DNA of 64,000 nucleotides from Chloroflexota bacterium (GCA_016191845.1 JACPVF010000017.1:124001-188000), one strand, 5' to 3'; shown: positions 1 to 64,000, counted from the stretch's first letter. Translations and numbers: made by a program. Notes: a model not told the origin generated them from the sequence alone.

Positions 1-585
1 ATGCGCGTGGTCGTCTCGGATTTGTCGGGGCGCGGTAATCTGCTCAGCAAGGCCGAGGAACACGGTGTGGAGGTCGAAGGTGCGGAGGTCGTGCCTGTGC
101 TCAACGAGATTAAGGAGCTCGAAGCGCGCGGCTTTTCCTTCGAGGCTGCCGAAGCGTCGGTGGCGATGATGCTCAAACGTCAGGAATATGGCTACAAGCC
201 GCCCTTTGAGCTGGTGGACTTTTTTGTCAACGTTGAGCATCGACAGGGACGTGGCATCTTCGCCGAAGCGATGGTCAAGGTCCGCGTGCAGGGCGAGGTG
301 TTGCATACCGCCGCCGAGGGCAATGGCCCCGTCAACGCGCTGGATCAGGCGCTGCGCAAAGCCCTGATCGGATATTATCCGCAGATCGCAAATTTTCATC
401 TGTCTGATTACAAGGTCCGTATCCTCGATTCGGACCACGGCACTGAAGCCATCACCCGCGTGCTGATCGACACGCGCAACAGCAACAGCCGCTGGAGCAC
501 TGTCGGCGCGAGCACCAATATCATCGAAGCCTCCTGGCGCGCCCTGGCGGATTCGGTGGAGTATGGGTTGATGATCGCACACTAA
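1..585 (+). CDS. cimA: Citramalate / 2-isopropylmalate synthase, C-terminal part
   Basis: Only the last 194 residues or so lie in the window; the frame is open at base 1, so the ATG there need not be the start. Visible are the end of the linker region and the C-terminal LeuA-type regulatory (dimer) domain from about residue 85, including GNGPVNALDQALRK near residue 107. The linker phrase VVVSDLSGRGNL is, as I know the family, more typical of citramalate synthase (pyruvate plus acetyl-CoA to citramalate, for isoleucine) than of LeuA (leucine). The next genes are leuB and ilvE, which fits a branched-chain amino acid block. CimA over LeuA is a judgement from a fragment without the catalytic barrel. 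Confidence 0.82.
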   Translation: MRVVVSDLSGRGNLLSKAEEHGVEVEGAEVVPVLNEIKELEARGFSFEAAEASVAMMLKRQEYGYKPPFELVDFFVNVEHRQGRGIFAEAMVKVRVQGEVLHTAAEGNGPVNALDQALRKALIGYYPQIANFHLSDYKVRILDSDHGTEAITRVLIDTRNSNSRWSTVGASTNIIEASWRALADSVEYGLMIAH

Positions 586-586
586 C

Positions 587-637
587 CTTCGCCCTGAGCA
601 GAGGATCGAGCAGAGCGAGACCTGTAGTCGAAGGGCA
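587..637. repeat. Dispersed palindromic repeat, family A (copy 1)
   Basis: Imperfect inverted repeat running from CCTTCGCCCTGAGC to GTAGTCGAAGGGC between the synthase and leuB. The same ends recur at 655-709, 33437-33472, 40505-40527, 44576-44618 and 58628-58676. Confidence 0.6.
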
Positions 638-654
638 AATCCCAAGATATATGC

Positions 655-709
655 GCTTCGACTGCCGCTTCGGTTCGCTTCGCTCACTCAGCGTCCGCTC
701 AGCGCGAAA
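655..709. repeat. Dispersed palindromic repeat, family A (copy 2, degenerate)
   Basis: A second family A unit, in the other orientation, begins CGCTTCGACTGC and ends CGCTCAGCGCGAA. It lies directly in front of leuB and may form the leader of its mRNA. Confidence 0.5.
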
Positions 710-720
710 TAAGGAACATA

Positions 721-1779
721 ATGAATTTCAAACTCACCCTCCTGCCTGGCGACGGCATCGGCCCCGAGATCGTCGCGGAAGCTGTGCGCGTGCTGGACGT
801 CGTCGCCAGCAAGCATGGACATTCTTTCACCTATACTGAACGCCTGATGGGCGGCTGCTCCATCGACAAATACGGTTCCTCGCTGACCGATGAAACTCTC
901 GCTGATTGCAAGTCCGCGGATGCGGTGCTGCTGGGCGCGGTCGGCGGCCCGAAGTGGGACGACCCCGCCGCCAGGGATCGCCCCGAGCGTGGATTGCTCG
1001 CGTTGCGCAAGGGACTGGGCGTGTTCGCCAATTTGCGCCCCGTCAAGGTACATCCCGCGCTGATCGACTCGTCGCCGCTCAAGCCCGAGAAGCTCAAGGG
1101 CGTGGACATCATGGTCGTGCGTGAACTGACGGGCGGCCTGTACTTCGGCTGGCCCAAGGGACGCGACGTCAAGGACGGCCGCGAGCGCGCCGTGGACACG
1201 CTCGAGTATTACGACTACGAAATCAAGCGCGTGATGGAGCTGGCTTTCCAACTGGCAAAGGGCCGCAAAAAAAAGGTCACTTCGGTGGATAAGGCCAATG
1301 TGCTTGAGTCCTCGCGCCTGTGGCGTCAGATCGCTGTCCAGGTTGGGAAGGCGAATCCCGATATCGAGCTGGAACACACACTGGTGGACACCGCCTCCAT
1401 GCGGCTGATCACGGGTCCCGCGTGGATGGATGTGGTCGTGACCGAGAACATGTTCGGCGACATCCTGACCGACGAGGCCTCGGTGTTGGCGGGGTCGATG
1501 GGGATGCTGCCCTCGGCCAGTTTATCGGAGTCAGGCCCAGGCTTGTACGAACCGATCCACGGCTCGGCGCCTGACATCGCGGGCAAGGGCATCGCCAACC
1601 CGATCGGCACCATCCTGTCGACGGCCATGCTGCTGCGTTATTCGCTGAAGCTGGAAGCCGAAGCCGCGTCCATCGAAAACGCCGTGGACGCGACCATCAC
1701 CGCGGGTGCGCGCACCGCCGATATCGGCGGCAAACTGACCACCCGTCAGATGGCGGACGAGATCATCAAGAATCTGTAA
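721..1779 (+). CDS. leuB: 3-isopropylmalate dehydrogenase
   Basis: Cytoplasmic NAD-dependent beta-decarboxylating dehydrogenase that oxidises 3-isopropylmalate to 2-oxoisocaproate in leucine synthesis; some homologues also act on the methylmalate of the citramalate route. The 352-residue length is normal. It opens with [11 protein letters not shown], has the substrate-binding [12 protein letters not shown] near residue 135, and carries the metal/cofactor segment [16 protein letters not shown] with the NAD-binding [14 protein letters not shown] in the last third. The start ATG follows AATAAGGAAC, a fair ribosome site. It lies between a citramalate-type synthase and ilvE, so the three probably serve one pathway. 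Confidence 0.95.
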
Positions 1780-1783
1780 ACCC

Positions 1784-1842
1784 GTAGGGGCACGGCGGGG
1801 CGGTTTCAATCATGTTGTGCGATTGTTCCGCCGTGCCCCTAC
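1784..1842. repeat. Long inverted repeat, family C
   Basis: A perfect 15-bp stem (GTAGGGGCACGGCGG and its complement, 1784-1798 and 1828-1842) encloses a 29-base loop that itself has a 5-bp stem (1807-1811 / 1821-1825). It fills the leuB-ilvE gap. There is no T-run, so it is a repeat or RNA-processing hairpin rather than a terminator. Confidence 0.75.
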
Positions 1843-1862
1843 CATTAAAAGGAGAAATCATC

Positions 1863-2783
1863 ATGGGAATGGAATCCAAATTCATTTGGATGAACGGCGA
1901 ACTGGTGCCGTTCGAAAAAGCCACGCTGCACTTTCTGACGCCTGCGCTGCATTACGGTGCAGCGGTCTTCGAGGGCATCCGCGCCTACGATACGCCGAAG
2001 GGTCCCGCCGTCTTCCGCCTGACCGACCACGCCGAGCGCCTGCTCGATTCGGCGCGCGTGTTCGGCTTCCGCGAATTGCCGTGGACGACCGAGGACGTGG
2101 TCCAGGCGGTCAAGGATGTCGTGCGCGCCAACGGCTTCAAGGACTGCTACATCCGTCCGCTGCTCTACCTCGACGGCGGTGGCTGGAACCTGAACGTGGA
2201 TAACGGCAAGGCCTCGCTGGCGATTGCTGCCTGGGAGTGGGGCAACTATCTGGGCGAGGAGGCGCTGGCCAAGGGTATCCGCGCCAACATCTCGTCGTTC
2301 ACACGTCATCATCCCAACGTGTTGATGACCAAGGCCAAGGTCTCGGGCAACTATGCCAACAGTTTCCTGGCCAAGACCGAGTCCGAGCGGCTGGGATTTC
2401 AGGAGGCCATCATGCTCGACCCGTCAGGCTATGTGGCCGAGTGCACAGGCGAGAATCTGTTCCTCGTGCGCCACGGCAAGATCGTCACTCCGTCCACCGC
2501 GCCCGTGCTCGAAGGCGTGACTCGTCACTCGATCCACACCGTGGCCAAGGACATGGGCTACCGCATCCTCGAACAACCCATCTCACGCGACCAGCTCTAC
2601 ATCGCGGACGAGGTTTTCGTGTGCGGCACCGCCGCCGAGGTTATCGGCCTGAGCGAGATCGACTTCCGCAAGATCGGTGACGGTAAGACAGGCGCGGTCA
2701 CGCGCCAGATCCAGAAGGTCTATCACGACGCCATCCGCGGGAAATTACCGCAGTACGAAGCATGGTGCGAATACGTCGGATAA
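1863..2783 (+). CDS. ilvE: Branched-chain amino acid aminotransferase
   Basis: PLP fold-type IV aminotransferase for the last step of valine, leucine and isoleucine synthesis (2-oxoacid plus glutamate). The start at 1863 is chosen because AAAGGAGAAATC precedes it and the 306-residue product, beginning MGMESKFIWMNGELVPF, matches the usual IlvE length; the frame stays open upstream only across the repeat. Seen are HYGAAVFEGIRAY near residue 40, the PLP lysine region LMTKAKVSGNYANS near 158, and the ECTGENLFLV and GVTRHSI motifs near 195-220. A rho-independent terminator follows at once. Confidence 0.95.
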   Translation: MGMESKFIWMNGELVPFEKATLHFLTPALHYGAAVFEGIRAYDTPKGPAVFRLTDHAERLLDSARVFGFRELPWTTEDVVQAVKDVVRANGFKDCYIRPLLYLDGGGWNLNVDNGKASLAIAAWEWGNYLGEEALAKGIRANISSFTRHHPNVLMTKAKVSGNYANSFLAKTESERLGFQEAIMLDPSGYVAECTGENLFLVRHGKIVTPSTAPVLEGVTRHSIHTVAKDMGYRILEQPISRDQLYIADEVFVCGTAAEVIGLSEIDFRKIGDGKTGAVTRQIQKVYHDAIRGKLPQYEAWCEYVG

Positions 2784-2787
2784 GTTG

Positions 2788-2813
2788 AGAGCCTCCGCAA
2801 GGAGGCTCTTTTT
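2788..2813 (+). terminator. Rho-independent terminator after ilvE
   Basis: A 9-bp stem (AGAGCCTCC / GGAGGCTCT) with a GCAA tetraloop is followed by a T-run. It ends the leuB-ilvE transcript. Confidence 0.9.
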
Positions 2814-2829
2814 ATGTGTGAAATTCCAT

Positions 2830-2835
2830 TACAAT
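2830..2835 (+). promoter_or_regulatory. -10 element of purB, leaderless geometry
   Basis: TACAAT ends 7 bases before the ATG at 2843, so transcription would start at or next to that codon. No Shine-Dalgarno sequence is present. The -35 region is poor because the ilvE terminator occupies it. Confidence 0.45.
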
Positions 2836-2842
2836 GGAATGG

Positions 2843-4207
2843 ATGACCGACTCTACGCTTCAACTTCTTTCCCCGCTGGACGGCCGTTATGCGGATGCCA
2901 TCGCGCCGCTGCGGGACCATTTCTCTGAGTTTGCCTACCTGCGCGACCGTACCCGTCTCGAACTGGACTACCTGGCGGCCCTCGCCCAAACGGGACTGAT
3001 TCGCCCGTTAAGCGCTGCGGAAACGGCCCAGCTTGATTCCGTTAAAGCGGGCTTTTCCCTGGCTGACGCGGATTCCATCCGCGCCTTCGAACGGCAGACC
3101 CGTCACGACGTGAAAGCCATCGAGTATTTCCTGCGCGAGAAGTTGGGCGGCACATCCCTGGGCGACCTGCTGCCCTGGCTGCACTTTGGCCTGACCTCTG
3201 AGGATGTCAACAATTTGGCGAATGTGCTGGCCCTGCGCGACTCGCGTGACGTGGTCCTGCTCCCTGCACTGGATGGTCTGCTTGGAAAGATTCTGGAGTT
3301 TGCCAAGGCATATCGCGCCTTGCCCATGCTGGCTCGCACGCACGGACAGCCCGCCGTCCCGACCACGCTGGGCAAGGAGTTTGCCATCTATGCCGCGCGG
3401 ATTCGCGAGGCGCGTGCCGAGATCGCGAGTCACCGCTTCGAGGCCAAGCTGACGGGCGCGGTCGGCAACTTCAACGCCCTGCACGCCGCCGCCCCGCAAG
3501 TGGACTGGGTCGCCTTCAGTGCGGAGTTCATCCGAAGTTATGGCCTTGTGCCCAATCTTGTCACCACGCAGATTCTGCCGTATGACAATTGGATTCGTTA
3601 TTTCGATTCTGTGCGGCGCGTCAATGCCATCCTGATCGACTTTGCGCAGGACATCTGGCGCTATATCAGCGACGGGGTTTTGAAGCAGGCCGTCGTAGCA
3701 GGGGAGGTGGGCTCCTCGACCATGCCGCAGAAGGTCAACCCGATCGACTTCGAAAATGCCGAAGGGAACCTGGGCGTGGCAAACGCGCTGTTTGGACATT
3801 ACGCCCAAAAACTGGCCGTCTCCCGCCTGCAGCGCGATTTGTCCGATTCGACCGTGCGGCGCACCTTTGGCACTGCCTTTGGTCACACACTGCTGGCTTG
3901 GACGAATCTGCGTCAGGGCATGAACCGCATCGCCGCAGACGAGGACAAACTCAAGGCGGAACTCTCCATGCATTGGGAGGTTGTCTCCGAAGGGGCGCAG
4001 ACCATCCTGCGTGCCGCGGGCCAGGCCGATGCCTACGAGTCACTCAAGTCCCAGACGCGCGGGCGGGTCTTGGCCGAAGATACTTACAAAGCTTGGGTCA
4101 ACAGTTTGAAATTAAATGAAGAAATCCGCCAACGCTTGCTAGCTTTGTCGCCCGAAACCTACCTTGGCCTGGCCGTGGAGTTGGCGGATAAAATCACTTC
4201 GCCCTGA
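2843..4207 (+). CDS. purB: Adenylosuccinate lyase
   Basis: Fumarase/aspartase-superfamily lyase acting twice in purine synthesis (SAICAR to AICAR, adenylosuccinate to AMP). The product is about 454 residues, close to the E. coli-type PurB. It begins MTDSTLQLLSPLDGRY, where PLDGRY is characteristic of that branch. Also visible are RTHGQPAVPTTLGKE and the family signature GSSTMPQKVNPIDFEN with the catalytic serine. An in-frame ATG at 2834 gives three more residues; 2843 is preferred because a -10-like TACAAT sits 7 bases ahead and no ribosome site exists, suggesting a leaderless mRNA. Confidence 0.95.
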   Translation: MTDSTLQLLSPLDGRYADAIAPLRDHFSEFAYLRDRTRLELDYLAALAQTGLIRPLSAAETAQLDSVKAGFSLADADSIRAFERQTRHDVKAIEYFLREKLGGTSLGDLLPWLHFGLTSEDVNNLANVLALRDSRDVVLLPALDGLLGKILEFAKAYRALPMLARTHGQPAVPTTLGKEFAIYAARIREARAEIASHRFEAKLTGAVGNFNALHAAAPQVDWVAFSAEFIRSYGLVPNLVTTQILPYDNWIRYFDSVRRVNAILIDFAQDIWRYISDGVLKQAVVAGEVGSSTMPQKVNPIDFENAEGNLGVANALFGHYAQKLAVSRLQRDLSDSTVRRTFGTAFGHTLLAWTNLRQGMNRIAADEDKLKAELSMHWEVVSEGAQTILRAAGQADAYESLKSQTRGRVLAEDTYKAWVNSLKLNEEIRQRLLALSPETYLGLAVELADKITSP

Positions 4208-4220
4208 ATAAAGCGATGGA

Positions 4221-4254
4221 AATCAGAAGTCTCAAAGAGCTTCCGATTTTTTTA
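4221..4254. terminator. Bidirectional terminator between purB and the HDAC-like gene
   Basis: An imperfect hairpin (AATCAGAAGTCTC / GAGCTTCCGATT) is followed by seven T on the plus strand. It overlaps the stop of the converging gene. Confidence 0.6.
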
Positions 4255-5286
4255 TTCAAATTCTCCCAAAAACGCCACTACATTATCCCCCAACGCGTCG
4301 TTGTTATAACCGCCTTCCATGATGATGGCGGTGGGCAGGCGCAGCTCCGCGATGCGCGCGCCGATCTGGCGGATGCCCTCGCGCGTGATGCGGATCTTGC
4401 CAAGTGGATCTTCGCTGTAGATGTCCATGCCCGCCGAGATGACCAGCGCCGTGGGTTGGAACTCGCGGATCAGATGCAGCGCGGCGTTCAGGGTGGTGAG
4501 ATACTCCTCGTCGCCCGTTCCCGCGGGGAGCGGGAAGTTGTGGTGGAATCCCAGCCCTGCGCCTGCACCGCGCTCCTCGGCGTAGCCCGCATAGTACGGA
4601 TACTCGAAGGCGGGGTCCGCGTGGATGGAGATGCTCAGCACATCGCCGCGTTCATAGAAAATGTCCTGCGTGCCGTTACCTGCGTGATAATCGATATCGA
4701 GCAGGGTCACCTTTCCGTGCGCGCTCAGCCAGTGAGCAGCGATGGCTGCATTATTGAAGTAGCAGTAGCCGCCACAATGCGACTTGCCTGCGTGATGTCC
4801 AGGCGGACGGCAAAGGGCAAAGGTAGATGTAGTATGAGTGATAGCTTGGGCAGCCGAGAGCGCGCAGTTGGCCGAGGCCAACGCCGCGGCATAGGTGCCC
4901 GCCACAATGGGTGCACTCAGATCCATCATGTAGTAGCCCGCGCGCCCAAGCAGCGACTTGGGGCGGTGAGCCTGTCCGCGCAGGGCGAAGGTGGCGGGCA
5001 ACAGCGCTGACTTGTCAGTGGCGGATTCAGCTTCGGGATCGGTGGCCAGCCACTCGGTCCAGGCCGAGGCGAGGAACTCCACATAGTCGCGGTCGTGCAC
5101 TGCTAGGATCGAGTCCAGGCCAAAATCAATGGGCGGGTGAATCTCGGCCCAGCCCGTCTTCCGCAGCGCAGCAAGGATCCGCTCGGCGCGTTCGGGCACC
5201 TCGAAGGTGGGCACGCGCACACCGCCATCGAAGACCTCGAAGGCAGGCGCATGCTGGAAGTGAAGATCGGAGTAGAATATTTTCAT
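4252..5286 (-). CDS. Histone deacetylase family amidohydrolase
   Basis: A 344-residue zinc amidohydrolase of the arginase/deacetylase fold. The family includes bacterial acetylpolyamine amidohydrolases and AcuC-type lysine deacetylases; the substrate cannot be told from sequence. The active-site histidine pair is in RPPGHHAGKSHCGGYCYFN (H164, H165). Zinc ligands are D199 and H201 in LLDIDYHAGNGT, and the third Asp is in SAGMDIYSEDPLG near 288. The N-terminal PERAERI and HDRDYVEFL are also typical. It is convergent with purB and divergent from the nitroreductase gene 45 bases away. Spermidine genes lie elsewhere in the window, so an acetylpolyamine role is possible but unproven. Confidence 0.9.
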   Translation of the reverse strand: MKIFYSDLHFQHAPAFEVFDGGVRVPTFEVPERAERILAALRKTGWAEIHPPIDFGLDSILAVHDRDYVEFLASAWTEWLATDPEAESATDKSALLPATFALRGQAHRPKSLLGRAGYYMMDLSAPIVAGTYAAALASANCALSAAQAITHTTSTFALCRPPGHHAGKSHCGGYCYFNNAAIAAHWLSAHGKVTLLDIDYHAGNGTQDIFYERGDVLSISIHADPAFEYPYYAGYAEERGAGAGLGFHHNFPLPAGTGDEEYLTTLNAALHLIREFQPTALVISAGMDIYSEDPLGKIRITREGIRQIGARIAELRLPTAIIMEGGYNNDALGDNVVAFLGEFE

Positions 5287-5331
5287 GGTAAGAACATTTT
5301 ACCCGCAAGCGTCTTGGCAACGGAGGATTCT

Positions 5332-5889
5332 ATGGACGTCATTCAAGCCATTCAAAGCAGACACAGTGTCAGCAAGGTCAAACCCGACGCGCTTCCGCGC
5401 GAGATGATCGAGGGACTGTTGCGCGCCGCTGTTCAGGCGCCGAACCATCACAAGGTGCGGCCGTGGAGATTCGTGGTGTTGACGGGGGCGGGGCGGGAGC
5501 GATTGGGCGAGGCGATGGCCGTTTCCCAGCGGGACCGTCAGCCTGACCTGCCGCCCGAAGCGTTCGACAAAACCCGGGCGTTGCCGCTGCGCGCGCCCGT
5601 GGTCATCGCCGTGGGCGCGGATAAACCCGCCGAGTCGCGTATCATCGAGATCGAGAACGTGTCCGCCGCTTCGGCCGCCTGTCAGAACATCCTGCTGGCC
5701 GCGCACGCGCAGGGGCTGGGCGCGATCTGGCGCACGGGTGAATGGGCGCGCGACCCGAAGGTGAAAGAGTTCCTGGGCTTCGAAGCCGACCAGCACATCG
5801 TTGGCTTCCTCTACGTGGGCTGGCCCGAGTTCACAGCGGAATTCGCCGAACGGCCAGGCTTCGAAGATCGCACAGTGTGGATGGACTAA
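5332..5889 (+). CDS. Nitroreductase family protein (YdjA-like)
   Basis: An FMN-dependent NAD(P)H oxidoreductase of 185 residues. ATG 5332 is preferred over the longer upstream frame because CGGAGG stands 5 bases ahead and the protein then starts with the family opening MDVIQAIQSRHSV. FMN-contacting residues are expected in SRHSVSKV near residue 9 and in PNHHKVRPWRF near 41; the C-terminal half has the GLGAIWRTG loop near 135. The short size matches the YdjA subgroup. The natural substrate is unknown. Its stop codon lies inside the terminator stem that follows. Confidence 0.9.
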   Translation: MDVIQAIQSRHSVSKVKPDALPREMIEGLLRAAVQAPNHHKVRPWRFVVLTGAGRERLGEAMAVSQRDRQPDLPPEAFDKTRALPLRAPVVIAVGADKPAESRIIEIENVSAASAACQNILLAAHAQGLGAIWRTGEWARDPKVKEFLGFEADQHIVGFLYVGWPEFTAEFAERPGFEDRTVWMD

Positions 5890-5928
5890 ATAAAGAAGCG
5901 CAAGATGAAATCTTGCGCTTCTTTATTT
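5888..5928. terminator. Bidirectional terminator with perfect 18-bp stem
   Basis: The perfect inverted repeat 5888-5905 / 5911-5928 has a 5-base loop and A/T ends on both sides, so it works in both directions. The stop codons of the two converging genes are embedded in its arms. Confidence 0.9.
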
Positions 5929-6402
5929 AGCAGGCTCGAACACGAACACGGCGATTTTGCGCCCAGCGCGGACCTTGTAGGCCTGGTAGCCCGCGTAATA
6001 GTTGGCGGCTTTCTGCCAGCAGGTTTCATATTCCTCGCCGTGGACTTCGCGGGCGGTGTACTCGCAGGCTTGTCCGTTGCGGATGAGTTGTATAGCAGGG
6101 TGGACACGCAGGTTATAGACCCAGGCGGGATGATGGGGCTGCCCGAAGTTCGAACCGATCAGGATGTAACCGTCCCCATGCGGGATGCCCACCAGCGGGG
6201 TGGTGCGCGGTTGTCCGCTTTTGGCGCCCGTGCTGACCAGCAACAGCGTGGGCAATCCTGCCAGTAGCGTGACCAGTGTCAGCTTATTTCCGCTCAAGCG
6301 GAAAATGACGCGGTCGATGGGAGGCAAAACGCGAACCAGGATCCACGAGCCGAAGCGCGTGGCCGCCAGGTATTGGATCGCCCTTTGAGCGGAGTTGGCC
6401 AT
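5923..6402 (-). CDS. F420H2-dependent nitroreductase-family oxidoreductase (Ddn-like)
   Basis: A 159-residue protein of the deazaflavin-dependent (Ddn/Rv3547-type) split-barrel family. Diagnostic phrases are LLLVSTGAKSGQPRTTPL (residues about 53-70), which binds the cofactor phosphate, and GSNFGQPHHPAWVYNLR (about 83-99). The N-terminal 45 residues form a hydrophobic/amphipathic segment that may associate with the membrane. Its ATG overlaps the last base of the upstream glycerophosphodiesterase stop codon (TAATG), so the two are translationally coupled. F420 use is inferred from the family. Confidence 0.88.
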   Translation of the reverse strand: MANSAQRAIQYLAATRFGSWILVRVLPPIDRVIFRLSGNKLTLVTLLAGLPTLLLVSTGAKSGQPRTTPLVGIPHGDGYILIGSNFGQPHHPAWVYNLRVHPAIQLIRNGQACEYTAREVHGEEYETCWQKAANYYAGYQAYKVRAGRKIAVFVFEPAK

Positions 6403-7289
6403 TACTTTTTGCCCAACACTTCGAGCATCAAGTCAGGGCGGTCGGTGATGAGGCCATCCACACCCCAGGCGATGTATTGTTTCATCAGATCGGGATCATT
6501 CACGGTCCATGGCTCGACTTTCACGTTGCGGGCATGCGCCTCGCGGATGAAGCGCTCGGTCATCACGGGGACGCCATACGACTCGGATGTCTCATACGGC
6601 ACTTGCAGCGACTCGAATTTCGGCGAGAGCAATCCGCTGAGGAAGATCTTGCCGAGCAGTACGAAGGAAGTTACTTCCGTTTTGGCGGCGGAGGTGGCGA
6701 CCTCGGGGCAGGCTTGGCGGAAGGCCGACATGGCGTCATCGTGGAAGGAGGCCACCATCACGCGGTCTTGCATATCGTATTTGCGGATCAGGTCACACAG
6801 CGGCTGGCCGATGGGGTTGCGCGTCAGCTTGATCTCGATCACGTAGCGCATCTGCGGGAATTTCTGGAACAATTCCTCCAGCGTCGGCACCTGGATGCCC
6901 TGTCCGCGGAAGGGGAAGGTCTGGCCGCCGTCAGATGACCACTGGTAGGCTGCGTCCAATTCCCTGAGCTGGGCCAGGGTCATGTCTTCGATCAGCCCTG
7001 TGCCGTCAGTGGTGCGGTCCACCTTTTCATCGTGCATCAACACGATCTGGCTGTCCTTGGTGATGTGCGCGTCCATTTCCAATACGTCCACGCCCAGGTC
7101 GACGGCATGCTCGAAAGCGTACAACGTATCTCCGGGCCACAAGCCATCTCCACCCTGATGGGCGATGACCAGCGGACGAGGCGCATTAAGATAGTAGGGA
7201 TGTGCGGGTGCAGGGCTCGAAAGCAGCAAGCCAAGCCCCAGCACGGCGACGAGAATGATAAGGATGATCTGCCAAAGCTTCAGTTTCAT
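6402..7289 (-). CDS. Membrane-anchored glycerophosphodiester phosphodiesterase
   Basis: A GDPD-family hydrolase (295 residues) releasing sn-glycerol-3-phosphate from deacylated phospholipids. The start at 7289 follows CCGGAGGAAAC. Residues 5-25 form one membrane helix, so the TIM barrel probably faces outside. Active-site elements are VIAHQGGDG near 42 (HQG in place of the common HRG), LEMDAHITKDSQIVLMHDE near 70-88, and RYVIEIK near 152. The glutamate expected in the PENT-type motif is read here as PGDT, a possible change in a metal ligand. C-terminal VEPWTVNDPDLM and GVDGLITDRPD are typical. Confidence 0.9.
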   Translation of the reverse strand: MKLKLWQIILIILVAVLGLGLLLSSPAPAHPYYLNAPRPLVIAHQGGDGLWPGDTLYAFEHAVDLGVDVLEMDAHITKDSQIVLMHDEKVDRTTDGTGLIEDMTLAQLRELDAAYQWSSDGGQTFPFRGQGIQVPTLEELFQKFPQMRYVIEIKLTRNPIGQPLCDLIRKYDMQDRVMVASFHDDAMSAFRQACPEVATSAAKTEVTSFVLLGKIFLSGLLSPKFESLQVPYETSESYGVPVMTERFIREAHARNVKVEPWTVNDPDLMKQYIAWGVDGLITDRPDLMLEVLGKK

Positions 7290-7421
7290 GTTTCCTCCGG
7301 GCATTGTGGACGCAATTGTATCAAACCCTCTCGTCCCAGGTCGGATGCGCAACCGGTCCTCTGGAATTGACACGGGCCCGCTTTTCACGTAAAGTTAATC
7401 ATCATTTCCCAGGAGGCAGAT

Positions 7422-7877
7422 ATGTTGGCAATTCGGTTGTTATCGGAAGGCGGCCCCGATACCCGCCTGGCCTGGTTGTTGTGGGTGGCGTTCGGGTTTT
7501 TCTTCGCGATGGTGGTGATCGGGTGGCTGGTCAGCCGAAACAAGGGGAGCCAGCCTGAGGTCCGGGCGGAAGCCCATGAGCACGGTCACGATAACCATAC
7601 TGAGCCCCACGCGCACGCGGAGAAGCAGGTCGACGATCTGGTCGTGTTGGAGGGTATTGGCCCCAAAGTGGCCAAGGTCCTGAACGGAGCGGGCATCGTT
7701 TCATTTGCGGACCTGGCCAAGGCGGATGCTGCCGAGGTGCAGAAGGTCCTCGATGCGGCGGGTCTGCAGATGATGAATCCCGAAGGCTGGATCGAGCAGG
7801 CCAAGCTGGCCGCTGCAGGCGACCAGGAGGGACTGGCGAAGTTGCAGGCCGAACTCAAAGGCGGCCGCAGGAAGTAA
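7422..7877 (+). CDS. Single-pass membrane protein with helix-hairpin-helix domain
   Basis: 151 residues with AGGAGG ahead of the start. One membrane helix spans about residues 17-37, followed by a charged, His-rich linker (HEHGHDNHTEPHAHAE, about 54-69) and a soluble domain opening LVVLEGIGPKVAKVLNGAGI, a helix-hairpin-helix of the kind seen in DNA-binding and ribosomal S13-like proteins. The remaining 60 residues are helical and charged. A membrane helix fused to an HhH module is common in small proteins of unknown role; the His cluster might bind metal. No function is assigned. Confidence 0.75.
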   Translation: MLAIRLLSEGGPDTRLAWLLWVAFGFFFAMVVIGWLVSRNKGSQPEVRAEAHEHGHDNHTEPHAHAEKQVDDLVVLEGIGPKVAKVLNGAGIVSFADLAKADAAEVQKVLDAAGLQMMNPEGWIEQAKLAAAGDQEGLAKLQAELKGGRRK

Positions 7878-7882
7878 AGAAG

Positions 7883-7909
7883 AAGGCTCCCGAAACTCGG
7901 GAGCCTTTT
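7883..7909. terminator. Terminator between convergent genes
   Basis: The stem AAGGCTCCCGA / TCGGGAGCCTT is followed by T on the plus strand. On the minus strand it is flanked by TTCTTCTTT-like sequence, so it can serve both converging genes. Confidence 0.85.
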
Positions 7910-7912
7910 GAT

Positions 7913-8422
7913 TTAGAAGAAGAAATAACGCGCGCTGGCCATGAAGAGTGTGGATAAGATCAAGGCCCAGGTATTGATGGGGGTAACCACGCTCAAGTTC
8001 TTGCGGATGGCCGCGATCTGGGCCAGTTGTTCGGGGGTGGGCTGCCCCTGGATCTGCGCACCGAGCTTGCCGAGTGCGGTGTTATTGCGCCCGATCATGA
8101 TCCCGAAGACAAAACCGATCAGGCCGAAGACACCGCCGATGCCGAACCCAATGCCCGCGCCGCTCCTCATCCATGCGGAGGTAAAACCACCCGAGTCGAT
8201 CAGGTACAGCAAGATGCCAGCCAGCACGGCCGAACCACCCGCCGCCGACATCATCGTACTGAGGCGGGTTCGCCCCATCAAGTGCTGCATAAATTTCTGG
8301 CCATTTTCTGCAGTGGCACCTGCGGTCGGGGAGATGAAGAAACTCAACATCAACGCGGCACCCACCCAGAACACACCTCCAAAAATGTGGACCAGACGAA
8401 GTATCAACATCACAATATTCAT
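7913..8422 (-). CDS. Four-helix integral membrane protein (DUF2269/CopD-like)
   Basis: A 169-residue polytopic membrane protein. The start at 8422 is chosen because AAGGAGATTCC precedes it. Membrane helices lie at about 3-25, 55-75, 85-108 and 145-165. The first helix contains RLVHIFGGVFWVGAA, a histidine-in-helix pattern that recalls DUF2269 and CopD-type proteins. A short helical insert (PTPEQLAQIAAIRKN) separates helices 3 and 4. No catalytic motif is visible; the family resemblance is weak and the function unknown. Confidence 0.7.
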   Translation of the reverse strand: MNIVMLILRLVHIFGGVFWVGAALMLSFFISPTAGATAENGQKFMQHLMGRTRLSTMMSAAGGSAVLAGILLYLIDSGGFTSAWMRSGAGIGFGIGGVFGLIGFVFGIMIGRNNTALGKLGAQIQGQPTPEQLAQIAAIRKNLSVVTPINTWALILSTLFMASARYFFF

Positions 8423-8504
8423 GGAATCTCCTTGGTAAAAGTAAATCTGACAGATGTCGTCCATTTTACGAAATTATGGGGCCAAAATCAAGCAGCGATT
8501 TTAA

Positions 8505-8536
8505 TTTCTTGTGATGGGGACATCTTTTTCTTGTGA
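8505..8536 (+). promoter_or_regulatory. Direct repeat, candidate activator site upstream of the ABC operon
   Basis: TTTCTTGTGA occurs at 8505-8514 and again at 8527-8536. The 22-base spacing is two helical turns, and the second copy ends 10 bases before the -35 box of the ABC operon promoter. Confidence 0.4.
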
Positions 8537-8546
8537 CAATGTTCAC

Positions 8547-8575
8547 TTGATGACGCGAAAATTCGGGCCTATATT
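8547..8575 (+). promoter_or_regulatory. Sigma-70-type promoter of the amino acid ABC operon
   Basis: TTGATG (8547-8552), a 17-base spacer and TATATT (8570-8575), placed 54 bases before the binding-protein gene. Confidence 0.65.
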
Positions 8576-8629
8576 GGAAAAGACCGCCAAAGGCGGCGAA
8601 TTCGCATACCCATATCTGAAAGGAATGCC

Positions 8630-9424
8630 ATGAAACGGATTTTGGTTGTTGTCTCATTGTTGGTCGTGGCCAGCCTGGTGCTGACCGCGTGCGGGGGCGC
8701 GCCCAAGGCCGCCAATCATCTGGAGGCCATCAAGCAGGCGGGGGTGATCAAGGTGGGGACGTCGGCGGACTATCCGCCTTTCGAGTCGGTGGACGCCAAT
8801 GGCAACAAGGTCGGTTTTGATATCGAACTGATGACCGAGATCGCCAAGCGCTTGGGCGTGAAACTCGAGTGGGTGGACATGCCCTTCGACAGCCTGATCG
8901 CGGCTGTTCAGGAAGGCAAGATCGATGCCTCCATCTCCGCCTTCAACTACAGTGAAGAGCGCGACCAGACCATCGACTTCTCGGATGCCTATTACACCTC
9001 CGAGGATGCTTTCACCGTGGCGGACGGCTTCGCGGGGACGATTGCCAAGCCTGAGGACGTGGCTGCCTACAAGGTTGGTGTGCAGACGGGGACCACCCAG
9101 GATACCTGGCTGACCGACTTGGTCAACGCGGGCACCCTGCCCGAGGCCAACCTGTTCCGTTATGACCGCGCCGACCAGGCCATGGCTGACCTGAAGAACG
9201 GCCGCATCGAGGTCGTCATGTCGGATAAGGTCCCTGCCGAGGCGCTGGCCAAGCAGCTCGGCGGTCTGAAGATCGCGTACTCGGGCGTGCTCTCCAGCGG
9301 CCCGATGAACATCGTCATCCCGAACGGCGATGTGGAACTCCAGAAGGCCATCAACGAGATCATCAAGCAGTTGCAGGATGAAGGTTTCATCGACCAACTG
9401 GCTGTGAAATACTTCGCCGAATAA
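8630..9424 (+). CDS. Amino acid ABC transporter substrate-binding lipoprotein
   Basis: A 264-residue family 3 (polar amino acid) solute-binding protein. Residues 1-20 are a lipoprotein signal ending in LTACGG, so Cys21 would be acylated and the protein tethered to the outer face of the membrane. The mature part begins IKQAGVIKVGTSADYPPFE and continues VGFDIELMTEIAKRLGV, both standard for the His/Gln/Arg-binding group, with QTGTTQDTWL near 148 in the second lobe. AAAGGAATGCC precedes the start. It heads the operon; a stable hairpin downstream could keep its message in excess. The ligand is not deducible. Confidence 0.92.
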   Translation: MKRILVVVSLLVVASLVLTACGGAPKAANHLEAIKQAGVIKVGTSADYPPFESVDANGNKVGFDIELMTEIAKRLGVKLEWVDMPFDSLIAAVQEGKIDASISAFNYSEERDQTIDFSDAYYTSEDAFTVADGFAGTIAKPEDVAAYKVGVQTGTTQDTWLTDLVNAGTLPEANLFRYDRADQAMADLKNGRIEVVMSDKVPAEALAKQLGGLKIAYSGVLSSGPMNIVIPNGDVELQKAINEIIKQLQDEGFIDQLAVKYFAE

Positions 9425-9432
9425 AAAACTTC

Positions 9433-9460
9433 GCGAGGGCGGACAATTGTCCGCCCTCGC
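9433..9460 (+). other. Intercistronic hairpin after the binding-protein gene
   Basis: A perfect 14-bp palindrome (arms 9433-9446 and 9447-9460) without a T-run on the plus strand stands 9 bases ahead of the permease start. It is better placed to protect the upstream mRNA or give partial readthrough than to end transcription fully. Confidence 0.6.
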
Positions 9461-9469
9461 GCCATACTT

Positions 9470-10111
9470 ATGTTCAGCAACTTCGTCTCTTACATCATCC
9501 AGGGAACCGCCATCACGGTCGCCGTGACGTTGGTGGCACTGCCCTTTGGCCTGGTCATCGGCCTGCTGATGGCGTTGCTCCACACCTATGGGGGAAAGGC
9601 GATCAACCGTCTCGCTGCAGCCTATAGCCTGTTGATGCGTGGCGTGCCACCGATCGTGTTGCTATTCATTTTGTATTTCATCCTTTCGGGGGAGATCAAT
9701 CTTTCGCCGTTTTGGGCGGGTTCACTTTCGCTGGGCATCGTCAGCAGCGCCTATCAAATGGAGATTCTGCGCGGGGCGCTGTTGGCTGTCGGCGGCGGGC
9801 AGATGACCGCTGCTCGCGCGGTCGGCATGAGCCGCTTGCAGGCCATCCGCTACATCGTCCTGCCACAGGCGCTGCGGATTGCCATCCCGCCCTGGTCGAA
9901 TGAAGCCTCCATTGTGTTGAAGGATTCCTCGCTGGTGTACGCGCTCGGCGTGCCCGAAATTTTGCGCCGCGCCCAGCAGCTTTCCGCCACCACGCAGCAG
10001 CCGTTTCTTGCCTTCGGGACGGCCGCCCTGATCTACTTTGTCCTGGTCTTTGCCACCAACCGCGGCCTCGACTATCTCTCCGAACGCACCAAACTCCCCA
10101 CCCATCCATGA
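9470..10111 (+). CDS. Amino acid ABC transporter permease (first)
   Basis: A 213-residue inner-membrane permease of the HisM/GlnP type with about five membrane helices. The N-terminal [20 protein letters not shown] and [15 protein letters not shown] are typical, and the EAA loop that contacts the ATPase reads [20 protein letters not shown] (about residues 120-139), ending in [18 protein letters not shown]. Its stop overlaps the next frame at 10108-10111. It forms a heteromeric channel with the second permease at 10896. Confidence 0.92.
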
Positions 10112-10122
10112 CGGAGGCGACC

Positions 10123-10899
10123 ATGCCTGAAACCATCCTCGAAGCCCGCAACCTGACCAAGGTCTATGGTCAGAACACCATCTTTAAGAACATCAATCTC
10201 AAGGTCAAGGAAGGTGAGGCCATCGTTGTCATTGGCCCCAGCGGGACGGGCAAAAGCACCCTGTTGCGCTGCATGAACCTGCTCACCCGCGCCGACGGCG
10301 GGCAGATCCTGCTCGACGGGGAGGACATTACCGCCAAAGGCTACAACGAGGACAAGGTCCGCCAGCACATCGGCATGGTCTTTCAGAACTTCCTGTTGTT
10401 CAACCACCTGACCGCGCTCGACAACGTAATGATCGGCCTGACCAGGGTCAAGAAGATGCCGCGCGAACAGGCGGTCAAAAAGGCGATGGAGGAATTGCGT
10501 CGCGTGGGATTGCTCGACCGTGCCGACCATTATCCCGGTCAACTCTCAGGCGGACAGCAGCAACGTGTGGCCATTGCCCGCGCGCTGGCCATGGATCCGC
10601 GCGTGATGCTCTTCGACGAGCCGACCTCCGCCCTGGACCCCGAGTTGATCGGCGAAGTCCTCGGCGTGATGGAGAAACTGGCACGGGACCGCATGACCAT
10701 GCTGGTGGTCACGCACGAGATGGGATTCGCCCGCGAGGTGGCCGACCGCATCGTCTTCATGGAAAAGGGCAGCATCGTCGAGGAGGGCTCGCCTGACGAT
10801 CTGTTCTATCATCCCAAAAACGACCGCACGCGCGAGTTCCTGTGGAAGATCACCGAGCTGTATGGCAAAAAGGAAAAGGATAAGGGCGGAGCGGCATGA
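10123..10899 (+). CDS. Amino acid ABC transporter ATP-binding protein
   Basis: The ATPase subunit of the operon, 258 residues from ATG 10123, which has ACGGAGGCG just ahead; an ATG at 10108 that overlaps the permease stop adds five residues. Walker A is GPSGTGKST near residue 37, the Q-loop is [12 protein letters not shown], the signature is [15 protein letters not shown], Walker B is [13 protein letters not shown], and the switch histidine is in VVTHEMGFA. The sequence is closest in style to GlnQ/HisP. It drives import of the amino acid delivered by the lipoprotein. Confidence 0.94.
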
Positions 10900-11576
10900 G
10901 CGATTTCTTCACCTTTTTCCTGCGCTTCCTGCCCGACCTGCTGCGCGGCGCGGGAATCACAATCCTGCTCACCGCTGAAGGGCTGGCGGCTGGATTCGTC
11001 CTCGGCCTGCTGACAGCACTGGCGCGCACCTATGGGGACAAGTTTTGGCGTGGATTGGCGGTGGGCTACATCGAACTCTTCCGCGGCACGCCGCTGCTGG
11101 TGCAGTTGTTCCTCATTTATTATGGCCTGCCTGGACTGGGTATCACGCTCTCGCGCGAACTCTCGGCTTTTCTCGCGCTTGGACTGAACAGCGGCGCCTA
11201 TCAGGCCGAGTACCTGCGTGGCTCCCTGCTGGCTATTGGCGAGGGGCAGATGATGGCGGGGCGTTCCATTGGCCTCTCGCGCTGGAAGACGGTCTTATAT
11301 GTGATCCTGCCGCAGGCGCTGCGGCTGGCGATCCCCGCTTGGTCGAACGAACCGGTCTCGCTGCTCAAGTCCACGGCGGTGGTGTTTCTCATCGCTGTGC
11401 CAGAGTTGATGGCACGAGCCAAGTCCATTGCCGCCAAGACTTATGATCCCATTGCTTCGTACCTGGCGGTGGCGATCGTCTATCTGGCGATGGTCTACCT
11501 GCTCGATCTGGTTTTGCGTTGGATGGAAAATAACACGCGCATCCCAGGTTTCGATATGGAAGGGAAGAAAGCCTGA
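10896..11576 (+). CDS. Amino acid ABC transporter permease (second)
   Basis: A 226-residue partner of the first permease, starting inside the stop of the ATPase gene (ATGA overlap). It has the family phrases [40 protein letters not shown] and the EAA loop [20 protein letters not shown], then [18 protein letters not shown]. Having two distinct permeases with one ATPase is the His/Gln-type arrangement. The operon ends in a terminator at 11581-11609. Confidence 0.92.
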
Positions 11577-11580
11577 ACAA

Positions 11581-11609
11581 AAAAGTCGGAGCCACTGCTC
11601 CGACTTTTT
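11581..11609. terminator. Terminator after the ABC operon, probably bidirectional
   Basis: A 12-bp stem (AAAAGTCGGAGC / GCTCCGACTTTT) with loop CACT has T on the plus side and A upstream, so it can also end the converging HEAT-repeat gene. Confidence 0.9.
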
Positions 11610-11622
11610 ATTTAGGGATGTG

Positions 11623-12762
11623 TCACGCGTTTTTATTCAACAAATCCCGCGCCAGGGCGGAAAACTCACGGTCAGCGCGATGGTTGGCAATCTCTTTCAA
11701 AGTAGCGAGGGCCTGCGAATCACGCAGCCCGCCCAGTGCGAGGATGGCCTGTTTCTGTACGAAGCGTTCGGGGTCTTGCAGCATGCTGATGAGCAGCGGA
11801 GCGACGCGCGGATCCTGGATCATGCCCAGGCCGAGGATGGCGTGTTCGCGCACACCTGCTTCCGCGTGGTGTAAGGCCTCTGCCAGGACGTCCACGGCAG
11901 GCACACCAATCTTGCCAAGCGCCTCGGCGGCCACGCGGCTGACTTCGTGGTGCAGGTCGTAGAGCGCCATGCCCAATTCCTCTACCGCGCGGACATCCTT
12001 CAATTCTCCCAGGATGATAGCTGCGAACTTGCGCACCGTACCTTCGCGGTCGGCCAGGGCCTCGATCAGCGGCTCGACGGCGTCTGGCCCCATGGCTTCG
12101 ATGGCGTCCAGCAGGTCGCTGGCGGTCTGTTCACGCTCGTACCACCAGAACGAGTCCCGTAAGGCTTCCATCAGGAAAGGCAGGGCGGCGGTGTGATGTG
12201 TCCCACCCAGGGCGCGAGCGGCTCCCTGGCGGACCTCGATCTTCTGGTCGTCGAGCAGCAGGCCCGCGATGTCGTCGAAGGTGGTCGGGTCACGGAAGGC
12301 TCCCAGGGCCAGTGCAGCCTGGATGCGCACCTCGGGCTCGGGGTCTTTGAGGGCGTGGAGCAGTGGCGGGATAGTCTGCGGGTCACTGAGTTGCCCAAAC
12401 GCTGCGCAAACCCGCGCGCGGACGGTATAAAACTCACCTTGCAGCGCGTCTAACAACGCGGGCAGGGCCGAGCGGTCTTTGATCTGGGCGAGGATGTCCA
12501 CGCATTGGGCGCGCACGAGCGGATGCGCGCTTTTCAGCGCCACGACCAGGGCTGGGGTGGCGGCGGGTCCGATGCGGACGAGAATCCGCCCGAGGATCGG
12601 AGGCAGGTTCGGGTCCCGACTCTGGAGCGCTTCGATCAGGGCGGGAGCTGCTTCCGCCCCCAGGTGGATCAATTCCTGGGCGGCCCGCTCCCGTTTGGTC
12701 GGATCGGTCAACTGCCCGATCCATTTTTTTGCGTCGTTGAGTCCGCCAGTGAACCAATTCAT
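11623..12762 (-). CDS. HEAT-repeat protein (PBS-lyase type repeats)
   Basis: 379 residues made almost wholly of about eleven 30-residue helical repeats, each with patterns such as PALIEALQSRDPNL, VRAQCVDILAQI, VRIQAALALGAF and VREHAILGLGMI. These alpha-solenoid repeats mediate protein-protein contact and occur in phycobilisome-lyase-like and scaffold proteins; no bilin or catalytic motif is visible. It has no signal peptide and should be cytoplasmic. It is transcribed alone, diverging from the dehydrogenase operon. The partner is unknown. Confidence 0.88.
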   Translation of the reverse strand: MNWFTGGLNDAKKWIGQLTDPTKRERAAQELIHLGAEAAPALIEALQSRDPNLPPILGRILVRIGPAATPALVVALKSAHPLVRAQCVDILAQIKDRSALPALLDALQGEFYTVRARVCAAFGQLSDPQTIPPLLHALKDPEPEVRIQAALALGAFRDPTTFDDIAGLLLDDQKIEVRQGAARALGGTHHTAALPFLMEALRDSFWWYEREQTASDLLDAIEAMGPDAVEPLIEALADREGTVRKFAAIILGELKDVRAVEELGMALYDLHHEVSRVAAEALGKIGVPAVDVLAEALHHAEAGVREHAILGLGMIQDPRVAPLLISMLQDPERFVQKQAILALGGLRDSQALATLKEIANHRADREFSALARDLLNKNA

Positions 12763-12822
12763 ATTTCTATTTTACACCCGCCAAAAAGAGAGTATTTGAT
12801 AGAAAACTGGACTAAAATTCTC

Positions 12823-12831
12823 TGATATAAT
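12823..12831 (+). promoter_or_regulatory. Extended -10 promoter of the 2-oxoacid dehydrogenase operon
   Basis: TGATATAAT is a consensus extended -10, expected to start transcription near 12838. No good -35 box is present at 17 bases, as is usual for extended -10 promoters. The resulting leader is about 94 bases. Confidence 0.6.
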
Positions 12832-12836
12832 GCAGC

Positions 12837-12886
12837 GTTTGCCCCTTATCAGGCACAACGCCAGGCAAACCCTGGTGTTTTTGTTT
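12837..12886 (+). promoter_or_regulatory. Candidate transcription attenuator in the dehydrogenase leader
   Basis: A terminator-like stem (12859-12865 / 12871-12877, one G-U pair) is followed by TTTTTGTTT, yet it lies between the promoter and pdhA with no gene ending upstream. GTTTGCC at 12837-12843 can pair with GGCAAAC at 12864-12870, which uses part of the same stem and its loop, so the two structures exclude each other. This is the layout of an attenuator or riboswitch expression platform. Confidence 0.5.
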
Positions 12887-12931
12887 GCGACCCTCACGGG
12901 CCTCACGGCACGTATCTCAGTGGAGTGAAAG

Positions 12932-13891
12932 ATGAAGAAAGAACAATTACTCGATCTGTATTACCAAATGGTTTTGATCCGCCGCGTGGAGGAACGCGGT
13001 GCCGAGCTGTATCAGGCTGGCAAGATTGGCGGTTTCATGCATCTGTACATTGGGCAGGAGGCCGTTTCGACGGGGTTGATCGCGGCTCGCGAGCCGCGCG
13101 ATCGTGTGATCACGGCGTATCGCGACCACGGCGTGGCGTTGAACTGCGGCATTTCGTCCAATGAAGTGATGGCGGAACTGCTCGGCAAGGCCACGGGCAT
13201 GTCGAAGGGGAAGGGCGGCTCGATGCACATGGCCGATACCTCGAAGAACATGTGGGGCGGACATGCCATCGTGGGCGGACATCTGCCTGTCGCTTCGGGT
13301 CTGGCTCTGGGTGACCAGTATGCGGGCAACGATAACGTCACGATCTGCATGTTCGGCGACGGTGCGACCAATATTGGGTATTTTCATGAGGCCTTGAACC
13401 TGGCCAAGACCTGGGGCCTGCGTGTGTTGTGGGTGTGCGAGAACAACCAGTACGGCATGGGAACGGCCGTCGAGCGCGCCTCGGCGGTGACCGAGATCCG
13501 CCAGAAGGCCGAAGGCTATGGCATGAAGAACGGCCAAGCCGACGGTATGGATGTGATGAAGGTCTACGAAGCTGCCAAGGATGCCATCGAATATGTCCGC
13601 AAGGAAGGGCAGCCCTACCTGCTCGAGGTGGATACCTACCGCTTCCGCGGTCACTCGATGGGTGACCCCGAGCGTTACCGCAAGGCGGAGGAAGTCAAGC
13701 AGTGGCAGGAAAACGACCCGATCGGCATCTTCAACAAATACCTGCTCGACAAGAAGGCTGCCACGCGCAAGCAGTTGGATGAGATCGAGGCCCGCGTGGA
13801 AGAGGAAGTGGCCAAGGCGGTGGAATTCGCCGAAGCCAGCCCTGAGCCGACGATGGAAGACCTGTTCAAGGACATTTACGCGGATAATTAA
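12932..13891 (+). CDS. pdhA: Pyruvate (2-oxoacid) dehydrogenase E1 component, alpha subunit
   Basis: Thiamine-diphosphate-dependent decarboxylase subunit, 319 residues, the short PdhA/AcoA class. It opens LLDLYYQMVLIRRVEERGAE; the cofactor-binding segment is MFGDGATNIGYFHEALNLA (about residues 145-163) followed by the NNQYGMGT Mg-binding motif. The phosphorylation-loop-like region FRGHSMGDPERYR is near 233. AGTGGAGTGAAAG precedes the start. It forms E1 with the beta subunit at 14045. Pyruvate is the likely substrate, but acetoin or another 2-oxoacid is possible, since this short class is shared. Confidence 0.92.
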   Translation: MKKEQLLDLYYQMVLIRRVEERGAELYQAGKIGGFMHLYIGQEAVSTGLIAAREPRDRVITAYRDHGVALNCGISSNEVMAELLGKATGMSKGKGGSMHMADTSKNMWGGHAIVGGHLPVASGLALGDQYAGNDNVTICMFGDGATNIGYFHEALNLAKTWGLRVLWVCENNQYGMGTAVERASAVTEIRQKAEGYGMKNGQADGMDVMKVYEAAKDAIEYVRKEGQPYLLEVDTYRFRGHSMGDPERYRKAEEVKQWQENDPIGIFNKYLLDKKAATRKQLDEIEARVEEEVAKAVEFAEASPEPTMEDLFKDIYADN

Positions 13892-13893
13892 AT

Positions 13894-14029
13894 GTCATTG
13901 CGTGGGCGTTAGCCCGACACTTGCACCCGATTTGCTTAGCAAATCGTGCGTTTAATGCAGTGCAGGTGAGCAATCTCTGGTTATAGCGAGGTTGCTTCGT
14001 CGGGAAGAACACCCTCCTTGCAACGACAT
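13894..14029. repeat. Dispersed palindromic repeat, family B (copy 1)
   Basis: It lies in the E1 alpha - E1 beta gap. The outer parts (GTCATTGCG..., CCTTGCAACGACAT) and the inner GAGCAATCTC / GAGGTTGCTTCG match the unit at 62821-62898. A local stem (GATTTGC TTA GCAAATC) lies inside it. Confidence 0.55.
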
Positions 14030-14044
14030 AAAGAGGAATTAATC

Positions 14045-15019
14045 ATGGCAAAGATCACAATGCGCGAGGCCATCTCGCAAGCTCTTATGGAAGAAATGGA
14101 CCGCGACCCCGCCGTCTTCATCCTCGGCGAGGAAGTCGGTGTGTGGGGCGGCACGTACGCCGTCACCAAAGGTTTCTATGACAAGTACGGCGCGGCGCGC
14201 GTCAAGGACACGCCCATCGCCGAGAACGCCATTATTGGTGCTGCCATCGGCGCGGCCATGGTCGGTCAGCGCCCGATCGCCGAGTTGATGACCATCAACT
14301 TCGCCTTCTCCGCGATGGACTACATCGTCAACCAGGCTGCCAAGCTGCGCTACATGTTCGGCGGACAGTTCACCCTGCCGATGGTCATCCGCGCGGTGGG
14401 CGGTGGTGGACGTCAGCTGGGTGCGACCCACTCCCAGACGCCTGATGCCATTTTCGCGCATTTCCCTGGCTTGAAAGTCGTCAGCCCGGGCACGCCCGAG
14501 GATGCCAAGGGCCTGCTCAAGAGCGCGATCCGTTCGAACGACCCGATCCTGTTCATCGAGCATGCCACCATGTACCAGGTTCGCGGCGAAGTGCCCGAAG
14601 GCGAGTACACCATCCCGATCGGCAAATCCAAGGTCCAGCGCCCTGGCAAGGACCTGACCATCGTCACCTACTGCAAGGGCCTGGAGCTTTCGATGAAGGC
14701 TGCCGACGAACTTGCCAAGGAAGACATCGAGGCCGAGATCGTCGACCTGCGCACCCTGCGTCCGCTCGACATGGAGCCCGTGCTCGAATCGTTCAAGAAG
14801 ACCAACCGCGCCATCGTGGTCGAAGAAGGCTGGAAGTCCTACGGCGTCGGCAGCGAGGTCGTCAGCCGCATCTATGAAGAAGCCTTCGACTACGTCGACG
14901 CTCCCATCATTCGTGTGGCGCAAAAGGAAGTTCCCCTTCCCTATAACCGCACCCTCGAACAGGCCGCCCTCCCGCAGGTGCCTGATATCGTCGCGGCGGC
15001 AAAGGAGGTCGTGAAATAA
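14045..15019 (+). CDS. pdhB: Pyruvate (2-oxoacid) dehydrogenase E1 component, beta subunit
   Basis: Transketolase-fold E1 beta, 324 residues from ATG 14045, which follows AAAGAGGAATTAATC. Characteristic segments are MREAISQALMEEMDRDP at the start, LGEEVGVWGGTY near 25, DTPIAENAIIGAAIGAAM near 55, and GGGRQLGATHSQTPDAIFAHFPGLKV cut across 118-145. The C-terminal domain has DLRTLRPLD and VEEGWKSYGVGSEV, which bind the partner subunit. AAAGGAGG at its end serves the E2 start, whose ATG overlaps the stop codon (TAATG). Confidence 0.93.
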   Translation: MAKITMREAISQALMEEMDRDPAVFILGEEVGVWGGTYAVTKGFYDKYGAARVKDTPIAENAIIGAAIGAAMVGQRPIAELMTINFAFSAMDYIVNQAAKLRYMFGGQFTLPMVIRAVGGGGRQLGATHSQTPDAIFAHFPGLKVVSPGTPEDAKGLLKSAIRSNDPILFIEHATMYQVRGEVPEGEYTIPIGKSKVQRPGKDLTIVTYCKGLELSMKAADELAKEDIEAEIVDLRTLRPLDMEPVLESFKKTNRAIVVEEGWKSYGVGSEVVSRIYEEAFDYVDAPIIRVAQKEVPLPYNRTLEQAALPQVPDIVAAAKEVVK

Positions 15020-16254
15020 TGGCTGAAACCATCAACATGCCCAAGCTTGGCTTCGACATGGCGGAAGGCATGCTCGTCCGCTGGGTCAAGCAGGTGGGCG
15101 AACAGATCAACAAAGGTGATGTGCTGGCCGAGATCGAAACCGACAAGGCCACCGTCGAAGTGGAATCCTCCGTCAGCGGCACCGTGCTGCAGTTGATTGC
15201 GGAACAGGGCACAATGGTGCCTGTCAACGCGCCGATCGCGATTGTGGGTGAGGCAGGCGAAAAAGTGGAAAGCAAGCCCGTGGATTCTGGATCGAAGGCC
15301 GCAGCTCCTGCTCCTCAATCCGCCCCTGCGCCTGCTCCCGTTGCCCAGACTGTTTCTGCCCCGAGCGTGGGTCCCGTCAAGGCCTCGCCGTTGGCGAAGA
15401 AGATCGCCCGCGACCAGAAAGTGGATCTTTCACGTATCCAGGGCACAGGCCCGGGCGGACGCATCGTCCGCCGCGACATCGAAGCGGCGCTGGCTGGTGG
15501 CGCTCAGCCGAGCGTAGCAAGCCGCCCTGCCGCGCAATCCGCTCCCGTCTACCAGGCACCGATTACTGCCGAAGACAAGTCCGTCTCCACCACCAAACTG
15601 CGTCAGGCCATTGGTCGCCGCTTGGTCGAGTCGAAGCAGACTATCCCGCACTTCTATGTGACGCACGAATACAAGATGGAAGCGTTGATAGAGATGCGCA
15701 AGCAGATCAATGCCTACCTGCCTGAGAATGAGAAGGCCTCGGTCAACGACTTCATTGTCAAGGCTGTCGCCCTGACCCTGCGCCAGTTCCCCAACCTGAA
15801 CGCGACCCTGAACGGCAACGAGATCGTGCAGTTTGGTCACGTCAACGTAGGCGTGGCGGTCACCGTCCCTGGCGGCTTGATGACCGTAGTCGTCAAGGAC
15901 GCGGACCAGAAGGCGCTGCGTCAGATCTCGGGTGAGGTCAAGGCCATGGCGGGGCGTGCCCGCGATGGCAAGGTCAAGCCTGAGGACGTGGACGGCTCGA
16001 CCTTCTCCACCTCCAACCTCGGCATGTACGATGTGGATGAGTTCATTGCCATCATCAATCCGCCTGAGGCGGCTATCCTGGCGATTGGATCGGCCCGTGA
16101 AGTGCCCGTCGTCGAAGATGGACAAATCAAAGCGGGCTGGCGCATGAAAGCCACCATCTCTGTCGATCACCGCGTCAGCGATGGAGCAGAGGCGGCCCAG
16201 TTCATGCAAAAACTGGCGGAGTTTCTCGAAAATCCTGTCAGAATGTTGGTGTAA
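15019..16254 (+). CDS. pdhC: Dihydrolipoamide acyltransferase (E2) of the dehydrogenase complex
   Basis: 411 residues with the full E2 order: one lipoyl domain (residues 1-78, lipoyl lysine K43 in EIETDKATVEVES), an Ala/Pro-rich linker (about 88-115), a peripheral-subunit-binding domain (about 118-152, ASPLAKKIARDQKVDL and GPGGRIVRRDIEAAL), and the catalytic domain from about 185, ending with VDHRVSDGA (H384, D388). It transfers the acyl group to CoA. No E3 gene is in the window. The last 110 bases are duplicated at 17739-17850 with mostly synonymous differences, and its last codons (TCT, GGA, TTT, AGA) look less host-like than those of the remnant. Confidence 0.94.
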   Translation: MAETINMPKLGFDMAEGMLVRWVKQVGEQINKGDVLAEIETDKATVEVESSVSGTVLQLIAEQGTMVPVNAPIAIVGEAGEKVESKPVDSGSKAAAPAPQSAPAPAPVAQTVSAPSVGPVKASPLAKKIARDQKVDLSRIQGTGPGGRIVRRDIEAALAGGAQPSVASRPAAQSAPVYQAPITAEDKSVSTTKLRQAIGRRLVESKQTIPHFYVTHEYKMEALIEMRKQINAYLPENEKASVNDFIVKAVALTLRQFPNLNATLNGNEIVQFGHVNVGVAVTVPGGLMTVVVKDADQKALRQISGEVKAMAGRARDGKVKPEDVDGSTFSTSNLGMYDVDEFIAIINPPEAAILAIGSAREVPVVEDGQIKAGWRMKATISVDHRVSDGAEAAQFMQKLAEFLENPVRMLV

Positions 16255-16258
16255 AAGA

Positions 16259-16293
16259 AAACTTCCGAAGTCTTCAAGACTTCGGAAGTTTTT
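16259..16293. terminator. Terminator at the end of the dehydrogenase operon
   Basis: A 14-bp arm pair (ACTTCCGAAGTCTT / AAGACTTCGGAAGT) with a T-run. The stop of the converging SDR gene begins at its edge, so it can act on both strands. Confidence 0.88.
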
Positions 16294-17017
16294 ATAATCC
16301 ATTACGCATAATTCTATCTGCCAATTTGGGCAGAAAACTGTTTATGAAAATCAACAGTTTGGTCCTGCCAATAGCCATCTCATATTTATCATTTTGAAAG
16401 CCATTCCAAAATTCTTCAACCAACGCTTCAGCGGAAATCTTCCCTTTTCCTCGTCCGCGTGTCATGTCTGTATCCACAATTGGAGGAATAACTTCAAAGA
16501 CCTTAATATTTGAATCTTCAAGCTGCCAGCGCAAGGATTTGGTAAACAGATGAAGCCCAGCCTTGCTTCCGCAATATACGGGAGCGCTCTGTTTTGGAAC
16601 AATCCCCAAGCCAGATGAGACGTTTACAATTGCCGCCGTCTTTTTTGTCATAAGCTGCTGGAGCATCAATCGAATCAATAGAAGTGGACCGACCAAATTG
16701 GTTTGCAGTTCTGTTTTAACGTAATCCAGCGGAATGGCCGGATCGGCAAAATCATAGTTATATTGCACGCCCGCGTTATTAATCAAAATATTCGTATCTG
16801 TAAACCGCTGCGCCAGTTTTTCAACATCCTCAAAGCGGTTCATGTCTGTCACTTGCGTAACAAGTCCGGGGAAGTCCGCTTGAACCCGCTCAAGCTTTTC
16901 CTGATCTCTCCCCGTGATAATTACATGGTTACCATTGTCTAGAAACTTTTTTGCAAATGCCAGGCCTATGCCTGCCGTTCCCCCGGTGATTAGAACTGTG
17001 TTGTTGGATGTATTCAT
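16292..17017 (-). CDS. SDR family oxidoreductase (DltE/YdfG-like)
   Basis: A 241-residue classical short-chain dehydrogenase. The NAD(P) motif is TGGTAGIGLAFAKKF (about 11-25), NNAG is in LINNAGVQYN near 83, the catalytic Ser is in NVSSGLGIV, and Tyr/Lys are in YCGSKAGLH. GGAGAAGCA precedes the start. It is AT-rich, with codons such as ATA, AGA, TTA and AAT that are rare in neighbouring genes. It lies 48 bases downstream of the Crp-type gene on the same strand. Both sit between two copies of the E2 3' end, so they were probably acquired together. The substrate is unknown; the sequence style recalls Bacteroidota homologues. Confidence 0.88.
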   Translation of the reverse strand: MNTSNNTVLITGGTAGIGLAFAKKFLDNGNHVIITGRDQEKLERVQADFPGLVTQVTDMNRFEDVEKLAQRFTDTNILINNAGVQYNYDFADPAIPLDYVKTELQTNLVGPLLLIRLMLQQLMTKKTAAIVNVSSGLGIVPKQSAPVYCGSKAGLHLFTKSLRWQLEDSNIKVFEVIPPIVDTDMTRGRGKGKISAEALVEEFWNGFQNDKYEMAIGRTKLLIFINSFLPKLADRIMRNGL

Positions 17018-17065
17018 TGCTTCTCCAGAAGATTGATTTATTCCCCCAGAATACCATTCACCTTT

Positions 17066-17677
17066 CTAATCATCATTATCATAGGATAAGGATTTCCTCA
17101 ATCTGGCGCGAATCCGACTTAATGTGACGGGGGTAACTCCCAGATATGAGGCTATCAATCGCTGCTTGATTCGGCCTTCCAGTCCTGGATATTCGTTCCT
17201 GAACTTCAAGTAACGCGTTTGAGCATCATCAAGAAGCAGGGAACTTTCCCGTTTTTCCTTCTTCACGAATAACTGTTCTGCAATGTTCTGATTTACAGTC
17301 TGCCAGCAGGGTGATGCGGCTGTGACTGTCAAATATTCTTCATAATTCGCAGTTAACAGGTTGGCATCTTCAATTGCCTGAACAAAAAGTTTCGATGGCT
17401 CGTTGTTAAGAAGCGCAGAATAAGCAGTTACCATATGTCCCTCAGCGCAGAAGGATTTGGTGAATTCAAAACCCGAATCTGAAATATAGTACAGGCGCAG
17501 AATTCCAGAAACTACAAAAGCCAAAGTCGTTGGAATGTCGCCCTCGTTAACCAGAAATTGATTCCTGTGGAGATTAGACACGTGAAAAATACCTAACACC
17601 TTATCAATTTCTGTGTTTGATATATTTGTGATGGATCGTAAAAATGCAATTAGGGAATTCTGTTCCTGTGAATACAT
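17066..17677 (-). CDS. Crp/Fnr-family transcriptional regulator
   Basis: 203 residues: an N-terminal cyclic-nucleotide-binding-type beta-roll (about 25-120, NQFLVNEGDIPTTLAFVVSG) and a C-terminal winged helix with RIKQRLIASYLGVTPVTLSR (about 168-187) as recognition region. No Cys cluster for an Fe-S centre is visible, and the canonical cAMP phosphate-binding Arg/Ser pattern is not evident, so the ligand is unknown. This type is common beside small oxidoreductase genes in Bacteroidota. It is AT-rich like the SDR gene it precedes and probably regulates that gene. Confidence 0.87.
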   Translation of the reverse strand: MYSQEQNSLIAFLRSITNISNTEIDKVLGIFHVSNLHRNQFLVNEGDIPTTLAFVVSGILRLYYISDSGFEFTKSFCAEGHMVTAYSALLNNEPSKLFVQAIEDANLLTANYEEYLTVTAASPCWQTVNQNIAEQLFVKKEKRESSLLLDDAQTRYLKFRNEYPGLEGRIKQRLIASYLGVTPVTLSRIRARLRKSLSYDNDD

Positions 17678-17738
17678 AGTGATTGGATTCTATCTCAACT
17701 TGAATACTTTGATCGGAGCAGACCAGCTAACTTTCACG

Positions 17739-17848
17739 TGAAAGCCACCATCTCCGTCGATCACCGCGTCAGTGACGGGGCAGAGGCGGCCCAGTTCATG
17801 CAAAAACTGGCGGAGTTCCTCAAGAATCCCGTGCGAATGTTAGTGTAA
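17739..17848 (+). pseudogene. Remnant of an E2 (acyltransferase) 3' end
   Basis: These bases align without gaps to 16145-16254, the end of the E2 gene, including its stop codon. Over 112 aligned bases there are 11 differences; they change only one residue (Glu to Lys before NPVRMLV). It has no start and no upstream coding part. The following terminator is also of the E2 type. It looks like the displaced original end of the E2 gene, or the end of a second E2. Confidence 0.88.
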
Positions 17849-17849
17849 A

Positions 17850-17886
17850 AACCTCCTGAAGTCTTTCGACTTCAGGAGGTTTTTTT
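17850..17886 (+). terminator. Terminator attached to the E2 remnant
   Basis: A 13-bp stem (ACCTCCTGAAGTC / GACTTCAGGAGGT), TTTC loop and a T-run. It follows the remnant stop at the same distance as the terminator of the intact E2 gene and now serves the converging lipoprotein region. Confidence 0.88.
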
Positions 17887-17911
17887 ATTGCTTGGTGCAC
17901 GTTATGACAAA

Positions 17912-18475
17912 TTATCTGCAGGTAATTGTGACAAACACTTCCACGGCTTCCGATTTGCCCGCCGCATTGACGGCTTGGATCGTATAAGTGTAATTCGCGC
18001 TGTAGCGCTTGTAGGGGGTTGAGATGGTGATGGTGTCCTTATACTCGGTGGTGTTCGCATCCAGGGTTGCCAGGAGATTTCCGTCTTTGTTGAGCTCAAA
18101 GCTGGTCTCGTCCGAGGAGTCATCCCAATGCAGGTATGCCACATACACATATTTGTAAACTGTATAGGAGTGGGCAACGACTTTTGTGCAGGTAGCATCC
18201 GCGTAGAAGTTCGCAGGCGCGTTGGGCAAGGCAGGTGCTGCCGGGGTGGGCGTAGCCTCTACAGGCAGAGGCGTTTCCGTTGCAACAGGCTGTTGCGCTT
18301 CCACCGTTTGCGCCACGAAGGTGGCCATCTGGTCTTGACTCTGCTGTGAGTCCGCGCTCGTATCGGGTGCATCCGTGGGCGGAGCCGATACCTCTGTAGG
18401 TGTACTCGAGGTGAAAGAGCAAGCCAGGATGAGAAAAGTGACCAAAGCCAGAACGGGGACAAGATTTCTATTCAT
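17912..18475 (-). CDS. Secreted lipoprotein with Pro/Thr-rich linker and fibronectin-like domain
   Basis: A 187-residue protein with a lipoprotein signal (residues 1-18, LILAC, Cys19). A Ser/Thr/Pro/Gln-rich linker (about 20-90, TETPLPVEATPTPAAPAL) is followed by a C-terminal domain of about 95 residues. That domain reads as beta strands with VAYLHWDDSSDETSFELNKDG and YTIQAVNAAGKSEAVEV, the pattern of a fibronectin type III module. Two Cys (ATCTK and ITCR) may form a disulfide. It is exported and membrane-anchored; no function is known. It has its own promoter. Confidence 0.75.
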   Translation of the reverse strand: MNRNLVPVLALVTFLILACSFTSSTPTEVSAPPTDAPDTSADSQQSQDQMATFVAQTVEAQQPVATETPLPVEATPTPAAPALPNAPANFYADATCTKVVAHSYTVYKYVYVAYLHWDDSSDETSFELNKDGNLLATLDANTTEYKDTITISTPYKRYSANYTYTIQAVNAAGKSEAVEVFVTITCR

Positions 18476-18530
18476 GGAATCCTTCTTTGGAATAGATATT
18501 GTGCTGCTTTGTGGTTTGCATCACAAAATT

Positions 18531-18559
18531 ATTGTACTTCTTTCAGGTTATGTTGTAAA
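18531..18559 (-). promoter_or_regulatory. Sigma-70-type promoter of the secreted lipoprotein
   Basis: On the minus strand TTTACA, 17 bases, TACAAT. The -10 is about 55 bases ahead of the start codon. Confidence 0.65.
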
Positions 18560-18574
18560 CACTGCCGTTTTTTT

Positions 18575-20755
18575 CTATTTTGAAGCGACTGTTAGCTTGG
18601 TTTTCAACAGTTCCCGATCCCGCGAAGAGGGACCGACCAGAATCTCGAACTCGCCCGGTTCCACTACGTTCACGCCCTGCGCGCTCACGATCTGGAAGGC
18701 TTTCCAGGGTAGATCGACCTGCACAGTTTTTTTCTCGCCTGCTGCCAACTGGACACGGGCAAAGCCCTTCAGCGCCTTATTGATCCAGGTAGCGGAAGTC
18801 ACCACGTCGCTGACGTACACCTGCACGATCTCTACGCCATCTCGCTGTCCAACGTTCTCCACATCTATAGAGACTTGGACCGTGTCTCCGTTAGACAGGA
18901 CAGGGGAGGACAGCCTCAGGTTGGAGTATGCGTATTTTGTGTAGCTGAGTCCATGCCCGAAGGGGAAGAGCGGTTCCTGGGTCAGATCAGCGTATCGGTC
19001 GCCGTGTTGGCCGCGGACCTGGCTGTAGAAGACCGGTTGCTGGCCCACGTGCACTGGGAACGAGATTGTGACTTTGCCGGACGGATTCAACAATCCGAAC
19101 AGCGCCTCGGCCAGCGCCCGCCCGCCTTCCATGCCGGGGTTGAACAACTCGACGATGGCTGCAGCGTGTTTGGCGGATGCAGGCAGCACCAGCGGTTTGC
19201 TGTTGACCAGGACCACGACCATTGGTTTTCCTGTCTTCTCCAGCGCATCCAGCAGCGCGACCTGCCCGCCCTGCAATTCCAGCGTGGCCGTGCTTTGGGT
19301 CTCGCCGATGAAATTCAAGTGATCGCCAACCACGGCCACCACGATTTCTGCTGACTGGGCCGCTGTGACGGCCGCCGGGATGCCCGATAGGTCATCGTCG
19401 ATGATCGAGCAGCCACGCTCGTAGCGGACCTCCAGTCCGCCTGGAGCCAGGGCGCGGATGCCGTCCAGGATGGTGGTCGTCTTTTCGCGCGGATGTTTGC
19501 CCGCCTCGGGCGGATGCTGCGAAGAGCCAAGCGACCAGTCGCCCAACTGCTGCATGTCGTCGTCTGCATTCGGGCCGATCACCGCGATGGACTTCACTTG
19601 TTTCGGGTCGAGCGGCAGCAGGCCATTGTTTTGCAACAGGACCAGGCTTTGGCGCGCCGCCTCGAGGTTGGCCGAACGATGCTCCGCATTCCCGATCACG
19701 AGCGCCGCTCGCTCCATGTCTGGACCGCGCGGGTTTTCGAACAATCCCATGCGGAATTTCAGTGCCAGCAAGCGGGCGCAGGGCGCGTCGATCTCACTTT
19801 CTGCCAACCGCCCGGTACGGATGGCCTCGATGGCTCCCTCGTAGAATTCTGGCGTGGTCATCATGATGTCGTTGCCAGCCCGCACGGCGGCGATGGCAAC
19901 TTCGGCGTAATCCGCGCAGACCTTCTGCTCGATCACCAGCCGCCCGACGTTGTTCCAATCTGTTACCACCACGCCCTTGAAGCCCCATTCATCCTTCAGG
20001 ACCTCGGTCAGCAGCCAGTGATTACAGGTCGACGGCACGCCCTCGATGGACTGGTAGCCTGTCATGAAGGTCATGGCCCCGGCTTGCACCGCACGTTCGA
20101 AGGGCGGCAGGAAATAACTGCGCAGTTTGCGGCGTGAAAGATCCGCCTCCGAAGCGTCGCGCCCGCCCTGGGTCTCGGAATACCCGGCGTAGTGCTTGGC
20201 GGTGGCCAGAATACCGGACGGATCGTCCAGACCCTGGCCTTGATAGCCGCGGATCATCGCCGCTGCCAGTTCGCCGATCAGGTAGGGATCCTCGCCGAAG
20301 GTTTCGCCGGTGCGGCCCCAGCGCAGATCGCGTGTCAGGCACAGGACCGGGGAAAAGGTCCAGTGGATGCCGGTGGGGATCACCTCGGTGGCCGTCACCC
20401 GCGCCACCCGTTCCAGTAGGGCGGGATTCCAGCTGCAGGCCAGTGCCAGTTGGGTGGGGAAGATGGTCGCGCCCTTCCAGAATGAATGCCCGTGGATGGC
20501 GTCCTCGCCGATCAACAGTGGAATCCCCAGACGGTTTTGGGCGGCCAGTTGCATGGCCTTGCGGGCCTTCTCGCCCCAGATGTGCAGGATCGACCCGGGC
20601 TGACGGGTGTTGATGAAGGACAAGTCATCGGGACGCGCGTCCCACATGATCAACTGGCCGACCTTCTCCTCCAGGGTCATGCGGCCGAGCAGGTCGGAAA
20701 CGCGTTCTTCGACGCTCAAGGATGGGTTGCGGTAGGCAGGGATTGGTTTCGACAT
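18575..20755 (-). CDS. GH3 beta-glucosidase (second gene of the operon)
   Basis: A 726-residue family 3 glycoside hydrolase. The start at 20755 is chosen because GGAGAGTCTCGCC precedes it and the protein then begins near VEERVSDLLGRMTLEEKVGQ. It has the (beta/alpha)8 domain with KHYAGYSETQGGRD (acid-site loop) and the nucleophile in GFKGVVVTDWNN, the alpha/beta sandwich (LVLLQNNGLLPLD, VAVIGPNADDD), and a C-terminal FnIII-like domain (LFPFGHGLSYTKYAYSNL). No signal peptide, so intracellular. It should release glucose from imported beta-glucosides or cello-oligosaccharides. It is 62 bases downstream of another GH3 gene with only about family-level similarity. Confidence 0.93.
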   Translation of the reverse strand: MSKPIPAYRNPSLSVEERVSDLLGRMTLEEKVGQLIMWDARPDDLSFINTRQPGSILHIWGEKARKAMQLAAQNRLGIPLLIGEDAIHGHSFWKGATIFPTQLALACSWNPALLERVARVTATEVIPTGIHWTFSPVLCLTRDLRWGRTGETFGEDPYLIGELAAAMIRGYQGQGLDDPSGILATAKHYAGYSETQGGRDASEADLSRRKLRSYFLPPFERAVQAGAMTFMTGYQSIEGVPSTCNHWLLTEVLKDEWGFKGVVVTDWNNVGRLVIEQKVCADYAEVAIAAVRAGNDIMMTTPEFYEGAIEAIRTGRLAESEIDAPCARLLALKFRMGLFENPRGPDMERAALVIGNAEHRSANLEAARQSLVLLQNNGLLPLDPKQVKSIAVIGPNADDDMQQLGDWSLGSSQHPPEAGKHPREKTTTILDGIRALAPGGLEVRYERGCSIIDDDLSGIPAAVTAAQSAEIVVAVVGDHLNFIGETQSTATLELQGGQVALLDALEKTGKPMVVVLVNSKPLVLPASAKHAAAIVELFNPGMEGGRALAEALFGLLNPSGKVTISFPVHVGQQPVFYSQVRGQHGDRYADLTQEPLFPFGHGLSYTKYAYSNLRLSSPVLSNGDTVQVSIDVENVGQRDGVEIVQVYVSDVVTSATWINKALKGFARVQLAAGEKKTVQVDLPWKAFQIVSAQGVNVVEPGEFEILVGPSSRDRELLKTKLTVASK

Positions 20756-20778
20756 GGCGAGACTCTCCAGACAAAATT

Positions 20779-20810
20779 TTCCCCATCCTCCTGATGAGAA
20801 GGATGGGGAA
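20779..20810 (-). other. Hairpin between the two GH3 genes
   Basis: An 11-bp stem (TTCCCCATCCT / AGGATGGGGAA) lies in the 62-base gap and is followed on the minus strand by AAAATTTT. It may be an inefficient terminator or an mRNA-stabilising hairpin between the genes. Confidence 0.5.
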
Positions 20811-20817
20811 GTTGATT

Positions 20818-23055
20818 TTACCCAATGACTTCGAATTCTGCGTGGAGCGTGGCCAGCGAGTCGGAGCCGACCCACAGGTCGAAGGAAGCGGGGTCTTGAA
20901 TCCACTTGCCGGCGTTCGTGCTCCAGTAACCCAGTTCATCGGGACCCAGCTCAAAGGTCACGGTCTTGCATTCGCCGGGCTGGAGGGTGATGCGTTCGAA
21001 GCCTTTCAGTTCGCGCATCGGGCGTGTATCCGTGCCCCATTTCTGGTGGATGTACAACTGGACCACTTCGTCGCCAGCGACTGCGCCCGTGTTGGTCACA
21101 TCCACGCTGACGGTGAGGCTGCTGCCGACCTTGACTTGCGCGGCCGAAACCTTCAGGTCCGAGAACGCGAAGGTGGTGTAGCTCAGGCCGTAGCCGAAGG
21201 GATAGAGCGGGGTGGGCAAGCCGTCCCAGTAGCGCGGGTTGTACATCGGGCTTTCCTCGGGCGAGTGGGTCAGGTTACGCGCGTAATACAGCGGCGCATG
21301 GCTGCCCTTGCGCGGGAAGCCGACGGGCAGTTTGCCGCCCGGGATCGCGTCACCAAACAGGATATCGGCCACGGCGTTGCCGCCCTCGCTGCCAGGCTCC
21401 CAAGCTTCGAGGATGGCGGGGATGTTCTCGGCGGCCCAGGTCACGCTCAGCGGGCGGCCATTCAACAGCACCAGCACGACGGGTTTGCCCAGCGCCGCGA
21501 CGGCTTTGAGCAATTCCTCCTGACGGCCAGGCAGGTCGAGTGAGGCGCGCGAGGCGGCTTCACCTGCCATCAGGTCGGTCTCGCCCAGTACCATGATGAC
21601 CTGGTCTGCGGCGCGGGCGGTCTCGACGGCGGCCTGGAAGGCGGCGTCTGACTCCTCTTGCGTTTGAGCGGGCTTGCTGGCCTGTCCTGCCATCATGCTC
21701 TCGAACCACGAGGGGATGTCGCGGCGGATCTCAGGGCCAGAGGCATAGGTCACTTCGGCGTTCGGCAGCTTGGCGCGGATGCCCGCCAGCACGGTCACGG
21801 CTGCGGGCGTGTGGCCGAAGACCATCCACGAGCCTTCGGTGGCCTGCATCGAATCGGCCAGCGGACCGATGACCGCTACCTTTTTGACGTCCTTCTTCAG
21901 CGGGAGCAATCCGCCCTCGTTCTTGAGCAGCACCATCGAGCGCTGCGCCGCCCAGCGTGAAGCCTCGCGGTGATCGGGGCGGGCGATGACCTGATCGAGC
22001 AAGCCTTCGTCCACGTAGGGGCGCTCGAACAATCCCATCCTGACCTTGAGCGCCAGGATCGGGCGAACCAGCGCTTCGATCTCCGCCTCGGACAGGTCAC
22101 TCTTGGCGACCAGGTCAGCGGTGTTCTCGGTGTAGGTGTAGCTCGACATATCCATATTGAGGCCAGCCTTGAGGCCGCGCAGAGCGGCGTCGCGGCGGTC
22201 TTTGGCGTGGCCCTGGATGACCAGGTTGCCGACCGCGAAGGCGTCCGAAACCACGAAGCCTTCGAAGCCCCATTCCTCACGAAGCACCTGACGCAGCAGC
22301 CAGCGATTGCCGCTGGCGGGGACGTCGTTCAGGTCCATGTAGGCGCTCATGAAGGTGGCCACGCCCGCATCGACGGCGGCCTTGAAGGGCGGCAGGACGG
22401 TATTGCGCAGTTGCGTCTCGGAGATATAAGCGGGATCGTAGTCGCGGCCCGCATCCGAATAGCCGTAGCCTGCGAAGTGCTTGGCGCAGGCCAGCACGCG
22501 CTCCGAGTCGGCCAGGTCATCACCTTGGAATCCGCGCACCTGGGCGGCAGCCATCGCCGCGCCGAGGAACGGGTCCTCGCCCGCGCCTTCCACGATGCGG
22601 CCCCAGCGGGCGTCGCGGCAGATGTCCAGCATCGGGCCGAAGGTCCAGTGCAGACCCGCGGCGCGCGCTTCCCTGGCGGCCACGGTCTGCGACTTCTCGG
22701 GCACGTTCGGGTCCCAGGATGCGGCCATCGCCAGCGGCACGGGGAAGATGGTGCGGTAGCCGTGGATCACATCCAGTGCGAACAGCAGCGGGATGCCCGA
22801 CGGGCTTTCCTCGACGGCGACCTTTTGCAGCTCGTTGAACTTCTTCGTGTCGTTGAGCCACAGCACGGACCCCGCTCCGCCTTTGCGGATCTGATCTTCG
22901 GCCTTCGGCCCCGGAGCGAATTCCGCCCCGCCGACCTGGTTGAGTTGCCCGACCTTTTCTTCGAGGCTCATCCTGGCCAGCAGTGCATCGACGCGTTTGT
23001 TGACTTCTGCTTCTGATAGGGCGGAGGTAGTTCCAGACTTCTTTGCCTTGTTCAT
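20818..23055 (-). CDS. bglX: GH3 beta-glucosidase (BglX-like)
   Basis: A 745-residue family 3 glycoside hydrolase with the BglX-type layout. AAAAGGAG precedes the start. The opening is VDALLARMSLEEKVGQLNQ, the barrel has PLLFALDVIHGYRTIFPVPL, ARWGRIVEGAGEDPFL, AKHFAGYGYSDAGRDYD and the nucleophile Asp in GFEGFVVSDAFAV. The sandwich domain has SMVLLKNEGGLLPLKKDVKK, and the C-terminal FnIII-like domain has LYPFGYGLSYTTFAFSDL. Periplasmic BglX of E. coli has a signal peptide; none is seen here, so it acts inside after import by the adjacent MFS transporter. Confidence 0.93.
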   Translation of the reverse strand: MNKAKKSGTTSALSEAEVNKRVDALLARMSLEEKVGQLNQVGGAEFAPGPKAEDQIRKGGAGSVLWLNDTKKFNELQKVAVEESPSGIPLLFALDVIHGYRTIFPVPLAMAASWDPNVPEKSQTVAAREARAAGLHWTFGPMLDICRDARWGRIVEGAGEDPFLGAAMAAAQVRGFQGDDLADSERVLACAKHFAGYGYSDAGRDYDPAYISETQLRNTVLPPFKAAVDAGVATFMSAYMDLNDVPASGNRWLLRQVLREEWGFEGFVVSDAFAVGNLVIQGHAKDRRDAALRGLKAGLNMDMSSYTYTENTADLVAKSDLSEAEIEALVRPILALKVRMGLFERPYVDEGLLDQVIARPDHREASRWAAQRSMVLLKNEGGLLPLKKDVKKVAVIGPLADSMQATEGSWMVFGHTPAAVTVLAGIRAKLPNAEVTYASGPEIRRDIPSWFESMMAGQASKPAQTQEESDAAFQAAVETARAADQVIMVLGETDLMAGEAASRASLDLPGRQEELLKAVAALGKPVVLVLLNGRPLSVTWAAENIPAILEAWEPGSEGGNAVADILFGDAIPGGKLPVGFPRKGSHAPLYYARNLTHSPEESPMYNPRYWDGLPTPLYPFGYGLSYTTFAFSDLKVSAAQVKVGSSLTVSVDVTNTGAVAGDEVVQLYIHQKWGTDTRPMRELKGFERITLQPGECKTVTFELGPDELGYWSTNAGKWIQDPASFDLWVGSDSLATLHAEFEVIG

Positions 23056-23082
23056 GAAAAATCTCCTTTTGGGGGTTGTTGA

Positions 23083-24324
23083 TTATTGAGCAGTTTGCTC
23101 ACTTGATGTCAATGCTGTTGCGGCTTGCGAATTCGAATACTTCACGGCCAACAGATACAAACCAAGCAGACCTGCATATACAGCCAACAGGCAGGCTGGG
23201 ATGATTTCCAGCGAGACCTGGCGGGCAAAGACGCCCATCAGGCCGGGGATGATGGCCGTACCCAAGCCAGCTGCCGCCATTTGCATGCCGATGGTGTTGG
23301 CGGCGAAATGGTTGCCCACCCGTGTGCTGGTTCCCGACATCATGGCGGGAAAGATGGGGGCGATGGAGAAACCGATCAGGGTCACGGCCAGGAGATTGAC
23401 CGCTTCGGACGGATTCCAGACCAGCAGCAGGGCGCCTGCTACGGCCCCCACCAGGCCACCCGTCACCAGGCGGTTGACTCCCACTCGCTTGGCAAATAAT
23501 CCTGCCACGATGCGGCCAATGGTGAAGGTGCCCCAATAGCTGCCCGCCCAGAAACCCGCCGCCGTCGGGTCCACTCCGCGCGATTCGGTCAGCAGGGTGT
23601 AGACCCAGGTGCCCAGAGTGGCTTCGCCGCCGACGTACATCAGGAACAAGCTGACGCTCAACCACACCCTGGGCTGGCGGAAGGTTTCGCTCATGGGCGT
23701 CTTGTAGTCAGTCAGGCGTTTGGTCTCCTCTTTCTCTGCCGACTTCTCTTTTTGATTCCACATCGCCAGGGTCAGCATAAAGCAGGCTGCCAGTGCAAAC
23801 TGGAATCCGCTGACAATGCGATAGCCCGTGTGCCACGAGTGGGTGGCCGTCAGCCCCATGGTCATGATGATTGGGCCCAGGGTGATCCCGACGCCCCAAC
23901 TGGCATGCAGCCATTGCATCAGACCCTCGCTGAAATGTGCGGCAACATAGGTATTCAACCCGGCGTCGATGGCGCCTGCCCCCAGACCTGCCACCACGCC
24001 CAGGAGGACCATCATCCACCATTGTGGGACGAGGGTATAGCCCAGCAAAGCTGTGCCTGTCATGGCGCAACTGGCGGCCAGGACCCTGCCAACGCCAATC
24101 CGCGCCACCACAGGGCCGCTCAAAAAACTGGAGGTCATGTAGCCGGCCGTGCCAGCGATCAGCAACATCCCGAGAGCATCCAGAGGGATGGAAAACCCCG
24201 TCCGAATCGAGGGCCAGGCCACCCCCAGCAGGCCGTCTGGCATTCCCAGGGCGACGAAGGCGACAAAGGCCAAAATAACCAGGCCGAGTTTGGGATATTG
24301 CTTGATCTTGGTCCAGATTTTCAT
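23083..24324 (-). CDS. MFS sugar transporter
   Basis: A 413-residue major-facilitator protein with about 12 membrane helices and a charged central loop (NQKEKSAEKEETKRLTDYK, about 190-208). Phrases such as GLNTYVAAHFSEGLMQWLHASWG and GSYWGTFTIGRIVAG are like the FucP/sugar MFS group. It is first in the operon with the two GH3 genes, which argues for uptake of a beta-glucoside or disaccharide. Its promoter (TTGTCT-17-TAAAAT) overlaps the TetR operator, so repression by the divergent regulator is expected. Confidence 0.88.
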   Translation of the reverse strand: MKIWTKIKQYPKLGLVILAFVAFVALGMPDGLLGVAWPSIRTGFSIPLDALGMLLIAGTAGYMTSSFLSGPVVARIGVGRVLAASCAMTGTALLGYTLVPQWWMMVLLGVVAGLGAGAIDAGLNTYVAAHFSEGLMQWLHASWGVGITLGPIIMTMGLTATHSWHTGYRIVSGFQFALAACFMLTLAMWNQKEKSAEKEETKRLTDYKTPMSETFRQPRVWLSVSLFLMYVGGEATLGTWVYTLLTESRGVDPTAAGFWAGSYWGTFTIGRIVAGLFAKRVGVNRLVTGGLVGAVAGALLLVWNPSEAVNLLAVTLIGFSIAPIFPAMMSGTSTRVGNHFAANTIGMQMAAAGLGTAIIPGLMGVFARQVSLEIIPACLLAVYAGLLGLYLLAVKYSNSQAATALTSSEQTAQ

Positions 24325-24368
24325 GCAGTTTTTTCCTTATTAACGCGAGAATACTTGGAATTATCCCT

Positions 24369-24397
24369 ATTTTACATCCATAACTTACCTAAGACAA
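24369..24397 (-). promoter_or_regulatory. Promoter of the MFS-GH3 operon
   Basis: On the minus strand TTGTCT, a 17-base spacer and TAAAAT. The -35 box lies inside the palindromic operator. Confidence 0.6.
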
Positions 24398-24404
24398 GGT
24401 AAGT
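24383..24404. promoter_or_regulatory. Palindromic operator for the TetR-type regulator
   Basis: A perfect inverted repeat ACTTACCT-6-AGGTAAGT in the 103-base gap between the divergent MFS and tetR genes. It covers the -35 boxes of both, the expected position for repression and autoregulation. Confidence 0.75.
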
Positions 24405-24415
24405 AAGTTTTGAGG

Positions 24416-24421
24416 TACAAT
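24416..24421 (+). promoter_or_regulatory. -10 element of the tetR-type gene, leaderless geometry
   Basis: TACAAT ends 6 bases ahead of the start ATG at 24428. There is no ribosome-binding site, so the mRNA probably starts at the ATG. Confidence 0.5.
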
Positions 24422-24427
24422 CAACTT

Positions 24428-25042
24428 ATGAAAAACACGCAGCCTCCCCGACGCACCCAGGCAGAACGGACTCGCGCCAGCCGCGAGAAGATCATCCGCT
24501 CGGCCACGGAGACCTTCGCCCAGAAGGGATTCCGCGGCGCGAAGATGGCCGATATCGCCAAAGCCGCCGACCTGACCGAGCCCGGGCTGCTGCATCATTT
24601 TCCCAGCAAGACCCATTTGTTGATGGAAGTGCTCAAGGAGCGTGATCGCGTGGATAGCGAGCGGATGCAGGTCACCCTGCAAAAGAATGGATACCGCTTT
24701 CTGGATGCACAGGCTGAATTGGTCGAACACAATCAAACCGTCCCCGGGCTGGTACAGTTGTTCAACCTGCTCGTGGCGGAAAGTATTTCCCCCGATCATC
24801 CCGCGCACGAGTTCTTCATCGAGCGCTATCAGCGCGAACGCGGACAGTGCATCCAGGCCATTGCGTTGGCGCAGAAAAATGGGGAAGTGCGGTCAGACCT
24901 TCCCGCGGAGACGCTGGTCATCCTGATGTTTGCCATGATGGACGGCTTGCAGGTGCAATGGCTGATGGAGCCTGACAAGATCGACATGGCGGGATTGTTT
25001 CGCGTGATGATGGATATGCTAAAGGGAAAGACCGGACAATAA
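24428..25042 (+). CDS. TetR-family transcriptional regulator
   Basis: 204 residues with an N-terminal TetR helix-turn-helix (about 10-58: REKIIRSATETFAQKGFRGA, MADIAKAADLTEPGLLHHFP) and an all-helical ligand-binding domain ending in LVILMFAMMDGLQVQWLMEP. It is divergent from the MFS-GH3 operon and separated from it by a perfect palindrome, so it most likely represses that operon and itself, with a sugar or glucoside as possible inducer. ATG 24428 is chosen over an upstream TTG because the -10 lies between them. Confidence 0.9.
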   Translation: MKNTQPPRRTQAERTRASREKIIRSATETFAQKGFRGAKMADIAKAADLTEPGLLHHFPSKTHLLMEVLKERDRVDSERMQVTLQKNGYRFLDAQAELVEHNQTVPGLVQLFNLLVAESISPDHPAHEFFIERYQRERGQCIQAIALAQKNGEVRSDLPAETLVILMFAMMDGLQVQWLMEPDKIDMAGLFRVMMDMLKGKTGQ

Positions 25043-25072
25043 GCCCCTGACAAGGTCAACATGAAAAGCAAG

Positions 25073-25105
25073 CCTCGGAAGTTCGAAGACTTCCGAGGTC
25101 TTTTT
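25073..25105. terminator. Terminator between the TetR gene and the beta-helix gene
   Basis: A 10-bp stem (CCTCGGAAGT / ACTTCCGAGG) with T on the plus strand. It abuts the stop of the converging gene and may serve both. Confidence 0.85.
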
Positions 25106-27950
25106 ATTGCGGCACGTAGTATTCCACTATCAACACAGGGCGGAAGGCCGCCGTGGCAGCATCGCCGCTGTAGAACTTGATGGTGTCGGCCCCCAGGTCA
25201 TCGTTGTCGTCCAGTTGGAAGCGCAGGCGGAATTGCGTCTCGCCCGTCTTGTTGATGAATTCCAGGGCGGACTCGCTCATCGTCGCCGAGAACCAATTGT
25301 CGGCGGGGGCGTTGGCGAAGAGTCCCGCCGAATCGAGGCTGGCTTCGGCCTGATAGTCGGGCACCTCGAGCACGCCGCGCCCGAAGGTCCCGCCTTTGAT
25401 GTCCACCACCAGGTTCTGATGCGTGAGGAACGGGTCGGTGCCTGTCACGCTCAGGCGTTTGATCTTGAGCGTGGCGCGGACGATCACCGCATTGTCTGGC
25501 AGGGATGCGGTGTTGAAATCGAGGATGACGCGGAACTGGCGGTCCTCGGCGTTGTCGCCCACGTAAAAAGTGGCAGAGGTGGCGTCGATCCCGCCGCCGA
25601 TATTGCTGTTCTCACTCGACTCGATCACGTAGCCGTCGTTGGCCTTGTTGGAGACAAAGGTGGTCGAGGCAAGGTCGATGGGTGCAGACTTGATGACCGC
25701 ATAGGCCTCACCCGAGGAAAAATCACCGTTACCCGTTCCCGCGCCTCCAAGCGGATTGCCCGCCGCGTCGACGATGCTGTCATCGTCCTGGACCTTGAGG
25801 CTGATGCCGCCGTCCTGGCTGCCTGTGTCCACACTGACGGTGTACTCGGTTCCCGCGCCGCTGACCTCGGTCACGGATGCACCCGTCAGGCTGCCGTTGG
25901 TCGAGAGGGCGAAGTCACTTGCGTCCACGCCGCTGACGGTCTCCGAGAACTTGACCGTGAATTTCACGCTGGCGGCATTGGTGGGATTCTGGTCGACGCG
26001 CAGGATGGACGTCACAGTGGGGGCGCGGTCAAAGGTCGACTCGATGGCCCCGAGATCGGGCGCGTTGCCCTGGAAGTCATCATTGATGCCAGGCAGGGAC
26101 ACACCACGGTCCACGTTGGGGCTGGTAGTCTGCAGGCTGAAGTCGCCGCCCGTCGGGTTGATAAAGCCCGGTGCGGACTCGTGCCCGTTGCATTCCAGCG
26201 TGGTGGCGGCACACAACTCTGCGATGGTGTTGTAGGACAGCTTCTCCCATTTGAAGTGCGGTCCGCTCGTGCGGGTGGTGTACCAGTTGTCGTAGTCCCA
26301 ACTGTGACCCGTCAGCCCCGTGACGGGACTCTCGAAAGCGAAGCCATTGCCCTGGAAGATGTTATTGCGCATGGTCACATTGGACACGGGGCGGATGACG
26401 CTCATCGCGTTGAGGTCCTTCGCATTGGTCCAGCTGGTGTTGTGATAGAGGAAGACCGGGCCGTCGGAGTACAAGTCCCATTTGAAACTGGTGCTCGTGA
26501 AGTTGCTGATCTGATTGCGCAGCACCCACACGGGGCCGTGCGTGATGGGCGCAAACGATACGCCGACCAGGGTCGAGTCGATCAAATTATTGCGGAAGCG
26601 ATGATTGACGGCGGCGCCTTCGGGTTCGAGCGCGTCGTCCCCGATGTGGTGAATGTGGTTGTCGTACACGTCCACATCCAGCGCGACGGCGTAATTCTCG
26701 AGCGCCGCGGAAGCGGACGTGCCCGAATACACGCCGTTGAAGATATGATGCAATTCATTGTCGCGGACGATGGCCCCGATATGTCCGCGCAGGACGATGG
26801 CCGTACCTTCCATCGTCGAGCCTTTGACTGCCGCCCACGGCCACTCGTTGACGGGCGGATCGAAGATCTCGTTCGACTCGATGCGCGTGTCGTTGCCCTG
26901 AGCCTCGGTCCCGTTCCAGTTGACGTACACGCCCAACTGCATGTTGTGGATCTTGTTCTTGCGCACCACCAGATGCGAGACATTCTTGGCGCACACACCG
27001 CAGCCGTCGATCACGCCATAGTAGCGCATCTCGAAGCCCTCGATCCAGATCCAGTCGCGGCCTGAGATGTCGAAGGCATGGTTGTAGCGTGGCACCTGCC
27101 AGGTGTGCTTGGATGGGTCGTCCAGGCTGCGGACGTAGAGGCGGCTGCTGTTGAGGCGCATGTACCAGCCCTCGTTCATCGGCACCTTGTTGTGACCGCG
27201 CGAGTCCGTCAGACCCTTCATGTTGTCATAGTTGTAGAAACGCTGTCCGTCGCGGGCCAGGTACTTGACGTAAGGCGAAGTGGTGTACCAGATCTTGTTT
27301 TTCTGATAGACCTTCCAGATGTCGCCGCTGAGGGTGATCGACCCGTCGAGGATGGCGCCGTTGCCCTCGGCCTTGACCTGGATCCACTTGCCCTCTGCGC
27401 CCGAGGCGGGGAAGCTGACCGACTCATGGTACACGCCATCGGCCACCAGCACCTGCGTCCCGGGCGTGGCGCGGTTGACGGCTTCCTGGATGGTCTTGAA
27501 CGGCTTGGACTTGGAGCCGTCTCCGCCCGCTGCGGCATCGTCGTCCACGTAGAGGACTCCCGCGGGGGTGAACTGTAACTCCTCGGGCTGGGTCGTGACC
27601 GAACCGCTGATCTCGGTCGTCCCTGCCACCACCTTGACGTTGTACTGTGTGGCGGGTGAGAGCCCGAACAGGCTGCCTGCCAGGCGCACGTTGTTGCTGA
27701 GCACTACGGGTTGGCCCGTGTGCCAGTCCGTTTCGCCGTTCTTCTGGTACATCAATGTGGCCGACTTGGGCAGGGCCGTCCCGCTGACGATCACGCCGAC
27801 GGTCTCGATGTTGGCGATCAGTTCGATCTTGGCAAATGCCGTCGCGCCCGCCGCCTGGGCGGACGCCCCGGACAGGAATCCAACCAACAGTGCCGTGAGC
27901 AGCAACACGGTCACAAGATAAGTGTAGACGTTCAAGGATTTGGAACGCAT
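25104..27950 (-). CDS. Large secreted parallel beta-helix protein (pectate-lyase-like fold)
   Basis: 948 residues from ATG 27950, chosen because AAGGAC precedes it and a signal peptide then starts the protein (about 1-38, ending SGASAQAAG). Order: an Ig/FnIII-like module (about 40-120), then LYVDDDAAAGGDGSKSKPFK and IQEAVNRATPG, the opening of DUF1565/right-handed beta-helix proteins, with helix coils to about 590 (repeated VRKNKIHNM, VRDNELHHIF, VYDNHIHHIG). Next comes a Ca-binding/cadherin-like segment (SETVSGVDASDFAL, about 620-745) and a C-terminal DNRLRE-like domain (about 755-948). It is exported; it may bind or cleave polysaccharide. No lyase Asp triad can be assigned safely. Confidence 0.85.
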   Translation of the reverse strand: MRSKSLNVYTYLVTVLLLTALLVGFLSGASAQAAGATAFAKIELIANIETVGVIVSGTALPKSATLMYQKNGETDWHTGQPVVLSNNVRLAGSLFGLSPATQYNVKVVAGTTEISGSVTTQPEELQFTPAGVLYVDDDAAAGGDGSKSKPFKTIQEAVNRATPGTQVLVADGVYHESVSFPASGAEGKWIQVKAEGNGAILDGSITLSGDIWKVYQKNKIWYTTSPYVKYLARDGQRFYNYDNMKGLTDSRGHNKVPMNEGWYMRLNSSRLYVRSLDDPSKHTWQVPRYNHAFDISGRDWIWIEGFEMRYYGVIDGCGVCAKNVSHLVVRKNKIHNMQLGVYVNWNGTEAQGNDTRIESNEIFDPPVNEWPWAAVKGSTMEGTAIVLRGHIGAIVRDNELHHIFNGVYSGTSASAALENYAVALDVDVYDNHIHHIGDDALEPEGAAVNHRFRNNLIDSTLVGVSFAPITHGPVWVLRNQISNFTSTSFKWDLYSDGPVFLYHNTSWTNAKDLNAMSVIRPVSNVTMRNNIFQGNGFAFESPVTGLTGHSWDYDNWYTTRTSGPHFKWEKLSYNTIAELCAATTLECNGHESAPGFINPTGGDFSLQTTSPNVDRGVSLPGINDDFQGNAPDLGAIESTFDRAPTVTSILRVDQNPTNAASVKFTVKFSETVSGVDASDFALSTNGSLTGASVTEVSGAGTEYTVSVDTGSQDGGISLKVQDDDSIVDAAGNPLGGAGTGNGDFSSGEAYAVIKSAPIDLASTTFVSNKANDGYVIESSENSNIGGGIDATSATFYVGDNAEDRQFRVILDFNTASLPDNAVIVRATLKIKRLSVTGTDPFLTHQNLVVDIKGGTFGRGVLEVPDYQAEASLDSAGLFANAPADNWFSATMSESALEFINKTGETQFRLRFQLDDNDDLGADTIKFYSGDAATAAFRPVLIVEYYVPQ

Positions 27951-28054
27951 AAGTGTCCTTCTCTGAGTTCCCCGCGGCCTTCTTCGGGGACGGTCTGGCT
28001 TGCAATAAAGACGGAGAATTTGCCCCACTGGTTCGATCACGACTCGATTATAAA

Positions 28055-28083
28055 ACAAAAGGTCACGCCTTACGCGTGACCTT
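28055..28083 (-). terminator. Terminator after speE
   Basis: A 10-bp stem (AAGGTCACGC / GCGTGACCTT) is followed on the minus strand by TTTTGTTTTATAAT. The TATAAT that follows may be the -10 of the beta-helix gene. Confidence 0.75.
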
Positions 28084-28089
28084 CAGGTA

Positions 28090-28917
28090 CTAGCCGTACA
28101 ATTCTCTCCTGAAGAACTCGGGCAGCGCAAAGGCCGCCTTGTGCATCTCAGGGTTGATGTAATTGTTCACACCCGGGGGCAGGGGAGTCTTCAGGCCGTT
28201 CTCCCAGGGCGTGTCCGAGACATACATGAAACCGATCCCGCCGCCTGGGTAAGTGGGGATGTTGGCGTAGTAGTAGGCGGGATTCTTCGTCAGCGCCCTG
28301 GCAGACTGGTAAATTTGCTGGATGAGCGCCGTGTCGAAGTAGGGTTGCTCGCACTGCGTGGACGCGGCTCCGCCAGGGATCAGGGCGCGCACCATCAGCT
28401 TGTAGAATTCATCCGAGAACAGACGCTCAGCCATGCCGATGGGGTCGGTGGTGTCCGAGATGATGACGTCGAACTGACCTGGATTTTCCTCCAGGTAGCC
28501 GAAGGCATCCCGCACCAGCAGTGTGGTGCGCGGATCGGACCACGGATCGCCGAAGGCGGGGAAGAACTGGCGTGAGAGGTCTACCACGCACTGATCCAGT
28601 TCACACACCACGGCCTGCTCCACCGACGGATAGCGCAGCACCTGTTGGAGCGATCCGCCATCGCCGCCACCGACGATCAACACACGCTTGGGCTGTCCGA
28701 CCGCCAGCATCGGCACGTGGACGATCATCTCATGATAGCCCATATTGTCGCGCTCGGTGAGCTGGATGATGCCATCCAGGATCATGGCGTTGCCGAAGAA
28801 TTCGGTCTCGACGACTTGCAGGTGCTGATATTGCGTCTGTTCGTCGGCCAGTACGCGCTTCACACGGATGCCTTTGCGGTAGTACGGGTGCAGTTCTTCT
28901 GTGAACCAGATGCTCAT
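28090..28917 (-). CDS. speE: Spermidine synthase
   Basis: Aminopropyltransferase making spermidine from putrescine and decarboxylated SAM; 275 residues from ATG 28917, which has AGGAGG just ahead. The N-terminal strand domain reads WFTEELHPYYRKGIRVKRV; the Rossmann core has ERDNMGYHEMIVHVP, the nucleotide motif VLIVGGGDGGSLQQVLRY and the catalytic Asp region ISDTTDPIGMAE. It lies directly after speD in one transcript. The family is well conserved, so the assignment is firm; agmatine-using variants cannot be excluded. Confidence 0.95.
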   Translation of the reverse strand: MSIWFTEELHPYYRKGIRVKRVLADEQTQYQHLQVVETEFFGNAMILDGIIQLTERDNMGYHEMIVHVPMLAVGQPKRVLIVGGGDGGSLQQVLRYPSVEQAVVCELDQCVVDLSRQFFPAFGDPWSDPRTTLLVRDAFGYLEENPGQFDVIISDTTDPIGMAERLFSDEFYKLMVRALIPGGAASTQCEQPYFDTALIQQIYQSARALTKNPAYYYANIPTYPGGGIGFMYVSDTPWENGLKTPLPPGVNNYINPEMHKAAFALPEFFRRELYG

Positions 28918-28924
28918 GTGCCTC

Positions 28925-29308
28925 CTAAATTGCCACAGGCAGGCGGGTCTCGATCTCCGCGTCGCGATCCAGCTTGCGCAGGCTGAAGTTGTCAGCCCCG
29001 AGTGCATCCTTGATCTGCTGGATCAGCGGCAGAAGGTCCTTGCCAATGGCGCAGGTAAACAGGTCAATGGCGCAATAATTGTATTCGGGCCAGGCATGCA
29101 AACTTGCATGCGACTCTGCGAGGAGCAAAAAGCAGGTAAAGCCATGTGGGCTGAACTTGTAAAAGCCCTCATCCACAACCGTCAGGCCACTATCACGTAC
29201 GGCCTGCGCAAACAGCGAGTATGCCCGCTCGCCATCCATGAGAAGCTCATGGTTGCAGTTGGAGAGATCGAAAATATAGTGCTCTCCAAGTTTCAAAGTC
29301 GCGTTCAC
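28925..29308 (-). CDS. speD: S-adenosylmethionine decarboxylase proenzyme
   Basis: A 127-residue prokaryotic-type SpeD that supplies decarboxylated SAM to SpeE. The self-cleavage site is visible in LLLAESHASLHAWPE; Ser66 becomes the pyruvoyl group, with cleavage after Glu65. It begins KLGEHYIFDLSNC, typical for the family. The start is GTG at 29308 with GGAGG five bases ahead. It has a long leader of about 120 bases after a strong promoter. It lies 7 bases before speE, so they are co-expressed. Confidence 0.94.
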   Translation of the reverse strand: MNATLKLGEHYIFDLSNCNHELLMDGERAYSLFAQAVRDSGLTVVDEGFYKFSPHGFTCFLLLAESHASLHAWPEYNYCAIDLFTCAIGKDLLPLIQQIKDALGADNFSLRKLDRDAEIETRLPVAI

Positions 29309-29436
29309 TCACACCTCCAGGGTTAAAATATAAAGAACCCATCCAGGAACATGATCTTCCCATTTCAGCCCGATCCGCAAGATGTTGGCCTTGCGTAACG
29401 AACGAAACCGTCCCTGAATAGACTCTTGTGGCGGCA

Positions 29437-29464
29437 GTTATACTATGTCCTGCCAGAATGTCAA
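29437..29464 (-). promoter_or_regulatory. Sigma-70-type promoter of speDE
   Basis: On the minus strand TTGACA, 16 bases, TATAAC. It lies just after the end of the nucleotidyltransferase gene, so speDE is a separate unit. The leader to the speD GTG would be about 120 bases. Confidence 0.7.
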
Positions 29465-29482
29465 TCTTTTTGTGAAGTGGAT

Positions 29483-30601
29483 TTAACGCCGCGCCAGCCG
29501 ACGGATCATCAGCCCGAGAAGCCTCGCACGGTGGACGACCTGCCCATACCAGCCCGTGGACCCGGGCCTGATCCCGTAATATAGCCTGAGCCACCACTCC
29601 GAGGGGGAGCGGAACGTCTGTGCGACAAAATTTCTCCACCCAACCTGTCGACTACGCTCGAACTTCTCCTGCGGCCAGCCCTGCGGATATTGGTTGATGC
29701 CTGTCGGCGGCCGACTCTGTTCAACAGGAATCACGCCGTGCAAAACTTCAGGCAGCGGGGTGAGGCTGTAGAAGACATCCAGCCATTGCAGCAACTTCGC
29801 GTGCTGTGACCAGTCGATGCTTTCTGCGCGACCTTCGATCAGGCTGAGGATGTCCGCGATCCACTTGAGTTGCAGGGGCTTATCGGTCCGTGCCTCGAAG
29901 AGATGGCGGGTGAAATGCCGCGAGAGATAGTCCAGGTTATCCATCGGGGCAGGGATGAAGACTGTGCCACCCTCGACCTGGATCGCTTGCGGCGGAGAGG
30001 TGAAGCCTGCAAATTCGTCATCACGCTGGCGCGGGTCGTAATGATGCAATTCCACATGGACGCGCAATCCATCGTGTGGAGGCGAGTCAACCGTCAGTTC
30101 TTTGGGAGCAGGCCCATTGTCGAGGGGCAGGGGCGGGGTAGAAAATCCTGCCGTGTGGAGCAGATCCAATGCGGGGCGAATCTCGTCGCGCTGGAGTAGC
30201 AAATCCAGGTCGCTGATGGGCCGCAGGGCGGGATCGGGATAAAGACTGTAGGCCAGGCCGAGGCCTTTGAGCACGAGCGGATGAATGTCCGCCGTTTTGA
30301 GCAGATCGACGATCTCAAGCAACACCTGTGCGTGGATTTGATTGTTGCGCCGATGACGCAAATACAGTCCCTTGAGCGTGCGCGCCACATCGGCGGGAAT
30401 CTGCGTGCCCGACCTTTGGATATGATGCCAAAGCAGCGGCGCCATGCCATGGGTTTCAGCTTGGACGATCAGTTCCTGCCAATCGTGGAAATCTGCAATC
30501 TGGCGCACAAGTTCAGCGTAGAGCGCATCATGACCCGAGGCGCGGGCGCACAGTGCCAGCAGACGGTAGCTGCTCAGTTTGTGAGCGTTTGCTGAATCCA
30601 T
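29483..30601 (-). CDS. Nucleotidyltransferase family protein (NTP_transf_5-like)
   Basis: 372 residues from ATG 30601, which overlaps the kinase gene by 28 bases; longer frames upstream run inside that gene. The nucleotidyltransferase core has PLVLKGLGLAYSLYPD (about 108-123) and then PISDLDLLL with the metal-binding Asp pair D131 and D133. A late helical region includes SRHFTRHLFEARTDKPLQLKWIADI cut at 20-residue scale. The family (PF14907-like) is of uncertain substrate; members occur with HprK-type kinases and PqqD proteins. It is last in the four-gene operon, and so may add a nucleotide to, or remove one from, the product of the kinase. Confidence 0.82.
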   Translation of the reverse strand: MDSANAHKLSSYRLLALCARASGHDALYAELVRQIADFHDWQELIVQAETHGMAPLLWHHIQRSGTQIPADVARTLKGLYLRHRRNNQIHAQVLLEIVDLLKTADIHPLVLKGLGLAYSLYPDPALRPISDLDLLLQRDEIRPALDLLHTAGFSTPPLPLDNGPAPKELTVDSPPHDGLRVHVELHHYDPRQRDDEFAGFTSPPQAIQVEGGTVFIPAPMDNLDYLSRHFTRHLFEARTDKPLQLKWIADILSLIEGRAESIDWSQHAKLLQWLDVFYSLTPLPEVLHGVIPVEQSRPPTGINQYPQGWPQEKFERSRQVGWRNFVAQTFRSPSEWWLRLYYGIRPGSTGWYGQVVHRARLLGLMIRRLARR

Positions 30602-31404
30602 GCAGTTGCGCTTTCGAGGTCGGAGTAGATGAGTTGCCAGGCGCGGACCTGCTTCGCGAGGCGCGAGGCGGCAGCCAGGCCGCCATCGGGAAAGTTGCGT
30701 GCGTTGACCAGCCCTTTCATTAATCGAAAAAGTGCATCGGCAGGTTTGAGCGGTTCGGTGTGCAACTCTGCATTTGGTGTGTAATGTGGGAAGATCAGGG
30801 TGTGCGGCGTTGCGCGTGGGTACACGTCCGCACCGAACAGGATTGGATCGATCCAGGTTGTGTCGTCGGCGAATTGCAAAAAACCGTTGACGGGTGGAAT
30901 CCCCAGCCACTTTTGCCACACAAAGGCCGATCCGCGTTTGAGGACGATCGAACGTGGCAGGCCGCTGATTTGCTCTCCCTCGAGGCAGATGACTTCATCG
31001 GTCAGGTAGCCGAAGCCGTTGGCGGCCAGCCAGGCCGTCAGCGTGGATTTGCCGCTGCCACTTTCGCCGCACAGGATCAAGCCATGCTCCCCCTGGGTCA
31101 ACGCCGCAGCGTGGATAACGGGCCCAAGGCGGGCGGCTCCGTTCAGGCGCGGAATGGAGTCTTGCATCAGATGAAACAAGACCTGCTCACGGATCAGGTT
31201 GGAAAATAAATCGCCACCATTCAGCGAGACGTTGAAGCGTGACTCGCCAAAGGCGGTGATTGTGTAATAAGCCGCAATCGAATTTGTTTTGCCGAGACAG
31301 TGTGTGAAGTGCATCTCGAGCGGAGCCAGGAGCTCGGCTGTCCCGTCGAAGTGGACGGAGTTACCCCCGAAGTGAATCGTGAACCCGTCAGCGGGCATGC
31401 TCAT
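30574..31404 (-). CDS. HPr-kinase-like serine kinase
   Basis: 276 residues with a P-loop CGESGSGKST (113-121) and GYLTDEVICLEG (132-143), which matches the HPr kinase/phosphorylase C-terminal fold (Hpr_kinase_C). It lacks the N-terminal domain of true HprK, and no HPr gene is in the window. Family members of this size act in modification clusters with PqqD proteins; a related kinase phosphorylates lasso peptides. Its ATG overlaps the PqqD stop (ATGA), and it overlaps the downstream nucleotidyltransferase. The substrate is inferred to be the Tat-signal protein of the operon or another small peptide. Confidence 0.85.
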   Translation of the reverse strand: MSMPADGFTIHFGGNSVHFDGTAELLAPLEMHFTHCLGKTNSIAAYYTITAFGESRFNVSLNGGDLFSNLIREQVLFHLMQDSIPRLNGAARLGPVIHAAALTQGEHGLILCGESGSGKSTLTAWLAANGFGYLTDEVICLEGEQISGLPRSIVLKRGSAFVWQKWLGIPPVNGFLQFADDTTWIDPILFGADVYPRATPHTLIFPHYTPNAELHTEPLKPADALFRLMKGLVNARNFPDGGLAAASRLAKQVRAWQLIYSDLESATAWIQQTLTN

Positions 31405-31670
31405 CCCGCCTTCAGCGCACCGCGCTCCACGAGGAGTTGAACGGCCTCGGGTACATCCCTGCGGATATCATCCTGCGATTCGGGATAAGCTTCACACAAA
31501 AGGGCGACGATATCCTCCACGCTGCGCACGCCGTCACACAACTGCCAGATCAGCGCGGCAGTCGGGTTGCTGTAGATGACGAGGCTGCGAGCGGGATGGA
31601 GCAAAATAGTTTCCCCGTCGAGGGTTTCCATGTGGAATCCTTCGACGGGGGAGGGAACAAGATCTTGCAT
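31401..31670 (-). CDS. PqqD-family protein (RiPP recognition element-like)
   Basis: 89 residues with the PqqD layout: three strands (FHMETLDGETILLHPARSLVIY) and a winged three-helix part (NPTAALIWQLCDGVRSVEDI, then VPEAVQLLVERGALKAG). PqqD domains bind leader peptides and bring them to modifying enzymes. The stop overlaps the start of the kinase gene, and it starts 11 bases after the Tat-signal gene. Here it would deliver a substrate to the kinase; which substrate is not known. Confidence 0.87.
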   Translation of the reverse strand: MQDLVPSPVEGFHMETLDGETILLHPARSLVIYSNPTAALIWQLCDGVRSVEDIVALLCEAYPESQDDIRRDVPEAVQLLVERGALKAG

Positions 31671-31681
31671 GTAGCTTTAGA

Positions 31682-32191
31682 TTACTTGGGAAATTCAGGG
31701 GTCTTGAAGACTTGGTCGTCAGTGCCCGTGCCATCGCCGGGATTCTCGAAACTCCAGGTAACAGTGATGGTGGAACCGAACCACAAGTTCGAATAAGTGA
31801 TGGGCAGAGTACCCAGCCCTGTATTGTCGGTGGGGATGGTCCCTGTGCTTTCGGCAGGGATATCAATGGCGGTTGGAGGTAACGCACCCTGAGGTTCATC
31901 GAGCACGATGGAATAGCGCATCAGGATGCCAGGGGTGGGCGGTGTAATCTGTACCGTGCTGTTGATGGTGATGGGCGGCTGTTCCACGTTGTCATCGATC
32001 TGCGCGTCCGCGCCTGCCACCAGGGTGTGGACAGTCTGTGAGGTTTGTGCGTGCGCGGGGAGGACACCGAAGTCCAGGCCGGGCTTGGTCCACTTGCCAG
32101 GCAGATTGGCCAGGGCACCCGCCCCGACGGCGGCTGCCAGGACCTTGATGGTGTCACGGCGGGACAATGTCTTTGATTTCTGGTCAGTCAT
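31682..32191 (-). CDS. Tat-signal small secreted protein, first gene of the PqqD-kinase operon
   Basis: 169 residues. The N-terminus has a twin-arginine motif SRRDTIKVLAAA (residues 10-21) and hydrophobic stretch to about 30. It is followed by KWTKPGLDFGVLPAHAQTS (33-51), which contains an AHA-type cleavage site. The mature part is about 120 residues, beta-rich, acidic, with no Cys (IDDNVEQPPITINSTVQ, SNLWFGSTITVTWSFENPG), ending in TPEFPK. No enzyme motif is visible. As the leading gene of a tight operon with PqqD, kinase and nucleotidyltransferase genes it is the natural candidate substrate. GAGGAGATTC precedes the start. Confidence 0.8.
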   Translation of the reverse strand: MTDQKSKTLSRRDTIKVLAAAVGAGALANLPGKWTKPGLDFGVLPAHAQTSQTVHTLVAGADAQIDDNVEQPPITINSTVQITPPTPGILMRYSIVLDEPQGALPPTAIDIPAESTGTIPTDNTGLGTLPITYSNLWFGSTITVTWSFENPGDGTGTDDQVFKTPEFPK

Positions 32192-32300
32192 GGGCTGAAT
32201 CTCCTCTTTAATAATGAAGTTATTTTATCATGTGGAGACGCGAGCGGCTAGGATTTCCCCCTGTTCAGCCTGGTTTGCCTCTGATACATTGTGGTGTCCC

Positions 32301-33464
32301 ATGACTTTTGCTTACCTGCTGATCGAATTCATCGATGAACTGGTCTTCGGTGTGGGTGAGACGGCCTGGCCGCTCATCCGCAATGACCTGGCGTTGACTT
32401 ACAGCCAGATCGGACTGCTGATCAGCCTGCCCGGGATTCTGGCGGCTTTCATCGAGCCGTTCCTCGGCATCCTCGGCGATGTGTGGAGGCGCCGATTGCT
32501 GATCCTGGGCGGCGGAATCCTGTTCACGGTCTCGCTCATCCTGACGGCGCTCAGTCACAGCTTCGTGCCGCTGATGATCTCGTTCATTTTGTTCAACCCA
32601 TCCTCGGGCGCCTTTGTTGGACTGGCGCAGGCCAACTTGATGGACTCCGCTCCCGAGCGCTATGAGCAGAACATGGCACGCTGGACCTCGGCTGGCTCGC
32701 TGGGCAACGTGTTGGGTCCGCTGGTGCTGGGGATCTTCGTCTACTTTGGCCTGGGCTGGCGTGGGACATACGCCATGCTGGCGACGGTCTCCACCTTTTG
32801 CGTGCTCGCTGCCTTCCGCTGGGTAATGCCAGACCCCGCTTCGGTGGCGCATTTCCCATCCTTTCAAAGCGTTTTCGACGGTTTCCGCGCAGCCTTTTCT
32901 GCGCTCAAACGCGGCGAGGTCTGGCGCTGGCTGATCCTGCTCGAATTCTCCGACCTGATGCTGGATGTCTTCCTTGGTTTCCTGGCTTTATATTTTGTGG
33001 ACGTGGTCGGCGTAACCGAGGCGCAGGCAGGCGTGGCTGTCACCATCTGGCTGGTGCTGGGTATGCTCACCGATTTCCTGTTCATCCCCATCATCGACAC
33101 TCGTCTCGATAGTATGAAGTTCATGCGCGTCACGGCCCTGCTTGGGATCTTTGCGCTTTCCATCTTTTTGCTGGTCCCTGGCTTTATCCCTAAATTGATT
33201 GCCATCGTGCTGGTCAATATCTGCAATACGGGTTGGTACCCCATCCTCAAAGGACGACTGTATTCTGCCATGCCAGGTCAGAGCGCCAGCCTGATGGCCA
33301 TTGAATCGGTCACCGCACCATTCGCCAAATTGTTTCCCTTCCTCGTGGGTCTGTTGGCCGACCAGTTCGGCCTGGGCAGCGCCATCTGGCTCTTGATGCT
33401 CGGCCCGATTGCGCTTATGATCGGACTCCCGCGCCGTCCTGAACGGAGCCGCGAAGCGGCGTAG
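32301..33464 (+). CDS. MFS transporter
   Basis: 387 residues with about 12 membrane helices. ATG 32301 is taken because the first helix starts there (MTFAYLLIEFIDELVFG); upstream in-frame codons are poor in membrane character. Conserved-looking parts are LSLPG-type turns, GDVWRRRLLILGGG (loop 2-3, the MFS A motif region) and ALKRGEVWRWLILLEFSDL. The substrate is unknown. The last eight residues (PERSREAA) are encoded by a copy of the dispersed repeat family A, which also supplies the stop codon. It diverges from the Tat-PqqD-kinase operon. Confidence 0.83.
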   Translation: MTFAYLLIEFIDELVFGVGETAWPLIRNDLALTYSQIGLLISLPGILAAFIEPFLGILGDVWRRRLLILGGGILFTVSLILTALSHSFVPLMISFILFNPSSGAFVGLAQANLMDSAPERYEQNMARWTSAGSLGNVLGPLVLGIFVYFGLGWRGTYAMLATVSTFCVLAAFRWVMPDPASVAHFPSFQSVFDGFRAAFSALKRGEVWRWLILLEFSDLMLDVFLGFLALYFVDVVGVTEAQAGVAVTIWLVLGMLTDFLFIPIIDTRLDSMKFMRVTALLGIFALSIFLLVPGFIPKLIAIVLVNICNTGWYPILKGRLYSAMPGQSASLMAIESVTAPFAKLFPFLVGLLADQFGLGSAIWLLMLGPIALMIGLPRRPERSREAA

Positions 33465-33472
33465 TCGAAGGA
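33437..33472. repeat. Dispersed palindromic repeat, family A (copy 3), forming a gene's 3' end
   Basis: CCTGAACGGAGCCGCG, then AAGCGGCGTAGTCGAAGG; it encodes the C-terminal residues of the MFS protein and contains its TAG. A similar but uncoded copy is at 44576-44618. Confidence 0.7.
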
Positions 33473-33479
33473 CCATTTC

Positions 33480-34691
33480 ATGCAACCTTATAGTTTGTAT
33501 CTCCACATCCCCTTTTGCAAACATCGCTGCGCCTACTGCGACTTCAACACCTATGCAGGCCAGGACGATTCGATTCCCGCCTACGTCACCGCCCTGATCC
33601 GCGAGATTGAATATGTCGGGATTCGCGCTGAGCGGAGCGATAGCGCAGTTGAAGCGCATACGGTTTTCTTCGGCGGCGGCACCCCCTCCCTGCTCTCTGG
33701 ACCTCAATTTGCCTCCGTTATGGACGCCTTGCGCGCCGCCTTCCCCCTCACTGCGGACGCCGAGGTCAGCATCGAGGCCAACCCGGGCACGATCTCGCCC
33801 GAGAAGCTGGACGCCATCCGCGCGGCGGGCATCAACCGCATCAGCTTTGGGGTGCAGTCGGCCAACACCGAAGAATTGCGTATGCTCGAACGCATCCACG
33901 ATTTCTTCACCGTCATCGAAGCCGTCCACACTGCGCGTCAGGCTGGCTTCGACAACCTCAACCTCGACCTGATCTACGGTCTGCCCGAGCAGACCCTGCA
34001 AAGCTGGCAGACCACCGTCCGCCGCATCGTGGACCTGCATCCCGAGCACATCTCCGCCTATGCGCTGACGCTCGAACATGGCACACCTTTTGGCCGCTGG
34101 TCCGCGCACGGCCTACTCCCTCTGCCTGACCCCGACCTGGCTGCCGAGATGTACGAGTGGGCCGATGAATATCTCGAAGCCAATGGGTATGTGCAGTATG
34201 AGATTTCAAACTGGGCCATCGACCCCGGACTGAGGACGGTGGACCGTGAGATTCCATCCCATGCCTGTCGTCATAATTTGCAATATTGGCGCTCGCTTCC
34301 GTACCTCGCATTTGGCGCGGGCGCGCATGGATATGCCAACGGTTATCGCTACTCCAATGTCTTGCGCATCAAAACCTACATCGACCGAATTGCCGATTCC
34401 CGATTTCCCACTTTACCTTTCCCTCTCACTCCTGCCACGGTCAACCATCATCGTCAGACCGAGAATGACGACATGGGCGAATTCATGATGACGGGCTTAC
34501 GTCTGACGAAGGCGGGAATCGCGGAACCAGACTTCAGGTCCAGGTTTGGGCGCGGGTTGACTGAGGTGTATGGGCGCGAGATCGAAGACCTGATCCGCAA
34601 AGGTCTGCTCGAATGGGCGGGTGACCGTCTGCGCCTGACGAAGCGCGGACGGCTATTGGGCAATCAGGTCTTCATGCAGTTCATCGCCTGA
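33480..34691 (+). CDS. hemW: Heme chaperone HemW (radical SAM, coproporphyrinogen oxidase-like)
   Basis: 403 residues of the HemN/HemW family. The [4Fe-4S] motif is CKHRCAYC in LHIPFCKHRCAYCDFNTY (about residues 7-24), then FFGGGTPSLL near 65, and EANPGTISPEKL near 103. ISFGVQSANTEELRMLERIH is the family hallmark. HemW lacks the extra N-terminal region of true HemN and is now seen as a heme-binding chaperone. The C-terminal third has the HemW domain with CRHNLQYWRSLPYLAFGAGAH. It starts 15 bases after the MFS stop, so it may be co-transcribed with that gene. Confidence 0.92.
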   Translation: MQPYSLYLHIPFCKHRCAYCDFNTYAGQDDSIPAYVTALIREIEYVGIRAERSDSAVEAHTVFFGGGTPSLLSGPQFASVMDALRAAFPLTADAEVSIEANPGTISPEKLDAIRAAGINRISFGVQSANTEELRMLERIHDFFTVIEAVHTARQAGFDNLNLDLIYGLPEQTLQSWQTTVRRIVDLHPEHISAYALTLEHGTPFGRWSAHGLLPLPDPDLAAEMYEWADEYLEANGYVQYEISNWAIDPGLRTVDREIPSHACRHNLQYWRSLPYLAFGAGAHGYANGYRYSNVLRIKTYIDRIADSRFPTLPFPLTPATVNHHRQTENDDMGEFMMTGLRLTKAGIAEPDFRSRFGRGLTEVYGREIEDLIRKGLLEWAGDRLRLTKRGRLLGNQVFMQFIA

Positions 34692-34720
34692 CGTTTTGCT
34701 GTTTCCCCTCCTACTCTTTG

Positions 34721-35638
34721 CTAACGGACAATTGCCTGCCAAATCGCTGGCGCGACATGCGTGAGGTCGCTCATGCCCGCGGTGAACTTTCTCCGCGCTT
34801 CGGGCCGACCGATGACCAGCCCAGGCACGGGCGCGTGCGTATGCTTGCGCACCGAAAGATCTTCCATGTTGCCGTGATCGGAGGTAAGCAGGATTAGGCC
34901 ATTCTCAAAGTCCCAGCTTTCGAGCAGACCCGCCAGCACGCCGTCGAAGGTTTCCATTTGATGTACAGCCCAGGGCATGTCCTGTTTATGACCCGCATAA
35001 TCGCTGGCCCAATATTCGAAGAAGGAAAAATCATATTTTGGGGCCAGCGCGGAAAGTTTCCTGCCCGCGGAAAGCGGGTCGAGGACGATGGCTTCGGAAT
35101 AGCCGAGCATGTCGCGCCAGCCCTGGCCCGTGAAATCAGCCGAGAGGCCGCGGCCTGCGAAGAAGTCTGCTTCGGTGAAGAGCGACAGTCCCGCATTGGT
35201 GAGTGCCAGCGGAATGGACGAGTACAGCCGCTTGCCCGAGTCGATCCCGTCGAAATAGCGCGGAGGATAAGCATTCAGCAGGGCGGAGGTTTTGCCTGCC
35301 GCCTTCAGCTGCCCGAACAGCCCGCCGTCTGTCAGCGTGGCGGCGACCTCGGGGTTGGGCTTGGGCCCATAGTGATACCCCAACTCGGCGGGGATGTTGC
35401 GGCCCGTCAGCAGCACGGCCTGTCCCGTGGCAGATTGGGGCGGGCCCTTCACACCCAGACCAGCGTCTAGGGCGAGCAGGGTGGCACGGTCATTTTCATA
35501 AGGCGCAGAATTGGCCAACAGCCTGCGCCCATCGAGCAGGGCGCACAGGGTGGGCATGTTTGCGCGGGAGAAGGGGTTGATCTCAGGATCATCTGTCCCC
35601 AGACCGATGCCATCTAAAAATAGAAAAAGAACGCGCAT
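34721..35638 (-). CDS. Alkaline-phosphatase-superfamily metalloenzyme (phosphoglycerate-mutase-like)
   Basis: 305 residues. FLFLDGIGLGTDDPEINPF at the start carries the first metal Asp (D9), and SATGQAVLLTGRNIP near 69 the nucleophile-site Ser/Thr. The late segment ILLTSDHGNMEDLSVRKHTH has the Asp-His metal ligands. This is the two-metal core of cofactor-independent phosphoglycerate mutases, phosphopentomutases and alkaline phosphatases, but the inserted mutase domain is missing, so it is probably a phosphatase or phosphotransferase of unknown substrate. A terminator at 35656 separates it from the methyltransferase upstream. Confidence 0.83.
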   Translation of the reverse strand: MRVLFLFLDGIGLGTDDPEINPFSRANMPTLCALLDGRRLLANSAPYENDRATLLALDAGLGVKGPPQSATGQAVLLTGRNIPAELGYHYGPKPNPEVAATLTDGGLFGQLKAAGKTSALLNAYPPRYFDGIDSGKRLYSSIPLALTNAGLSLFTEADFFAGRGLSADFTGQGWRDMLGYSEAIVLDPLSAGRKLSALAPKYDFSFFEYWASDYAGHKQDMPWAVHQMETFDGVLAGLLESWDFENGLILLTSDHGNMEDLSVRKHTHAPVPGLVIGRPEARRKFTAGMSDLTHVAPAIWQAIVR

Positions 35639-35655
35639 ACCGATAAATCCCTTTC

Positions 35656-35689
35656 AAACCCTAAAGGTTTCAAAAACCTTTAGGGTTTT
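35656..35689 (-). terminator. Terminator after the methyltransferase gene
   Basis: A 15-bp stem (AAACCCTAAAGGTTT / AAACCTTTAGGGTTT), 3-base loop. It includes the methyltransferase stop codon in its arm and lies 17 bases before the next start on the same strand. Confidence 0.8.
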
Positions 35690-36261
35690 CTATGTTGATA
35701 CAGAAACCAGGCCGAGGGACGGGCCCCCCGGTCGGCGCCATCCTGGCGGTGGAGCTGGGTCAGGGGCTGGCGGACCAGTTCGAGGTCCGCTTCGCTCAGG
35801 CCGAAGCCATTGCCAGGGCCGTCGAGCGAGGCTGGAGTCTGGACGAAAGCATACATCAGCCAGAAGCCGCCAGGAGCCAGGACACGGTCTAGTGTTCGTA
35901 GATAGGCGGCGCGATCTTCTACATTGTGAAAGCAACCGATGTCGAGCGCCAAGTCGAAGGGACCCTCGATTCCGTCCAGCCGGGTGACATCTCCCACGCG
36001 CAGTTTGGCCTGCACCTTGGCCGCGCGGACCTTCTTGCGGGCCAGACCGATGGCGCGCGAGGCGAAATCCACGCCTGTCACCGACCAGCCTGCTTTTGCC
36101 AGCGTGACGACGTTGGTGCCCGTGCCACAGCCCAGGTCGAGGGCGCGGCCTGCAGGGTGACTGGCAATGAAGTCCAGCAACTCAGGCGGACTGATGCCCG
36201 TATCCCAGGGTGGACTGCCGAAATAGGAAAAGTTGAAGCCGAGGCGGTGGAGGAAATTCAT
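35680..36261 (-). CDS. Class I SAM-dependent methyltransferase
   Basis: 193 residues from ATG 36261, which overlaps the stop of the thioredoxin gene (ATGA). The SAM motif I is ALDLGCGTGTNVVTLAKAG (about 41-59), motif II is VTGVDFASRAI, and the post-I acidic loop is LALDIGCFHNVEDRAAYL. Homologous short proteins are annotated as thiopurine- or tellurite-type methyltransferases, but the substrate cannot be told. The C-terminus is Arg-rich and ends inside a terminator stem. Confidence 0.88.
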   Translation of the reverse strand: MNFLHRLGFNFSYFGSPPWDTGISPPELLDFIASHPAGRALDLGCGTGTNVVTLAKAGWSVTGVDFASRAIGLARKKVRAAKVQAKLRVGDVTRLDGIEGPFDLALDIGCFHNVEDRAAYLRTLDRVLAPGGFWLMYAFVQTPASLDGPGNGFGLSEADLELVRQPLTQLHRQDGADRGARPSAWFLYQHRKP

Positions 36262-36740
36262 GGGACGGCGTCGCGCACGCGCTGCGGGTCGAGATCGCCG
36301 ATCTGCCTCCACAGTTCCGTGCCCTGGCCGTCGAAGAAGATGAAGGTGGGTGTGAAGTCGAAGCCGTAGTAACCCGTCAACTCGCGGCCGACAGGGTCCT
36401 GGATGTTCAGGCGGATGATGTGGATACGGTCCCCGAGCTCCTCTTCGAGTTCGTCCACCGTCGGGCGGATGGCCGTGCAGGAGATGCAGTAGGGCGACTG
36501 GAATTCCAGCAGCACGGGCGTGCCCGTGCCGATCATGGCCTGAACCTTTTTGGCATCATCCATCAGCGGGGTCTGGCGCGGATGCAGGATACTCCACGCC
36601 ATCACCAGACCGAGCGCAATGACACCGAAGGCCAGGTAATCGTTCCATCTTGGTTTGCGTGTAAGCAGGACCAGGCCTGCAACGAGAATCAATCCCACCG
36701 AGAGGATGAGGAAGGAATAGTGGTTGAAGAATACGCTCAT
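36258..36740 (-). CDS. Membrane-anchored thioredoxin-fold protein
   Basis: 160 residues from ATG 36740. Two N-terminal membrane helices (about 5-25 and 33-52) are followed by an extracytoplasmic thioredoxin domain with the active site FQSPYCISCTAIRPTVDEL (CISC, about residues 85-92) and the cis-Pro region GFDFTPTFIFFDGQG. It should carry out disulfide exchange outside the membrane. It overlaps the methyltransferase start. The start has no Shine-Dalgarno sequence. It diverges from the EF-G paralogue. Confidence 0.88.
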   Translation of the reverse strand: MSVFFNHYSFLILSVGLILVAGLVLLTRKPRWNDYLAFGVIALGLVMAWSILHPRQTPLMDDAKKVQAMIGTGTPVLLEFQSPYCISCTAIRPTVDELEEELGDRIHIIRLNIQDPVGRELTGYYGFDFTPTFIFFDGQGTELWRQIGDLDPQRVRDAVP

Positions 36741-36800
36741 GGGGAGGGTGAATGACAGATGTAATGTTGGGAATGGTGACGGAGGACGTGACAGTGCTCT

Positions 36801-36829
36801 TTGACAATTCAGTGCGTTTCTTTTAGAAT
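36801..36829 (+). promoter_or_regulatory. Strong sigma-70-type promoter of the EF-G-like gene
   Basis: TTGACA (36801-36806), 17 bases, TAGAAT (36824-36829). The leader is about 36 bases and carries AAGGAAGGG before the ATG. Confidence 0.8.
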
Positions 36830-36871
36830 CACGCAACTGGTTTTATCCCATATAAGGAAGGGTTCTTTCAG

Positions 36872-38953
36872 ATGAAAGAGTATACCACCGAGTTCCTCCG
36901 CAACGTTGCGCTTGTCTCGCACGGCGGGGCTGGCAAAACCATGCTGGCGGAGGCTTTTCTGCACGTGACGGGGGCGACCACCCGCCTCGGCAAGGTCGAG
37001 GACGGGACAACGGTTTCCGACTATGATGACGAGGAGACCCGTCGAAAACTTTCCATTTATTCCAGCGTGATCCCGGTGGAACACCGTGACCACAAGATCA
37101 ACGTAATCGACGCGCCAGGCTACACCGATTTCGTGGGCGAGACCATCTCGGCCCTGAGTGTGGCAGATGGCGCGATTATTTTAGTGGATGCCGTCTCGGG
37201 CATCGAGGTCGGCACCGAACTGGCCTGGCGCTATGCCGACGAGTTCAACCTGCCGCGCTTCTTCGTCATCAACAAGATGGACCGTGACAACGCCGACTTC
37301 GAAAAGACCTACGCCGCGGTGGACGAGTTTGTGCGCCTGCACGGCAAGCGCGCCCTCAAGGTGCACCTGCCCATCGGCCAGAAACAGTCCTTCAAGGGCG
37401 TGGTCGATATCATTGGCATGAAGTCTTACATGGGCGACGGCAAGACCATCGCCGAGATCCCCGCCGACCTGAAGGAAGTCGCTGAAAAGGCTCACTTCGA
37501 GTTAGTGGAAGCCGCCGCCGAGGGTGAAGATGCCCTGATGGAAAAATATCTCGAGAATGGCTCCCTGACCGACGCGGAAATGGTGCGCGGTCTCGAGGAT
37601 GTGGTCTACGCAGGACAGTTCGTCCCCGTGTTCTGCGCGGCGGGCGGTCACGAGATCGGCGCCATCGCCTTGTTGAACGATATCATCGACCTGATGCCCT
37701 CTCCGAAGGATGCCCCCAAACGTGTGGCGCAGGGCAAGGATGGCGAGGAAACCCTCAAACCTGAAGACAACGCCCCGCTGGCTGCCTACGTGTGGAAGAC
37801 GACCGCCGACCCGTTCGTCGGCAAGATGACCTACTTCCGCGTGTACTCGGGCACGGTTCAGGCCGACGGTCACTTCTGGAACCAGACCAAGTCCGCCGAC
37901 GAGCGCATTTCGGGCTTGCACCTCCAACGCGGCAAGGAGGCCATCGCCGTCAAGACCCTGCACGCGGGTGACATTGGCGCCGTCTCCAAACTGACGGTCA
38001 CCGCCACGGGCGACACCTTCTGCGACAAGAACCATCCGCTCATGGTTGCTTCTCCCAAGTTCCCCGCTGCCCTCTATCAGGTGGCTGTATCCCCGAAGAC
38101 CCAGGCTGACGCTGCCAAGATCACCCCGACCCTGACACGTCTGTGCGAAGAGGATATGACCCTCTCCTGGCACAACGAGAAATCCACGGGCCAGACCATC
38201 CTGCAGGGCATGGGCGACCAGCACATCGACGTGGCCATCCATCGCGCGCAGACCAAGTTCCAGGTCGGCCTGACCACGATGGAACCGAAGGTGCCGTACC
38301 GCGAAGGCATCACCCGCAAGGCTGCTGCTCAATATCGTCATAAGAAGCAGTCGGGTGGTTCGGGCCAGTTTGGCGAGGTCCATCTGCGCATCGAACCCTA
38401 TCCCGATGGCGATTTCGAGTTCACCGACGAACTGGTCGGCATGAACCTGTCCAAGTCATACCTGCCGCCCATTGAAAAGGGCATCAAGGCCACCATGGAT
38501 CACGGTGCGTTCGCGGGCTACCCGATGAGCAACGTCAAGGTCATCGTGTATGATGGCAAGGAGCACCCCGTTGACTCGAAGCCTGTGGCCTTCGAAATCG
38601 CGGGCCGCGAAGCCTTCAAATTGGCCGTGCAGGATGCAGGTCCCGTGCTCTTCGAGCCGATCATGAACGTGCACGTCTACGTCCCCGATGCCCACATGGG
38701 CGATGTGATGAGCGACCTCAACACCCGCCGTGGACGCGTACAGGGCACCGAGACCGAGCGCGGCACCACCACCGTCATTGCGCACGTGCCCATGGCCGAA
38801 ATGCTGCGTTATACCACGCAGATCCGTTCCATCACGGGCGGCCGCGGCTACTTCACGATGGAATTCGACCACTATGAGACCGTTCCTTCGCATATTGCTG
38901 CCCCAATCATCGAGGCGCATAAGAAGGAAATGGAAGCCAAGAAGGAAGAGTAA
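36872..38953 (+). CDS. Elongation factor G-like GTPase (EF-G2/FusA2 type)
   Basis: 693 residues, full EF-G domain set (G domain to about 275, then domains II-V, with YRHKKQSGGSGQFGEVHLRI in domain IV and SDLNTRRGRVQGTETERG in domain V). P-loop is HGGAGKT (17-23) where EF-G has HIDAGKT, and the G3 motif is DAPGYTDF (80-87) where EF-G has DTPGHVDF: the GTPase catalytic His is Tyr84. NKMD is normal. The changes fit the EF-G2/FusA2 paralogue group, whose role is unsettled; it is not the str-operon fusA, as no ribosomal genes adjoin it. Confidence 0.9.
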   Translation: MKEYTTEFLRNVALVSHGGAGKTMLAEAFLHVTGATTRLGKVEDGTTVSDYDDEETRRKLSIYSSVIPVEHRDHKINVIDAPGYTDFVGETISALSVADGAIILVDAVSGIEVGTELAWRYADEFNLPRFFVINKMDRDNADFEKTYAAVDEFVRLHGKRALKVHLPIGQKQSFKGVVDIIGMKSYMGDGKTIAEIPADLKEVAEKAHFELVEAAAEGEDALMEKYLENGSLTDAEMVRGLEDVVYAGQFVPVFCAAGGHEIGAIALLNDIIDLMPSPKDAPKRVAQGKDGEETLKPEDNAPLAAYVWKTTADPFVGKMTYFRVYSGTVQADGHFWNQTKSADERISGLHLQRGKEAIAVKTLHAGDIGAVSKLTVTATGDTFCDKNHPLMVASPKFPAALYQVAVSPKTQADAAKITPTLTRLCEEDMTLSWHNEKSTGQTILQGMGDQHIDVAIHRAQTKFQVGLTTMEPKVPYREGITRKAAAQYRHKKQSGGSGQFGEVHLRIEPYPDGDFEFTDELVGMNLSKSYLPPIEKGIKATMDHGAFAGYPMSNVKVIVYDGKEHPVDSKPVAFEIAGREAFKLAVQDAGPVLFEPIMNVHVYVPDAHMGDVMSDLNTRRGRVQGTETERGTTTVIAHVPMAEMLRYTTQIRSITGGRGYFTMEFDHYETVPSHIAAPIIEAHKKEMEAKKEE

Positions 38954-38971
38954 GTCCCCTTCGCTGAGTTC

Positions 38972-39005
38972 AAAGTCCCGAGGCCCTGCTTCGGGACTTT
39001 TTCTT
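38972..39005 (+). terminator. Terminator after the EF-G-like gene
   Basis: A stem AAAGTCCCGA / TCGGGACTTT with loop GGCCCTGCT... and a T-run. Confidence 0.85.
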
Positions 39006-39036
39006 TTGCTGCTCCTCCCCTAAATCCGTTCTCGAC

Positions 39037-39065
39037 TTGGGAGGGCAGGAGGGGTGGGGTAAAAT
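39037..39065 (+). promoter_or_regulatory. Promoter of the MoaD/ThiS gene, leaderless geometry
   Basis: TTGGGA (39037-39042), exactly 17 bases, TAAAAT (39060-39065), then 6 bases to the ATG at 39072. Transcription would start at the ATG; no ribosome site is present. Confidence 0.65.
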
Positions 39066-39071
39066 ATTCTT

Positions 39072-39344
39072 ATGCCCAGCGTGCGACTTCCCAACCTGAT
39101 GAAATACTATGTGGACAACCAGCGCGAGATCGCCGTTCCCGCCGCGAGTGTGGCCGAACTCATGGACAATCTCCTCGCGCAGTATCCCGCCCTGCGTCCG
39201 CACCTGTTCGACGCGCAGGGCAGCCTGCGCCGACATTTCAATATTTTTGTCAACGGCGCGAATATCCGCGACCTGAACGGCATGGATACGCCCCTTGCTG
39301 AAGGCGACAAGGTGCTTCTGATGGCTTCGGCGGCTGGAGGATAA
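39072..39344 (+). CDS. MoaD/ThiS-family sulfur carrier protein
   Basis: 90 residues with the beta-grasp pattern and the C-terminal Gly-Gly (KVLLMASAAGG) that is adenylated and thiocarboxylated by a MoeB/ThiF-type E1. HFNIFVNGANIRDL and LAEGDKVLL are typical of MoaD and CysO-like carriers. The next gene, starting directly after its stop, encodes such an E1 with a rhodanese domain. So it is a sulfur donor for molybdopterin, thiamine or cysteine synthesis; which one is not settled. It has no Shine-Dalgarno sequence and probably a leaderless mRNA. Confidence 0.9.
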   Translation: MPSVRLPNLMKYYVDNQREIAVPAASVAELMDNLLAQYPALRPHLFDAQGSLRRHFNIFVNGANIRDLNGMDTPLAEGDKVLLMASAAGG

Positions 39345-40499
<1,155 letters not shown>

Positions 40500-40504
40500 C
40501 ATTT

Positions 40505-40527
40505 GCGCAGCGCAGTCGAAGTGCAAC
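40505..40527. repeat. Dispersed palindromic repeat, family A (fragment)
   Basis: GCGCAGCGCAGTCGAAGTGCAAC keeps the GCAGTCGAAG half of the family A unit after the moeZ stop. Confidence 0.4.
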
Positions 40528-40556
40528 GGGATGGAAAGTGGAAAATGGAAAGAGGA

Positions 40557-40595
40557 AAGAATCTCCTATCACGCCTGATGGGAGATTCTTGTTTT
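40557..40595 (+). terminator. Terminator after the moeZ-like gene
   Basis: A 10-bp stem (AAGAATCTCC / GGAGATTCTT), 14-base loop, then GTTTTG. Confidence 0.7.
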
Positions 40596-40654
40596 GTCTC
40601 TCGAGACTCTTTCCTCTGTGCGGTAAAATACCCCTAGACCAAAGGAGAGTAAAC

Positions 40655-42067
40655 ATGTCGGGATTACCTGAGTCAAAGGAACTACGTGTCTTCAACAACA
40701 TCCTGGGGGCGATGGGGAATACGCCGCTCGTCAAGCTGGAGCGGATCGGACGGGACCTGCCCGTGCCCTTGTACGCAAAACTGGAATTCATGAACCCTGG
40801 CGGTTCGGTCAAGGACCGCGTGGGGGCCAACATCATCGAGCAGGCCGAGAAGCGCGGCGAACTCAAGCCGGGCGGGACGGTGGTTGAGGCGACCTCGGGC
40901 AACACGGGCGTGGGTCTGGCTATCGCAGCGGCGCTCAAGGGCTACAAGACCATCTTCGTCATGCCCGACAAGATGAGCAACGAGAAAATTTTGTTGCTGC
41001 GCGCCTACGGGGCCAAGGTGGTCATCACACCTACGGCGGTCGCGCCTGACGATCCGCGTTCGTATTATGAGGTGGCCAAGCGTTTTGCGCGCGAGACGCC
41101 CAACGCCATCCTCGCCAACCAGTATCACAACCCGGACAACCCAAAGACGCACGAGATGAGCACCGGCCCTGAGCTCTGGGACCAGACCCAGGGGCGGGTC
41201 ACAGATGTGATCATCGGCATGGGCACGGGCGGAACCATCAGCGGGGTGGGGCGCTATCTTAAGTCGAAGAATCCCAATATCCAGATTGTGGGTGTGGACA
41301 TCGAAGGCTCGATCCTGACTGAGATCTGGCAGAACAAAGGCAAGATTCCCACGGGTGCGTACCCGAAGACCTATAAGGTGGAGGGCATCGGCGAGGACTT
41401 CCTGCCCTCAGCCACGGACCTCTCGGTGGTGGACTGGATCGAGCGCGCGGGCGACCGTGAGTCGTTCCTGTGGGCGCGACAGTTGGTGCGACAGGAGGGC
41501 ATCTTCGCGGGTGGGTCATCAGGCTCGGCTATTGCAGGCGCGGTCAAGTATTGCCGCAGGCTGTCCGCGGACCGCATCCCCGTGGTGATTCTGCCTGACT
41601 CGGGTTCGCGCTACCTCTCCAAGTTCTACGACGACAAGTGGATGCGTGAGTTCGGCTTCCTCTCGACTGAGTTCGGCGAGACGACTCTCGGCGACCTATT
41701 GATTGCCAAGCCGAACAAGTCCATGTTCACTGCTGCGCTGGGCGACTCGATCCGCAAGGTGGTCTCGGTCATGCACCAGCACGGCATCTCGCAGATGCCC
41801 GTGGTCGGCGCGGATGGGGCGCTGGCGGGCCTGATCGAGGAAGTGGACCTGCTCAATCACATGCTCGAAAAACACGAGCACACCAATGACGAGACCATCG
41901 ACAGCCTGGTGCAGAACGCGGGCGCGGTCTTCCCGCCCGAGACGCCGCTGGAGGAGGCCATGCCTTCGCTGACGGCGGGTTACGCCCTGATCGTGGCCGA
42001 GAGCAGCAGGCCTGTTGGCATCCTGACCAAGATCGATGTGCTCGATTATGTGGCTGGTAAGATTTAA
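40655..42067 (+). CDS. cbs: Cystathionine beta-synthase with CBS domains
   Basis: 470 residues. The PLP domain has NTPLVKLERIGR, the PLP lysine K53 in EFMNPGGSVKDRVG, TSGNTGVGLAIAAALKGYK near 95 and the phosphate loop GMGTGGTISGVGRYLK. About 125 C-terminal residues form two CBS modules (SMFTAALGDSIRKVVSVMHQ and PPETPLEEAMPSL), which bind adenosyl ligands. It condenses serine with homocysteine, or acts as a cysteine synthase. AAAGGAGAG precedes ATG 40655. A terminator and a TAAAAT box lie before it, so it may have its own transcript, although it follows a sulfur-carrier pair. Confidence 0.92.
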   Translation: MSGLPESKELRVFNNILGAMGNTPLVKLERIGRDLPVPLYAKLEFMNPGGSVKDRVGANIIEQAEKRGELKPGGTVVEATSGNTGVGLAIAAALKGYKTIFVMPDKMSNEKILLLRAYGAKVVITPTAVAPDDPRSYYEVAKRFARETPNAILANQYHNPDNPKTHEMSTGPELWDQTQGRVTDVIIGMGTGGTISGVGRYLKSKNPNIQIVGVDIEGSILTEIWQNKGKIPTGAYPKTYKVEGIGEDFLPSATDLSVVDWIERAGDRESFLWARQLVRQEGIFAGGSSGSAIAGAVKYCRRLSADRIPVVILPDSGSRYLSKFYDDKWMREFGFLSTEFGETTLGDLLIAKPNKSMFTAALGDSIRKVVSVMHQHGISQMPVVGADGALAGLIEEVDLLNHMLEKHEHTNDETIDSLVQNAGAVFPPETPLEEAMPSLTAGYALIVAESSRPVGILTKIDVLDYVAGKI

Positions 42068-42134
42068 CGGCCATTGCCCCGTCGATAGGTAGGTTCATCC
42101 GCCGCAAGCAACCTTCGGCGGGGAAAGGACAAAA

Positions 42135-42782
42135 ATGAATATTGGTATTTTGGGAACGGGAGTTGTCGGTCAAACCATTGGCACGCGCCTGATCGAACTC
42201 GGTCATAATGTGATGCTGGGTTCGCGCCTGGCCAACAACGAAAAAGGTCGCGCCTGGGCCAGGGTGCAGGGGAGTCAGGCCTCGCATGGGACCTTCGCCG
42301 AGGCCGCCAAGTTCGGCGAGATCCTCTTCAACTGCACCTCGGGCATGGGCTCGCTTTCGGCGCTCGAATTCCCGAGCAAGTCGGACCTCACCAACAAGGT
42401 GCTGATCGACGTGGCCAATCCGCTCGACTTCTCGCGGGGCATGCCGCCCACGTTGACCGTCAGCAACACCGACTCGCTGGCCGAGCAGATCCAGCGCATG
42501 CATCCGTTGCTGCGCGTGGTCAAGGCGCTCAACACCATGAACGTGGACGTGATGGTGCACCCCGAGCGCCTGCATGGTCCGCACGACGTGTTCATCTGCG
42601 GCAACGACGATCTCGCCAAGAACACCGTCACCGAGATCCTGACCGACTGGTTTGGCTGGGAGTCGGTCATCGACCTGGGTGACATCTCCAATGCGCGCGG
42701 CATGGAGATGGTCCTGCCGTTGTGGATTTCCCTGCAGAGGAAATTGGGCACCGCCTATTTCAACTTCAAGATCGTCAAATAA
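42135..42782 (+). CDS. NADPH-dependent F420 reductase-like protein
   Basis: 215 residues with GILGTGVVGQTIGTRLIELGHNV (NADP Rossmann motif, residues 3-25 in part) and MLGSR just after, in which Arg likely reads the 2'-phosphate. Later parts are VLIDVANPLDFSRGMPP and VVKALNTMNVDVMVHP, usual for the Fno/NADPH-dependent F420 reductase and related NAD(P)-binding family (COG2085). An F420-type oxidoreductase at 5923 supports the presence of F420, but related proteins lack F420 binding. It ends in a terminator. Confidence 0.85.
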   Translation: MNIGILGTGVVGQTIGTRLIELGHNVMLGSRLANNEKGRAWARVQGSQASHGTFAEAAKFGEILFNCTSGMGSLSALEFPSKSDLTNKVLIDVANPLDFSRGMPPTLTVSNTDSLAEQIQRMHPLLRVVKALNTMNVDVMVHPERLHGPHDVFICGNDDLAKNTVTEILTDWFGWESVIDLGDISNARGMEMVLPLWISLQRKLGTAYFNFKIVK

Positions 42783-42803
42783 GCGGGTTCGTGTTAAATC
42801 CAG

Positions 42804-42828
42804 GCCTGGCCCAGCGGCCAGGCTTTTT
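42804..42828 (+). terminator. Terminator after the F420 reductase-like gene
   Basis: An 8-bp stem (GCCTGGCC / GGCCAGGC), loop CAGC, then five T. Confidence 0.9.
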
Positions 42829-42880
42829 GATTCCAAGGCTGCGATTTGAGATTACAATCGACCCGAAGTCGTGGAGGCTT

Positions 42881-44572
42881 ATGAAACCGTCTTTGCTGCG
42901 CGCCCGCTATTGGCGCATCGTCGCATTCTTCGCCTGGGTCACCCTGGGCTTCATCTTTTGGGAACTCCTCCTGCCGCGCATTTTCCTAAGCGGCCTCACC
43001 CGCCGCACCCGCTCGCGGCGCATGACCGACATCGCGATTCGTTTCCGCGCGCTGGCCATCCGCATGGGCGGTGTGATGATCAAGGTGGGACAGTTCCTTT
43101 CCTCACGGCTGGATGTCCTGCCGCCTGAGATCACCGAAGAACTGGCGGGATTGCAGGACGAGGTCCCCGCTGAGGATTTCTCCGCCATCCGCGCCAAAGC
43201 GGAGTCCGAGCTTGGGTCCCGCCTAGACCTGAAGTTTGCCGCCTTCGACGAGGCGCCCCTGGCAGCTGCCTCCCTCGGGCAGGTCCATCGTGCGCGTCTG
43301 CTCCCACAGGATGCCGAGAAGGCAGGCTTCGAAAACGTGGTGGTCAAGATCCAGCGCCCGCATATCGAGCAGTTGGTGGAAGTGGACCTCTCCGCCCTGC
43401 GGCGGGTCGGCGGCTGGCTGGAGAAGTACCGTCCCATCCGCGATCGCGCCGATGTGCGTGCCCTGATCGAGGAATTTGCCGCCACCGTCCGCGAGGAGAT
43501 CGATTATCTGGCCGAGGGCCGCAACGCCGAGACCTTTGCCGCCAACTTTCAGGATGATGAGAACGTCCATGTGCCGCGCGTGGTGTGGAGTCATTGCACA
43601 GGACGGGTGCTCACGCTCGAAGATGTCTTCGCCATCAAGATCACCGACTATGACGCCATCACCGCCGCGGGCATCGACCGCAACGAGGTAGCCGTCCGCC
43701 TATTGGATACCTACCTCAAGCAGATCTTCGAAGATGGTTTCTTCCACGCCGACCCACACCCTGGCAACCTGTTCGTCACCCCGCTGGACAAGGGCGCCGA
43801 CGGCCAGGTCCGCTGGAAGTTGACCTTTGTGGACTTCGGCATGGTCGGCCGCATGCCCGACGGTGTGCGTGAAGGCCTGCGCGAGTTGATCATCGCCGTC
43901 GGTACGCGTGACGCGGTCCGCACGGTCAAAGCCTACAAACTGCTGAATGTTCTGCTGCCCACCGCCGACCTGGACCTGATCGAACGCGCCGAGGCCCAAC
44001 TCTTCGACCGCTTCTGGGGCATGAGCATGAGCGAGCTGCGCTCGATCAACCACGCTGAGATGATGCAGTTCGCCATGCAGTTCCGCGAACTGATGTACAA
44101 CATGCCCTTCCAGTTGCCCGAGAATTTGTTATTGCTGGGTCGTACGGTTGCGATTTTGAGCGGCATGTGCACGGGCCTGAATCCCGACTTCAACCTGTGG
44201 GCACAGATCGGACCCTATGCCAGCAAACTGGTCTCTGATGAAAAGGAAGGCGGTTCGATCTTCGACACCGTCCTCGATGAGGCGGGGAATCTGTTCAAGT
44301 TGCTGCTGGCTCTGCCCGGGCGGGCAGACCGCGTGCTGACCCTGGTCGAGCGCGGCGAGTTGAACGTGCAGATGCCGCTGGTCAACCGTCAGATCGCGTA
44401 CGTCGAACGGGCGGTCAACCGCCTGACGGGCGTGCTGACCTTCGTCGGCTTGCTGCTGGCGGGAGCCATTGTCCTGCCGTCGAATGAGACGTTGGCCTAT
44501 ATTCTGATGGGCGCATCGGGCGTGGCGTTGGTCTATACCCTCTTTTTCATCCGCCGCAGAAGGATTTTGTAA
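42881..44572 (+). CDS. ABC1/UbiB-family atypical kinase-like protein
   Basis: 563 residues from ATG 42881, which follows GTGGAGGCTT. One membrane helix near residue 12-35, then the kinase-like ADCK core: MGGVMIKVGQFLSSRLDVLP (KxGQ motif, about 63-82), PLAAASLGQVHRA (Ala-rich loop in place of a Gly-rich loop), VVVKIQRPHIEQLVEVDL (Lys), EEIDYLAEGRNAETFAAN, and HADPHPGNLFVTP with the catalytic Asp and the DFG-like VDFGMVGR. Two C-terminal membrane helices close the protein. UbiB-type proteins support quinone or lipid metabolism as ATPases; the partner is unknown. Confidence 0.92.
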   Translation: MKPSLLRARYWRIVAFFAWVTLGFIFWELLLPRIFLSGLTRRTRSRRMTDIAIRFRALAIRMGGVMIKVGQFLSSRLDVLPPEITEELAGLQDEVPAEDFSAIRAKAESELGSRLDLKFAAFDEAPLAAASLGQVHRARLLPQDAEKAGFENVVVKIQRPHIEQLVEVDLSALRRVGGWLEKYRPIRDRADVRALIEEFAATVREEIDYLAEGRNAETFAANFQDDENVHVPRVVWSHCTGRVLTLEDVFAIKITDYDAITAAGIDRNEVAVRLLDTYLKQIFEDGFFHADPHPGNLFVTPLDKGADGQVRWKLTFVDFGMVGRMPDGVREGLRELIIAVGTRDAVRTVKAYKLLNVLLPTADLDLIERAEAQLFDRFWGMSMSELRSINHAEMMQFAMQFRELMYNMPFQLPENLLLLGRTVAILSGMCTGLNPDFNLWAQIGPYASKLVSDEKEGGSIFDTVLDEAGNLFKLLLALPGRADRVLTLVERGELNVQMPLVNRQIAYVERAVNRLTGVLTFVGLLLAGAIVLPSNETLAYILMGASGVALVYTLFFIRRRRIL

Positions 44573-44575
44573 ATT

Positions 44576-44618
44576 CCCTGAACGGAGCCGCGTGTTCTCG
44601 CAACGTAGTCGAAGGGCA
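44576..44618. repeat. Dispersed palindromic repeat, family A (copy 4)
   Basis: CCCTGAACGGAGCCGCG ... ACGTAGTCGAAGGGC, 3 bases after the UbiB-like stop. Confidence 0.65.
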
Positions 44619-44680
44619 GGGATAATTGGAAATGTACTTATATGCGTTTCGGCTGCTGCTCAATACGAAATTAAAGGCAA

Positions 44681-44707
44681 ACCGCCCCGTCAAGCTGACG
44701 GGGCGGT
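44681..44707 (-). terminator. Terminator of the small helical protein gene
   Basis: A 12-bp stem (ACCGCCCCGTCA / TGACGGGGCGGT), 3-base loop, followed on the minus strand by a T-rich tract. Confidence 0.7.
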
Positions 44708-44713
44708 GGTCTT

Positions 44714-44944
44714 CTACGCGGTCTTTTTCTTTTCTTCCACGTGTTCGAGCGCGGCGTCGATCATGCTGCGGAAGGCCAGCAGCATCTCCTTGCGGGCGGC
44801 GCGCCGATGCTCCTTGAAGCCGGGCGGCAGCATCGTTTCGAAACTCTTGCGCATCTCTTCGCGGGCTGCACGCATGTGCTCGCGCGCTTCGGACGGAATT
44901 TGTTCTTCATGCGACTTGCGGGTGCGGGACGTTTTTTCAGCCAT
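44714..44944 (-). CDS. Small charged helical protein, unknown function
   Basis: 76 residues, highly charged and predicted helical throughout (REHMRAAREEMRKSFE, KEHRRAARKEMLLAFRSMID, VEEKKKTA), with no Cys and no membrane segment. The 4-residue and 7-residue spacing of Ala/Leu/Met suggests amphipathic helices. AAGGAGACTCTT precedes the start and the promoter is near consensus, so it is a real, probably well expressed, gene. I do not recognise its family. Confidence 0.75.
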   Translation of the reverse strand: MAEKTSRTRKSHEEQIPSEAREHMRAAREEMRKSFETMLPPGFKEHRRAARKEMLLAFRSMIDAALEHVEEKKKTA

Positions 44945-44967
44945 AAGAGTCTCCTTACTTATTTCTG

Positions 44968-44996
44968 ATTATAGCGCAGCGCCGTCCAGACTGCAA
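44968..44996 (-). promoter_or_regulatory. Sigma-70-type promoter of the small helical protein
   Basis: On the minus strand TTGCAG, 17 bases, TATAAT, with a short leader holding AAGGAGAC. Confidence 0.75.
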
Positions 44997-45061
44997 ACGG
45001 ACGAGTTTCCCCCATTTGAAGTGTAACTTAGAACATATTTTCGTGTTATTGCTCTCAACGA

Positions 45062-45079
45062 GATCGGTGTGTGCCGATC
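45062..45079 (+). other. Palindrome in the leader of the DUF1761 gene
   Basis: GATCGG-6-CCGATC, 23 bases ahead of the start codon and just before the ribosome site; it could be an operator or a leader hairpin. Confidence 0.4.
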
Positions 45080-45101
45080 CTTTATCAAAACGGAGGCAGA
45101 A

Positions 45102-45527
45102 ATGGATTTTAGCAATATCAACTGGTTGGCTGTTCTTGTATGTGTCGTAGTCAGCATGGTCAGCGGATCGATCTGGTACAACCCCAAAACCTTCTTTCCC
45201 ATCTGGTGGAAGGGCATTGGCAAGCCCGAAGGTTCCCAGCCTGGCATGGAAAACATGGGCATGACCTGGGGACTGACGGTCCTGTCGTCTTTTGTGCAGG
45301 CTGTGTTCATGGCGTTGATGGTTAACGCTCTGGGACCCGTGATGGGCGGACCATCCCTCGTCACTGGCCTGACTACAGGCTTCCTGCTCTGGCTGGGATT
45401 TGTTGCGCCCACCTATCTGGTCAACAAACTATTTGCAGGTCACGGCCTGAAGATCTGGGCCATCGAGGTCGGCAATCACCTGATCAACTTTCTGCTCTTT
45501 GGCGCCATCCTGGGTGCATGGCGCTAA
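45102..45527 (+). CDS. DUF1761-family membrane protein
   Basis: 141 residues with GGAGG ahead of ATG 45102. Four membrane helices are expected (about 7-27, 55-75, 84-105 and 115-138). The N-terminal helix is followed by SGSIWYNPKTFFPIWWK, the conserved start of the DUF1761 family; the phrase GFLLWLGFVAPTYLVNKLF is also typical. The role of the family is not known. The gene is alone and ends in a strong terminator. Confidence 0.85.
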   Translation: MDFSNINWLAVLVCVVVSMVSGSIWYNPKTFFPIWWKGIGKPEGSQPGMENMGMTWGLTVLSSFVQAVFMALMVNALGPVMGGPSLVTGLTTGFLLWLGFVAPTYLVNKLFAGHGLKIWAIEVGNHLINFLLFGAILGAWR

Positions 45528-45543
45528 GTCTAAACGCAAAGTA

Positions 45544-45577
45544 AAATAAGCGGACGGCATACGCCGTCCGCTTATTT
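45544..45577 (+). terminator. Terminator after the DUF1761 gene
   Basis: A 15-bp stem (AAATAAGCGGACGGC / GCCGTCCGCTTATTT), loop ATAC. Confidence 0.88.
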
Positions 45578-45591
45578 GTTGAGGAGAGAGC

Positions 45592-46047
45592 ATGACCTTG
45601 CATATCCGCTTTTACCGCGCCGATGACTTTGAACCCGTCACGCGCCTGTGGCGCCGCGCCCGTGAAGTTGCCGTGCCCGAGTTGACCGCGCGTATGGGCT
45701 ACAGCTTCAAAACCGACCAGGCCCATTTCGCCGAACACATCGTCGCGGACTGCGACCTGTGGGTGGTGGAGAAGAACGGTGTCATCGTGGCCTTTATGGG
45801 CATCAAGAAGGACTTCATCGACTACCTCTACGTCGACCCCGATTACCATCGTCAGGGCATCGGCCAATTTCTGCTCGAACACGCCCGCGACCTCTCGCAC
45901 GATCATTTGTGGCTGTACACGCACCTGGCCAACTCCATGGCGCGTGCCTTCTATGAGAAGAATGGTTTTGTTGCCAAGAAGTTTGGCACCAGTCCTGCGC
46001 CAGAGAATGAACCTGACGTCGAGTATCACTGGTATCGCCCCGAGTGA
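45592..46047 (+). CDS. GNAT-family N-acetyltransferase
   Basis: 151 residues of the acetyl-CoA-dependent GNAT fold. DLWVVEKNGVIVAFMGIKKDF is the central sheet and IDYLYVDPDYHRQGIGQFLLE (about 79-99) has the CoA-binding RQGIGxxLL loop, followed by WLYTHLANSMARAFYEKNGF, the usual motif B. GAGGAGAGAGC precedes the start. Its stop overlaps the alternative GTG start of alr, so the two are co-translated. The substrate is not evident. Confidence 0.88.
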   Translation: MTLHIRFYRADDFEPVTRLWRRAREVAVPELTARMGYSFKTDQAHFAEHIVADCDLWVVEKNGVIVAFMGIKKDFIDYLYVDPDYHRQGIGQFLLEHARDLSHDHLWLYTHLANSMARAFYEKNGFVAKKFGTSPAPENEPDVEYHWYRPE

Positions 46048-46049
46048 CC

Positions 46050-47147
46050 ATGCGTCCCACCTACGTCAAAATCAACCTGAGCCAGCTTCAGCGCAATCTG
46101 GGAGCCATCCGCGCGCACGTTGCGCCTGCCAAAGTGCTGGCGGTGGTCAAGGCCAACGCCTATGGCCACGGCGTGGATGGCGTTGTGCCTTTCCTCGAAC
46201 CCTTTGCCGATTATCTCGGCGTGGCCTTGGTGGAAGAGGGCATTTACCTGCGCGAACTGGGGATCAAGAAACCGATCCTGGTGATGGGCGGGACTCTGGC
46301 CGAGCAGTTGCCCGCCTTCCTAGAACATGACCTGACCCTCACCGCTTCTTCTCTGGACCTGTTGCGGGCCGCCGAGCAGTTGGCCGAGTCTGCAGGGAAG
46401 CGTCTGCGCACCCACCTGAAGATTGATACTGGCATGGAACGCGTGGGCGTGCGCGACACGGACGCGAAGCCTTTCATTGAAACATCACTTGCGTGCAGGC
46501 ATATTGAAGTAGAAGGCATCTACACTCACCTGGCCAACTCGGAAGTGCCTGACTTAATCCACGCGCGCTTGCAACTGGAGCGTTTCCAAAGCGTGCTGGC
46601 GCTGTACGACAAGTTCGGTGCACCAACGCCTGCCTTGCGCCACATGTGCAACTCGGGCGGAATCCTGCAATTGCCCGAGGGCCATTTTGATATGGTGCGG
46701 CCTGGCATCATGCTTTACGGCTACTATCCTGGTGAGGATGTCCAGCGCACGGTGGAGGTCAAACCTGCGCTGACCTGGCACTCGCGGGTGGTCTATTCCA
46801 AGATCACGCCGCCCGGGCGGCCGGTTAGTTATGGGTCGTTGTGGCAGGCCGAGGTCCCGACCCGCCTTGTCACCGTCCCGTGCGGTTACGATGATGGCTA
46901 TTTTCGCAATATGACCAATCGGGCGCGGGTCGTCATCGGCGGTAAGAGCTATCCACAGGTCGGGCGCATCTGCATGGACCAGTTCATGGTCGATGTGGGC
47001 AACGATGACGTGCAAGTTGGCGACGAGGTCATCCTGCTGGGGCAGGGTATCTCGTCCGATGATTTTGCGCTTTGGGCTGGCACCAACAATTATGAGCCGC
47101 TGACCAATATCAGCGCGCGCGTGCCGCGTGTGTTCGTGACCGAGTAG
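46050..47147 (+). CDS. alr: Alanine racemase
   Basis: PLP fold-type III racemase giving D-alanine for peptidoglycan; 365 residues. The PLP lysine K34 is in VLAVVKANAYGHG, the LKIDTGMERVGV and GIYTHLANSE segments lie mid-chain, and the catalytic Tyr is in PVSYGSLWQAE. The C-terminal domain has CMDQFMVDVG. The start is ATG 46050; GTG 46044, overlapping the acetyltransferase stop, is an alternative. It precedes lspA and an RluD-type gene in the same direction. Confidence 0.94.
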   Translation: MRPTYVKINLSQLQRNLGAIRAHVAPAKVLAVVKANAYGHGVDGVVPFLEPFADYLGVALVEEGIYLRELGIKKPILVMGGTLAEQLPAFLEHDLTLTASSLDLLRAAEQLAESAGKRLRTHLKIDTGMERVGVRDTDAKPFIETSLACRHIEVEGIYTHLANSEVPDLIHARLQLERFQSVLALYDKFGAPTPALRHMCNSGGILQLPEGHFDMVRPGIMLYGYYPGEDVQRTVEVKPALTWHSRVVYSKITPPGRPVSYGSLWQAEVPTRLVTVPCGYDDGYFRNMTNRARVVIGGKSYPQVGRICMDQFMVDVGNDDVQVGDEVILLGQGISSDDFALWAGTNNYEPLTNISARVPRVFVTE

Positions 47148-47186
47148 AGTACAATAGGCGGGCGATTTCCAAGTTTGAGGTGAATT

Positions 47187-47744
47187 TTGAAGAGACTGAC
47201 GAAAGACTATCTGATCCTGGCGCTGGTGGTGGCCGTGATCGTCTCACTCGACCAGTGGACCAAGTGGCTGGTGCGCACGAACATCCCCTTTACCGGTGCG
47301 TGGCTGCCCGCGGGCATGGAATGGCTGATGCCGTATGCGCGCATCGTGCATTGGTATAACAGCGGTGCGGCCTTCGGAATGTTCCAGCAGGGCGGCGGTG
47401 TGTTCGCGGTCCTGGCTGTGATTGTGGTGATCGCCATCATCTATTATTTTCCGCGTGTAGAAGAGGACGACTGGCCGTTGCGCTTGGCGATGGGCATGCA
47501 GCTGGCGGGCGCGCTCGGCAATCTGATCGACCGCCTGATGCTGGGCGGCAAGGTGACCGATTTCATTTCGGTGATGACCTTCCCCGTGTTCAACGTAGCC
47601 GATTCCAGTATCACGCTGGGGGTGGTGGTGTTGATCCTGGGCGTGTGGTGGAAGGAACACCACGAGAAGAAGGCCGAGGCGCAGGCAGAATCCCAGGCGG
47701 ATTCCCAGCCTGTGGAAGATCAGGTGAGTGAATCCCGTGAGTGA
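47187..47744 (+). CDS. lspA: Lipoprotein signal peptidase II
   Basis: Membrane aspartyl protease that removes signal peptides of lipoproteins, such as the two in this window. 185 residues with four membrane helices. The catalytic Asp pair is D115 in ALGNLIDRLMLGG and D139 in FNVADSSIT; NSGAAFGM is also typical. The start is TTG at 47187 with GAGGTG ahead. The 28-residue charged tail (KKAEAQAESQADSQPVEDQ) beyond helix 4 is longer than usual. Its end overlaps the next gene by 17 bases. Confidence 0.93.
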   Translation: MKRLTKDYLILALVVAVIVSLDQWTKWLVRTNIPFTGAWLPAGMEWLMPYARIVHWYNSGAAFGMFQQGGGVFAVLAVIVVIAIIYYFPRVEEDDWPLRLAMGMQLAGALGNLIDRLMLGGKVTDFISVMTFPVFNVADSSITLGVVVLILGVWWKEHHEKKAEAQAESQADSQPVEDQVSESRE

Positions 47745-48660
47745 CCAGATCCTGGTCTTTCGGTTCGAGAAGGACGTGGCCGAGCGGCTCGACAAGTTCC
47801 TGGTCGGTTGCATGTCCGATTTTTCGCGCGCGCGCCTGCAAGGGCTGATTGCCGACGGCTTCGTGCGCGTGGACGGCGTCTCCGCCAAAAAATCTGGACA
47901 GATGATCGAGGCGGGGACGGAGGTGGAAGTGCGCATCCCGCCGCCCGAGCCGACGGGGCTGATCGCCGAGGAGATCCCGCTCGATATCATCTTCGAAAAC
48001 GATGACCTGCTGGTGGTCAACAAGCCTGCGGGCATGGTCGTCCACCCCGCGGCGGGACACAGTTCAGGGACGTTGGTCAACGCCGTGCTGGGATACGATC
48101 CCGAGTTCGGTGAGATCAGCGGCGAGGAACGCCCGGGCGTGGTCCATCGCCTCGACAAAGAAACCTCGGGTTTGATCGTGATGGCCAAGAATGACGCCGC
48201 CCACCGCTGGCTGCAGGACCAGTTCCGCCTGCGCAAGGTGGAGAAGGTCTACTTGGCGCTGGTGGACGGTGCTCCGCCCACGCCGACGGGCCGCGTGGAG
48301 GCTGCCATCGGCCGTGACCCAAGTCACCGTAAAAAGATGGCCATCCTGCCGCCCGGTAAGGGCCGCGAGGCCGTCAGCGAATACAAGACGCTCGAGTCGT
48401 TCAAATCCCATACCCTGCTGGAGTTCCATCCGTTGACGGGACGCACGCATCAGATCCGTCTGCATTGCGCATTTCTGGAATGTCCCATCGTGGGCGACAA
48501 GGTGTACGGCCGCAAGAGTCAGTCTATACAGTTGGACCGCCATTTTTTGCACGCGGCCCGCTTGAAGATCACCCTGCCTGGCGAGAAGAAACCCCGTCAG
48601 TTCGAAGCGCCGCTGCCTGAGGATTTGGAAGCAGTGCTGGTGGAATTGCGCAACAAGTAA
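47728..48660 (+). CDS. rluD: RluD-family 23S rRNA pseudouridine synthase
   Basis: 310 residues from GTG 47728 (GTG 47737 is also possible), starting inside lspA. An S4 RNA-binding domain (about 15-75, RLDKFLVGCMSDFSRARLQ) leads to the catalytic domain with VVNKPAGMVVHPAAGH and the catalytic Asp143 in GVVHRLDKETSGLIVMAKND. HPLTGRTHQIRLH near 240 is also a family mark. It isomerises uridines in 23S rRNA; which sites are not told by the sequence. Close relatives carry this label. Confidence 0.92.
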   Translation: MNPVSDQILVFRFEKDVAERLDKFLVGCMSDFSRARLQGLIADGFVRVDGVSAKKSGQMIEAGTEVEVRIPPPEPTGLIAEEIPLDIIFENDDLLVVNKPAGMVVHPAAGHSSGTLVNAVLGYDPEFGEISGEERPGVVHRLDKETSGLIVMAKNDAAHRWLQDQFRLRKVEKVYLALVDGAPPTPTGRVEAAIGRDPSHRKKMAILPPGKGREAVSEYKTLESFKSHTLLEFHPLTGRTHQIRLHCAFLECPIVGDKVYGRKSQSIQLDRHFLHAARLKITLPGEKKPRQFEAPLPEDLEAVLVELRNK

Positions 48661-48695
48661 CGGTGCCTTTGCGCTTTTGAATCGAAAGGAATCCC

Positions 48696-49736
48696 ATGGA
48701 AACCATCGACCTTCGTTCCGATACCGTCACCCAGCCCACGCCTGAGATGCGTGAGGCGATGGCCAAAGCTCAGGTGGGGGATGATGTGTACGAGGATGAT
48801 CCCACTGTCAACAAATTACAGGAGATGGCGGCGGCCCTGCTTGGCAAGGAAGCCGCGCTCTTCGTCCCCTCGGGAACGATGGGCAACCTGCTGGCGCTGC
48901 TGACTCACTGTCAGCGCGGCGATGAGGTCATCGTTGGCGACCAGTCGCACATTTACCTCAACGAAGCGGGCGGGATGTCTGCCTTGGGTGGGATTCATCC
49001 GCACCCGGTCAAGAATCAAGCCGACGGCACGCTGGCCCTGGATGACATCCGCGCTTCGATCCAGAGCGAGGATGTGCATCACACCATCACGCGCCTGGTC
49101 TGCATCGAGAACACGCAGAACATCTGTGGCGGGGTCCCGCTGACGGCGGAGTACACCCGTCAGGTGGGTGAGTTGGCGCACGCCAACGGCTTGGCGTTGC
49201 ACATCGACGGGGCGCGCCTGTTCAATGCGGCGGTGGCGCAGAATGTCTCAGCAAAAGAGCTGGCCGCACCTGCGGACTCGGTTATGTTCTGCCTGAGCAA
49301 GGGACTGGTCGCGCCCATCGGGTCCATGCTGGTGGGGTCAGTGAAGTTCATCAAGCGTGCGCGGCATCTGCGTAAGATGTTGGGTGGTGGAATGCGTCAG
49401 GTAGGGATCGTTGCGGCGGCGGGAATCATCTCGCTCGAATCGATGATCGAACGCCTGGACGAAGATCACGCCCGGGCGCGGAAGCTGGCCGAAGGTCTGA
49501 ACCAGGTCAAAGGCATCGTCGTCGACAAAGGTTCGCCATACACCAATATGGTGTACTTCGACCTGACGAAGGATGCCCCGCTGAATGCCGAACAAATTGC
49601 GGCGAGATTGAAGGAACATGGCGTGCTGGTCGGCCCCGAGACTTATACCCGCTTCCGTCTGGTGACGCATTACTGGATCGATGACGCGGCCGTGGACCGC
49701 ACCGTGCAAGCCTTTGCAGATGTGTTGAATGCATAA
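48696..49736 (+). CDS. ltaE: Low-specificity L-threonine aldolase
   Basis: PLP enzyme cleaving threonine and allo-threonine to glycine and acetaldehyde; 346 residues. It begins [19 protein letters not shown], has [15 protein letters not shown] near 28 and [13 protein letters not shown] near 56. The PLP lysine is K202 in [14 protein letters not shown]. The late helix has [26 protein letters not shown] precedes the start. The gene stands alone between rluD and the GGDEF gene. Confidence 0.94.
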
Positions 49737-49740
49737 ACGA

Positions 49741-49772
49741 AAGCCGCCGCTCTATAGAGCGGCGGCTTTTTG
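49741..49772. terminator. Bidirectional terminator after ltaE
   Basis: A 15-bp stem (AAAGCCGCCGCTCTA / TAGAGCGGCGGCTTT) with T-run; it also faces the end of the GGDEF gene. Confidence 0.9.
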
Positions 49773-49782
49773 ATTCAAGAAA

Positions 49783-51348
49783 TCAGGAGATCAATTTGTC
49801 CCAATGGCTGGCGGCAGGCTCGATCTGGTTGCGGCCGCGATCCTTGGCGATGTACAGGCGGCGGTCCGCCAGGTCCACCAGCTTCATGGTCTCGTCGGCT
49901 TCATCTGGGAATTGGGCGATGCCCTGGCTGAGGGTGGGGGCGGGGATGCTCTTCCGCATGGATTTAATCTTGAGCGTAGCCATGCTCTCGTGGATGCGCT
50001 GCGCCACCCGCTGGGCTTGTTTGCCACTCGCGCCTGGCAGCGCAATGACGAACTCTTCGCCGCCCCAGCGCCCGACGATGTCTGTGTGTTTGATGTGACG
50101 GCGAATCGTCTTGCACAGCGCGGTCAGGATCTCGTCGCCCGCCAGGTGACCGTAGGTATCGTTGTATTGTTTGAAATAATCCACGTCGAGCATGATCAAA
50201 CTGAGGGGGCGTCTTTTGAAGCATGCTTCCTCGGTGAGTTTCTTCAACAGATTCAAGAAATACCCATGGTTGTACACGCCGGTCAAACTGTCGAGTTGGG
50301 ATTGCTTTTCCACTTCGGCGTGGTGGAAGGTGTTGTCCAACGCCAGGGCGGCGTGCATGGCCAGGTTTCGCATCAATTCCAGGTCGCTGTGATTGAAGGC
50401 GTTGGGACGATAGGAAGCGAACGCCATGACGCCTTGCACGTGGATGCCGTCGATTGGGACGCCCATCCACGAGAGGCTGTTCCTGCCATTTCCGACGATA
50501 ACCAGTTCCACGCCTGTCAGGTCAATGTTACGGCGCAGGTCGGGCAGGAACAGCTCCTTCTTGTTGCGGATGACCCAGCCCGAGAGCGTGCCATCCATCG
50601 TGGTTCGCACGTTGTCGTAGTACTCTCCATCATCGTAGAGCAGGCTCAGGCGGATCTCATTCCCTTCTGCCAGCCCAAAGAAGTAACTGTCGGCGGACAG
50701 GGCATTGGGGATGGTGGCGCTCAACAGGTTAAGGACCTGCTCTGTTTCGAGCGAGGACGAAATCTTGCGGCTGAAATCATTGACGATGCGAAGGCGGCTG
50801 ATGTTGCGGGTGGCGAGAGTCTTGTACTGGTGAATAGCCTCATTCACAACTGCGGCAACCAGTGTTGCACCCAACAACCGCGCCCAATTATCAATCTCCG
50901 TAAGGAACTGTAAGTTGCGAATCAACAACACAAGGGTGAACCCCCCCAGAATGAGGCTGGCAGGCTTTCGGTCCGCGATGATGGAGGCGGTGATGCATAA
51001 CAGGATCATCAATCCGCCGATATAGTTGTCCATGCCTTTGGGCAGGAAGCCGACGATCAACGCCGAGCCCACCACCTGGACGATCGCAAAGGTCCACACA
51101 TGGGTGGGGTGCAATTGAGGGGAGGGGATCAGAACGAAGTGGAAGTGGGTCAGGAATAGGATGTTGGCGACTGAATAACAGATCAGGGCGAGGTAATTGA
51201 GATCACCTAGCTTAAGGCTCAGTCCTGTGAGCAGCATGACCAGCAGCAGGAAGATGCTGGCCAGGCCAGAGGGAATGACGGGGACTAGTTGTTCCTGCGG
51301 GGTGAGACCCAGCGCGTCCAGGCGTTCTTTGAGAATTCTATTGGTCAT
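49783..51348 (-). CDS. Membrane diguanylate cyclase with GAF domain
   Basis: 521 residues. Five or six membrane helices (about 25-185) lead into a GAF domain (about 205-350) and a C-terminal GGDEF domain (about 355-515). The active loop is GRWGGEEFVIALPG; DSLTGVYNHGYFLNLLKKL starts the domain and MLDVDYFKQYNDTYGHLAGD carries the metal Asp. The upstream inhibitory-site residues read KHTD rather than RxxD, so product inhibition may be absent. It should make cyclic di-GMP in response to a ligand of the GAF or membrane part. Its start overlaps the HD-GYP gene by 11 bases. Confidence 0.92.
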   Translation of the reverse strand: MTNRILKERLDALGLTPQEQLVPVIPSGLASIFLLLVMLLTGLSLKLGDLNYLALICYSVANILFLTHFHFVLIPSPQLHPTHVWTFAIVQVVGSALIVGFLPKGMDNYIGGLMILLCITASIIADRKPASLILGGFTLVLLIRNLQFLTEIDNWARLLGATLVAAVVNEAIHQYKTLATRNISRLRIVNDFSRKISSSLETEQVLNLLSATIPNALSADSYFFGLAEGNEIRLSLLYDDGEYYDNVRTTMDGTLSGWVIRNKKELFLPDLRRNIDLTGVELVIVGNGRNSLSWMGVPIDGIHVQGVMAFASYRPNAFNHSDLELMRNLAMHAALALDNTFHHAEVEKQSQLDSLTGVYNHGYFLNLLKKLTEEACFKRRPLSLIMLDVDYFKQYNDTYGHLAGDEILTALCKTIRRHIKHTDIVGRWGGEEFVIALPGASGKQAQRVAQRIHESMATLKIKSMRKSIPAPTLSQGIAQFPDEADETMKLVDLADRRLYIAKDRGRNQIEPAASHWDKLIS

Positions 51349-54300
51349 GGAGGAAATCTGCTCCTCCCTCCAGTACCAATTTCTCGAAGGCGGTTACGAT
51401 GTCAGGGTCGAAGAGGATGCTCGCCTCTTCCTTGAGGTAAGCGATGGCTTCCAACGCGGAAATCTTCTGGCGGTAGGGACGGTTGCTTGTCAAGGCATCG
51501 AAGGCGTCCACCACGGCAAAGACGCGCGCCAGGATCGGGATGTCGCCGCCCTGCAGGCCGATGGGGTAGCCGCTGCCGTTCCAGCGCTCCTGGTGATAGC
51601 GGATGACAGGCAGGGTTTCCTGCAGGAAGGGAATCCCTTCGACGATGCGTGCGCCGATGTCGGGGTGCAGACGCATGCTGGCCCACTCGCTCTCGTTCAG
51701 TGGACCCGGCTTGTGCAGGATGGTGTCGCTGATGCCGATCTTGCCGATGTCGTGCAGGAGCGAACCGCGCTCCAGGGCCTTCAGTTGTGCAGCGGGCAGG
51801 CTAATGGACTCTCCCAGCCGCACTGCCAATTGGCTGACGCGTGAACTGTGTCCCTCGGTCTCGCGGTCGCGGGCATCCAGCGCAGACATGAGCGCGGCCA
51901 GAGTACGGTCGTAGGCCAGTTCCAATTCGCGGTAGGCGGCCTCGATCTCCTGGGCCTGCCGTCGCGACTCGACCAGCAGGATGGCACGCTCCAGCGCGAG
52001 GGCGGCCTGGTTGGCGAGGGTTTGCAAGTCGGCGGGACTGCCCGATTTATATCCACGCGTCTCGTGGACCGTCAGCCAGAGCACACCATATTTGCGCATC
52101 GGCGTCTGGATGGGGAGGCATACGCGTGAGAAGTTCTGGTCGATGGACTGATAGATGACTCGTCCCGTTTTCATGACCTTTTCGATCATGTCCATGGGAT
52201 GGTCGGGATTGGGACGCACCCCGCTCGAGTCCACTTCGAGTTCGGCCTCCACCTGACGGTCGGGGCGGAATAACACGATACCCGTGACCACAGCCTCAGC
52301 CAGACGGTGGGCCATCTCGGCGATGTGCCGTGCCGCGTCGCTCAACTCCTCGGACTGGATGATCTGGTAACTCAACTCGTAGAGCAGGCGGGTGGTCCGC
52401 AGGGTGGCGCGTAGTTCCTGCTGCAGCCACACGCTTTCGATGGCGGCGGCCGCTTCTGAGGCCAGCAGATTGGCCAGGGCCTCATCGTTCTCGGTAAAGA
52501 AGACCTCGCCTTGTTTGCCGAAGGCCAGGATCGAGCCGATGTTCAGGCGGTGCAGGCGGATGGGTACCACCAGCAGGCTGCGCAGCCCGTTGTGGTCAAG
52601 GTCAATGTGTGATTTGCCCGAATATTTGCGGATATCGCGTACGCGGAAGGGCTGCACGGCGTTGATGCTGGCCCGCAGGAGAGAGTCGCGGCTGGGATCG
52701 TTCTCCAGTGATTCGAGCAGGCGCGGGGCCTGGCCTGAGTAAGCCTTCTGAGTCTGGGTGCCTTCACGGTCGAACAACAGCGACACGTAGGTGAAACGGG
52801 CTTCCAGAGTTTGGCGTGCAATGGTGGCGATCTCCTGTACGGTGGCTTCGGGGTCCACCATAGTGGAAAGGGAGATGCCCGCCTGGATCAATTCCATCAA
52901 ACGATGGTGATAGCTGGAGCGTTCCCAGGCGCGGACCAGTTCCATGCACATGGTTTCAGCCAGCGCCACATCTCCGCTGGAGAAGGCGTTGGGCTGGTCG
53001 TTTTCGATCTCGATCATGCCTTTGATGTGGCCCGTATAAATGAGCGGCACAACGATGCAGGACCGAGCGGAAGTTTCTCCCGTGTGCAGATAATCGGAAT
53101 CGAGGCTGGTGTCGCTGACCACCTGGGTCTTACGGGTGCGGGTGGCGCGCCCAAGGATTCCCTGGGTGATGTTTTGACGATACCCAGCCGGGGTACGATG
53201 CATCATCCGCCCGGCAGTGGCCAGCACCACGTATTCCCGCCGTTCGGGCTCATGCAAGTACAGGCAGATGAAACTGCTGGGGACGGCCCGTTCGAGGGTG
53301 TTGAGAGTCAATTGCGCCGCCACGGGCTGGTCAAGCTGGGCTTCCAGTTGTTGACTAAGTTCGACCAACAGATTTAACTGTTCGGCACGGTGCTTCTCGG
53401 CCGCTACCTGACGGGACAGGGCGTTGATCTGGTCGGCTTGAGCCTCCAGCCGTGCGTGCAGTCCTTCACGAGTCAGTGAGAAGGGCTTGAGGTAGCGGGC
53501 CACACGTCGGTTCCAGGAAGTATCCTTCACGCCGGGTGGTGCGCTCGACTCGGATTCGCGCATCAGGCCATTGATGGTCATGGATACGATTGCCACCCCA
53601 TAGCCCACCAGGAAGGTGGCCAGGTTGAACAGCACGAAACTGGCCTCACGGATTAGCAGCCTGCTCGGATCCACCCCCACCGAATTCAGCGACTGGTCAA
53701 CCACGTCCAGCAGGATGGCGACAAAGCCGATGGCGATGCACATCACAATGCTGGCGAGCAGGATCAGACGCCGCCCCAACATATCGTCCTCGGGGAGGAT
53801 GAAGTCGACCCACGGGACGGAGGATCCTGCTAGCAGGATGACGATCAACATGAGGGGGGGCAACACACACGGGATGCTGGGGATACTGGCAAAGATCAGG
53901 ATCCATAACAGCCACGGGATGGTCAGTGATTTTTCGAAAAAAACATTCGCACGCGGATTAGGTTGGAAAAAGGTCAATCCCGCCAGCAGCGAGGATCCAA
54001 GGAAGGCCCAGGCCAGGAATAATCGAAATGGCTCATACGCTTCATATACTGGGTTACTGGAGATGGTCTGGTTCATGAAAAGCAGGATTCCAATGGCCCC
54101 ATTGGTCACCAGAACCGAACCGATCATGGCTTTTTTCTCGAATTGACCGTTTTCCCCACGGTAAGCCAGGGTCATCAGGTGGGCGGCTACGACAGCCGAA
54201 AGCAGCAAAGCCTCGACGTACAATCCCGCCCGCAGGTATAGCCAGGTGAGCAGGCTCAACATGGCGGTGCTCATCGCTAGTAGCGTTCCGCGCGGACGTG

Positions 54301-54499
54301 GACGGGCAGGGATGAAGAACGCCAGGGCATTGGCCAGCGCCGATAAAATAAAAAGCACTCCAAGGAAGGTAACCGGGAGGGCTGAAAGGCTTTCCAGGAG
54401 GGCTTGCGTCCGTGATGGGATCAGGAGAATACTTTCTCCCGCCAGCCATAAGATCCCGGCGGCCAGAACGCTAAGTGTAAAGAAGGATCTCTGCCTCAT
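51338..54499 (-). CDS. Membrane multi-GAF HD-GYP phosphodiesterase
   Basis: 1053 residues. Nine or ten N-terminal membrane helices (about 8-325), a coiled coil (LHARLEAQADQINALSRQ, about 350-385), then three GAF-like domains (about 390-530, 535-690, 700-860) and an HD-GYP domain (about 880-1045). The metal site HD is in GSLLHDIGKIGISDTI, and the GYP motif is in YHQERWNGSGYPIGLQGG. HD-GYP proteins break down cyclic di-GMP, so it can oppose the cyclase with which its gene overlaps. The start lies inside a short intergenic promoter region shared with rplI. Confidence 0.9.
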   Translation of the reverse strand: MRQRSFFTLSVLAAGILWLAGESILLIPSRTQALLESLSALPVTFLGVLFILSALANALAFFIPARPRPRGTLLAMSTAMLSLLTWLYLRAGLYVEALLLSAVVAAHLMTLAYRGENGQFEKKAMIGSVLVTNGAIGILLFMNQTISSNPVYEAYEPFRLFLAWAFLGSSLLAGLTFFQPNPRANVFFEKSLTIPWLLWILIFASIPSIPCVLPPLMLIVILLAGSSVPWVDFILPEDDMLGRRLILLASIVMCIAIGFVAILLDVVDQSLNSVGVDPSRLLIREASFVLFNLATFLVGYGVAIVSMTINGLMRESESSAPPGVKDTSWNRRVARYLKPFSLTREGLHARLEAQADQINALSRQVAAEKHRAEQLNLLVELSQQLEAQLDQPVAAQLTLNTLERAVPSSFICLYLHEPERREYVVLATAGRMMHRTPAGYRQNITQGILGRATRTRKTQVVSDTSLDSDYLHTGETSARSCIVVPLIYTGHIKGMIEIENDQPNAFSSGDVALAETMCMELVRAWERSSYHHRLMELIQAGISLSTMVDPEATVQEIATIARQTLEARFTYVSLLFDREGTQTQKAYSGQAPRLLESLENDPSRDSLLRASINAVQPFRVRDIRKYSGKSHIDLDHNGLRSLLVVPIRLHRLNIGSILAFGKQGEVFFTENDEALANLLASEAAAAIESVWLQQELRATLRTTRLLYELSYQIIQSEELSDAARHIAEMAHRLAEAVVTGIVLFRPDRQVEAELEVDSSGVRPNPDHPMDMIEKVMKTGRVIYQSIDQNFSRVCLPIQTPMRKYGVLWLTVHETRGYKSGSPADLQTLANQAALALERAILLVESRRQAQEIEAAYRELELAYDRTLAALMSALDARDRETEGHSSRVSQLAVRLGESISLPAAQLKALERGSLLHDIGKIGISDTILHKPGPLNESEWASMRLHPDIGARIVEGIPFLQETLPVIRYHQERWNGSGYPIGLQGGDIPILARVFAVVDAFDALTSNRPYRQKISALEAIAYLKEEASILFDPDIVTAFEKLVLEGGADFLHDQ

Positions 54500-54548
54500 T
54501 TTACAATGGTACTAGGATAGCATAAGAGTTGCTTTTTTGCTACCTTTC

Positions 54549-54575
54549 CCACACGACAATCCTGTGTGGTACAAT
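54549..54575 (+). promoter_or_regulatory. rplI -10 element and palindrome
   Basis: TACAAT at 54570-54575 lies next to the inverted repeat CCACAC-9-GTGTGG (54549-54569), which covers the -10/-35 spacer and may be an operator. A CGGGCG...CGCCCG hairpin is in the leader. Confidence 0.4.
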
Positions 54576-54633
54576 TCGCCCCCGGGCGTAGTACCCTTCG
54601 CCCGAAAATCCATTTCGAAAGGGCTTAAATCCC

Positions 54634-55191
54634 ATGAAAGTATTGCTTATCAAGGATGTGTACAAACTAGGCCGCGCCGGCGAAGTCAAGAAAGTGGCCG
54701 ACGGCTTCGGCCGCAACTTCCTGCTCCCGCAGGGCCTGGCCGTGCTGGCCACCCCCGGTGCCATGAAGCAGGCTGAGCGCATCAAGGCCCAGGCCGAGAT
54801 TCGCCGCACCGAACTCAACAGCGAACTCAAGGGTCTGGCCGACCAGATCAACGGTGTGGTGTTGACCTTTGCCGCAAAGGCTGGCGAGACCGGCAAACTG
54901 TACGGTTCCATCACCACCGCCGACGTGGCCACCGCTCTTCAAGAGAAGGTCCGCTTCGAAGTCAAGCGCCAGCAGATGGATATGCAACCCATCCGCGAGC
55001 TGGGCGAGTTTGCCGCTCACGTCCGCCTGACGATGGACCTGATGCCTGAGATCAAGATCATCGTCCACCGCGAGGGCGAATCGGCTGACGGCGCCCCCGC
55101 AGAAGAGAAATCCAAGCGCAAGGGCAAGAAGGCTGAAGAAGCCGCCCCCGCTGAACCTGCCGCTGAGTCCACCGAAGCCGCAGAGGCCTAA
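54634..55191 (+). CDS. rplI: 50S ribosomal protein L9
   Basis: 185 residues. The N-terminal domain (MKVLLIKDVYKLGRAGEVKK, VADGFGRNFLLPQGLAV, residues 1-50) binds 23S rRNA; the long helix is about 40-75 and the C-terminal domain ends near 148 with DLMPEIKIIVHREG. The last 35 residues (KSKRKGKKAEEAAPAEPAAE and on) are a Lys/Ala/Glu-rich extension absent from the usual 148-residue L9. It bridges the L1 stalk region. The usual neighbours rpsF and rpsR are not here. Confidence 0.95.
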   Translation: MKVLLIKDVYKLGRAGEVKKVADGFGRNFLLPQGLAVLATPGAMKQAERIKAQAEIRRTELNSELKGLADQINGVVLTFAAKAGETGKLYGSITTADVATALQEKVRFEVKRQQMDMQPIRELGEFAAHVRLTMDLMPEIKIIVHREGESADGAPAEEKSKRKGKKAEEAAPAEPAAESTEAAEA

Positions 55192-55263
55192 CCTCCAGCG
55201 CGTCCACATCACCGGTTCAGCCCAACACGGGAGAACCGGTGATGTTTTATTACTCCACACCCC

Positions 55264-57225
55264 ATGCCAGAATCCATCGGCCAGCGACTCAAACTTGCCC
55301 GCCAGGACCGCCGTCTCTCTGTTGAGCAGGCGGCCGAGGCCACGCGCATCCGCCCGCATTACCTCCAGGCGCTGGAGGCGGACGATTATTCCGTGATGCC
55401 GTCGGCGGCGCAGGCGCGCGGATTTTTGCGCAACTACGCCGATTTTTTGGACCTGGATCTGCAGGCCATTCTGACCGAGTTGCAGGCGGCCCAGCCCGCC
55501 GAACCTGTCAGTGGGCCGTTGCCTCAGGTGGATCTGGCTCCGCCCGCACCCGAAGCGACTGCCAATCCGCCTGTCGTTGAGGAGCCCGCCAAGCGCCCCT
55601 TCTGGCGCGCTTGGCTGGATCGTGGCCGCAAGCCCGAACCCACGCCCGAGCCGATTTCCGTGGAGCCGCCCGCCGCGCCCGAGGTGGTCCCCGTCATTGC
55701 GATTGAGTCTCAGCCCGAGCCGCTGACCGTTGAACCACCCGCCGTGGATGAGGGTACGCCCGCCATCGCTGAGCCGCCCTCCAAACCGCGCGGGCGCAAG
55801 AAGAAGATCGAGGCCGAGGCAGAGCTGCCCGTTCCCGCTGTGCCCGAACCGCCCACGCGCAAGCGCCGCTCCACGAAGAAGGTGGACGAGGTGCCTGCCG
55901 TGCAGGAACCCGCCACCCGCGTACGCCGAAAAAAAAAGCCTGAATTCGAGCTGATCGAATCTCCCGTCGAGACGCCCGCAGAGTTACCCCCACCCGAGCC
56001 GACGGTGGTCGCACCCCAGCCCGAAGCGGAGATTCCGCCTGAAGCGGGGGAGCAGGCCGAGGTCCAGATCGTGGGGGCCGACCCCAGTTTGTTGACGCGG
56101 GTCGGCGGCGCATTCAAGTCTATTTTTAATTTTCGTGTAAGAAAAACAGCGTCGAAGGAAGAGACTCCTATGCCCATTGCCGAGGTCCAGCCGGCCGAGA
56201 CGCTGGGTCAGGTGGACGTCCTTCCGTTGCGCTCTGCTCCTGCTGAGCCAGCCATCACGCCCGAGGAGATCTTCGCGGAGATCGGTGGGCAGCTCCGCAA
56301 ACGCCGCGAGTTGCTCAGCCTGACGCTTGAAGAGATCGAGCGCCATACGCGCGTGCGGGCGGTCTTTGCGAAGGCGTTGGAGGAGGGCAATTTCGACCAA
56401 CTGCCGTCCACTGTGCAGACGCGCGGCATGTTGACCACCTACGCCACCTTCCTTGACCTCGACACCGACGCTCTGTTGTTGCGCTATGCCGATGCTTTGC
56501 AGGCCAGGCATCGCGAGCGTTTCCCTGAAAAGCCGGGCGGAGAGCGCACGCCCAAGGTTCGCTCGACCCTGCCCTCATTGCGCAGTTTCATGGCGGGTGA
56601 TTTGTTCTTCGGTTTGGCTATCGTGGTGATGTTGGTGGTGATGGCGGTCTGGGGCCTGAGCCAGGTTTTCAATCAGCGCGCCGCGCAGATAGCCCTGCCG
56701 ACCGTGCCATCCATTTCGGAGGCGTTGGCAGGCACACCTCTGCCGACCGTGATCCAGGAAGTGACCCTGATCCCCGCCGTGGACACGCCCTTTGCGCTGG
56801 CCGAGACGGCCACACCCGAGGGCACCACGCCCGAAGTCCCCACCCAGAACCCGAACGTCAATGTAGCCCTGAACATCGTCATCACCGAGCGCACTTTCAT
56901 GCGCGTGTTGGTGGACGGCCAGGAAGTCTTCAATGGGCGTGTGGTGCCTGGCACCGCGTATCCCTTCGAGGGATCGGTTAGCGTGCAGGTGTTGACGGGC
57001 AACGGTGCGGCCCTGCGCGTGACGTACAACGGCCGCGACATGGGCCTGCTTGGGAACTTTGGCCAGGTGGTGGATTACATCTACACCGCTGAGGGAATTT
57101 TGACGCCCACGCCGCCCGCCCCGCCGACGGCGACCGCCACCCCCAAGGAATCGCCCACACCCTCACCGACCCCGTCTCCCACGCGGACTCCCACTCCTGA
57201 GCCCACGTCCACTCCACAGGGATAG
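55264..57225 (+). CDS. RodZ-like membrane protein with two helix-turn-helix domains
   Basis: 653 residues. Two HTH_25/RodZ-type domains: 1-70 (IGQRLKLARQDRRLSVEQAA) and about 335-415 (IGGQLRKRRELLSLTLEEIE), joined by a Pro/Glu/Lys-rich linker of 260 residues. A membrane helix spans about 447-467. Outside lie a DUF4115-like beta domain (about 545-620, VNVALNIVITERTFMRVLVD and on) and a Pro/Thr/Ser tail. RodZ links MreB to the cell wall elongation machinery; normally it has one HTH. It is followed by rimO. Confidence 0.88.
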   Translation: MPESIGQRLKLARQDRRLSVEQAAEATRIRPHYLQALEADDYSVMPSAAQARGFLRNYADFLDLDLQAILTELQAAQPAEPVSGPLPQVDLAPPAPEATANPPVVEEPAKRPFWRAWLDRGRKPEPTPEPISVEPPAAPEVVPVIAIESQPEPLTVEPPAVDEGTPAIAEPPSKPRGRKKKIEAEAELPVPAVPEPPTRKRRSTKKVDEVPAVQEPATRVRRKKKPEFELIESPVETPAELPPPEPTVVAPQPEAEIPPEAGEQAEVQIVGADPSLLTRVGGAFKSIFNFRVRKTASKEETPMPIAEVQPAETLGQVDVLPLRSAPAEPAITPEEIFAEIGGQLRKRRELLSLTLEEIERHTRVRAVFAKALEEGNFDQLPSTVQTRGMLTTYATFLDLDTDALLLRYADALQARHRERFPEKPGGERTPKVRSTLPSLRSFMAGDLFFGLAIVVMLVVMAVWGLSQVFNQRAAQIALPTVPSISEALAGTPLPTVIQEVTLIPAVDTPFALAETATPEGTTPEVPTQNPNVNVALNIVITERTFMRVLVDGQEVFNGRVVPGTAYPFEGSVSVQVLTGNGAALRVTYNGRDMGLLGNFGQVVDYIYTAEGILTPTPPAPPTATATPKESPTPSPTPSPTRTPTPEPTSTPQG

Positions 57226-57264
57226 TTCCCTGACGTGGATCGACCCCTTTATAGGAAAACCAAC

Positions 57265-58611
57265 TTGTCGAAACGAACCTTTCATCTTGTATCTTTAGGC
57301 TGCGCCAAAAATACTGTTGACTCCGACTCGATGGCGCAATTGCTCATGAACGACGGCTATCGCATGGTCGAGACGCCCGAGCGTGCCAGTGTGTTGATCG
57401 TCAACACTTGCGGCTTCATCGGCCCCGCCAAGCAGGAATCGCTGGATGTCCTGCGCGAACTGGCCGAGTCCAAGCGCGAGGACCAGGTGCTGATCGCAGC
57501 AGGATGCCTCACCCAGCGCTACGGCGCGGAGGTGGCGCAGCAGGTCCCCGGTGTGGACGGGGTGCTGGGCACCCGTCGCTGGATGGACATCGTCCAGGTG
57601 GTGCGCGAACTGCGCAAGGGTCCGCACCCCGAGCCGCTGTATCATCTGCCCGAGGCACCCACCGTCGGCGCGGACGAGGGCGGGGCGGTGCGCGCAGCCA
57701 TCACAGGGGCCAGCGCCTATCTCAAGGTGGCAGATGGCTGCCGCCGTCCGTGCGCATTCTGCGCCATCCCGCTCATCAAAGGCACCGCGGTCAGCCGCCC
57801 GTTGGAGACGATCATCGAGGAAGCCAAACTCCTGCGCGACGACGGCATCCGCGAGTTGATCCTCATTGCACAAGACACCACCGATTACGGTCACGACCTG
57901 GGGATGAAGGATGGCCTGGCCGTGCTGCTCGAAAATCTGACGACCCAAGTCCCCGACCTGGACTGGATCCGCGTGATGTACGCCTACCCGGGCTATGTCA
58001 CCGACCGCCTGATCGACGTGATGGCCTCGCAGGAACAGGTCTTGCCCTACCTCGACATGCCACTCCAGCATGCGCATCCCAAGACGCTCTATCGCATGAA
58101 ACGCCCTTCCAACATGGACTGGGTGCATAATACGCTGGCCAAGATGCGCGCGAAGATCCCCAATCTGGCCATGCGGACCACGTTCATCGTCGGTTATCCG
58201 GGCGAGACTGAAGAGGAGTTCCAGGCGTTGGTGGATTTCGTCGAGGGGACACGCTTCGACCGTGTAGGCGCCTTCCAATTCTCGTTCGAGCCTGGTACCA
58301 CGTCCGAGCCGCTGGGCGATCCAGTCCCGGCCGAGGTCAAGCAGGAGCGTTACGAGCGCTTCATGGAATTGCAGCAGAATATCTCGTTGCAGGTCAATCA
58401 GGGATATGTGGGCAAGACACTGGACGTGCTGGTGGAAGGTTTTGATAACGGGATCAGCATCGGCCGCTCCTACCGAGATGCGCCCGAGATCGACGGCCTG
58501 GTGCTGATTGAAGGCCGCGTCAAGATCGGCGAGATCATCCCCGCGCGCATTACGGGCGCGATGGCTTACGACCTGACGGCCGTGGTGGATAAAGGATTGA
58601 TTCAAATCTAA
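57265..58611 (+). CDS. rimO: Ribosomal protein S12 methylthiotransferase RimO
   Basis: Radical SAM enzyme that methylthiolates Asp of S12; 448 residues from TTG 57265, chosen because AGGA lies 8 bases ahead and the protein then starts FHLVSLGCAKNTVDSD. A GTG at 57235 gives ten more residues. The UPF0004 domain has FHLVSLGCAKN and VNTCGFIGPAKQES, the radical SAM cluster is CRRPCAFCAIP (three Cys) near residue 150, and DMPLQHAHPKTLYRMKRP is the RimO mark. A TRAM domain ends the protein. It follows the RodZ-like gene by a few bases. Confidence 0.93.
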   Translation: MSKRTFHLVSLGCAKNTVDSDSMAQLLMNDGYRMVETPERASVLIVNTCGFIGPAKQESLDVLRELAESKREDQVLIAAGCLTQRYGAEVAQQVPGVDGVLGTRRWMDIVQVVRELRKGPHPEPLYHLPEAPTVGADEGGAVRAAITGASAYLKVADGCRRPCAFCAIPLIKGTAVSRPLETIIEEAKLLRDDGIRELILIAQDTTDYGHDLGMKDGLAVLLENLTTQVPDLDWIRVMYAYPGYVTDRLIDVMASQEQVLPYLDMPLQHAHPKTLYRMKRPSNMDWVHNTLAKMRAKIPNLAMRTTFIVGYPGETEEEFQALVDFVEGTRFDRVGAFQFSFEPGTTSEPLGDPVPAEVKQERYERFMELQQNISLQVNQGYVGKTLDVLVEGFDNGISIGRSYRDAPEIDGLVLIEGRVKIGEIIPARITGAMAYDLTAVVDKGLIQI

Positions 58612-58627
58612 TTCCCGCAAATGGTTT

Positions 58628-58676
58628 GCCCTTCGACTGCGCCGCGTAAGTACGCGCGGCTCCGCTCAGGGCGAAG
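58628..58676. repeat. Dispersed palindromic repeat, family A (copy 5)
   Basis: GCCCTTCGACTGCGCCGCG ... CGGCTCCGCTCAGGGCGAAG, after rimO. Confidence 0.7.
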
Positions 58677-58687
58677 ACTCTAAAGCA

Positions 58688-58722
58688 AAAAAAACACCGC
58701 CCGACGTTGCGTCGGGCGGTGT
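58688..58722 (-). terminator. Terminator after the CopD-like gene
   Basis: A 13-bp stem (ACACCGCCCGACG / CGTCGGGCGGTGT), loop TTG, then seven T on the minus strand. Confidence 0.9.
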
Positions 58723-58727
58723 CATTT

Positions 58728-59234
58728 TCAGGAAGCTCTTGCCAGGGCGGTGGCCGCCAGGATCAAGGCGGAGAGCAGCAGGTTGATTCGCAACAACAAG
58801 ACTTCCCTGCGTTGCAAGCGCGCCAACTCCTCAGGATCGGCCTTCTCGGCGCGGAGCAGTCCGCGGCGGATGGCGGGGAGCACCTCCCAGGTTTGGATGG
58901 CGCTGACCACCACCATTACCACTGCCAGCGAGTGCTTGACCAGGATGGCGATGGACCACTGTCCGCTGGTGGAGAGGAAGCCGTCGTAGTGCGGGTTGGA
59001 ACTCAGTTGAAAGAGGCCCGTCACGGCCAGCAGGCCCATGCTGAACCACGCGATGGGTTCCAGTCGTTTTTGCATGGCGGCCAGGAAGGCCAATTGATCA
59101 CGCGGCTGGAGTGTCTGCCGGACGGCGGGCAAAACGAGAAGCGAAACGGCGACCAGGCTTCCGATCCAGGCCACGGTGGCGAGCATGTGCAGCCAGTAGA
59201 TCAGGCCCAGCGCCCAGACGGGGATCGGCGGCAT
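58728..59234 (-). CDS. CopD-like four-helix membrane protein
   Basis: 168 residues, four membrane helices (about 8-30, 53-72, 92-112, 145-165). The first has LIYWLHMLATVAWIGSLVAV with a membrane His, and the third KHSLAVVMVVVSAIQTWEV with another, the arrangement of CopD-domain proteins, which may bind copper or heme. A charged loop (RRGLLRAEKADPEELARLQR) is between helices 3 and 4. It ends in a strong terminator and lies 6 bases after the TPR gene, so they share a transcript. The function is inferred from the family only. Confidence 0.75.
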   Translation of the reverse strand: MPPIPVWALGLIYWLHMLATVAWIGSLVAVSLLVLPAVRQTLQPRDQLAFLAAMQKRLEPIAWFSMGLLAVTGLFQLSSNPHYDGFLSTSGQWSIAILVKHSLAVVMVVVSAIQTWEVLPAIRRGLLRAEKADPEELARLQRREVLLLRINLLLSALILAATALARAS

Positions 59235-59240
59235 AACGGA

Positions 59241-60224
59241 TTACGGACCCGTGGTTGGGACTTCGGTTGGTGGAGTGTCGGTCGGGATGACTTCCGTGGG
59301 AACAGCCGTCGGCGGGAAGCAGATCTGGTAGGCCTGGTTGTAGTGTTTGGAGGCCTCATCGTCCAGCGAGCCGCCGTTGTTGGTCACGTTCTGATACTGG
59401 GTCACGGCCGCGCACATGTCGTTCGACTTGAACAGGTCATCGCCGTAGCGCATGGCAGCGTAGTTGTAACGCTGATTGGCGTTCATGGTGCCGTCCCACA
59501 GACCCGTGCCGTTGACCTGGGACAGATATTCGGCAGCCTGTTTCCAGTCCACGTCCCAGAAGGACGCGCCGATCAGGTACACACGGGCGTTGTCGCGCAG
59601 GGCGTTGGCGGTGCGGTCAAGCGGAGCAAAACGCTCGGCCAGGGTCAGCTCGTAGATGCCGCCTTCCAGGTTGCCCGCCACGATCTGGTCGAAGCCATAG
59701 TTGCGCAGCACGAAGTAGTACATGCCGTCGACCTGGCCCGCCTTGTAGCTCGGGTCGGCCTTGCGGACCTCGTCCAGCGCGACCAGGGCGTTGGCCCAGT
59801 CTCTGGCGTTGACCAGGGCTTGAGCCTGGGTGAAGATGCCCTCCGCGCCCGTTGGGTTGGCGGTGGGGGTGGGCAGCGGTGTGACGGTGGCCGTGGGAAC
59901 GGTCATCAGGACCAGGATCTCGGTCAGTTTTTGGGCGGCGCCCGGGTAGCTCGGGTCGTTGGCGACGATGTATTCCAGACGCTGTTTGGCGGCTTCATAG
60001 CGGCCAAATTGGATGTCGACCAGCGCATACTGGAACTGATCGGTCAACTGTTTGTTGACCACTTCCTTGGCGGCGGAAATACGGTCTTCCTTGGCAATTT
60101 GGTAGCCGCCGAAGACGCTGACGCCGAGCAGGACCAGCACGCCCAACACGGACAGGAGAATCCTGGGCCAGCGGGCTGGTTTTTTGATTTTGAGGGGTTG
60201 GGTGCTTTCGGTACTTTCAGACAT
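59241..60224 (-). CDS. Membrane-anchored TPR-like protein
   Basis: 327 residues. After a basic tail, one membrane helix (about 21-42) leads to an outside region of helix pairs that read as TPR repeats (FGRYEAAKQRLEYIVANDPSY, ARDWANALVALDEVRKADPS, IVAGNLEGGIYELTLAERFA), with Pro/Thr linkers (VTPLPTPTANPTG) and a tail rich in Pro and Thr (PTEVIPTDTPPTEVPTTGP). It may act as a scaffold at the membrane. A consensus TATAAT lies 7 bases before its ATG. It lies next to murJ on the same strand. Confidence 0.82.
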   Translation of the reverse strand: MSESTESTQPLKIKKPARWPRILLSVLGVLVLLGVSVFGGYQIAKEDRISAAKEVVNKQLTDQFQYALVDIQFGRYEAAKQRLEYIVANDPSYPGAAQKLTEILVLMTVPTATVTPLPTPTANPTGAEGIFTQAQALVNARDWANALVALDEVRKADPSYKAGQVDGMYYFVLRNYGFDQIVAGNLEGGIYELTLAERFAPLDRTANALRDNARVYLIGASFWDVDWKQAAEYLSQVNGTGLWDGTMNANQRYNYAAMRYGDDLFKSNDMCAAVTQYQNVTNNGGSLDDEASKHYNQAYQICFPPTAVPTEVIPTDTPPTEVPTTGP

Positions 60225-60231
60225 GAGCGCG

Positions 60232-60237
60232 ATTATA
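60232..60237 (-). promoter_or_regulatory. -10 element of the TPR gene, leaderless geometry
   Basis: TATAAT on the minus strand ends 7 bases before the start ATG, with no ribosome site between. Confidence 0.5.
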
Positions 60238-60245
60238 CTCCAGGT

Positions 60246-61751
60246 CTATAGCTTGAATAACAGGCGCGCCTCGGGCCAGACGAGGGCCAGCGCGGACAGC
60301 CCGCCGAGGACCATGCCCAATAAAGCGGTGACGACGGCCCCGCCCGGCAGCCAGAGCGCCAGTGCGTAGGTCAGCGCGCCGCCGACCAGGGCGGCCAGCA
60401 GCCCCTTGGTCACGGCCCCGCCCACGCGGATCGGTTCGTGAGTGCGGCGGGACAGCCAGGTGAACAGCACGATGGCTTCGATCAGCACGGCGATCTCGGC
60501 AAAGGCAATGACGGGCGCGCCGATGTTCTTAAAGACGGTCACACCTGTGATTCCGATCCCGAGAAAGAGGACCAGTCGCAGGCCGACCGCATAGAGCGGA
60601 TAAAGCGGTTCCTTGCGCGCGTAGAACGAGCGCGCCGCCACCTCGTGGATGGCGAAACCCGTCAGTGTGAGCAGGTAGGCGCGCGTGGAAGCCGTCAGCA
60701 GGGTGGTGGTGGCCTCGTCGAATCCGAAGACAGCGCGCACCAGCGGGTGGACTCCCGCTGCCATGATGGCCGCAATCGGCAGGGTCAGCGCGATCAGGAA
60801 GCGCAAGGCCTTCTCGATGGTGTCGCGAAAGCCCGTCCAGTTGCCTCGTGCGGCATATTCGGAGAGGGTCGGCAGCAGGGCGGTGGCGATGGCGGTCCCA
60901 AGGATGGTCTCGGGGACCTGCATGATCATCCAGCCGTAGGTCAACGAGGTGACCGCGCCCGCCTGGTTGAGACGGGAGGCCAGGTTGTCGCGGGCCAGCA
61001 CAATGATCTGGATGCCGCCCATCGTCAAGAGGCGCGGGGCCATCAGCTTGAGGGCCTCGATCAGGCCTGAGTTGCGCAGGTCGAAGGAGGGCGTCCAATG
61101 GAATCCGAACTTGAACAGGGCGGGTACCTGGATCAGCAGATGCAGAGCCGCACCGATGATGACACCGTACACCAGTCCGTGAATCCCATAGCGCGGCACG
61201 AGGAAGATCGCGCCGAAGATCTGGCCCAGGTTATAGGCGGTGGGCGCGATGGCAGGCAGGATGAAATGCTGGTTGGCCTGCAGTGCGGCCATCACCAGGC
61301 CGCTGATCGAGAAGATGATCGTGCCGACCAGGTTCAGGCGCATCAGGTCGGCCAGCAGGGCGCGCTGCTCGGGGCCGAAGCCGGGTGCAATGCCGATCTC
61401 GGCCTCCACGATGGGCTTGGCGAAGATGGCGATGACCACGGCGATCGAACCCGTCACCACGAAGGCCACGTTTGCCACGCGCGAGAACAGGTCCCAGGCG
61501 GCGTCGCGGTCTTTTTGGGTCAGGTATTCGGTCAGGAGCGGGATGAAGGCCATGGCCAGCGCCCCGCCCGAGATCAACGCGAAGAGCACATCGGGTAGGT
61601 TGTTGGCGGCGTTGAACGTGTCGAGCGTCCCGACCGAGTCAGCGAACTGACGCGAGATGATGCCCGCCCGCACGAAGGCCAGGATCTTGTCGATGAAGAA
61701 AAAGAACCCGACGATCAGCGAGTTGCGGGTCAGGTTGGACAGTTTTTTCAT
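60246..61751 (-). CDS. murJ: Lipid II flippase MurJ
   Basis: A 501-residue MOP-superfamily flippase with about 14 membrane helices that moves lipid II across the membrane for peptidoglycan synthesis. It starts LTRNSLIVGFFFFIDKILAFVRAGIISRQF and has the family signature NNLPDVLFALISGGALAMAFIPLLTEY, cut here to short parts: ISGGALAMAFIPLL and ATALLPTLSEYAARGNW. The Arg/Asp set of the central cavity (R near 20 and 50) is consistent. The gene is preceded on its strand by a small zinc-ribbon gene. It shares the window with alr, which also serves peptidoglycan. Confidence 0.92.
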   Translation of the reverse strand: MKKLSNLTRNSLIVGFFFFIDKILAFVRAGIISRQFADSVGTLDTFNAANNLPDVLFALISGGALAMAFIPLLTEYLTQKDRDAAWDLFSRVANVAFVVTGSIAVVIAIFAKPIVEAEIGIAPGFGPEQRALLADLMRLNLVGTIIFSISGLVMAALQANQHFILPAIAPTAYNLGQIFGAIFLVPRYGIHGLVYGVIIGAALHLLIQVPALFKFGFHWTPSFDLRNSGLIEALKLMAPRLLTMGGIQIIVLARDNLASRLNQAGAVTSLTYGWMIMQVPETILGTAIATALLPTLSEYAARGNWTGFRDTIEKALRFLIALTLPIAAIMAAGVHPLVRAVFGFDEATTTLLTASTRAYLLTLTGFAIHEVAARSFYARKEPLYPLYAVGLRLVLFLGIGITGVTVFKNIGAPVIAFAEIAVLIEAIVLFTWLSRRTHEPIRVGGAVTKGLLAALVGGALTYALALWLPGGAVVTALLGMVLGGLSALALVWPEARLLFKL

Positions 61752-61752
61752 G

Positions 61753-61941
61753 TTAGTGTTCGGCGGTCGCCTTGACTTCCATGCCAGGCAATTTCTCGGT
61801 CAGCAATTGCGGCTTGTGAATCAACTGCGGCAGGCATTGCGGGCAGATGTAGTTTGTTTCATTTTTAAAGGTCAGCACCAACAACGGGACTTGCTCTTCG
61901 GTGCGGTTGCAATTCAGGCAAATGTGCATGATGTTCTCCAT
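61753..61941 (-). CDS. Small zinc-ribbon-like protein
   Basis: 62 residues with two Cys pairs, CLNC (8-11) and CPQC (33-36), spaced as a zinc ribbon, and a charged tail. MENIM may begin one codon set later at MHICL (61929). It lies one base upstream of murJ on the same strand, so the two are likely to be co-expressed. The family is not recognised; metal binding is inferred from the Cys pattern. Confidence 0.7.
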   Translation of the reverse strand: MENIMHICLNCNRTEEQVPLLVLTFKNETNYICPQCLPQLIHKPQLLTEKLPGMEVKATAEH

Positions 61942-61947
61942 TTATAT

Positions 61948-62009
61948 GGGAACGCGGACTTGAGTCCGCATTCCATCCAATACGACGCGCAAACCGCGGT
62001 TTGCGTTCC
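61948..62009. repeat. Palindromic repeat, family D
   Basis: Two palindromes in tandem: GGAACGCGGACTTGAGTCCG... and the 16-bp GCAAACCGCGGTTTGC (61989-62004) with GTTCC after it. The two halves share GGAACGC ends. It fills the gap between the SDR gene and the zinc-ribbon gene. Confidence 0.6.
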
Positions 62010-62012
62010 AAA

Positions 62013-62804
62013 TTAAAGCGTGCCTTTGTACATGCCGCCGTCCACATTGAGCATGACGCCCGTGATGTACGACGCGGCAGGTGAGACGAGGAAAGCCGCC
62101 GCATTGGCGAACTCTTCGGGCTGACCCAGCCGCCCGAGCGGACTCTGCTCCGACTGTTTTCGCGTCTCTTCCTCGACCGTGGACTGGTTGGCCGTTGCCC
62201 GGGCCGTCATCAACTCTGTGACGCGTTCCGTTTCCGTCCAGCCCGGCAGGATCGAGTTGACGCGGATGCCGTCCTTGCCGAGGTCGAGCGCCAGTGACTT
62301 GGTCAGGCCGATCGTCCCCGCGCGGATGCTGTTCGAGAGCAGCAGGTTTGCGATCGGCTGCTTGACCGACATCGATGTGACCGTCAGGATGCTGGCTGTG
62401 GACGATTTGCGCAGGTGGGGCAGGGCCGCGCGGATCAGGCGCACATGCAGCATCAGGCATAGGTCCACGCCTTTTTGCCAGGCGGCCTCGTCCAGCGTGT
62501 CGATGCCCCCGGGCGGAGGTCCGCCCGCGTTGGTGATGAGGATGTCCAGTCCGCCGAAGGCTTTCACGGTCTGCGTGATCAGCTTCGCGGGCACATCCGG
62601 CAGGCTCACGTCCCCCGCCAACCCAATGGCCTGCGCGCCTGTTTCCTTTTGCAATTTCTCAGCCACGGCCTGGATCTTGGCTTCGTCCCGCCCGTTGATG
62701 GCAACCTTGCAGCCCTCTTTGGCGAGTGCCACTGCGGTGGCATAGCCTAGTCCGCGCGATGAGCCTGTAACCAGCGCGATTTTATCTTTTAAACCTAAAT
62801 CCAT
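62013..62804 (-). CDS. SDR family oxidoreductase
   Basis: 263 residues. The cofactor motif is TGSSRGLGYATAVALAKEG, Asn in ITNAGGPPPGG, Ser in LTVTSMSVKQP, but the usual Tyr position reads NLLLSNSIRAGTIGLTKSLA, so the canonical YxxxK is changed to S..R. The GGPPPGG loop is seen in a subgroup of SDR proteins (3-oxoacyl-ACP reductase-like) that lacks the Tyr. NADP use is likely from the SRGLG motif. It may be inactive or unusual as a reductase. Its substrate is unknown. Confidence 0.87.
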   Translation of the reverse strand: MDLGLKDKIALVTGSSRGLGYATAVALAKEGCKVAINGRDEAKIQAVAEKLQKETGAQAIGLAGDVSLPDVPAKLITQTVKAFGGLDILITNAGGPPPGGIDTLDEAAWQKGVDLCLMLHVRLIRAALPHLRKSSTASILTVTSMSVKQPIANLLLSNSIRAGTIGLTKSLALDLGKDGIRVNSILPGWTETERVTELMTARATANQSTVEEETRKQSEQSPLGRLGQPEEFANAAAFLVSPAASYITGVMLNVDGGMYKGTL

Positions 62805-62820
62805 GATGAGCTCCTTGTAT

Positions 62821-62898
62821 GTCGTTGCGAGGCGGCGTTCTTCCGCCGAAGCAACCTCCTAGAGAATAGGAGATTGCTTCGCTTCGCTCGCAATGACA
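62821..62898. repeat. Dispersed palindromic repeat, family B (copy 2)
   Basis: GTCGTTGCGAGG ... GAAGCAACCTCC ... GGAGATTGCTTCGC ... CTCGCAATGACAT is a full inverted unit that resembles the one at 13894-14029. Confidence 0.75.
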
Positions 62899-63183
62899 TC
62901 AGTATATGAATTCGATCTTCGAATCGATGACCTGACCGTCGGGCCAGTGCGAGTCCACCCATTTTGCCACACTTTGCAGGGATTGTTCCAGCATAACTTT
63001 GTCTGAATTGATCGCGGCGCAGGCGATAACGGCTTCGCTCCATTTGTCTTGCAGGTCCATTTCCGCGACCGAGATGTTGAACTCTCGGCGCAGGCGCGCC
63101 ATGAGCGGCTTGATGCGTCCACGTTTGTCCTTGAGCGAGAAGCAGGCGGGCAGGTGCAGGTGAAAGGTGAGGGTGGCGATCAT
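62899..63183 (-). CDS. DUF503-family protein (YlxP-like)
   Basis: 94 residues opening MIATLTFHLHLPACFSLKDKRG and with NISVAEMDLQDKWSEAVIA in the middle, as in DUF503 (Bacillus YlxP). The family is a small ferredoxin-like fold protein near translation genes; its role is ribosome-related in some species. Its ATG overlaps the stop of the HIT-like gene by 4 bases, so they are coupled. Its stop touches the family B repeat. Confidence 0.9.
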   Translation of the reverse strand: MIATLTFHLHLPACFSLKDKRGRIKPLMARLRREFNISVAEMDLQDKWSEAVIACAAINSDKVMLEQSLQSVAKWVDSHWPDGQVIDSKIEFIY

Positions 63184-63599
63184 TTTAAAGAAGCGCGTAA
63201 TTTTTCAGCCAGCGCGATGGCATCTTTTTCTTCGCAGGAATCATCCCGTGCAAGGAATTTTAACCCGCGCTCGGGGATTTCCCTGCGGCGTGCGACGATC
63301 CACATGTGCAGATGCGGCTGTCCTTCCATCGTGGACAGTTGATAGATGCGTTCGGCGTCGGTGTGCTGACGCAGTGCCTGGTAGATACGTTTCAGCAGAG
63401 AACCTAGCACATCGGCCTCTTCCTGCGTCATCTCTGAGTAATCCAAAAAATGACGACGCGACTCGATGAACAACGTCCCCAGCGGACCCAGCTTGCCGGG
63501 CGCGTGGCAGACCATCCAATGTTCATCTTCGTAAATATATCCACCAGGAGGAGCGGCTTCCAGTCCTTCATGCTTTCGACAGATGAAACAGGTATCCAT
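63180..63599 (-). CDS. HIT-like family protein
   Basis: 139 residues from ATG 63599; a longer frame to 63662 adds a run with no family likeness. CFICRKHEGLE near the start has a Cys pair; the nucleotide site has CHAPGKLGPLGTLFIESRRH, and the HIT motif reads GQPHLHMWIVARR, in which the third His of HxHxH is Trp. HIT proteins hydrolyse dinucleotides or phosphoramidates; with this change activity is uncertain. Its stop overlaps the DUF503 start. Confidence 0.87.
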   Translation of the reverse strand: MDTCFICRKHEGLEAAPPGGYIYEDEHWMVCHAPGKLGPLGTLFIESRRHFLDYSEMTQEEADVLGSLLKRIYQALRQHTDAERIYQLSTMEGQPHLHMWIVARRREIPERGLKFLARDDSCEEKDAIALAEKLRASLK

Positions 63600-63670
63600 A
63601 TTTACATCCATTCTCATCCGAATCAACCACCAAAGTCTGATTTCCAATTTACCAATTCCCAATCACCCAT

Positions 63671-63676
63671 TACAAT
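63671..63676 (+). promoter_or_regulatory. -10 element of folC, leaderless geometry
   Basis: TACAAT ends 7 bases before the ATG at 63684; there is no ribosome site in between. Confidence 0.45.
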
Positions 63677-63683
63677 CTCCCTC

Positions 63684-64000
63684 ATGGACACCGAACAAAA
63701 ATACAATCTCGCCATCGATTACCTGTATTCCTACGTCGATTATAGCCTCAAACATTCCTCGGAAATGGCCAAGGCCGAGTTCAACCTCGACCGCATGTTT
63801 GCGCTGCTGAACCTGCTGGGAAATCCGCACCAGGCGTATCCGATCCTCCACGTGGCTGGGACGAAGGGGAAGGGGTCCACATCTGCGCTGTGTGCGTCGG
63901 CGTTGATGGCCGCGGGTTACAAGACGGGACTGTACACCTCGCCGCACTTGCTGGATTACGTCGAGCGGATTCAAGTCGACGGGCAGCCGATCTCGCATCA
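63684..64000 (+). CDS. folC: Folylpolyglutamate / dihydrofolate synthase, N-terminal part
   Basis: The gene runs off the right edge; about 105 residues are seen. The Mur-ligase-type P-loop is in ILHVAGTKGKGSTSAL (about 53-68), followed by KTGLYTSPHLLDYVERIQV with the typical SPHL. FolC adds glutamate to folates and in many bacteria makes dihydrofolate. The 5' part YLYSYVDYSLKHSSEMAKAE is normal for the N-terminus. No Shine-Dalgarno sequence precedes the start, and the mRNA is probably leaderless. Confidence 0.9.
   Translation, partial: MDTEQKYNLAIDYLYSYVDYSLKHSSEMAKAEFNLDRMFALLNLLGNPHQAYPILHVAGTKGKGSTSALCASALMAAGYKTGLYTSPHLLDYVERIQVDGQPISH

Follow-up and report, generated by a model that had tools for sequence, protein, structure and literature searches.

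A candidate Tat-exported relative of linear polyphosphorylated peptide cassettes in Chloroflexota

We analyzed a 64,000-nucleotide stretch of DNA from a Chloroflexota bacterium (GCA_016191845.1 JACPVF010000017.1:124001-188000), hereafter the window, whose minus strand carries four coupled genes at positions 29483-32191. These encode a Tat-signal protein, a PqqD-family protein, an HprK-like kinase and an NTP_transf_5 nucleotidyltransferase. Their sequences, and analogy with the linear polyphosphorylated peptides (LPPs), indicate that they probably form a self-contained cassette in which the Tat signal peptide doubles as a RiPP-type leader: a Tat-exported LPP relative whose core is a whole secreted protein. 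This proposal builds on the genes themselves, their co-inheritance with a leader motif, the shuffling of gene order, the swapping of domains behind the leader, the conservation of that leader, and a natural fusion of PqqD to it.

The operon and its four products

The gene for the Tat-signal protein (31682-32191, minus strand; 169 amino acids, with a leader at residues 1-48 and a mature domain at residues about 52-169) is separated by 11 bases from the PqqD gene (31401-31670, minus; 89 amino acids). The PqqD gene joins the kinase gene (30574-31404, minus; 276 amino acids) through an ATGA overlap, and the kinase and nucleotidyltransferase (29483-30601, minus) genes overlap by 28 bases. These coordinates and family calls agree with a sequence-only reading of the window, which had described a coupled operon with the same three junctions. 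That reading had also noted the lack of a lasso cyclase, protease, radical SAM maturase or transport ATPase in the operon, and our searches bear it out: we found no lasso (macrolactam) cyclase or B2 protease in the operon or the neighboring ORFs scanned, no radical SAM enzyme or ABC exporter in the operon, and no SipW-like peptidase or MsbA-like exporter in the operon or the ORFs beside it. The ORF list begins the nucleotidyltransferase at a GTG at 30919, which is only a longer mechanical frame. The flanks of the operon are unrelated, with speE/speD downstream and a divergent MFS transporter upstream, and scans for promoters/terminators and inverted repeats gave nothing clear.

The Tat protein scores 18.3 bits against the TIGR01409 Tat signal model (cut-off 16.7), and below the cut-off of Pfam TAT_signal. 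With a twin-arginine signal, and TatC encoded in the same genome (E 1.2e-53), it is predicted to use the Tat route. The twin-arginine pair R11-R12 of the sequence SRRDTIK (32156-32161, minus) is invariant in a 19-row alignment and is followed by a hydrophobic h-region at residues 17-30. The extended c-region of the signal contains W34-T-K-P37-G-L39 (32075-32092, minus), a predicted recognition sequence for the PqqD protein acting as an RRE, of the form WxxPx[LVIA]. A predicted signal peptidase I site, AHA|Q, follows at A46-H47-A48 (32048-32056, minus), and Ser51 (32039-32041, minus) is the predicted phospho-acceptor, its assignment to position +3 depending on a cleavage site predicted by the AxA rule alone.

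The 19 aligned leaders share invariant RR, K16, P31, W34, P37, P45, H47, A48 and S51. Two leaders beyond these carry F in place of H47, and W-type leaders have either HA or FA at -2/-1 of the predicted cleavage site. Among the W-type leaders of Chloroflexota-class loci and Acidobacteriota, WxxPx followed by L, V, I or A (M once) is found in 26/26, as is Ser at +3 of a PA[HF]A-type site. An additional regular-expression match in L040 falls outside the Tat gene and was discarded as chance. The leader-peptide sequence recognized by lasso-type RREs is [Y/W]xxPx[L/V/I/F/A]. The conserved motif is, as read from the alignments, a combination of two known elements: the WxxPx[LVIA] bound by such RREs, and a Ser that is invariant as the third residue beyond the predicted AHA|Q cut.

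Signal peptides usually drift faster than their cargo. Within this family, mean identity is 70% for the leader and 42% for the mature part of the Tat protein, 60% for PqqD and 54% for both enzymes; in distant loci, likeness is confined to residues 1 to about 55 of the Tat protein. An AF2 model shows the mature domain in the window as an Ig-like beta sandwich (pLDDT about 90; weak matches to Ig-like folds) and the leader as disordered. Elsewhere the same leader precedes an F5/8 type C domain (a galactose-binding-like module; L044), NHL repeats (L052), or, in the second Tat gene of L050, only about nine residues. Overall, the Tat protein reads as a conserved leader on exchangeable cargo. A lasso-style C-terminal acceptor was set aside for the window, since C termini are not conserved; the last residue of the window's protein is Lys. 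Pseudomonadota Tat proteins have a conserved C-terminal CWxSF.

The PqqD protein matches PF05402 (E 2.5e-17) and is predicted to serve as a discrete, leader-binding RRE. Compared with solved structures, its profile matches the lasso RRE TbiB1 and the LPP RRE LppB (9x8z), and the predicted pocket residues N35, W42, L58, Y62, I69 and D72 are conserved. Five of these (N35, L58, Y62, I69 and D72) align with LppB N33, I56, Y60, V67 and D70 and are kept in 23-26 of 26 sequences. The LppB contact F74 is replaced by T, A, I or V in the PqqD proteins, which we count against our preferred explanation.

The kinase, which is predicted to phosphorylate a Ser of the Tat substrate, matches TIGR04352 (HprK-related kinase A; E 4.7e-25) at 88.2 bits, below the cut-off of 200. 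The HprK-type residues His98, P-loop Lys119 and Asp136 are invariant in 25 kinase sequences, and the catalytic residues align with the solved HPr kinases 3tqf and 1ko7. With its catalytic His, P-loop Lys and Asp, the protein has the sequence hallmarks of an HprK-type P-loop kinase. The nucleotidyltransferase, predicted to modify the Ser further once it is phosphorylated, matches PF14907 (E 3e-41; 142 bits, cut-off 31.2) and has the invariant pattern KG...R-P..DxD...E, with an acidic set of D, D and E. Its AF2 model (pLDDT 91.6) is nearest to ANT(2'')-Ia, LnuA, MenT1 and TM1012, with a weaker match to FKRP, a ribitol-phosphate transferase. The modeled fold, together with the acidic DxD...E, places the protein among NTP_transf_5 / Pol-beta-type enzymes.

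Linkage of the cassette across genomes

Using the kinase as bait, we took regions of 3-20 kb for 25 class loci and located the partner genes by tblastn. The kinase is present in 18/152 genomes of the same family and 11/199 of the same class, and PqqD, nucleotidyltransferase and Tat protein adjoin it in nearly all 25 class loci. Clusters that consistently lack a Tat protein, which the earlier reading had named as evidence against its proposal, are therefore not what the class contains. Gene order in the family is almost always Tat-PqqD-HprK-NTP5. Other arrangements are Tat-PqqD-HprK with a divergent NTP5 (L045), PqqD-Tat-HprK (L047), NTP5-PqqD-HprK-Tat (L048) and Tat-Tat-NTP5-PqqD-HprK (L050). 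That the genes stay clustered despite rearrangement argues for a functional link. A beta-helix gene and speDE were rejected as cassette partners: absent in distant loci, they reflect shared locus ancestry.

A profile of the Tat N terminus gave 19 full-length matches (E <= 1e-21) in 18 of the 152 family genomes; no further match scored better than 3e-7, and from there on the matches span just the generic Tat core. The 18 kinase-bearing and 18 motif-bearing genomes have 17 in common: the motif follows the cassette, a recurrence that the earlier reading had proposed to test. Because the profile was seeded mostly from cassette genes, the weight of this co-occurrence lies in the absence of orphan motifs from the family; a motif found as often far from such clusters as near them, the other outcome named as adverse, did not materialize. 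The two exceptions look like contig effects: G285 is represented by a 4.9-kb contig with PqqD and two tandem Tat genes, and in G242 the contig stops within the Tat gene. Among the distant class loci, three (L049, L051 and L053) contain the kinase with the trio or part of it and no recognized Tat motif nearby.

Beyond Chloroflexota, the kinase profile is matched in 63/200 Pseudomonadota, 12/198 Actinomycetota and 13/199 Acidobacteriota genomes, and kinase-Tat pairs recur in all three phyla. In Pseudomonadota, the gene upstream of the kinase typically encodes RRRxLLKGLAAGVPAIVTLQSGAALAASS...CWxSF, a leader without the W. A profile of this sister leader matches 36/200 genomes, all within the 63 kinase-positive ones. 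Among these, the 21 leader-positive genomes not used as seeds are all kinase-positive (21/21; p about 9e-15), with leader and kinase within 2.5 kb of one another in 16. Actinomycetota leaders are approximately RRDxLKRxAxVGGAxVWAAPxVxSLxxPAFA, and the four that were scored have no Ser at +3.

In Acidobacteriota, the trio in two loci (L181 and L182) lies about 4 kb away from a gene encoding REWTRPVVEMVELPVHAQGS. In a third (L189), PqqD is fused to a Tat leader, SRREALKK...LPIVASLAAPQSALA, with a Cys-rich tail, and the fusion gene sits between the kinase and NTP5 genes. Compact plasmid versions are found in Sphingomonas parapaucimobilis and Vibrio alfacsensis, with a related form in Leisingera aquaemixtae; the first gene of these plasmid cassettes is annotated "hypothetical protein". 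The supposition that this may be a small, poorly described system needs dividing: the cassette is widespread, and for Pseudomonadota NCBIfam has already given its enzymes the name "HPr-rel-A system", whereas the Tat version of the pathway is described in no paper that we found.

A predicted pathway and its alternatives

In the pathway that we propose, PqqD would first bind W34-x-x-P37-x-L39 in the c-region of the Tat signal, as suggested by the motif, pocket conservation, the natural fusion and co-occurrence. The docked HprK-like kinase would then place one or more phosphates on Ser51 in the cytoplasm, by analogy with Ser-3 phosphorylation in LPPs. In the least certain step, the nucleotidyltransferase might extend or cap the phosphate, the added group being a nucleotidyl, a sugar or a sugar-phosphate. 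Tat export and cleavage by signal peptidase I at AHA|QTS would follow, leaving an Ig-like protein, secreted or at the surface, whose modified Ser lies close to the freshly exposed N terminus. The sequence-only reading had proposed that the Tat protein, or its leader, is presented by PqqD for phosphorylation and nucleotidylation before or during export. The presentation part gains strong comparative support; nucleotidylation becomes one option only, since a related lasso enzyme puts hexoses on the phosphate. Further observations count against the proposed pathway: the three distant loci lacking a recognized Tat motif, the Actinomycetota leaders lacking Ser+3, the Pseudomonadota leaders lacking the W, and the null result of an lppN deletion.

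Proofreading chaperones of Tat substrates are well established, and PqqD might mainly be an export chaperone of the REMP-like kind, with kinase and nucleotidyltransferase modifying either PqqD or the leader so as to regulate or release it, and leaving no stable mark on the secreted protein. The precedent of such chaperones, the position of the PqqD motif inside a signal peptide that is removed, and the fusion of PqqD to a Tat leader would all fit. We nonetheless consider this unlikely: the invariant Ser+3 lies in the mature part and corresponds to the residue modified by the homologous kinase, a chaperone role requires neither kinase nor nucleotidyltransferase, and no cofactor site is recognized in the mature domain, a simple beta sandwich.

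About as unlikely is the idea that the kinase and nucleotidyltransferase act in surface-polysaccharide synthesis, the Tat protein being a polysaccharide-binding or anchor partner and the modified Ser a glycan linkage point. The Pseudomonadota cassette does lie near XrtA/PEP-CTERM glycosyltransferases and an amidotransferase, and LPP and paeninodin clusters occur within capsule loci. The hexose transfer by the lasso enzyme, the galactose-binding-like module behind one Chloroflexota leader and the weak FKRP match of the nucleotidyltransferase fold point the same way. Against this, no recognizable polysaccharide locus surrounds the cassette in the window or the family, and the V. alfacsensis plasmid cassette likewise lies outside one. 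An ordinary neighborhood, in which an unrelated secreted protein sits by a peptide-modification trio with its substrate elsewhere, would account for the three distant loci without a recognized Tat gene, and is made very unlikely by recurrence across phyla, order shuffling, the fusion and an RRE motif within the leader.

A wider proposal can be offered tentatively: across at least four phyla, Tat signals may be general RiPP-style leaders, and PqqD/HprK/NTP-transferase cassettes may use an RRE site buried within the signal peptide to attach a phosphate-linked group to the N termini of whole secreted proteins, or of short peptides; a surface glycan might be joined to the protein there. The proposed pathway would link the study of Tat protein export with that of RiPP biosynthesis, and would extend polyphosphorylated-peptide chemistry beyond Bacillota to other phyla, suggesting that a modified "core" may be a folded protein. 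It offers a candidate substrate and a testable acceptor residue for an enzyme set so far named only "HPr-rel-A system", a sequence rule for finding substrates (RR ... WxxPx[LVIA] ... PAHA|xxS), and a way into the unsolved question of what NTP_transf_5 enzymes do.

Comparison with known systems

The SynChlorMet cassette resembles the window in pairing an HprK-like with a PqqD-like protein (ScmC kinase and ScmD), to which profile matches are weak. SynChlorMet cassettes contain radical SAM maturases, whereas the window's operon does not. The lasso peptide clusters of paeninodin and pseudomycoidin share more: an HprK-like kinase, a discrete RRE with a WxxP leader, and a nucleotidyltransferase, which in those clusters transfers a hexose onto the phosphate (PMC8498205). 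Unlike them, the window lacks a macrolactam cyclase and B2 leader peptidase and is not a lasso cluster, and lasso kinases modify a C-terminal Ser where the window's protein ends in Lys.

The HPr-rel-A system (NCBIfam TIGR04352 / TIGR04353) likewise unites PqqD-like, HprK-like and NTP_transf_5 proteins in one cassette, and our analysis finds a Tat-type protein directly upstream in Pseudomonadota as well. One such locus (L161) exceeds both cut-offs, with 368.8 bits for TIGR04352 and 53.5 bits for TIGR04353. The window falls outside this system as defined, its kinase scoring below the TIGR04352 cut-off and its PqqD protein giving no TIGR04353 match. We found no NCBIfam or Pfam model for the Tat partner of HPr-rel-A cassettes, and searches of the literature on HPr-rel-A, on PqqD with Tat and on HPr kinase with exosortase returned no relevant paper.

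The closest likeness is to the LPPs (Popov et al. 2026), described as restricted to Bacillota, whose clusters comprise the RRE LppB, the HprK-like kinase LppK, the NTP transferase LppN, the SipW-like peptidase LppS and an exporter (PMC13381572). LppK attaches several phosphates, all of them on core Ser-3; S3A, S3T and S3Y are not phosphorylated, and deletion of lppN had no visible effect (PMC13381572). Like an LPP cluster, the window groups a discrete RRE, an HprK-like kinase and an NTP transferase. The [Y/W]xxPx[L/V/I/F/A] leader motif of LPPs is present in all 26 W-type leaders (M as the last residue in one), and both kinds of precursor combine a conserved N-terminal leader with a highly variable C terminus. 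The Ser at LPP core position 3 would have its counterpart in the invariant Ser three residues past the AHA|Q cut predicted here, with a P-to-Ser spacing of 15 in LPPs and 14 in the window.

As judged from its genes and leader, the window's cassette is not itself an LPP cluster. LPPs use a SipW-like peptidase and an MsbA-like exporter, whereas the window's operon has neither. The LPP leader follows YxxPxVLxHQxIxFETxxS, while that of the window is a predicted Tat signal ending in an AxA site, with W replacing Y. Finally, LPP precursors are 35-200 amino acids long, whereas here a folded domain of some 120 to 450 amino acids can make up the proposed core.

A beta-helix neighbour and variable mature parts

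Positions 25104-28058 of the window encode a large secreted protein that combines a right-handed beta-helix with a bacterial Ig-like domain, and homologues of this protein also lie close to the cassette in four Chloroflexota-class loci (L029, L033, L034 and L043). In L029, the Tat protein (10900-11775), from the same genus, has a single leader, behind which the Ig-like mature domain appears to be duplicated in tandem. The second of two tandem Tat genes in L050, another Chloroflexota-class locus (697-951), encodes a leader and only about nine residues past the predicted cleavage site; this short product includes Ser+3, the serine three residues beyond that site.

Leader-bearing proteins in other lineages

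In an Acidobacteriota locus (L189:7091-7588), a single gene product fuses a PqqD domain to a Tat-like leader, with a Cys-rich tail (NLSCACTTVADCSGPGVSCPTAGCSGEGVCI) as its third part. This product resembles an RRE, leader and core joined in a single chain, and would free a small secreted peptide. On a Leisingera aquaemixtae plasmid (L194:4164-4376), the gene for a 70-residue Tat-like precursor with a strongly basic tail (KSGGKPKKKKRKKKRRGRKRRRNRT) precedes genes for a PqqD-HprK-like protein and a nucleotidyltransferase, and the locus adjoins polysaccharide export genes. The Tat partner proteins of the Pseudomonadota HPr-rel-A system (L128, L131, L161 and other loci) share a conserved C-terminal end, (K/T)SCWxSF, possibly a second modification site or an anchoring site.
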